Shown: positions 1 to 28,156 of the stretch, piece by piece
Layout of the letters: every line of letters starts with the position of its first letter
Position numbering within the stretch: position 1 is the first letter of the stretch
IMG/VR virus record: IMGVR_UViG_3300010354_000469
Coordinates: 1-28,156 of that record
DNA length: 28,156 nt
Strand: one strand, 5' to 3'
From: a virus
The notes under the pieces: model-generated
Database searches by the model: none
Told to the model about the DNA's origin: nothing
Seen by the model: only the letters and a program-made list of their open reading frames with translations
Position numbers and translations under genes: made by a program

Positions 1-160
1 AGGTAATTCGAATCGCTCTATACGGCTAGGCACAATTCGCCGAAGTATCTTCTATTCGTCAAACAATGCGTCCCCTACCCCGTCCGCTTTCGAAAAAGCC
101 GGGCATTATATCACAAGATTTTGCTTTACGCTAACTGGACATTGTGTGTAGTATCTCTTT
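1..160. other. Leader region upstream of terminase, no gene seen
   Basis: This stretch holds no convincing gene on either strand. In lambda-like phages the cos site lies just upstream of the small terminase gene, but I cannot recognise a cos site or terminase-binding repeats here. A small hairpin can form at 86-99 (GCTTT, loop CGAA, AAAGC). A weak promoter-like pair (TTTACG at 125-130, TAGTAT at 149-154) sits too close to the start codon at 161 to be convincing. Confidence 0.4.
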
Positions 161-688
161 ATGCCATTGATTACAAGGTCAGAGGCTGCAAGAGCGCTAG
201 GTGTGACACCGGAGGCGGTCTATGCAGCGGTGAAAACTGGAAGGCTGCCGGTAGTGCGCACGGCAGATGGTCGCGAGCTGGTGAACAGTGAGACCATGCG
301 TGAGCATTGGGCAAAAAACACGCAACGCCGTATTGGTCGCGGCCCAAAGCCTGCTGCTGGACAGAAAGCATTTCCGGCCGCCAGACCGCGCATGGCAAAG
401 ACCGAGGAATCGATCCCGGATTATGACGAGTCGCGCGCGCGAACTGAGCACCTAAAGGCCGAGCTACTGGAGCTTGACCGCAAGCAGAAAGAAGGCGTTT
501 TAGTAAAAGCAGAAGAAGTAGAGCTGAAATGGGTAGAAATTGTGACGCTGGCTAGGACAAAAATCTTAGGGATACCAACAAAAGCAAAGCAAAGAATCCC
601 TGATCTTGACACTGACGCGGTGTCAATGCTGGAAGATATTGTTCGCGAAACCCTGGAAGATTTGTCGGAGAGCGTCGGTGATGACTGA
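161..688 (+). CDS. Terminase small subunit (Nu1-like)
   Basis: 175 aa, close to lambda Nu1 (181 aa). Residues 5-55 look like a winged helix-turn-helix DNA-binding domain (SEAARALGVTPEAVYAAVKT, then a basic wing). A basic Arg/Lys/Pro linker follows at about 52-80. The C-terminal half is a charged helical region of the kind that oligomerises and contacts the large subunit. The expected role is to recognise the packaging site and load the large subunit for genome cutting. It is first in the operon and overlaps the large terminase start at 681 by 8 nt, which fits. No Shine-Dalgarno sequence precedes the ATG at 161; that start is chosen because the HTH begins immediately after it. The family call rests on domain layout and position, not on a search. 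Confidence 0.8.
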   Translation: MPLITRSEAARALGVTPEAVYAAVKTGRLPVVRTADGRELVNSETMREHWAKNTQRRIGRGPKPAAGQKAFPAARPRMAKTEESIPDYDESRARTEHLKAELLELDRKQKEGVLVKAEEVELKWVEIVTLARTKILGIPTKAKQRIPDLDTDAVSMLEDIVRETLEDLSESVGDD

Positions 689-2531
689 GGACAACTTGTT
701 CAGGTTGGAGCGTGCCGCCTATCGGGCGTTTAAGCCACCAGAGAAACTGACACTGAGCGAATGGGCAGATCGTTATGCGTTTTTAAGCGCAGAAAGCAGC
801 GCGGAAGGCGGCAGATGGCACACTTTGCCGTATCAAAAAGGAATTATGGATGCAATAACGGATGCAAGGGTTGAGCAGGTGACGGTGATGAAGAGCGCGC
901 GTGTTGGGTACTCGAAGATTTTGAATCACACGATTGCGTTTCATATTCATCAGGATCCGTGTCCGATCATGCTGGTGCAGCCGACGATTGAGGATGCTCA
1001 GGGCTATTCGAAGGAGGAGATTGCGCCGATGCTGCGTGATACGCCTTGTTTGAAAGGGTTAGTGAGCGAATCGAAGGCAAAGGATGGCGCGAACACAATT
1101 TTGCAGAAGCAGTTTCCGGGTGGAACGCTGAGCATGGTGGGCGCCAATAGCCCGCGCGGATTCAGGCGTGTGAGTCGGCGGGTGGTGTTGTTTGATGAGA
1201 TTGATGGCTATCCGGCATCAGCAGGCGCGGAAGGCGACCAAATCAAGCTTGGTATTAGGCGAACTGAGTACTACTGGAATCGCACGATCGTGTCCGGTAG
1301 CACGCCGACAGTAAAAGATTTCAGTCGTGTAGAGCGTATGTTCTTGCAGACGGATCAGCGTCGTTATTTCGTCCCGTGTCCTGATTGCGGTCATATGCAG
1401 TACCTGAAATGGCCAAATATTCGCTGGACTGATGGCGACCCGAGCACGGCGGGATATTGCTGCGAGTCATGCGGTGTAATTATTCCGCATTCTAAAAAGC
1501 GTTGGATGGTGGAGCGGGGTGAGTGGCGTGCTACGGCACCGGGAAATGGGAAGCATGTCGGGTTTCATATCTGGGCGGCGTATAGCTACAGCCCAAATGC
1601 AACGTGGCCGAACCTGGTGGAAGAATTTTTGGATGCGAAAAATGACGCGGAGCAGTTGAAGACGTTTGTGAATACGGTGCTAGGAGAGACCTGGGAAGAC
1701 GAATATGCGTCAAAGGTTGGCGCCGATTCACTGCTGGAGCGTGCAGCAGAAGAGCAATATCAGCAATATGTGCCACCGGTTGATGCGCTGGCATTGACGA
1801 TTGGTTGTGATGTGCAAGATGACCGTTTGTCGCTCAGCGTCTGGGGGTGGGGCCGTGAGGAGGAGGGCTGGCTGATTGATCGGGTGAAGCTTTATGGAAG
1901 TCCATCTAGGCCGGAGGTGTGGAAGCAGCTAGATGAGATATTGCAGAAGCCTTACATGAATGAAGCGAACGAAGAGATGAAAGTGCTGTGTTGCGCGATT
2001 GACTCTGGCGGTCATCACACGCAAGAGGTGTATCAGTACAGCAGGGAGCGGGCGGCAATGGGTGTGATTGCGATTAAGGGTATGTCGCAGAAGGGCAAGC
2101 CACCGCTTGGTAAGGCGACGAAGGTGGATGTGGACTACAAGGGCAAGGCATTAAAGAAGGGGGCACAGTTGTTCCCGGTTGGTGTTGATACGGTCAAGTC
2201 GTTGCTGTTTGGGCGGCTGAAGCACAATGAACCCGGGGCTGGATATTTGCACTTTTTCCCAACGATTGGCACTGATTATTTCGAGGAATTGACAGCCGAG
2301 AAGCAAATCTTGCGGTTTAGGAATGGCTATCCCGAGCGCGTGTGGGTAAAGAAGAGTCAGGCACCCAACGAAGCGCTGGACGAAATGAATTATGCGTATG
2401 CGGCATTGCATCGTCTGTACCAGAAGATGGACAGGAGGACGATATGGGATCAGCTAGAGCGACGAGACGAGAAGCCAAAGCGTGCGCGCGCTACAGCAGC
2501 ACCAAAGCGGAGTTTCGTGAAACAGTGGTGA
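681..2531 (+). CDS. Terminase large subunit (GpA family)
   Basis: 616 aa from ATG 681; lambda gpA has 641. An upstream in-frame start at 606 would add 25 residues wholly inside the small-subunit gene and is not preferred. The motor ATPase has a GpA-type Walker A (KSARVGYSK, 71-79) and Walker B (VVLFDE, 168-173). A zinc-finger-like insert follows (C233, C236, C261, C264). The C-terminal RNase H-like nuclease has candidate metal-binding acids D377 (GCDVQ), D441 (AIDSGG) and D567 (EALDEMNYAYAA). The protein translocates DNA into the prohead and cuts at cos-type ends in this family. It follows the small subunit with an 8-nt overlap. The motif order is complete, so it should be active. Confidence 0.95.
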   Translation: MTEDNLFRLERAAYRAFKPPEKLTLSEWADRYAFLSAESSAEGGRWHTLPYQKGIMDAITDARVEQVTVMKSARVGYSKILNHTIAFHIHQDPCPIMLVQPTIEDAQGYSKEEIAPMLRDTPCLKGLVSESKAKDGANTILQKQFPGGTLSMVGANSPRGFRRVSRRVVLFDEIDGYPASAGAEGDQIKLGIRRTEYYWNRTIVSGSTPTVKDFSRVERMFLQTDQRRYFVPCPDCGHMQYLKWPNIRWTDGDPSTAGYCCESCGVIIPHSKKRWMVERGEWRATAPGNGKHVGFHIWAAYSYSPNATWPNLVEEFLDAKNDAEQLKTFVNTVLGETWEDEYASKVGADSLLERAAEEQYQQYVPPVDALALTIGCDVQDDRLSLSVWGWGREEEGWLIDRVKLYGSPSRPEVWKQLDEILQKPYMNEANEEMKVLCCAIDSGGHHTQEVYQYSRERAAMGVIAIKGMSQKGKPPLGKATKVDVDYKGKALKKGAQLFPVGVDTVKSLLFGRLKHNEPGAGYLHFFPTIGTDYFEELTAEKQILRFRNGYPERVWVKKSQAPNEALDEMNYAYAALHRLYQKMDRRTIWDQLERRDEKPKRARATAAPKRSFVKQW

Positions 2532-2574
2532 GTTACGGCGCTAAAGTACCAAGAAGCCTGAAGTTAGAGGTCGA

Positions 2575-3162
2575 ATGGCGATTCCCCCGTCCATAACAGC
2601 CGGCGTGGACGTGGTGTGGACCGACGCTGCGACGACGGATATTTTCGGCAATGCGGTCACTAGCGCAACGCATAATCTTACATATTATTTTAGATTAAAT
2701 ATGCTTGGCAAGGGTGTAACCGTTACCGGCGTCACTTATTCAGATGGATGGCAGATCACGATTCCTGCCGCGACTAGCGCTGGAATGAGCGCAAGCACTG
2801 GATGGTATTTCCAGGCTCTGCTGACTGCAATCAGCGGTGGTGCGGTTAGCGAGTACAGCAGAGGTCAGATTGAGGTTCAGGCTTCACTGGCCTATGCGGG
2901 ATCGCCGGCTCCATTCGACGGCCGAACGCAAGCGCAGAAAGATTTGGATGCTGTTCAGTCAGCGATTCGTTCGTTAATGACGGGTGGAGCAACCCAGGAG
3001 TATCGAATCGGCAATCGTAGTCTGAAGCGATATGACCTGACTGATTTGTTGGCGTTGGAGTCACAGTTGAAGGCAACTGTGGTGCGCGAGAATAAAGCGA
3101 AAATTATCGCCTCTGGTTTAGGCGATCCAAATAATTTGTTTATCCGTTTTGGTAACGGCTGA
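2575..3162 (+). CDS. gpW-like head-tail connector with N-terminal Ig-like domain
   Basis: 195 aa, preceded by an AGAGG Shine-Dalgarno at 2566-2570. Residues 117-175 match the lambda gpW pattern: a helix ending in LMTG (134-137), a beta hairpin (EYRIGNRSLKRY), then a second helix (DLLALESQLKA). gpW (68 aa in lambda) plugs the portal after packaging and forms the site where the tail binds. Residues 1-105 form a beta-rich domain resembling the N-terminal domain of lactococcal baseplate protein BppU (GVDVVWTD, GWQITIPAATSAGM, GWYFQALLT). I recall this two-part architecture next to portals in other prophages. The gene sits between terminase and portal, where lambda W lies. The C-terminal call is firmer than the N-terminal one. 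Confidence 0.75.
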   Translation: MAIPPSITAGVDVVWTDAATTDIFGNAVTSATHNLTYYFRLNMLGKGVTVTGVTYSDGWQITIPAATSAGMSASTGWYFQALLTAISGGAVSEYSRGQIEVQASLAYAGSPAPFDGRTQAQKDLDAVQSAIRSLMTGGATQEYRIGNRSLKRYDLTDLLALESQLKATVVRENKAKIIASGLGDPNNLFIRFGNG

Positions 3163-4670
3163 TGGGCATCCGCACTGAAATCCTGCGTCGGTTTGGGCTT
3201 CAACCTGTGCAGAAGGCGCTACCGCCCGTGCGTCGGCGCAATTATGCGGGTGCAATTATTAGTCGCCTGACTAGCGACTGGATGGCGTCGCAGGCCAGTG
3301 CAGACGCTGAAATTCGCACAAGCCTGAAAAAGCTGCGTGATCGTAGCCGCGAGATGGTGCGGAACAATCCGTACGCAAAGCAGGCAAAGAGGACAACGCA
3401 GATCAATGTTGTCGGCAGCGGCATCAAGATGCAATCGCAGGTTGCGCTACTTCGCGGTAGCCGCCGTGATGAGCGCACCAACAACCTGATCGAACAAAAG
3501 TGGGCATCGTGGTGCCGGGCTGAGCATTGTGATGTTGCTGGGCGCCAAAGCTTCCACATGATGGAGTGGTTGGCGATTGGCGCGCTGCCGGAATCAGGAG
3601 AGGCTCTGTTCAGGATTGTGCGCCGTCCGTTCGGTGGCAGCAGGGTGCCACTGGCGCTCCAGATGCTTGAGGCTGATTACCTGGATGAGGAGTATCAAGG
3701 CCCAACCCTCGCCCAGGGGAACGAATGGCGTATGGGCGTGGAGGTCAATGAATGGGGCCGCCCTGTGCGGTACGCCTTCCTCACGCGCCATCCAGGTGAC
3801 TACTGGTTCCAGAATGCTCCGCAGCGAAATGAAAAGCATGTCTTCCTGCCGGCGGAAGATGTCATTCATTTGTTCATCCCGGAGAGGCCGCAACAGCATC
3901 GTGGCGTGCCGTGGTTCCACTCTGTGATGGCCGATGCGCATCAGCTTCAAGGGTACGAAGAAGCTGCTGTGATCAGGGCGCGCGCTGGTGCCTCGATTAT
4001 GGGCTTTATTACAAACCAGGAGGGTGAGCTTACCGCTGATGATGTTGAAAACGAACGTCGAATTAGCGAGTTTGAGCCTGGCATGTTCAAGTATTTGATG
4101 CCAGGGGAGAATGTAACGGTGCCAAGCATCGATTCACCAGATCAACAGTTTGAGATGTTTGTTAAAAATAAAGTACGTCGATTTGCAAGTGGCTTTGGCT
4201 GTTCGTATGAGACGCTGAGTCGCGATTTTAGTGATACAAATTATTCGAGTAGCAGGCTGTCTTTGCTCGAAGATCGCGAGCATTGGAAGGTGGTGCAGGC
4301 TTACTTGATTGAGCATTTCCACCTGCGTGTATTCCGCGAGTGGCTATCGCTTGCGGTCTTGGCGGGAGAGCTGCCGTTCGATGATTTTGAAGCGCGTCCT
4401 GAGCGTTATGACACACCGCGCTGGATGGCGCGTGGCTGGGATTGGGTGGATCCACTTAAGGAAGTAAAGGCTTACCGCGAGATGGAGCAGGCGGGTTATA
4501 TGACGAAGGCGCAAATTGTTTCGAAGCTTGGCGGTGATTTTGATGATAATTTGGCTGAGCTTGCGCGAGAGCAGGCTGCCGCTGAGCGACTTGGTGTTGA
4601 GTTGGATCGGGACATTATTGAGCAGCCGATGTTGCCGGCTGATCAACCGCTGCCACAGGAGGAAGGCTGA
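3162..4670 (+). CDS. Portal protein (lambda gpB family)
   Basis: 502 aa, near lambda gpB (533). The N-terminus has the family signature: a basic start, then RSREMVRNNPYAKQA and NVVGSGIKMQ. The centre carries the EYQGP...MGVEVNEWGRPVRYAF segment and the PERPQQHRGVPWFHSVM stretch typical of this family. As a dodecameric ring at one vertex it would nucleate the prohead, dock the terminase, and form the DNA channel to the tail. Its ATG shares one base with the stop of the gpW-like gene, and its own stop overlaps the next start by one base, so the three genes look translationally coupled. The C-terminus is Gln/Pro/Glu-rich. Confidence 0.93.
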   Translation: MGIRTEILRRFGLQPVQKALPPVRRRNYAGAIISRLTSDWMASQASADAEIRTSLKKLRDRSREMVRNNPYAKQAKRTTQINVVGSGIKMQSQVALLRGSRRDERTNNLIEQKWASWCRAEHCDVAGRQSFHMMEWLAIGALPESGEALFRIVRRPFGGSRVPLALQMLEADYLDEEYQGPTLAQGNEWRMGVEVNEWGRPVRYAFLTRHPGDYWFQNAPQRNEKHVFLPAEDVIHLFIPERPQQHRGVPWFHSVMADAHQLQGYEEAAVIRARAGASIMGFITNQEGELTADDVENERRISEFEPGMFKYLMPGENVTVPSIDSPDQQFEMFVKNKVRRFASGFGCSYETLSRDFSDTNYSSSRLSLLEDREHWKVVQAYLIEHFHLRVFREWLSLAVLAGELPFDDFEARPERYDTPRWMARGWDWVDPLKEVKAYREMEQAGYMTKAQIVSKLGGDFDDNLAELAREQAAAERLGVELDRDIIEQPMLPADQPLPQEEG

Positions 4671-7570
4671 TGGGCGCGATGCCAACTGATGGGATGCGCG
4701 AGGAGGCTCGCAAATATAGGGCCTGGAAAGAAGAGGGGCGCAGGGGTGGAACCGAGGTTGCGGCCAGGCGTGCTGGGCAGATTTTGAGTGGTGAAGAGTT
4801 GAGTGATGAGACCATTCGCACGATGAGTGCATGGTTTGCTCGCCATGAAGTGGACAAGCAAGGGCAAGGATTTAGCTCTGATGAGGAAGGTTATCCATCA
4901 CCCGGCAGGGTGGCATGGGCGGCCTGGGGAGGCGATTCGGGTAAAACATGGAGTGATGCACTTGTGGCTCGTATGAACTCTGATCGTGAATTGACGGCTG
5001 ATTTGACCGCGCCACAGGTGCAGTTATATGAGGCGTATGAAGAAATTGCGGAAGAGCTTGGCCAGTTTGGTCAGGATTCCGGTCCGCATGGTTCGCATTA
5101 CATGGCAGAAAGCCCATTCGCGGAGGATGGGATGATGTGCGCGAACTGTGCATTTTATGCCGGACCACGCGCTTGCGAAATCGTGAGTGGCGATATTGCG
5201 CCAGAGGGTGTTTGTAAGTTTTGGATTATTCCAGAGCGATTGATGAGTGAGTCGCCTGAGGCGGAGGAAGGGCGTCCTTACCCAAATGAGCATGCAGCTC
5301 GATTGCGCGACCCTGGGCAGTATGACCGTTTCCGGCGGCGTAATAATGCAGCGGGCAAGGGTGTTGATTTTATTTTTGGGATCAAGACTGGGGAAAGCGG
5401 TGCTGAGCTGCAGGCAATCCGTTTCAAGCTTGCTGAGTTCACTGGCGCTGAAGCACGTGCATGGCTTCGAGAGCGTGAGTATGAACCCCTTGAATTTGAA
5501 GAGGCAACAGGTGAGCGGTCTAAGGTAGAAAAAATTGAGGTCGAAATCGTGAGCGAGGATCGTGCAGCGGCCAATGCGCTGAAGGAAGGCGATTTTGTTT
5601 CGTGGAATAGCTCAGGTGGCCGCGCTCGTGGTCGGATTGAGCATGTGATGCGCGAGGGTACGCTGGGCGTGCCTGATACTGAATTCAGCATTGACGCAAC
5701 CGAAGAGGATCCGGCTGCATTAATTCGAATTTATCGCGACGGCGAGGCAACTGAGACGATGGTGGGGCATCGCTTTAGCACTCTGACGAAGATCGATCCG
5801 ATTCGCGCTACTGAGGGCGGCAAGTTCCAGCGCTCGGAGGTGACTTCATTCCGTGCATTGGATGATGAGCGGAGTTTTGAGTTTCCGTTTAGCTCTGAGT
5901 ACCCGGTGATGCGGTACTTCGGGAATGAAGTGCTGAGTCACGAGATGGAGGCTGCAAATCTTAGCCGTTTGAATGATGGCGCGCCTTTGCTGTTTAACCA
6001 TGATCCCGATCGCGTTGTAGGTGTTGTAGAGCGCGCTTGGGTTGACGACAAAAAGAAGCGAGGATATGTGAATGTGCGCTTCTCGCGCAATAAATTTGCG
6101 CAAGAAGTGCTTGATGATGTCCGCGATAACATTTTGCGCGGCATCAGCTTCGGCTATTCAATCGACAAGATGGAAGAGCGCGGAGATGACTTTGTAGCTA
6201 CCAGATGGTCGCCTTACGAAGTCAGTGTGGTCTCTATACCTGCTGATCCTACGATTGGAATCGGCAGGTCTCTAACTGACGAGACCGTTGTTCAAGCGGC
6301 CCCCGCCGCATCACCAACACCTGAACCCGAAATGGAAAACACTCCAGATCTGGAGGTGATCCGGTCCGAGGCCGTTGAGGCCGAGCGTACCCGTATCGCC
6401 GCCATCAGCGCACTGGGCGATAAGCACCAGATGCAAGACCTGGCTCGCGAGCTGATTGATGGTGGTCGCACCATTGATGAAGCTCGTGCTGCTGTCCTTG
6501 AAAAACTCGGCACTCAACCCGTGGAACAAGTCATTCGCTCTGCTGACATCACCTCGAATGATGTTGGCCTCTCCGACAAGGAGACCCGTTCATTCAGCTT
6601 TGCTCGCGCACTGAACTTCCTCGCCAACCCGAGTGATGTTTCGGCTCGTCGTGCTGCCGAATTTGAGATTGAAGTTGGCAAGGCTGCTGCTCAAAAGTAT
6701 GAGCGCTCCTCTAACGGCATTGTGATCCCGAACGAGGTGCTGCGTCGTGATCTGGTAGTGGGTACTCCTTCTGCTGGTGGCAACCTGGTGGCCAATGAGC
6801 TGCTTGCTGGTTCATTTATTGATTTGCTGCGCAACCGTCTGGCACTGGCCCAGGCTGGCGTGACCATGCTGACCGGCCTGCAGGGCAACATCAGCATCCC
6901 CCGTCAAACCTCTGCTGCCACTGCTTACTGGGTGGGTGAGAACGGTTCGCCGACTGAGAGCCAGCAGGCAATCGACCAGGTCAACATGACCCCCAAAACT
7001 GTGGGTGCGTTTGTTGACTACAGCCGTCGTCTGCTGCTTCAGTCCAGCATCGATGTCGAGGGCATGATCCGTAACGATCTGGCTCGCGTGATTGCCCTTG
7101 AACTTGACCGCGCTGCCATCTATGGCACCGGTTCCAGCAACCAGCCCCTGGGTCTGACCAACACCACCGGTATTGGCAGCCAGACCATTACCACATTCGG
7201 TACTTTTGCTGAGTACATCGGCATGGAAACCGATGTGGCGGCTGCTAACGCTGATGCCGGCAGCCTGCGTTACATCATCAACGCTGCTGCTCGCGGTGCA
7301 CTGAAGTCGACCGAGAAAGCCACTAACACTGGCATGTTCGTGTTCGAGGACAACGAGATCAACGGTTATCCCGTGATCGTGTCCAACCAACTGCAGAACA
7401 ACGATGCTCTGTTTGGTGACTTCTCGATGATGATCATGGGCATGTGGAGCGGCCTGGATCTGACTGTTGATCCTTACGCTGGCGCTACCGCTGGTACCGT
7501 TCGCGTAATTGCTCTGCAGGACGTGGACGTGGCTATTAAGCAGCCCACTGCCTTCTGCCTCGGCACCTGA
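4670..7570 (+). CDS. Capsid polyprotein: accessory domains + S78 prohead protease + HK97-fold major capsid protein
   Basis: 966 aa, one uninterrupted frame. Domains by residue: 8-96, a module with GRRGGTEVAARRA, FARHEVDK and GYPSPGRVAWAAWGG, remembered from other phage structural proteins; 153-192, a four-cysteine motif (C157, C160, C169, C182); 202-281, a domain starting YPNEHAARLRDP; 303-375, a Tudor/HVA1-like domain (EGDFVSWNSSGG); about 386-535, an S78 prohead protease with probable triad H444 (LFNHD), S493 (GISFGYS) and E517 (PYEVSVVSIPADP); 536-640, an acidic helical linker resembling a scaffold or delta domain; about 640-966, an HK97 gp5-type coat. Protease-capsid fusions are known, and the protease is expected to cut out the N-terminal part during maturation. 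The coat part has a visibly different, C-ending codon style. Domains 1-4 are less certain than the protease and coat. Confidence 0.9.
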   Translation: MGAMPTDGMREEARKYRAWKEEGRRGGTEVAARRAGQILSGEELSDETIRTMSAWFARHEVDKQGQGFSSDEEGYPSPGRVAWAAWGGDSGKTWSDALVARMNSDRELTADLTAPQVQLYEAYEEIAEELGQFGQDSGPHGSHYMAESPFAEDGMMCANCAFYAGPRACEIVSGDIAPEGVCKFWIIPERLMSESPEAEEGRPYPNEHAARLRDPGQYDRFRRRNNAAGKGVDFIFGIKTGESGAELQAIRFKLAEFTGAEARAWLREREYEPLEFEEATGERSKVEKIEVEIVSEDRAAANALKEGDFVSWNSSGGRARGRIEHVMREGTLGVPDTEFSIDATEEDPAALIRIYRDGEATETMVGHRFSTLTKIDPIRATEGGKFQRSEVTSFRALDDERSFEFPFSSEYPVMRYFGNEVLSHEMEAANLSRLNDGAPLLFNHDPDRVVGVVERAWVDDKKKRGYVNVRFSRNKFAQEVLDDVRDNILRGISFGYSIDKMEERGDDFVATRWSPYEVSVVSIPADPTIGIGRSLTDETVVQAAPAASPTPEPEMENTPDLEVIRSEAVEAERTRIAAISALGDKHQMQDLARELIDGGRTIDEARAAVLEKLGTQPVEQVIRSADITSNDVGLSDKETRSFSFARALNFLANPSDVSARRAAEFEIEVGKAAAQKYERSSNGIVIPNEVLRRDLVVGTPSAGGNLVANELLAGSFIDLLRNRLALAQAGVTMLTGLQGNISIPRQTSAATAYWVGENGSPTESQQAIDQVNMTPKTVGAFVDYSRRLLLQSSIDVEGMIRNDLARVIALELDRAAIYGTGSSNQPLGLTNTTGIGSQTITTFGTFAEYIGMETDVAAANADAGSLRYIINAAARGALKSTEKATNTGMFVFEDNEINGYPVIVSNQLQNNDALFGDFSMMIMGMWSGLDLTVDPYAGATAGTVRVIALQDVDVAIKQPTAFCLGT

Positions 7571-7572
7571 TC

Positions 7573-7812
7573 ATGAGGATCGAGATCCTGCGTCAAGTCA
7601 TGATCTCGGGGGAGCCGGTTACGGCCGGCTCCTTTGTCGAGGTCAGTGAGGCTGACGGCAATCTTTTGATTGGTAGCGGCAAGGCTGTTATTGCACCTGT
7701 CGTTGAGAAGCCCGCACCTGTTGAGGTGACGGAAGAGCCTGTCCCCGCACCGGTTGTAAAACCAGTTCGGAAGGCTAAGACTGTGACTTCTGAATTCCCT
7801 ACCAAGGACTGA
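7573..7812 (+). CDS. Small head-associated protein, function unknown
   Basis: 79 aa, starting 2 nt after the capsid stop. Residues 1-40 form a compact domain (RIEILRQVMISGEPVTAGSF, then EADGNLLIGSGKAVIA). This resembles short proteins often found directly after phage capsid genes. The rest is a Pro/Val/Glu-rich linker ending in a basic patch (KPVRKAKTV). Both flanking junctions read TGATCATG. A head accessory role is inferred from position only. Confidence 0.65.
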   Translation: MRIEILRQVMISGEPVTAGSFVEVSEADGNLLIGSGKAVIAPVVEKPAPVEVTEEPVPAPVVKPVRKAKTVTSEFPTKD

Positions 7813-7814
7813 TC

Positions 7815-8225
7815 ATGGCAATTCTTTCTACCGGTCTAGAGAAGCTGGAGCACTTTGCTCTGGCTCCTACCGCCTCCCGGACTGCCAACTTGAATGGCAC
7901 TGCCATTGATATGAACGATTACGAGGGTGATCTCGTGATTGTGCTTGATGTGGCCAATGGTGGCACTTCGACTCTGGATGTGAAAATCCAGTCGAGCGAT
8001 ACCGAAGGTGGCAGCTATGGCGATGTGACTACCGCTTTTTATCGCGGTGGCTCTGAGGTTGCTTCTGCCGCTGTGGCCTTTACTCAGGTGAGCACTTCTG
8101 CTTCTAAGCAGTATCTGGTGTTCCCCAAGGGTGCCGCTAAGCGCTGGATCAAGGCTGTGTCGACCACTTCGGCTTCTACTCACGTTTATTCCATTAATGG
8201 TGTCGGCGTGAAGAAGTACGGCTGA
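7815..8225 (+). CDS. Putative capsid decoration protein
   Basis: 136 aa, predicted all-beta, rich in Ser/Thr/Ala/Gly. The pattern (NGTAIDMNDYEGDLVIVLDV, then an LDVKIQSS strand, then QVSTSASKQYLVFPKG) matches the small beta-sandwich proteins that follow coat genes and often decorate or cement the shell, the place of lambda D. Its codon style matches the coat-coding end of the previous gene, consistent with abundant product. A terminator-like hairpin follows 17 nt downstream. The exact family is not identified. Confidence 0.6.
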   Translation: MAILSTGLEKLEHFALAPTASRTANLNGTAIDMNDYEGDLVIVLDVANGGTSTLDVKIQSSDTEGGSYGDVTTAFYRGGSEVASAAVAFTQVSTSASKQYLVFPKGAAKRWIKAVSTTSASTHVYSINGVGVKKYG

Positions 8226-8241
8226 TAGTCGTATTGCACTG

Positions 8242-8274
8242 GCCCTGGGTTGCTTCGGCGACCTGGGGCTTTAT
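8242..8274 (+). terminator. Terminator-like hairpin with UUCG tetraloop
   Basis: GCCCTGGGTTGC (8242-8253) pairs with GCGACCTGGGGC (8258-8269), giving 12 pairs including three G-U, closed by a C(UUCG)G tetraloop. A short TTTAT follows. The U tract is weak, and the next gene starts 9 nt later, so partial termination or 3'-end protection of the capsid mRNA is likelier than a full stop. Confidence 0.6.
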
Positions 8275-8283
8275 GCTGTCTGC

Positions 8284-8568
8284 ATGGCATTCACCGAAGA
8301 CCTAGGCATATTTTTTGATCTTCAGGGCTTTGGTGTTCCTGTCGTACATAAAAACGTGACTGGCGTTGGCATTTTGGATATGCCAGGCGAGATTATGGCA
8401 GACGGTGTAGTTCTGAGTACGGACTACAAGCTGACCGTGCGGAGTGCGGTGTTTAAGAAATTTCTTAGTGGTGATACTGTGACCGTTGATGGAGAGTCAT
8501 ACAAGGTACGGAACCCAAGCCTTGTGGATGACGGTAAAATTACAGAAGTAATGTTGATGAAGGTGTAG
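8284..8568 (+). CDS. Head-tail joining protein (FII-like)
   Basis: 94 aa. The sequence has the pattern of the lambda FII-type head-tail joining family: a short helical start, then GILDMPGEIMADGVVLSTDYKLTVR (residues about 29-53), GDTVTVDGESYKV, and an end of the form DDGKITEVMLMK. These proteins sit below the portal and gpW ring and form the surface to which the tail terminator binds. Position between head genes and the tail terminator agrees. There is no clear Shine-Dalgarno sequence before ATG 8284, and the gene starts directly after the hairpin at 8242-8274. Confidence 0.7.
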   Translation: MAFTEDLGIFFDLQGFGVPVVHKNVTGVGILDMPGEIMADGVVLSTDYKLTVRSAVFKKFLSGDTVTVDGESYKVRNPSLVDDGKITEVMLMKV

Positions 8569-8570
8569 CC

Positions 8571-8897
8571 GTGCCCGAGATTTACGGAAGTTGGGCTAGC
8601 AGACGCGAAAACATAGTGGTGCTTGGAACGCTTACCGCTACTGGGTCGACACCTGCCGTTGAGGTTTCGGGTAATAACTTTACCTTTGTTCACACTACGA
8701 CTGGAGGAAATATCACCATTGACGACGAAGGCAGTCTTGATGGCGCGAGTTGGTTTTCCCTTGATGAAGCAAAGTCTCACAGCGAATCCGGTGTTGATGC
8801 GCATTTTTATTCGCCAAGAATTATTCGCTACGTGAGATCTACGGTTACGGTAATTCAGAGCGGTGCATCGGTCAGTATTGCAATGGCCTGCGATTAA
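8571..8897 (+). CDS. Structural protein of unknown function
   Basis: 108 aa from a GTG start, 2 nt after the previous stop. It is beta-rich with a pattern of short strands (ENIVVLGTLTATG, GNITIDDEGSLDGASWFSL, RYVRSTVTVIQSG). Such small beta proteins between head-tail joiner and tail terminator are usually virion parts. I do not recognise a named family. The reading frame is supported by tight spacing and by the lack of any better frame here. Confidence 0.55.
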   Translation: MPEIYGSWASRRENIVVLGTLTATGSTPAVEVSGNNFTFVHTTTGGNITIDDEGSLDGASWFSLDEAKSHSESGVDAHFYSPRIIRYVRSTVTVIQSGASVSIAMACD

Positions 8898-8901
8898 AGC
8901 T

Positions 8902-9066
8902 ATGGACCGCGACACCTTCAAAAATTGGGTCAAGGTCATGCAAGCGCTGGAAGAGGCTGGTAAGACAGACAGTTATATTTATTATCGAGCAAAATCAATT
9001 GTGACCAAGCAGGTCGATCCTGGCGCGTTTGGTCCGCTTCCGAAGCGAGGGTTCAATGACCACTAA
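8902..9066 (+). CDS. Small conserved-looking protein, function unknown
   Basis: 54 aa from ATG 8902; an in-frame upstream ATG at 8863 lies inside the previous gene and is not preferred. The sequence is MDRDTFKNWVKVMQALEEAG, then an aromatic segment (SYIYYRAK) and a DPGAFGPLP tail. It looks like a short helical protein and overlaps the next gene by 11 nt. I recall similar short proteins in cyanophage structural operons, but no function. Confidence 0.5.
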   Translation: MDRDTFKNWVKVMQALEEAGKTDSYIYYRAKSIVTKQVDPGAFGPLPKRGFNDH

Positions 9067-9481
9067 GCGCGAACAGGTTTTGAGCGCGATTGCTACAGCG
9101 CTTGCATCAACAGCGGGCGTGAGCGGTCGGGTGTATCGAAGCAGGGTAACTGCCATGCAACGTGCAGAGTCACCTGCGATTGTGATTGAGCCAATTAGTG
9201 ATACTCCCTCGCAGAATACAAGCTTGCCGACTTTGGATTGGCGAATGCGTGTTCGGGTGACTGTCATTGTGCGCGGCGAGACACCAGACCAGCTTGCAGA
9301 TCCAATTATTGAAGACATGCACGCAAAGATGGTCGCTGACTTGACTTTGGGTGGTTATGCGATTGATGTGCAGCCGGATGAGGTGACTTACAACATGCTG
9401 GACGCCGATCAGCCTGCTGGAGTAATCTTTAACGATTATATTGTTCAATATCGTACTACTGTTGCGAGTTTGGCGACGTAG
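9056..9481 (+). CDS. Tail terminator protein (lambda gpU-like)
   Basis: 141 aa from ATG 9056; the frame is open from 9029, but the ATG at 9056 gives the expected N-terminus (TTKREQVLSAIATAL). Family-like segments are GRVYRSRVTAMQRAESPAIV, LDWRMRVRVTVIVRGETPDQ, and DPIIEDMHAKMVADLTLGGY. In siphoviruses this ring protein caps the finished tail tube and joins it to the head completion proteins. Position directly before the tail tube gene supports the call. It overlaps the preceding small gene by 11 nt. Confidence 0.75.
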   Translation: MTTKREQVLSAIATALASTAGVSGRVYRSRVTAMQRAESPAIVIEPISDTPSQNTSLPTLDWRMRVRVTVIVRGETPDQLADPIIEDMHAKMVADLTLGGYAIDVQPDEVTYNMLDADQPAGVIFNDYIVQYRTTVASLAT

Positions 9482-9506
9482 AGTCTGATAAGTCACCGGA
9501 TTTACA

Positions 9507-9746
9507 GTGATTGATGAGTTTCAAGGGCAAGGTGGCTCGTACATCCTTGACCCCGAGACAGGCATCCGCACTCTCGTTCAGCGGACGCTGCCACCTGTTC
9601 CACAAGAGGTAATTCCCAATGCCCCTTCTAACTCGGAAACGTCTGATCCTTCTGGAGACGGAGTCGACTTACGGGACGGATCCGACTCCCGACGGAGCGG
9701 ACGCCGTTCTGGTTCGCGATCTGAATATCACTCCTCTGCAGAGTGA
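9507..9746 (+). CDS. Small protein overlapping the tail tube start
   Basis: 79 aa from GTG 9507. Residues 1-35 (IDEFQGQGGSYILDPETGIR, then TLVQRT) resemble a class of short proteins I recall just upstream of phage tail tube genes (pattern GQGGSY...G.R.LV.RT). The last 43 codons overlap the tail tube gene in another frame and encode a Ser/Asp/Arg/Gly-rich tail. The N-terminal part is the well-supported piece; the overlapping extension may be unstructured. Function unknown. Confidence 0.5.
   Translation: MIDEFQGQGGSYILDPETGIRTLVQRTLPPVPQEVIPNAPSNSETSDPSGDGVDLRDGSDSRRSGRRSGSRSEYHSSAE
9604..9610 (+). promoter_or_regulatory. Ribosome binding site of the tail tube gene
   Basis: AAGAGGT lies 8 nt before ATG 9619. 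It lies inside the overlapping 79-aa gene and supports separate initiation of the tail tube protein. Confidence 0.6.
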
Positions 9747-10554
9747 TCTTGTCAGTCGCGAATTGATTCGCCCTTACTTGGGCGCTTCTCAGCAATTGCT
9801 TGCTAACACTCATGTTGAATGCACGTTTAGCGTTGAGCTAGCTGGTTCTGGCACTGCCGGCACTGCGCCTCGGTATGGCAAGGCTCTGCTTGCTTGCGGC
9901 ATGAGCGAAACCATTGTTGCTGCTACCAGCGTTACTTACGCTCCTGTCAGCGCAAGTTTTGGTAGCTGCACCATCTACTACAACATTGATGGTGTGCTGC
10001 ACAAGGTGACCGGTTCTCGCGGCACTTATACGCTGAATTTGGCGGTCGGCGAAATTCCCACCATTGATTTTACTTTCACTGGTGTGTATAACGCCCCGAC
10101 GGACACTGCTGCGCCCTCGGTAACCTACGCCAACCAAGCCAATCCAGTAGTTGCTAGGAATGGCAATACTACTGACTTCCAACTGTTGTCGTACAGCGGT
10201 TGCCTGCAGTCGGTGTCATTTGATATCGGCAATACTTTGGTCTACCGCGATCTGATCAACTGCACCAAGCAAGTGCTGCTGACCGATCGCGCTAGTACTG
10301 GCAGCGTGACCATTGAAGCTCCGACTATCGCCCAGAAGGATTACTTCACTGCCGCGCTAACCGACGCCACTCTGGGGAACCTATTGTTCCAACACGGCCA
10401 GACCGCCGGCAACATTATTGACTTTGTCTCCACCAAGGTCGATATCGGCGATGTGAGTTACAGCGATCAGGATGGCATCCACATGCTGACAATTCCTTAC
10501 ACCTGTGTGCCTTCAACCACAGGCAACGATGAATTCAGCCTGGTTTACACCTAA
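9619..10554 (+). CDS. Tail tube protein (major tail protein)
   Basis: 311 aa. The N-terminus follows the tail tube family pattern: LLETESTYGTDPTPDGADAV, LNITPLQSDLVSRELIRPYLG, then FSVELAGSGTAGTAPRYGKA and LLACGMSET. The second half continues with QVLLTDRASTGSVTIEAPT and the closing SYSDQDGIHMLTIPYTCVP. Stacked hexamer rings of this protein would form the tube through which DNA leaves. It starts inside the previous small gene, with its own AAGAGGT site. A strong rho-independent terminator follows 22 nt after the stop. It is longer than lambda gpV (246 aa) but normal for this tube family. Confidence 0.85.
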   Translation: MPLLTRKRLILLETESTYGTDPTPDGADAVLVRDLNITPLQSDLVSRELIRPYLGASQQLLANTHVECTFSVELAGSGTAGTAPRYGKALLACGMSETIVAATSVTYAPVSASFGSCTIYYNIDGVLHKVTGSRGTYTLNLAVGEIPTIDFTFTGVYNAPTDTAAPSVTYANQANPVVARNGNTTDFQLLSYSGCLQSVSFDIGNTLVYRDLINCTKQVLLTDRASTGSVTIEAPTIAQKDYFTAALTDATLGNLLFQHGQTAGNIIDFVSTKVDIGDVSYSDQDGIHMLTIPYTCVPSTTGNDEFSLVYT

Positions 10555-10576
10555 GCTGTTGACGGTGAAGACGCTC

Positions 10577-10602
10577 AAGGGTCGCTAATGCGGCCCTTTT
10601 TT
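10577..10602 (+). terminator. Rho-independent terminator after tail tube gene
   Basis: AAGGGTCGC (10577-10585) pairs with GCGGCCCTT (10590-10598) around a TAAT loop, with one G-U pair, and the sequence runs into six T residues (10597-10602). This is a classic intrinsic terminator. The next gene starts at 10641, so readthrough, antitermination or a local promoter is needed for the rest of the tail operon. Confidence 0.8.
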
Positions 10603-10640
10603 ATTGGGTGTATGCTGTTGCAGTATCGCGTGCATTACGC

Positions 10641-10967
10641 ATGGCATTTGTCCGTAAAAAAGTTAAGGTCTTTAGCTGGCCTGTGTCGATCGAAGAGCCG
10701 GCTGACGGCGGCACTTTCGACACTGCTACGTTTGATGCAAAATTCAAGCGTGTCGGCCGGAAAGAGTTTCAGAAGCTTGGGGAGAAGGGAGAGCTTGATC
10801 TGTTGAAGGTAATTATGGTCGGATGGGAGGGCATCGCTGACGAAGACGGAAAGGAGATTCCGTTTTCTCTTGAAGCAATGCGTGAATTCTCTGATGACCC
10901 TTACTGGATTCGTGGAGTTCTCAAGGCTTACACGGAAACATTTGAAGGCGGTCGCCAGGGAAACTAA
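10641..10967 (+). CDS. Tail assembly chaperone (gpG-type)
   Basis: 108 aa from ATG 10641; the frame is open from 10608, but the family-like N-terminus starts at MAFVRKKVKVFSWPVSIEEP. Further segments are FDAKFKRVGRKEF and LDLLKVIMVGWEGIADEDGK, followed by PFSLEAMREF, all typical of tail chaperones between tail tube and tape measure. It would coat the tape measure and recruit tail tube subunits, and be absent from the finished tail. The gene ends GGA AAC TAA: the last two codons are part of a GGGAAAC slippery site (10958-10964) that sends some ribosomes into the next frame. Confidence 0.8.
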   Translation: MAFVRKKVKVFSWPVSIEEPADGGTFDTATFDAKFKRVGRKEFQKLGEKGELDLLKVIMVGWEGIADEDGKEIPFSLEAMREFSDDPYWIRGVLKAYTETFEGGRQGN

Positions 10968-10999
10968 AAGACGCTGCTGCCTATTGGGCTGGCGGCGGC
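10958..10999 (+). promoter_or_regulatory. Programmed -1 ribosomal frameshift signal (G/GT)
   Basis: GGGAAAC (10958-10964) is in the right phase (G GGA AAC) at the end of the chaperone gene. The stop TAA follows directly. After an 8-nt spacer, GCTGCTGCC (10973-10981) pairs with GGCGGCGGC (10991-10999) in a 9-pair stem with two G-U pairs and a 9-nt loop. A -1 slip lands in the open frame that continues to 11311. Lambda uses GGGAAAG at the same place. Confidence 0.85.
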
Positions 11000-11311
11000 A
11001 AGAGAGTGGAAGATAAATCTGGCGAGGACGCTGCCGCTTTTGGCATTGTCCTCCCGGAGCAACCTGCCGAGCAATCAAGTGATTTCGAGGTTTGGGATGA
11101 GAATTGGGACGCGGTGACGATGTTCTTGCGCATGCAAACGCAATGGACGACGACAATGGCTGGATATTTAGGATTGCGTTATGACGTACTGCTAAGTGCC
11201 GGCGGATTGTTCGAGCTCTACAATGTGGAGAATCGCCGCGAGATGCTTGAAGACCTTCAAATAATGGAGGCTGCAGCATTAAGCGAATTGGCCAAGGGTA
11301 AGGATGGCTAA
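10964..11311 (+). CDS. Frameshift extension of tail chaperone (gpT-type, DUF1799-like)
   Basis: 115 codons read after a -1 slip at 10958-10964, joining residue N108 of the chaperone to LKDAAAYWAGGGK and giving a fusion of about 223 aa. No stop intervenes. Within the frame, a GTG at 11006 could be taken as an independent start (101 aa) but lacks a good ribosome site. The body (FEVWDENWDAVTMFLRMQTQ, then GYLGLRYDVLLSAGG and LEDLQIMEAAALSEL) fits the DUF1799-like tail assembly family. The fusion would bind the tape measure through the T part and tail tube subunits through G. It overlaps the tape measure start by 8 nt. Confidence 0.8.
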   Translation, partial: LKDAAAYWAGGGKRVEDKSGEDAAAFGIVLPEQPAEQSSDFEVWDENWDAVTMFLRMQTQWTTTMAGYLGLRYDVLLSAGGLFELYNVENRREMLEDLQIMEAAALSELAKGKDG

Positions 11312-14300
11312 GCAAGTCAGCGAAATTCTCGTCAAGCTTGGCATTCAGGGCTTTGAAGGCCTTGACAAGCTGAAGAGCTCCTTTCGCGGGCTTGAAAAGG
11401 CTATTGGCCCTACTGATTCAGCAATTCAGACTGCGCGTCAATCAATTATTGATTTTGCAGGAAGCGGCAAGCAAAGTATTCAATCAATTCAAGGCCAAAT
11501 TGAAGCGTTCAAAGGACTTCAAACTCAGGCGACCATTGGCGGCAACGTTTATCGCCAACTAGCTGGCGATGTAAACAGGCTCAGTGATACCCTTAAAAAT
11601 CTTAAAAATGATTACGAAGAAGTAGGTCGAGCCGCTCGACAGACGGATGCGCAAATTGCGGCTCAGTTCCCTGCGCGTAGGCCGGAAGCGTTCAGACAGC
11701 AACTTGCGGTGTTGAATCGCCAGCTTGATCAACTTAGTGTTAGCGCCAGAGAATATGGCGATGCATTAACCGAGATTACGATCCGCGAGACTGCATTCGG
11801 TCGCGCACAAAGGAGGCAGGGTGTTATTGCAGGCGCGCAAGCGGTCAACGCACCATTGATTGGTGCAATGCAACCACAGCAGCCGCTACCAAATACGACG
11901 GCAGCATTGCAGCTTCGAGTTTCTGAACTGCAAAGTGATCTTGATAATCTTGATAGATCAAGCGAAAATTATTTAAATACTGCAAGGCAAATTAGCGATT
12001 TACAAGAAGAATTATCTCGAAACATTCTTGGCACTGCCGCTAGCTATGACAGATTGGCTGCGGCTGAAAACGCATCAATTAGGCGTGCTGAAAAGTTGCG
12101 CGGTATCCAGGAGTATTTCAGGACTCAGGGTCCACTAGCACCTGGTGTTGGTGGCTTCAGGGACCCAGCGACTGGCGCAATGATTGCTACTGGCACTCGC
12201 GCTGGTCGGCAAGAAGTGCCAATTGAGCGTCCAATGCGTGAAATTAGTGGCCTGTTTCAGCAAATTGGCCAAATTGGCATGCAGCCAATTGCTGGCGATA
12301 TTGAAATGATGGGCAATAGCTATAATGCTGTTGCGGATGACATTAAGCGCGCAACTGCCGCATCAAATGGAAGCATTCAAAGTTTGCAAGCTCAACGTGG
12401 AGCGTGGCAAACATTGCGTGCTCAGATCGATCCGGCTAGTGCTGATTTTCGTGAAGCATCGATACAGATTGAGCAGCTTGATCGACGTTTAGGAAAGCTT
12501 CAGCAAACGCAGGGTCGCCGCATGGGCGGCATGCAGATGGCCCAGGCTGCCGGCGCTGCGATTAGTGGCGGTATTTTTGGCGGCCCTGAAGGTTTCCTGG
12601 GCGGCGCTATCGGCGGCATTGCGGGTGGTGTCGGCGGTGCATTTGTTGGCGCTGCTGCAGGCGCGCAGGTCGGCATGCTTCGGCAACAGCTTGGAGAATT
12701 TGCTGATTACGCGGCCAGCATTCAAAAAATGCAAGTTGCATTGAAAAACGCAGCAGGCAGTCAAGAAGAGTTCAACAAAGCGATGGGCGCCGCTAATTTT
12801 GCGGTTCGCAATTTAAATGTGCCGCAAGATGTTGCGGTGCAGGGTATGACCAAGCTTGCCGCAGCGGTGAAAGGCGCTGGAGGTCAGGTTGGTGATGCTG
12901 AGCTTGTATTCAGGAATGTCACTGCTGCAATTAAAGGCACCGGTGGGTCGGCTGAAGACGTAGATGGGGCTATCACTGCGATGGTGCAGGTGTTCTCGAA
13001 GGGTAAGGTAAGTGCAGAAGAATTGAGTGGTCAGCTCGGCGAGCGCCTGCCTGGCGCGGTGACCAAATTTGCTAAGGCAAACGAAATGACGTTGCCGGAG
13101 CTGCAAAAAGCGCTCGAGCAAGGTCAGGTTGGCTTGAACGAACTGATGAATTTTATCGTTCAGCTTGGCGATGAATACGCAGGCGTAGCTGGGCAGATCG
13201 CTGGATCAAGCCAAGACGCAGGAGCAAGGCTGACTGTGGCATTCAATGATATGCGGATTGCAGTGGGACAAGCGCTTCAGCCAATTGGCGCGCAAATGCA
13301 AGAAACATTTGCTGAATTTATTACAAATATTACGCCAAGTCTTGTAGCTATTTTGCCAAGAATTGGCGAATTAATGCTTGCTATTGCCAAGAATTTTGAT
13401 ACTGCTGCGGTTGCGGTTGGCGCGTTTATGGCCGTATTGGCTATTTCAAAAATTTCCGCATTTATTTCGGGAGCAGGTGGTTTGATTGCTGCTCTAGTTT
13501 CAATCGGATCCGCTGCAGCAGGTGCAACAACTTCGATGACCGCACTAGCTTTTGCAAGCGCGGCAGTACCTTGGGTTGCGCTGGCTGCTGGTGCGGCGGC
13601 TGCAGCCGGTGCAATTTATAAAGCCTCTACAGCTCAGCAAGAATTTAATAACAAAATTTATGAAGCGCCGTTAGTAGATGTTCAAATTGAAATTCAAAAA
13701 CTTCAATCTGATCTTGCTAATGCAGAGCAAAAACTGCAGACGACTGTCATGCAGTTTGGTCAACTCAGCCAAGAGGCTGCTTTTGCTCAAGCAAAAGTTG
13801 ACGGATTGCGCGGCGCTCTAGGTCAAGCAGCGGGCGATTACAAAATTCGTCTACTTTATGAACAAGTTGGCGTAAAGCCGGATTCTCGATATTTCGGCCC
13901 TGGTTTTGCAGCGCCACCTGGTAAGCCCAAGCCAACCAGGTTTCCGGGGCCTGATCCTAGTGGGTCAAAGGGCGGCGCGAAGGCAAAGAAAGAACGCGAA
14001 AGCCAGCTCCCTCAGTTGCTGGCTGAGCTGGCTTTGCAACAGCAACTTGCTGGCATTAACGAAAAAATCCGTCAAGCACAACTTGCGGAAAACAATCTTC
14101 TTGAGATTCGCCTTGAGGGTGAAAAAGAGCTTGCGCAAATTGCGAAGGATATTCGAGATATTAGCTTTGAAAAAATTCCAGCCGATGAGGCTGAAGTTAA
14201 GCGCAAGCTTTTGTTGTTGAGGGCCGATCAAGCAAGACTAAATATTGCTCAAAAGCTTGCGATGGCAAACGCGCAATTTATCAAAGAAACTTTATCGGCA

Positions 14301-15404
14301 GGTAACGAATTGAAAAAGTCATATGAGGTGCAAGTAAGCGAAAGGAATCGCCTTGAAGAGTTAATGAGCACAGGCATGACCGATGCGCTGGCGAAAGAAT
14401 ATGTGCAAATTGAAAATCTTATTGCGCTTGAAAAAGAAAGATTTGAAAAACGAATCGAAATGCTTAAGGCGATTGCCGACCTCGGCGGCCCTGGATCAAA
14501 AGAAGCAAAAGCAGAAATGGGCCTACTTCAAGGCTCCATTGATGCGCTGGGCGGCCGAGAGGCAGAACTCAAAGGTCTTGCCGGCGCCGCTCAACCAACC
14601 CAGCTCTCAAAACTTCAAGAATTCATTCAGCAAGCTGAGCTTGAGCTTCGCGACCTTGAAGCGATGTCGATTCGCATTGCTGAAAACATTGGCAACGCGA
14701 TCGGCAGCTCGATTGCAAATGGCATTACTAGCTTGATTGAAGGCACCTCCAGCGTCAAGGAAGTGTTTGCTGGTTTGTTGAAAGATGTGGGACAAATTTT
14801 GATTCAAGAAAGCACAAAAATGATCGCTACTTATATTGCAATCGGTATTGCAAGAGCTTTTGCTGGCTTAAATGGGGGGAGTGTTGTTAAGGGGCAAAAT
14901 ATCCCCTTGAATCAACTGCCTCCTGGCATGGCTTTTGCTGCAGATGGCGCTGCATTTGCTCAAAACGGAATTCAGCCGTTCGCTAATGGTGGCATCGTCA
15001 CCAAGCCCACCTTCTTCAAGTACGCCAATGGCGGCACATTTAGCAATGGCGTAATGGGCGAGGCTGGTCCTGAAGCGATCATGCCGTTGAGGCGTGGTGC
15101 CGATGGAAAGCTTGGTGTTGCGGCAAAAATGGATGGAGCGATGAAGCGTTATCGCCCTGTACCCGGAGGATCTGAAGCAGCAACTGAAGCTGCAATGGGT
15201 ATGCAGGCGGGTGGCGCTACTGACAATGCCAGCATTGATGTCCGCTACAGCGTGGAGCGCATCAACAACGTCGACTACGTGACCGCCGATCAGTTCCAAG
15301 CCGGTCTACAGCAAGCCGCCTCACAAGGTGCAGAACGTGGTCAACAGTTGGCGCTGCGTCGTCTGCAGCAATCCCCTAGCGTCCGCCGTCGCGTTGGAAT
15401 CTGA
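11304..15404 (+). CDS. Tail tape measure protein
   Basis: 1366 aa, the second longest gene here. Residues 1-400 are mostly helical and Gln/Arg-rich. About 416-456 is a Gly/Ala-rich hydrophobic stretch (GGIFGGPEGFLGGAIGGIAG). About 459-664 matches the tape measure N-terminal domain pattern of TIGR02675 (AELSGQLGERLPGAV-like segment at about 575-590). About 698-773 is strongly hydrophobic and could hold membrane-spanning helices. About 890-1120 is a charged coiled-coil. About 1226-1266 carries the C-terminal motif FANGGI...GEAGPEAIMPL. It sets tail length and may enter the host membrane at ejection. At about 0.15 nm per residue the tail would be near 200 nm. Codons are more often A/T-ending than in the coat or J-like genes. 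Confidence 0.9.
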   Translation: MAKQVSEILVKLGIQGFEGLDKLKSSFRGLEKAIGPTDSAIQTARQSIIDFAGSGKQSIQSIQGQIEAFKGLQTQATIGGNVYRQLAGDVNRLSDTLKNLKNDYEEVGRAARQTDAQIAAQFPARRPEAFRQQLAVLNRQLDQLSVSAREYGDALTEITIRETAFGRAQRRQGVIAGAQAVNAPLIGAMQPQQPLPNTTAALQLRVSELQSDLDNLDRSSENYLNTARQISDLQEELSRNILGTAASYDRLAAAENASIRRAEKLRGIQEYFRTQGPLAPGVGGFRDPATGAMIATGTRAGRQEVPIERPMREISGLFQQIGQIGMQPIAGDIEMMGNSYNAVADDIKRATAASNGSIQSLQAQRGAWQTLRAQIDPASADFREASIQIEQLDRRLGKLQQTQGRRMGGMQMAQAAGAAISGGIFGGPEGFLGGAIGGIAGGVGGAFVGAAAGAQVGMLRQQLGEFADYAASIQKMQVALKNAAGSQEEFNKAMGAANFAVRNLNVPQDVAVQGMTKLAAAVKGAGGQVGDAELVFRNVTAAIKGTGGSAEDVDGAITAMVQVFSKGKVSAEELSGQLGERLPGAVTKFAKANEMTLPELQKALEQGQVGLNELMNFIVQLGDEYAGVAGQIAGSSQDAGARLTVAFNDMRIAVGQALQPIGAQMQETFAEFITNITPSLVAILPRIGELMLAIAKNFDTAAVAVGAFMAVLAISKISAFISGAGGLIAALVSIGSAAAGATTSMTALAFASAAVPWVALAAGAAAAAGAIYKASTAQQEFNNKIYEAPLVDVQIEIQKLQSDLANAEQKLQTTVMQFGQLSQEAAFAQAKVDGLRGALGQAAGDYKIRLLYEQVGVKPDSRYFGPGFAAPPGKPKPTRFPGPDPSGSKGGAKAKKERESQLPQLLAELALQQQLAGINEKIRQAQLAENNLLEIRLEGEKELAQIAKDIRDISFEKIPADEAEVKRKLLLLRADQARLNIAQKLAMANAQFIKETLSAGNELKKSYEVQVSERNRLEELMSTGMTDALAKEYVQIENLIALEKERFEKRIEMLKAIADLGGPGSKEAKAEMGLLQGSIDALGGREAELKGLAGAAQPTQLSKLQEFIQQAELELRDLEAMSIRIAENIGNAIGSSIANGITSLIEGTSSVKEVFAGLLKDVGQILIQESTKMIATYIAIGIARAFAGLNGGSVVKGQNIPLNQLPPGMAFAADGAAFAQNGIQPFANGGIVTKPTFFKYANGGTFSNGVMGEAGPEAIMPLRRGADGKLGVAAKMDGAMKRYRPVPGGSEAATEAAMGMQAGGATDNASIDVRYSVERINNVDYVTADQFQAGLQQAASQGAERGQQLALRRLQQSPSVRRRVGI

Positions 15405-15871
15405 TGGACATTGCACTCGGCAACTACCTACGCCTTCAAAAGCCCGACACCACCAGCGCGTACTACTTCCAGAACTTTTTCATCAAGGCAGACGCGGCTT
15501 ACGGCTCTGACCGCTACAACTTCCTGCCTTTCGGCTTTAGCGGCGTGAGCGTCAACCGCAACGGCGACAACACCGAAGCCAGCCTCGTCTTCCCCAACAA
15601 CGAGTTGAGCCGCGCTTGGGCGCTAACTGCCGTCAACGAACGCTGGCTGGCACGGGTTTACGTGATGGCGTTGGACCCGAACGACACCAGCGCCGGCACG
15701 TTGATGCACCAGTACAACGGACAGGTTGCTGCCGGGCAGTGGGACGAAACCAGCTTGACCCTCAACATGAACACGATCCTCGATGCCGTTGGGGCGGACG
15801 TACCGTTGCGCCGGCTGACGCAGGCATTGATCGGCAACATCCCCACTAGCGCCAATGTCCGACTGCGCTGA
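15404..15871 (+). CDS. Minor tail protein (lambda gpL position)
   Basis: 155 aa; its ATG shares one base with the tape measure stop. It is beta-rich (DRYNFLPFGFSGVSVNRNGD, then TEASLVFPNN and WLARVYVMALDPND) and ends in a conserved-looking LRRLTQALIGNIPTSANVRL. Placement between tape measure and a K-like peptidase is that of lambda L, a tail-tip protein. It overlaps the next gene by 17 nt. The family assignment comes from gene order and general pattern. Confidence 0.6.
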   Translation: MDIALGNYLRLQKPDTTSAYYFQNFFIKADAAYGSDRYNFLPFGFSGVSVNRNGDNTEASLVFPNNELSRAWALTAVNERWLARVYVMALDPNDTSAGTLMHQYNGQVAAGQWDETSLTLNMNTILDAVGADVPLRRLTQALIGNIPTSANVRLR

Positions 15872-16223
15872 TCTCGTTGGTCTGCGTTACCGGTTAGGTG
15901 CGGACGGCAGCGACGGCGAGATCGACTGCATCCATCTGGTTTACACAGTGCTGGAGCGGCTGCAAATAGCTACGCCAACTTTTCAGGACGACTGGTACAC
16001 CGCAGGGAAGAAGTCTGTGGTGCGTGAGCTGTTGCGATGGGGCAATCGGGTTGCACGTCCTGAGTACGATGGTGATGTCTTGTTGATCACCCCAGGCTCC
16101 TGGGCTTTCGCCGTCGTATGGCTGAACGGAGTGCTCTACATCAACACAGAACTGGAAAAGGTGAGTTGGTGTTCACTGCAACAGTTAAGCGCCTGCCACT
16201 GCTTCCGTACGAGAAAGAACTAA
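15855..16223 (+). CDS. NlpC/P60-like tail tip protein (lambda gpK-type), possibly inactive
   Basis: 122 aa. Residues 20-34 (DGEIDCIHLVYTVLE) hold the DC-x-x-L helix of NlpC/P60 cysteine peptidases, with C25 as the likely nucleophile. The GDV strand is at 73-75. The next strand normally begins with the catalytic His (HVG-like), but here reads SWAFAVVWLNGVLYIN with no His. The C-terminus (VSWCSLQQLSACHCFR) looks intact, so the gene is not truncated. In lambda, K lies at the tail tip between L and I/J. Here the fold may be kept as a structural plug without peptidase activity. It overlaps the J-like gene by 55 nt from the preferred start. Confidence 0.65.
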   Translation: MSDCADLVGLRYRLGADGSDGEIDCIHLVYTVLERLQIATPTFQDDWYTAGKKSVVRELLRWGNRVARPEYDGDVLLITPGSWAFAVVWLNGVLYINTELEKVSWCSLQQLSACHCFRTRKN

Positions 16224-19200
16224 TTACAACGCTCGGTTGTAGCGAAGACGAGTACAGATATTTCGTTTACGAGGCAATGAAGAGGGCGGCAATTCGCCCG
16301 GCTGAGTACGACCATATTCCTGATGTACAAGCTATTGCACCTTTAGCGGCTGCAGGTTATTTAGCCGCGACTGGCGCCGCTGCAAGTAAAGCCGCCACTG
16401 CCACCGCAGTCCTAACCAGCCTTGCCGTCGGCGTAGCGCTGACCGCGATCAGCTACCTACTGACACCAAAACCAAAGGCACCCTCGGAGGTTGAGGGCAT
16501 CCGCCAGCGGCAACTGCGCAGTCGTCGTGGTGGTGATCGCTTCGTAGCTACAAGCGGTTTTGACTCCCTCGCTGACCTCGCCAACTACGGCGACCCCATC
16601 CCCGTCGTCTTCGGCAAATACACCGGCACCACCGGCGGCATCCTTGTTGCCCCAAAGCTGGTGTGGTCTCGCGCCTTCAGCCTTGGCTCACAACAAGCCG
16701 TCAAGTTGCTGATGGTGGTGGGCGAACAGGGGCTAGGCAACGGTCTGCCCGTACCCGATCTCAACGGCATCTTCCTTGGCACCAGCCCGCTTGATGCTGT
16801 TTACGCCCACACGTTCGCCTTTTACTGGAAGCGCAACAGCAATCAGGTGTATCGCATGGTGGCTGGCAACGGTCGCTATGGCACCAGAGGAGGTTTGTCG
16901 GCAGGTGACATCGAGAACAACGACGACATCTACCTGTGCCCCACTCGTAACGCTGCAGCCGACACCGGTTTCTGTCAGGCGTACACACCCAGTAGCACCA
17001 CGCAGTTTGGCGTCTACTCGGCAATCCCTAACGCCACCAACTACCGCGTCAACTGGAAGATCGTCGCCATCCCTCGCCTAGAAGGCAAAGCGCGTGACGA
17101 CGCCGATAATGACCCAGGGCGTGCGCTGCTCATGGAGCGCATCAAGATCGCCGGCGACTACGGCTACCGCGGCGACAACGACACCACCACCAACTGGGTC
17201 GACATTCTCAAAGAAGGGCAAAAAGGCGTCGGGCGCAACTACGGACGCCGCATGGGTATCACCTCGGTCAACAATGTTGCCGCCAGTGGTGAAACAGAAA
17301 TCCGGCAAGTAAGCGTCGGCAGCGTGGCGCGTTTCAGCATCGTGCCCGGCAAAATCGCCAACAACATCTACTACTTCCAGCAAACAAGAAGCACTCAGGT
17401 TGACGATATCAACTCCGAGGTGCGCGACGGTCAAGAAGCAGCAGATGACATGCTGCAGATCGGCGAAACCGTAATGATCGGTCGCACGGTCTGGGTTGTC
17501 ACCGGACGTTTGCTGCCTATTTACGACGGCAGCGCCAGACAGGAAATCGACCTGCGTTGCGTAGAGATTTTCGGCAAGGGACCGGATAGCGCATCCATCG
17601 GTCTTGTCAGCGAGCGCATGGTTACTCGCGGCATCTACAACGACGACAACGGCACAACAGACGCACGCAACGCCCTCGGTCTAAACGCTGGCGCCAACTT
17701 CTACCCGCTCCTGCGTGTCGCCATCGGCGTGGTGCGTAACACCCGTGCCTGCGATGTAACCGAGATTGGCATCCGTAGTCAGGTTTGGCAAAAGGCAAAC
17801 GGTCTTTGCAACTTCGCCGGACTGCCTGACCCCGGTGAATTACGCCGGGCGGAAAACAATCAGGTGTCACTTCAAAGCGGCACGATGAACATCTACATGC
17901 GCCGTACCTCGGCGTTTGCCGTATTCCTTCGTCCTGCTGGCACTGACGAGCAAGGCAGCGAATATCGCTGGGAACCGTTGGGTCAAACCTTCTGCATCAG
18001 CGGTCAAACCCCACAGGATCAGTTCAACTACCTACGCCTGACCCATCCAGAACAGCGGCAGTTTGAGTACAAGCTGGTGCCCAATAGCGGCGCCGATGTT
18101 GCCCGTCGTTTCCCCGACGACTTCCGTCTGCTGGTGCTCGATGCCAAAAACGGCGGACCAATTGGCGCTACTTACTCCACGCCGTATGGCACGTTCACCG
18201 TCAATACAACGGGCAACTACACGCTCGCCAAGACGATCAAGTTCAACCGGCAGATGGCAACTGCTGCCCGCACCACAGAAGAACGCCTAAACGCAACCAT
18301 CCCCAGTGCGGTTGAGATTGATTCCTACATCCCAGACATTGAAGATCCCACTGTCCAAGCCACAAGGGTTGGTTTCTTTGACTGGTTGCCGGACTCCGCA
18401 TCTGTCGGACGCGCTGGCGCCACGTTCTATGAAATGTTTGGGCAAGCCTCGCAGTACGGCTTGGTGCGCACCTATGACCGAGACATCAACCTCGGAGACG
18501 GGCGCACAGTCAGCGTCAGGTTTACCGGCATCGTCAATCAAACTTACCCGGCTGATCACCCCTACTTCCCCGGCTTCCGTGCCTGGAGCTTCCAAAACAT
18601 TGAAGTGCTCGCCAGCTCCGGCGGCTTCAACACCTCCCAGGTCTTCAACGCGCAGATTCCCGTTACACCCGGCAACCCCCGCGCCCAACCCTATGGCTTG
18701 ACCGTATGCGGCGTCCGCTTGGTGGTCGAAGCCACTAGCGCCAACCTCACCCCTCAAGGTCGCCAGTCTGGTTGGGAGTACGAGACCCTCGGTAACCAGC
18801 AAAGTTACCCACTCGGCACCACGCGATCCGCCACGATCACCGGCACTTCAACCGCCGGCAACACCCTGACGGTCACTGTGACTGGCACCGTTGTCACACG
18901 CCCAGCCACCAACCAAGATTATTTTCCCGGTCAAACACAAGCCTGGGAAAACGTCACCTATACCGTTGTCCCGTCAGGCACCAGCGGCACTTGGGCTAAG
19001 GGTGAATTGGTGGACATTACTTATGCCGTCAGCAGCAATAACCCCTTCCGTAAAGCTGGCACGCGAGTTGGCATCAGGCTGCGTACCCTCGGAATCCAGA
19101 CGCTCAACATCCTGCCCACCGTTACAGCCGAGCGCATCTTCGAGGAAAACAGCGGCGTCGCCGACCTGAGTTTCTACAACTCGCTGCTGTCAAAAAGTAA

Positions 19201-20413
19201 CGAAAGCGCCCCAGAACACGAGGTGGTGTATGTCAACGAAAGCATCGCCAATCAATCCCCACCGCTGTACGAAAAACTATCCCTCGCGGGCTTGGTGCTG
19301 AAAGCCAGCCGTAACTTCACCGCCATCGATCAGGTGCGCTGCTGGCTCGCCAACGGAATCGAAGTGCAACGCTTCCTGCCGTCCGAGGCTGGCACCACCG
19401 GCGCAAGCAATAAGTTCACCGATCTGGTCTACTACCTGCTGACCGACAAAACGGCTGGCGCTGGCGGCGTGATCAGCCCCGAGCTAATCCGCACCGAAGA
19501 CTTCGCCAACACCGCAACTTTCCTAGAGCAAAACAAACTGTTCTTCGATGGTGCACTCGATGCACCAACCAACCTGCGGCAATTCATCGCTGACACAGCA
19601 CCGTATTTTCTGTGCTCGTTTGTAATCAGCAACGGCAAGTTCAGCCTGATTCCCGCCGTACCTCACAGCACAAGCGGCGCCATCGTCGACACCCCGATTC
19701 AGGTGCAGGCGCTATTTACCTCGGGCAACATCATCGAGGGTTCGTTCTCGGTGGATTACCTGCAAACCGAAGAGCGCAAAGACTTCCAGGCGATCGTCCG
19801 TTACCGCAAGGAACGCAAAAACCAACTGCCCGAGGAAGCAACGCTGAGTGTGCGTTGGGCAGAAGCCGGCAGCGAAAACTACCCCATCGAATCCTTCGAC
19901 CTGACGCAGTTCTGCACCTCACGGGACCATGCCTTCATCGTGGCGCGGTACTTCATGAGCCTGCGTCGCCGCATTACCCACTCGGTCCGCTTCAAGACCA
20001 CACCGTTTGGCATCGCCTTGTCGCCTGGTGACTACATCCGTGTGTTGACCGAAGCCAGCCCGTACCAGCCCGCCAACAACGGCGTCATCGATGCAGACGG
20101 CGACATCACCTCCGCCACCACCATCACCGACGGCAGCTACGAGATCCTGTACTACACCTCAACCAACGAGGAAGTGAAGACCGCAACGCTGACCGTGGCG
20201 GCTGGTAAAGCTGTGCAGTCCACTCTGTTCAACACGATCTTCACGATCAACTCGCCGACCGTTTCCAGCAACACCTACATGATCGAACAGCTAACGCTGG
20301 ACAGTGACGGGCTGGTGGAAGTGCTGGCGACCGAGTTCCCAACCACCGACACCTACAACAGCCTGGTAGCTCAGGACTTGTTGAGCCCCAGTAGCTTTAT
20401 CACGGAGAGCTAA
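16169..20413 (+). CDS. Tail tip hub / host specificity protein (gpJ-like, I+J type)
   Basis: 1414 aa from GTG 16169, preceded by an AAAGGTGAG ribosome site; an ATG at 16118 is possible but would deepen the overlap with the K-like gene to 106 nt. Residues 1-50 (TVKRLPLLPYEKELITTLGC) are followed by an Ala-rich hydrophobic segment at 55-99, as in gpI-type tail tip proteins. The GDPIPVVFGKYTGTTGG segment is characteristic of J-like hubs. Residues about 780-853 and 899-973 are a duplicated beta domain sharing TG, YFPG, AW and NP positions. The C-terminal third (RKDFQAIVRYRKERK, then FTSGNIIEGSFSVDYL-type hub sequence) resembles the tail-hub barrel. It would close the tail tip, hold the fibres, and open on receptor binding. 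Confidence 0.8.
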   Translation: MFTATVKRLPLLPYEKELITTLGCSEDEYRYFVYEAMKRAAIRPAEYDHIPDVQAIAPLAAAGYLAATGAAASKAATATAVLTSLAVGVALTAISYLLTPKPKAPSEVEGIRQRQLRSRRGGDRFVATSGFDSLADLANYGDPIPVVFGKYTGTTGGILVAPKLVWSRAFSLGSQQAVKLLMVVGEQGLGNGLPVPDLNGIFLGTSPLDAVYAHTFAFYWKRNSNQVYRMVAGNGRYGTRGGLSAGDIENNDDIYLCPTRNAAADTGFCQAYTPSSTTQFGVYSAIPNATNYRVNWKIVAIPRLEGKARDDADNDPGRALLMERIKIAGDYGYRGDNDTTTNWVDILKEGQKGVGRNYGRRMGITSVNNVAASGETEIRQVSVGSVARFSIVPGKIANNIYYFQQTRSTQVDDINSEVRDGQEAADDMLQIGETVMIGRTVWVVTGRLLPIYDGSARQEIDLRCVEIFGKGPDSASIGLVSERMVTRGIYNDDNGTTDARNALGLNAGANFYPLLRVAIGVVRNTRACDVTEIGIRSQVWQKANGLCNFAGLPDPGELRRAENNQVSLQSGTMNIYMRRTSAFAVFLRPAGTDEQGSEYRWEPLGQTFCISGQTPQDQFNYLRLTHPEQRQFEYKLVPNSGADVARRFPDDFRLLVLDAKNGGPIGATYSTPYGTFTVNTTGNYTLAKTIKFNRQMATAARTTEERLNATIPSAVEIDSYIPDIEDPTVQATRVGFFDWLPDSASVGRAGATFYEMFGQASQYGLVRTYDRDINLGDGRTVSVRFTGIVNQTYPADHPYFPGFRAWSFQNIEVLASSGGFNTSQVFNAQIPVTPGNPRAQPYGLTVCGVRLVVEATSANLTPQGRQSGWEYETLGNQQSYPLGTTRSATITGTSTAGNTLTVTVTGTVVTRPATNQDYFPGQTQAWENVTYTVVPSGTSGTWAKGELVDITYAVSSNNPFRKAGTRVGIRLRTLGIQTLNILPTVTAERIFEENSGVADLSFYNSLLSKSNESAPEHEVVYVNESIANQSPPLYEKLSLAGLVLKASRNFTAIDQVRCWLANGIEVQRFLPSEAGTTGASNKFTDLVYYLLTDKTAGAGGVISPELIRTEDFANTATFLEQNKLFFDGALDAPTNLRQFIADTAPYFLCSFVISNGKFSLIPAVPHSTSGAIVDTPIQVQALFTSGNIIEGSFSVDYLQTEERKDFQAIVRYRKERKNQLPEEATLSVRWAEAGSENYPIESFDLTQFCTSRDHAFIVARYFMSLRRRITHSVRFKTTPFGIALSPGDYIRVLTEASPYQPANNGVIDADGDITSATTITDGSYEILYYTSTNEEVKTATLTVAAGKAVQSTLFNTIFTINSPTVSSNTYMIEQLTLDSDGLVEVLATEFPTTDTYNSLVAQDLLSPSSFITES

Positions 20414-20416
20414 GTC

Positions 20417-20791
20417 ATGGCCTACCCCACGCTGATTCCCTCAGCTCGTAATTACAGCTCCGGTGATTACCCGGTCAAAACTTTCACCTCGCAGTCGGGT
20501 GCTGAATCGCGGATCCTCTACGGCAGCCGCCGCACCGGCATGACGCTGGAGCTGCAATACGACAACGTGACCGACGCCAACGCCGAGCTATTCCTCGATC
20601 ACTACGACGAAACCAAAGGCAGCTACACAACGTTCACCCTGCCCACCGCTGCATTTACCGGCTGGAGCGGCAACAAGGACGCAATCGACGCCGCCACCGG
20701 CAATGCTTGGCGTTATGACGGACCACCGCAAGTCAGCAATGTGCGCCCGGGTGTCAGCTCGGTGCAAATCAAGCTGATCGGGGTTCTTTAG
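20417..20791 (+). CDS. Minor tail protein, function unknown
   Basis: 124 aa, 3 nt after the J-like stop. The sequence (YPTLIPSARNYSSGDYPVKT, then RILYGSRRTGMTLELQYDNV, LFLDHYDETKGSYTTFTLP, and a VRPGVSSVQIKLIGVL end) resembles a short tail protein family I recall from cyanobacterial and other siphophages. It has the character of a gpM-like or tail-tip accessory protein, but sits after J rather than before L. Codon style matches the J-like gene. Confidence 0.6.
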   Translation: MAYPTLIPSARNYSSGDYPVKTFTSQSGAESRILYGSRRTGMTLELQYDNVTDANAELFLDHYDETKGSYTTFTLPTAAFTGWSGNKDAIDAATGNAWRYDGPPQVSNVRPGVSSVQIKLIGVL

Positions 20792-20798
20792 ACTGATC

Positions 20799-20806
20799 AG
20801 GGAGGT
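20799..20806 (+). promoter_or_regulatory. Strong ribosome binding site
   Basis: AGGGAGGT lies 5 nt before ATG 20812. It is one of the best Shine-Dalgarno matches in the window and suggests high translation of the following tube-like protein. Confidence 0.6.
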
Positions 20807-20811
20807 TTGTC

Positions 20812-21237
20812 ATGGCAAAGGTTTACACAGGACGCGACGGCAGGTTGTTGCTTGCTGGCACCACGCTGGTCAAGGTATCGACCTGGAGCTTGCAGGCTGA
20901 CGTTGAGGTTCTGGAAACGACAACCCTCGGTGACTACGCCCGTAGCTACACACCGGGCATCCAAGCCTTTAGCGGCAACGCAACGCTGCTGTACTACAAA
21001 AACGATGCTGGCGTGAATGACGCCGCGACGCTGCTACGCAAAGTCGTCAATACCACTGGCGTAGAAACCACCGATACGGTGCAGTTGACCTTGCGCCTGA
21101 ATGATGGCGACATCAACGACGACGTGACCCTCACCGGTTACATCACTAGCGCCAGCTTTGGTGCAAGCGTCGGCGAAGTTACCTCAGCGCAAATTACGTT
21201 CCAAGCAACTGGCGCGTTGACAACGGCGGCAATCTAA
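20812..21237 (+). CDS. Tail-tube-like protein (second copy of the fold)
   Basis: 141 aa with a strong Shine-Dalgarno at 20799-20806. The pattern (GRDGRLLLAGTTLVKVSTWS, LETTTLGDYARSYTPGIQAF, GNATLLYYKND, then GYITSASFGASVGEVTSAQI) is that of short tail tube proteins. The main tail tube gene is at 9619, so this is a second tube-fold protein, placed after J among fibre genes. It may form a ring at the tail tip or fibre base. Its stop overlaps the next start by one base. Fold call is from pattern only. Confidence 0.6.
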   Translation: MAKVYTGRDGRLLLAGTTLVKVSTWSLQADVEVLETTTLGDYARSYTPGIQAFSGNATLLYYKNDAGVNDAATLLRKVVNTTGVETTDTVQLTLRLNDGDINDDVTLTGYITSASFGASVGEVTSAQITFQATGALTTAAI

Positions 21238-22133
21238 TGGGAATTTATCTTGGGAATATTGGCAACATTGAAATTACACGAAAGTCGCTGGAAGGCGGCA
21301 AGGAATCGCTTGTCAACCCATCAGATGTCAATGCAACTCGCAACAGATTTTCGTTTGACTTTGAAGAAGGTTATTTAATATCTGGAGATTATATCGAGAT
21401 AAAAGCAACAGACTCGACCAACCTTGATTTCATTGCGGCCAGCGGTTGGAGCAATGGCGTCGTTCAATCAAGCGGAGGGTGGTACGTCTTCATTGATGAG
21501 CTCGGTGGCGTTAAGTTGTATGACAATTTTGACGACAGCCTTGAAGGAAGCACTGCCGGCCAAATTGACCTTGTAGCCATTGCTCGCGATATTCCAATTC
21601 TGGTTACAGTTTGCGGCCGAGGCGGCAGGCTGCTCGCTTGCATAACTGACTACGAATTGAATACCAGCAGAGAGGCGATTGATATCACAACATTGAGCGA
21701 TCAATATCGCCAACAATATAGCTCTTTAATTACAGGCTCAGGGCGCCTTACGGCTCAGTGGGATTATGTAAACGAATCGGGCGATGAACCTGTTCATTAT
21801 CTGATGCAACTTGTTTTGCGCACAGAAATAGGATCTTCATTTGGCGCAAAATTTTATATTAAAAGCGAAAATACTCAAGCCGCTGCTGGCCCCTTTGCCG
21901 GCACTCAAACCAATGATGCCCTTTGGTGGGAGTTTGATGCTCTGGTAACAGCTAGCGCAACCAGCTTTATCCCTGGTGACATTATTGTTTCCACAATTGA
22001 TTTTGTTGTTACCGGTCCAATTCACCTTCGCGCAAAAACAACTGGCGCTCGCAAGCTTCTGCAAGAGTCTGGAAGTCCAATCCTTCTCGAGCAAGGCGGT
22101 TATTTATTACTTGAAGGCGAGGATGCGCCTTAA
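21237..22133 (+). CDS. Tail protein with C-terminal tube-like domain
   Basis: 298 aa. Residues 1-120 are a beta domain (MGIYLGNIGNIEITRK at the start). Residues about 130-265 repeat the layout of the preceding tube-like protein: LLACITDYELNTSREAIDIT, a GSGRLTAQWDY strand, and a closing FVVTGPIHLR strand. The C-terminus ends in two short Leu-rich copies (ESGSPILLE, GGYLLLE) like those closing many phage tail proteins. The gene uses more A/T-ending codons than its neighbours, which suggests separate acquisition. Likely a tail-tip or fibre-connecting protein; no named family recognised. Confidence 0.55.
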   Translation: MGIYLGNIGNIEITRKSLEGGKESLVNPSDVNATRNRFSFDFEEGYLISGDYIEIKATDSTNLDFIAASGWSNGVVQSSGGWYVFIDELGGVKLYDNFDDSLEGSTAGQIDLVAIARDIPILVTVCGRGGRLLACITDYELNTSREAIDITTLSDQYRQQYSSLITGSGRLTAQWDYVNESGDEPVHYLMQLVLRTEIGSSFGAKFYIKSENTQAAAGPFAGTQTNDALWWEFDALVTASATSFIPGDIIVSTIDFVVTGPIHLRAKTTGARKLLQESGSPILLEQGGYLLLEGEDAP

Positions 22134-22162
22134 GATGAAAGAAGCAACAGCGCTCGTGACTC

Positions 22163-24628
22163 GTGGCTGATTTACGAATTAGTGAACTTACGACTCTTGC
22201 CGGCGTTGACTTAGCGGCAGGCGACTTCTTGGCTGTTGCCGATGTCAGCGCAAGTGATTCTCGAAAAATTACCGTTACAGATCTGATCGGCAACGGCGCG
22301 ACGCTAATTGCTGACGCCACCATCCCCGGCGCCAAGATTCTGTTTGGCTCGCAGCAAATCCCGGGTGGCGCACTGGTCAACGGTGCTGTTGGTTCCACGC
22401 AGATCGCATCCGGCGCAGTCCACGCCTCAAAGCTGTCCGCCAACTCCACCGCTCAAGTCGTCACCTCGCTGCCAGCTACTGGTGCATACACCGGTCAGCT
22501 CGCGGTAGAGACGTCCACCAATAAGGCATACGTCTGGAACGGCAGCGCATGGGTGAGCTTCAAGGCTGCTGGCTCGATCAACCAGATCATTGCTACCGCC
22601 GGCGGTCCCGTTCAAATTTCGGTCAGCACGGTTGGTGACGTCGCCACAATCAGCGTCAATCCGGCTAATACGCCATCGGGTGGCATTTTCCTTGCGGGTC
22701 CTGCCGGTAGCGGTGGTGCCGTAAGTGGTCGCGCCATCGTTGGTTCTGACCTACCTACCGCTAGCAACACTGCCAAGGGTGGCGTGATTGTGAACGGCGA
22801 AGGTCTGCGGATGGATGGCAGCACCATCGAGATCGACGCCGACGTTTCCGCCACTGCCACCTATTCGGTGGTGACGCATAACGCCAAGGGCTTGGTAACT
22901 GCCAGCCGCGCAATTATTGCAGCGGACATGCCTGCCGCTACTGCTGGCGCCAAAGGTGCGGTGCTGCCTGGTACTGGTTTGAGCGTGACCGGTGCTGGCG
23001 CACTGAATCACACCAATGCCGTCACCTCCGGCACTGCCACCAAGGTCAGCTTTGACTCGCAGGGTCACATCACCAGTTCCAGTGCCCTTACGGCTACTGA
23101 TATTCCAGATCTGCCGGCTGAAAAGCTAACCAGCGGCGTAATCAGCGGCTCGGTGTTTGGCACCAAGTCCATCGCCGGCACCAAACTGGCGGACAACAGC
23201 GTTACCAAGATCGGTGGCGCCAGCAGTACAGCGGGCATCGTTCCCTTCCCCACCGCCGACTACGCAGGGCAATTCTTCTTTGATGCTCTCAACGGCGACC
23301 TGTACTTGTGGGATGGTGCAGCTTGGCAGCCTGTAACCATTACCAGCGGTGAACTTGTCTACGCCGGAACGTATAACGCCAGCACGAACCTCATTGCTTC
23401 TGTTACGACTGCAGGCTCTGGCGCTGGTCTTATTGCAGGCGCTGCCTTGCCGATTGCATCGACACAAAACAACCGTTATTACCTCGTTGTCATTAACAGT
23501 GGTACGGGCAGCGGTAATGCTCCCGCCGTTGCTCTACAAGCACCCGACTACCTTCTGTCTAACGGCACCGCTTGGACTTGGATTGACGTATCGGGCACCA
23601 TCGCTGCCCAAACCGCTAGCAACATCACATTTACACCCGGTGGCACAATCAGCGCCACCAACGTTCAAGCCGCCCTTGACGAGCTTGGTACAGAGAAACT
23701 TGATAAGACCGGCGGCACAATTACCGGCAACCTTGAGATTGGCACCGCTGGCAGCCTTACTTGGGAAGGCTCCACGGCTGATGCAAATGAAACGACACTG
23801 ACTGTTGTCAATCCAACCGCCGACCGCACAATCACGCTGCCTGATGTAACTGGCACGGTCATCACTTCCGGCGACACTGGTACTGTTACCAACACGATGT
23901 TGGCGGGCAGTATTGCTTACGGCAAACTCAGCCTGACTGGCACCATCGTCAATGCCGATGTTTCAGCAAGTGCTGCTATTGCCTACACCAAGTTAAACCT
24001 TGCTGGCAGCATTGCAAACGCAGATATTGCATCTGGTGCAGCTATTGCCTATACCAAACTCAGTCTTGCCGGCAACATTGTCAACGCTGACATCAACGCA
24101 TCAGCAGCAATTGCTTATACTAAGCTGGCGCTAACCGGCACCATTGTTAACGCCGACATCAGCGCATCTGCTGCAATCGCAGACACCAAGCTCAATACCA
24201 TCACCACTGCAGGCAAGGTCAGCGGCGGTGCCATCACCAGCGGCACCATCGCCGGCACCACTGCCATCAACACCAGTGGCACCATCACCACAACTGGGGC
24301 AATCACTGATGGCACGGGCAACATCCGCCGCATCCCGCAAAACGCTCAAACCGCAGCTTATGTACTGGTTGCTGCTGACGTTGGTAAACACATCAGCATT
24401 ACAACGGGCGGCGTCACTGTTCCAGCCTCGATTTTCAGCATCGGCGACAACGTGACCATCTTCAACAACAGCACCAGCAATCAAACGATTACTCAAGGCG
24501 CTGGCGTTACGTTGCGATCTGGTGGTTCAACTGCCACTGGAAACCGTACACTTGCGGGATATGGCGTCGCCACAGTGCTATGCGTTGCGGCTGACATCTT
24601 CGTGATCACTGGTACGGGTCTCACCTGA
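22163..24628 (+). CDS. Tail fibre protein with tandem 22-residue repeats
   Basis: 821 aa from GTG 22163. Residues 1-47 (ADLRISELTTL, then DFLAVADVSASDSRKITVTD) are an N-terminal attachment motif I associate with cyanophage fibres. The body is low-charge, rich in Gly/Ala/Ser/Thr, as in trimeric beta fibres. About 520-590 holds the AALDELGTEKLDKTGGTITG and TITLPDVTGTVITSGDTGT motifs. Residues 591-678 are four tandem 22-residue units of the form LxGxIVNADxxASAAIAYTK. The C-terminus (KHISITTGGVTVPAS, then NVTIFNNSTSNQTITQGAG) is a beta tip. It would form a side or central fibre binding the host surface. Confidence 0.75.
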   Translation: MADLRISELTTLAGVDLAAGDFLAVADVSASDSRKITVTDLIGNGATLIADATIPGAKILFGSQQIPGGALVNGAVGSTQIASGAVHASKLSANSTAQVVTSLPATGAYTGQLAVETSTNKAYVWNGSAWVSFKAAGSINQIIATAGGPVQISVSTVGDVATISVNPANTPSGGIFLAGPAGSGGAVSGRAIVGSDLPTASNTAKGGVIVNGEGLRMDGSTIEIDADVSATATYSVVTHNAKGLVTASRAIIAADMPAATAGAKGAVLPGTGLSVTGAGALNHTNAVTSGTATKVSFDSQGHITSSSALTATDIPDLPAEKLTSGVISGSVFGTKSIAGTKLADNSVTKIGGASSTAGIVPFPTADYAGQFFFDALNGDLYLWDGAAWQPVTITSGELVYAGTYNASTNLIASVTTAGSGAGLIAGAALPIASTQNNRYYLVVINSGTGSGNAPAVALQAPDYLLSNGTAWTWIDVSGTIAAQTASNITFTPGGTISATNVQAALDELGTEKLDKTGGTITGNLEIGTAGSLTWEGSTADANETTLTVVNPTADRTITLPDVTGTVITSGDTGTVTNTMLAGSIAYGKLSLTGTIVNADVSASAAIAYTKLNLAGSIANADIASGAAIAYTKLSLAGNIVNADINASAAIAYTKLALTGTIVNADISASAAIADTKLNTITTAGKVSGGAITSGTIAGTTAINTSGTITTTGAITDGTGNIRRIPQNAQTAAYVLVAADVGKHISITTGGVTVPASIFSIGDNVTIFNNSTSNQTITQGAGVTLRSGGSTATGNRTLAGYGVATVLCVAADIFVITGTGLT
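23933..24196 (+). repeat. Four tandem 66-nt repeats in the fibre gene
   Basis: Units at 23933-23998, 23999-24064, 24065-24130 and 24131-24196 each encode 22 residues around IVNADxxASAAIAYTKL. Nucleotide identity is lower than protein identity, so the copies are old or under protein-level selection. The motif appears once more in the next fibre, near 26658-26708. Confidence 0.85.
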
Positions 24629-25449
24629 TGTCTAACCAGGAAATGCTTCTGGGGGGCGGCTTTAGCCTCATCCCTCCATTCTCTGCAACCGGCGGCACAA
24701 TCACCACTGTCGGTGCAGATACTGTTCATAAATTTACGGATAGTGGCACATTTACCGTCACAAATCCGCCAATCGGTTTTGTTGTTAGCTACCAAGTAAC
24801 AGCAGGTGGCGGAGGTGGTGGTGCAAATGCCGGCGGCGGTGGTGGAGGCGGTGGGTCACGTTTGGGTACAAACATGAGTATTGCCGCAGGGTCGTACACC
24901 GTTACTGTCGGAGCACCTGGCGCCGGAGGTACGTCTAGTGCTGAATCAGTAAGCGGTCAAAACAGTGTTTTTAACGGTGTAACAGCAACTGGTGGTGGGC
25001 GAGGAGGTTCGTCAATCAATCAAAGTGCAAGTAATGGAGGATCAGGCGGAGGTGCCTGCAGTTACGGAAACGGTGTTGGCGCTTTTGGTACAGGCATCGC
25101 AGGCCAAGGGAACAGTGGTGGGGACTCTTGGGACCGTGGCGGCTCTTCAGGCGGCGGTGGTGGTGGCGGCGGTTATTCCGGTAACGGTGGCAGCGCTTCT
25201 GCAAGCCAATCAGGAAATGGGGGCTCTGGTTTAATCAACAACTTAGATGGAACAAATACAGGCTATTCAGGAGGTGGCGCAGGTGGAAAAGGCTTTTCTA
25301 CAAATTTTGGAACAGCATCTCAAGGTGGTGGTACAAACTCAAGCCCAAATGGCGTTATAAATACCGGCGGCGGCGGGGCAGGAACAGCTAGTAATGGTGG
25401 CAACGGCGGAAAAGGTATCGTAATCATCCGCTACACCACACCTGTGTAA
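24628..25449 (+). CDS. Glycine-rich tail fibre adhesin
   Basis: 273 aa; the ATG overlaps the previous stop by one base. Residues 1-57 form a small beta head (HKFTDSGTFTVTNPPIGFVV). From about residue 58 the protein is built of poly-Gly blocks (AGGGGGGANAGGGGGGGGSR) separated by short loops with Ser, Asn, Tyr and Trp. This layout matches glycine-rich phage adhesins such as the gp38 tip of T-even phages, where parallel polyglycine II helices display variable receptor-binding loops. It ends KGIVIIRYTTPV, as is usual for this Gly-rich family. It is probably the fibre-tip adhesin or a free-standing receptor-binding protein. Confidence 0.7.
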   Translation: MSNQEMLLGGGFSLIPPFSATGGTITTVGADTVHKFTDSGTFTVTNPPIGFVVSYQVTAGGGGGGANAGGGGGGGGSRLGTNMSIAAGSYTVTVGAPGAGGTSSAESVSGQNSVFNGVTATGGGRGGSSINQSASNGGSGGGACSYGNGVGAFGTGIAGQGNSGGDSWDRGGSSGGGGGGGGYSGNGGSASASQSGNGGSGLINNLDGTNTGYSGGGAGGKGFSTNFGTASQGGGTNSSPNGVINTGGGGAGTASNGGNGGKGIVIIRYTTPV

Positions 25450-25808
25450 TGGCATACTTCGCAGAACTTGACGCTGACAACATCGTCACTCGCGTCATTG
25501 CGATCAGCAACAGCGACATCCTTGACGAACACGGCGACGAGTCCGAAGCCGTTGGCATCGCCTTCTGTCAATCGCTATACGGCGCCGAAACAATCTGGCG
25601 GCAAACCTCGTACAACGCCACCTTCCGCAAAAACTATGCCGGCACCGGCTACCGCTACGACGCCACTCTCGATGCGTTCATCGCACCCCAGCCCTACTTG
25701 AGCTGGAGCCTGAACACCACAACCTGCCAATGGGAGGCGCCAAAGCCTTACCCGCAAGATGGTCGCGTGTATTGGTGGGATGAAAGTTTGCTGCGCTGGG
25801 TTGCTTAA
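25449..25808 (+). CDS. Cyanophage-type fibre accessory protein, function unknown
   Basis: 119 aa; the ATG overlaps the previous stop by one base. The sequence (AYFAELDADNIVTRVIAISN, SEAVGIAFCQSLYG, WRQTSYNATFRKNYAGTGYR, then FIAPQPYLSW and VYWWDESLLRWV) has the full pattern of a short protein I know as widespread in marine cyanophages and other marine phages. There it lies among tail fibre genes. It is rich in Trp and Tyr. Its exact role is unknown; fibre chaperone or virion protein are both possible. Confidence 0.65.
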   Translation: MAYFAELDADNIVTRVIAISNSDILDEHGDESEAVGIAFCQSLYGAETIWRQTSYNATFRKNYAGTGYRYDATLDAFIAPQPYLSWSLNTTTCQWEAPKPYPQDGRVYWWDESLLRWVA

Positions 25809-25843
25809 ACTGGGGTAACTCCTGCCTCTGCGGAGATGGTCCA

Positions 25844-26428
25844 GTGATTGAACCAGCCTCATACGACATCACGGTTTACCAAAACGCGACATGGAAGACC
25901 GTGTTTCGCGCCACGCTGGACCGTCAGACGATTACTGACGTAGACATTGCCACGACACTGTTTACGGTGCCCTGTCACGGTCTCGTTGCCAACGACAAGG
26001 TTGTCTTCACCGAGGCGACTGGTGCATCGTTGCCGTGTGGCATGACGCCCAACACGATCTACTACGTGATCAGCACCGGGCTGACCAATGACGCCTTCAA
26101 GATCTCCGCTACCAGCGGCGGTGCGGCGTTGACCTTGCACGGCACGACAACTGGCACGTTGTATATCGCCGAGCCGATGAACCTGACCGGTTACGTCGTG
26201 GATGCGGATATTAAAGGTCTGCTGGATGGCGCGTCGATTGGCACGTTTACCCCGACGATCACCGATGCCGCCAACGGTGCATTCGAGCTGGTGCTGACAC
26301 CTGCCACGACGGTTGCTTTTGCCGTGGGACGTTACGGCTATGACGTGAGCCTGACTAGCAGCGGTGGTGAGCGGTACTACTGGCTGACCGGTGTGCTGAC
26401 TGTCGAAAAAACCTATTCCCGGACCTGA
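25844..26428 (+). CDS. BppU-like fibre-base protein with inserted domain
   Basis: 194 aa from GTG 25844. The outer parts (residues 1-27 and 109-194) make one Ig-like unit resembling the BppU N-terminal domain: SYDITVYQNATWKTVFRATL, then PMNLTGYVVDADI and FAVGRYGYDVSLTSSGGERY. Residues 28-108 are an inserted beta domain (CHGLVANDKVVFTEATG, then LPCGMTPNTIYYVISTG) of a kind common in phage fibres. In baseplates such proteins hold receptor-binding fibres. It lies 4 nt before the last fibre gene, so it probably anchors it. Confidence 0.6.
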   Translation: MIEPASYDITVYQNATWKTVFRATLDRQTITDVDIATTLFTVPCHGLVANDKVVFTEATGASLPCGMTPNTIYYVISTGLTNDAFKISATSGGAALTLHGTTTGTLYIAEPMNLTGYVVDADIKGLLDGASIGTFTPTITDAANGAFELVLTPATTVAFAVGRYGYDVSLTSSGGERYYWLTGVLTVEKTYSRT

Positions 26429-26432
26429 TCCA

Positions 26433-28156
26433 ATGTCTGACGCACAAATCAACGTCATCGAAGGCGACCAGGCTCAGGTTGTTCTTGCACCGGGCGAAAA
26501 CCCGGCGATTGTGGCGTCCATCCCAGGTCCACAAGGTCCTGCTGGTGCTGGTGTACCGACGGGTGGTGCAGCTAATGAGGTGCTGTACAAGGTCACTAGC
26601 ACGTTTGGTGATACGGCATGGGGTCCGATCACTAGCGCCATGATCGGCGACCTGCAGATCGTCAACGCTGATGTAAGTGCGTCCGCTGCTATTGCTGGCA
26701 CCAAGATCAGCCCGAACTTTGGCAGTCAGAACGTCGTCACGACTGGCACGAGCACAGCAGCCAGTTTTATTCCCACCAGCAGCACTGCACCTACAAACGG
26801 GGTTTATCTACCCTCGGCAAACAGCGTAGCCATCAGCACTAATGGTCAGGGGCGGTTGTTCATTAACTCCAGCGGTCAGGTTGGAATTGGCGCCGCTCCT
26901 GCCCAACTATTAACTATTCGAGGCGCAAACTTCACTGGGTCTAGCTTTAACGGACAAGCTATTGAAGATCCAAACGCCGAAAGGATTCGCGTTGGCTATA
27001 AGGACGGATCACTTGATACTGGCTTAGTTCCTGCCCAGATTGTTCAGGTAAATGCTTCTGAGCTTGCCATTGCATCGCGTGATGTTTCCACCAGTGCAAT
27101 CAGGTTTCACACAGGAACAGGTGTGCCCGAACGACTGCGCATCACATCAACCGGCCAGCTAAGCCACATCGGCGCTGGTACGTCTGGTTCTCCTGCCGTC
27201 AGCTTTAGCGGCAGCGCACCTAGTAATAGTCTTGTTGTTGATTCGAGTGGGAATGTTGGTATAAGTGCAGCTCCAACTTATCGATTTGACATCAGCAACA
27301 GCGGGGCTAGTGCTGCCGCTGTTCGAATCCTCGGCAACGATCAGTCAAACGTAAGGCTTCGCCTTCAAAATAGTGGATCAGGGGGACGTGCTTATGAAAT
27401 CGTTGGCGGTTCAAACGCTGCAAACAATAGTCATTTCACCATTTATGACGCAACTGCGGCTGCCACTCGACTAGCAATTTCAGACACCGGACTGGTTGGA
27501 ATTGGTACCGCAAATCCCACTCAACTGCTTCACGTTCGAGGCAATACTCTGGTTACAGGTTCTGGCGGTTGGACTACAAACGAAGAGGCCAATATCTACC
27601 TAGGCGATATATACGGTTCAGTCAGCTATGACTTTAATACCACTAATCTCAAAGCAAAAAGTTTTGGGATTATTAGTTTTCTAACGGGCGGAACTACTCC
27701 AACCGAACGCCTGCGCATCACCTCAACCGGCCAGCTAAGTCACATCGGCGCTGGTACGTCTGGTTCTCCTGCCGTCAGCTTTAGCGGGAGTGCACCTAGT
27801 AGCAGCCTCGTTGTTGACTCCTCAGGGCGTCTAGGCGTGGGGACTAGTTCGCCTACTAATACAGCAGGATTCAGCCAGCAACTTCAACTTTCGGGAAATC
27901 TTCCATGTATCTCTATTGATAACACTGGAACAGGCGCAAATAAGTATTCACTTGGTGTGAATGGTGTTGGAGCCCTTGGCGTATGGGACAACACTGCATC
28001 TGCTTTTAGGATGTATATTAACTCGTCAGGCAACGTAGGGATTGGCACTACTAGCCCTAGCGAAAAGTTAAGTGTGGTTGGGAACATTAGGGCCAACGGT
28101 GCTCTTGTGGCAACAGATGGAACAAATCTTGGCGTATTGTTTGCAGACGGATCAAA
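26433..28156 (+). CDS. Tail fibre protein, partial (runs off the right edge)
   Basis: 574 codons are visible from ATG 26433 with no stop before the window ends. Residues 1-42 include a short collagen-like GPQGPAGAG segment. Residues 76-92 repeat the IVNADVSASAAIAGTKI motif of the fibre at 22163. From residue 144 on, a motif of the form SSGxVGIGTxxPxxxLxVxG recurs about five times (near residues 144, 269, 350, 461 and 529), alternating with beta-rich spacers. Such repeats build triple-stranded beta fibres and often precede an intramolecular S74 chaperone, which would lie beyond the window. Residues 235-270 and 427-462 are a near-identical 36-residue duplication. Confidence 0.75.
   Translation, partial: MSDAQINVIEGDQAQVVLAPGENPAIVASIPGPQGPAGAGVPTGGAANEVLYKVTSTFGDTAWGPITSAMIGDLQIVNADVSASAAIAGTKISPNFGSQNVVTTGTSTAASFIPTSSTAPTNGVYLPSANSVAISTNGQGRLFINSSGQVGIGAAPAQLLTIRGANFTGSSFNGQAIEDPNAERIRVGYKDGSLDTGLVPAQIVQVNASELAIASRDVSTSAIRFHTGTGVPERLRITSTGQLSHIGAGTSGSPAVSFSGSAPSNSLVVDSSGNVGISAAPTYRFDISNSGASAAAVRILGNDQSNVRLRLQNSGSGGRAYEIVGGSNAANNSHFTIYDATAAATRLAISDTGLVGIGTANPTQLLHVRGNTLVTGSGGWTTNEEANIYLGDIYGSVSYDFNTTNLKAKSFGIISFLTGGTTPTERLRITSTGQLSHIGAGTSGSPAVSFSGSAPSSSLVVDSSGRLGVGTSSPTNTAGFSQQLQLSGNLPCISIDNTGTGANKYSLGVNGVGALGVWDNTASAFRMYINSSGNVGIGTTSPSEKLSVVGNIRANGALVATDGTNLGVLFADGS
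27135..27242 (+). repeat. 108-nt direct repeat, copy 1
   Basis: Encodes 36 residues from LRITSTGQLSHIGAGTSG to SLVVD. The second copy begins 576 nt downstream at 27711. Differences are nearly all at third codon positions. Confidence 0.85.
27711..27818 (+). repeat. 108-nt direct repeat, copy 2
   Basis: Matches copy 1 at 27135-27242 in the same frame. Only one residue differs (Asn to Ser); the other base changes are synonymous. Confidence 0.85.

Follow-up and report, generated by a model that had tools for sequence, protein, structure and literature searches.

The window, i.e. the whole analysed stretch of 28,156 nucleotides (IMG/VR virus record IMGVR_UViG_3300010354_000469, positions 1 to 28,156), carries a terminase gene, a portal gene, a gene for a 966-aa capsid polyprotein and tail genes, in this order. 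According to the ORF call, the polyprotein frame spans 4670-7570 on the plus strand, on which all parts of this gene described below are located, and encodes a product of 105.7 kDa; it is preceded by a strong Shine-Dalgarno sequence (cacAGGAGGaaggctgATG, with the motif AGGAGG), and its start codon overlaps the stop codon of the portal gene. Three Pfam families score above their cut-offs: Hva1_TUDOR (residues 307-354), Peptidase_S78 (414-528) and Phage_capsid (703-965). The first-pass annotation described the protein as a five-part chain of four accessory domains, protease and coat, which is accurate, except that a scaffold (delta) segment, residues 555-702, forms a further part; the functions of the C, Nu3 and E type are indeed combined in one frame, as S78 protease, scaffold and HK97-fold coat. 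A join of unrelated genes by assembly or sequencing error, which at 4670-6300 would have refuted the first-pass reading, is ruled out for all practical purposes: many independent IMG/VR contigs from different metagenomes contain the same 966-aa frame with the same join at 90-96% identity, and the isolates CRP-821 and S-CBS1 share the plan of this gene. Elsewhere in the window, an 821-aa ORF (22163-24628) contains degenerate repeats around 'ASAAIAYTKLNLAGSIVNADI' and probably encodes a fibre-like protein; an Rfam search of the window returned no match.

The C-terminal part of the protein comprises three segments. The S78 prohead protease (residues 399-540, 5864-6289) is a member of PF04586 (38.6 bits vs. 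a cut-off of 21), with H444 conserved in 324 of 326 relatives (the rest have gaps) and S493 in 325 of 326. It is followed by the scaffold or delta-like segment (555-702, 6332-6775), delimited by an internal start codon and by the residue aligned with the start of the mature coat of phage R4C, and by the HK97-fold coat (703-966, 6776-7567, 27.9 kDa), which is a member of PF05065 (158.8 bits vs. a cut-off of 24.2) and matches the R4C coat chain (PDB 8GTA) over residues 703-959 with an E-value of 4e-53; residue 703 aligns with the first residue of the 8GTA chain, although the R4C gene encodes 629 aa. The fused protease-coat family PHROG 617 aligns to residues 395-965 (E-value 1.9e-162) and thus covers protease, scaffold and coat. 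The protein works like the prohead protease/major capsid protein fusions of NCBIfam NF045541, yet it is no formal member of that model (176 bits vs. a cut-off of 525). As the existence of these two families indicates, and as the first-pass annotation stated, the protease-coat fusion itself is already known. In the fusions of VP882, ep3 and R4C the same S78 protease, scaffold and HK97 coat are encoded by one gene right after the portal gene, whereas the gene in the window adds an accessory array of 390 residues. The capsid of R4C has T=7 symmetry and 415 coats (PMC10276861), and CRP-822 combines a long polyprotein with a 30-kb genome and a 64-nm head (PMC12629253); the R4C papers mention neither two forms of the protein nor its cleavage, and the CRP-822 paper yielded no direct evidence of either.

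The borders of the four N-terminal modules, termed here A, B, C and D, were drawn from their clean natural presence or absence in relatives. Module A (residues 1-112, 4670-5005) is a five-helix domain predicted by AlphaFold2 with a pLDDT of 95.5; it has no match in Pfam, and a Foldseek search of the PDB gave no fold match (best E-value 5.8), while its model matches predicted viral structures, many of them named prohead protease, portal or XkdF. Module B (113-201, 5006-5272) is a four-cysteine segment with a pLDDT below 50 that is absent from many near relatives; it was rejected as a high-potential iron-sulfur protein (HiPIP, PF01355: 12.7 vs. 22 bits at 149-185), the resemblance being limited to the four cysteines. 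Module C (202-292, 5273-5545) is an alpha/beta module ('RPYPNEHAARL...') with a pLDDT of 80-97 over residues 201-280. Module D (300-380, 5567-5809) belongs to Hva1_TUDOR (PF11160: 28.1 bits vs. a cut-off of 24.1) and is modelled as an SH3-like beta barrel with a pLDDT of about 90. Structure prediction, suggested earlier for residues 1-380 and run here on residues 1-400, yielded confident folds for C and D and none for B; the model gave weak SH3/KOW/Tudor-like matches (best E-value 0.026), and the Pfam scan recognised no enzyme or toxin family in A-D. The extra sequence before the protease, previously put at about 375 residues, consists of discrete N-terminal domains as proposed and by our count amounts to about 390.

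Analysis of the relatives shows that these modules are variably present around the protease-coat core. In contigs 95% identical to the window over the coat, only residues 117-201 (i.e. module B) are missing, while others lack A and B together or A alone. In the contigs and isolates searched we found 12 combinations or orders (ABCD, ABC, ACD, AC, AD, A, BCD, CD, C, D, none and the reordered A-D-C), and parsimony on a tree of 143 protease-scaffold-coat sequences required at least 17 changes for A, 8 for B, 20 for C and 18 for D. Module D varies as if it had been swapped by recombination: in the relative L016, for example, its identity to the window's D is 52%, against 91-93% for C and E. In CRP-821 a different module lies between A and C, and the same module is found behind A on the portal of contig L344; the isolates R4C and S-LBS1 possess no module at all. 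A long N-terminal array, regarded earlier as less usual, is not rare, as 200-plus relatives carry at least one of the modules. The suggested search for the same domain order recovered its plan in cultured phages: S-CBS1 and S-CBS3 of Synechococcus and CRP-811 and CRP-821 of Roseobacter exhibit the same gene order and fused modules (A+C, A+D, A+B'+C), but differ from the window in their module sets and share only 33-54% identity with it overall. All these genes are annotated 'major capsid protein'. A contig of an Akkermansiaceae MAG (L340:4920-7800) contains an A-D-C-protease-coat gene copy with an interrupted frame, likely from a decayed prophage, and in S-CBS1 (L082, 7610-8671) a gene annotated as major tropism determinant is located among head and connector genes.

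The modules are also found outside the protease-coat family; for the contigs L336 to L391 named next, the accompanying domain names (Dps-like, ClpP-like, portal and similar) were read from the sequence and not assigned by profile scans. Unfused S78 proteases carry module A N-terminally (L341 and L343; together with D in L339), and A is also found before a ClpP-like protease (L338) and, with a Dps-like (ferritin-type) domain, in front of the S78 proteases of L347 (3542-5257) and L348 (2543-4123), the former of which has a cysteine-rich segment in addition. It is furthermore present at the C-termini of portal proteins (L336, L344, L346 and L349), within a portal-MuF protein (L391) and inside the prohead protease of HGTV-1. 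Phage DC31 splits A and D between two adjacent genes, of which the second, with D, is scaffold-like and immediately precedes the coat gene; in DSL-LC01, A and B occupy two consecutive genes ahead of the coat; and in phage PaBG, A is a stand-alone gene. The objection that relatives might encode the same domains as separate genes therefore holds outside the family, for A, B or D, and not within it. This distribution suggests, on sequence grounds, that the modules may act within the head. Numerous genomes of Sphingomonas, Henriciella and Aminobacter (alphaproteobacteria; L350-L409) also have A as a stand-alone gene of ~100-110 aa, apparently outside head-gene clusters.

The protease and the scaffold are separated by a Pro/Ala-rich linker of variable length that contains M555, whose ATG (6332) opens a predicted nested gene (6332-7570) for a 412-aa scaffold-coat precursor of 43.9 kDa. 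An in-frame start codon is conserved at this position, as in nested genes of the lambda C/Nu3 type, in 326 of 326 (phylogenetically linked) relatives, 317 with ATG and 9 with GTG, while the linker columns beside it are mostly 25-60% conserved. Among non-redundant sequences, a Shine-Dalgarno motif precedes the internal ATG in 26/26 relatives of CRP-811 and in 25/29 relatives of CRP-821, compared with 27/461 and 7/402 of the other ATGs in the same region (Fisher's test, 1e-28 and 3e-30, respectively). The motif lies 5-10 nt before the start in all three frames (115/33/19) and is encoded by differing residues (e.g. QKEAT, QRSDP, TMETT); its occurrence in all frames indicates conservation at the level of DNA and not of protein. 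In each of four lineages the top window of synonymous conservation in the protease-coat region overlaps the internal start, with the peak upstream of the start in the two lineages that possess the Shine-Dalgarno motif and just downstream in the other two; in the lineage of the window, codons 553-570 form the highest synonymous peak of the whole gene (z about 6). Among cultured isolates of the wider fusion family, Met is found at or near this position in R4C, RcSaxon, S-LBS1, Mica, Persinger, ep3, VP882, MQ-4, Alexa, M29 and PT1, with Shine-Dalgarno energies (kcal/mol) of -9.5 in R4C, -7.1 in VP882, -6.1 in Persinger, and -6.0 in ep3 and RcSaxon.

Unlike the Roseobacter phages, the window has no Shine-Dalgarno sequence at the internal start; non-redundant sequences of its lineage have one in 1 of 12 cases, and those of the S-CBS1-like lineage in 0 of 24, which makes the support for the internal start in the window's lineage indirect. 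Here the linker before the start (6290-6331), where the marine relatives carry the motif, is G-poor, with a mean percentile within the gene of 4.7 in window-like and 0.5 in S-CBS1-like sequences, and relatively accessible; the G-poorness is partly due to the amino acids used (recoding test 0.11 and 0.29). Other candidate starts were rejected. Two Met codons in module B (155-156, 5132-5137) follow GGAGG, which resembles a ribosome binding site; synonymous conservation is low there and Met is incompletely conserved. Met 414 and 426, at the protease, are not conserved. Codons 561-564 (6350-6366) read GGAGGTGATCC, the perfect complement of the usual 3' end of 16S rRNA; this stretch, shared by the majority of the non-redundant sequences from the window's lineage, lies inside the synonymous peak, ~20 nt past the internal ATG, and no suitably spaced start codon follows it. 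Our search of the open literature found no report of an internal start in protease-coat fusions, and it turned up neither proteomic or ribosome-profiling data nor a virion proteome from this clade. Translation of the 412-aa scaffold-coat protein probably begins independently at the internal start, like that of lambda Nu3 inside C.

The picture that best reconciles these features, and that we regard as fairly likely, is that one frame gives rise to two co-assembling head proteins, with the modules confined to the minor, long form. Ribosomes starting at 4670 would produce the long form (A-B-C-D, S78 protease, scaffold and coat), and those starting at the ATG at 6332 the 412-aa precursor equivalent to gp5 of HK97; in the window's lineage, initiation at 6332 would rest on the unstructured, G-poor leader. 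Both forms would co-assemble via their common C-terminal half, which implies a prohead built mostly of the short form, with fewer long-form subunits that would take protease and modules inside. The protease would next cut near residue 702, which would free the coat (~264 aa) from the scaffold. What the sequence itself shows is the set of domains, their gain, loss and reordering, the conserved protease residues, and the conserved internal start codon with its nucleotide signals; we infer the use of the start in the window phage, the ratio of the forms, the cleavage near residue 702 and the role of the modules.

The single-product reading, according to which only the 966-aa chain is made, each coat subunit comes with a protease and modules of its own, and these are cleaved off early, agrees with the uninterrupted frame and with the presence of a strong Shine-Dalgarno sequence at 4670 and none at 6332 in the window's lineage. 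We nevertheless consider it improbable, given the start codon in 326/326 relatives, the Shine-Dalgarno motif in two lineages and three frames, and the synonymous peak in four lineages. Space is a further obstacle: 415 copies of residues 1-702 would take up 88-117% of a prohead cavity of 20-22 nm radius, a value assumed from HK97-like T=7 dimensions, which may not correspond to the T number of the window phage, whereas the scaffold segment alone would take up ~20%. With few long forms in a mixed assembly such overfilling would be avoided. Two expectations of the first-pass annotation thus become unlikely: the equal synthesis of protease and coat, which the conserved start at codon 555 and the separate scaffold-coat synthesis it suggests argue against, and the packing of hundreds of accessory domains into every prohead, against which speak the same start and the estimate that 415 full-length copies would occupy about 90-115% of the assumed cavity.

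Under the preferred two-product model, the modules would be optional, recombining inner-head domains, possibly making nucleic-acid or protein contacts; judging from the conserved internal start, they are probably a minor, exchangeable load and not part of every coat subunit. Their role may be that of assembly aids only, i.e. scaffold extensions or DNA or portal contacts destroyed at maturation, a reading to which we give a little less than an even chance. Binding to proteins or nucleic acids is common among SH3/Tudor and small helical domains, and A and D are found again next to prohead proteases and scaffold-like proteins in the unrelated DC31, DSL-LC01, HGTV-1 and L339; against this reading, A, B, C or D can be lost without loss of the phage type, so that no single module is essential. 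It is doubtful, in comparison, that the modules are virion cargo, i.e. a part of the long form that is kept after maturation, ejected with the DNA and active in the new host. Frequent gain and loss would suit cargo, as would the Dps-like domains that some S78 proteases carry fused next to A and the position of A at portal C-termini, which face the interior in solved portal structures, and it is established that head proteins can be packaged and injected (PMC5512222); A-D, however, contain no recognised enzyme or toxin family, and module-free isolates exist (R4C, S-LBS1). Either role is compatible with the nested start. The fullest version, in which the minor long form of a two-product gene serves as an exchangeable loading platform and some modules are retained in the virion and reach the next host together with the DNA, likewise appears rather unlikely.

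In lambda, an in-frame start inside the protease gene C yields the shorter product Nu3, and the same arrangement is predicted for the gene in the window, with the differences that the protease is of the S78 type and that the predicted nested product comprises scaffold and coat. HK97 also has an S78 protease, and the predicted 412-aa product has the layout of its gp5 (scaffold domain plus coat), but gp4 protease and gp5 delta-coat are encoded by two genes, and here by one frame. Head-packaged effectors, or polyvalent proteins, are similar in that they place extra domains on proteins destined for the head interior (PMC5512222), whereas the modules described here, at most putative cargo, include no recognised effector enzyme.

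The protease-coat fusion was already known; the new result concerns expression, i.e. the conserved internal start. If ribosomes do use it, a second gene lies hidden behind the 'major capsid protein' entries of a large and widespread group of phages, which would include R4C with its solved capsid, and there is a simple answer to how a fused protease escapes equal stoichiometry with 415 coats. Module A, a widespread fold without a solved relative in the PDB search, is a clear target for further study. If the model is true, the long form would offer a ready-made position at which domains can be placed inside the capsid in sub-stoichiometric amounts, which would help in loading cargo and in probing what inner-head modules do.
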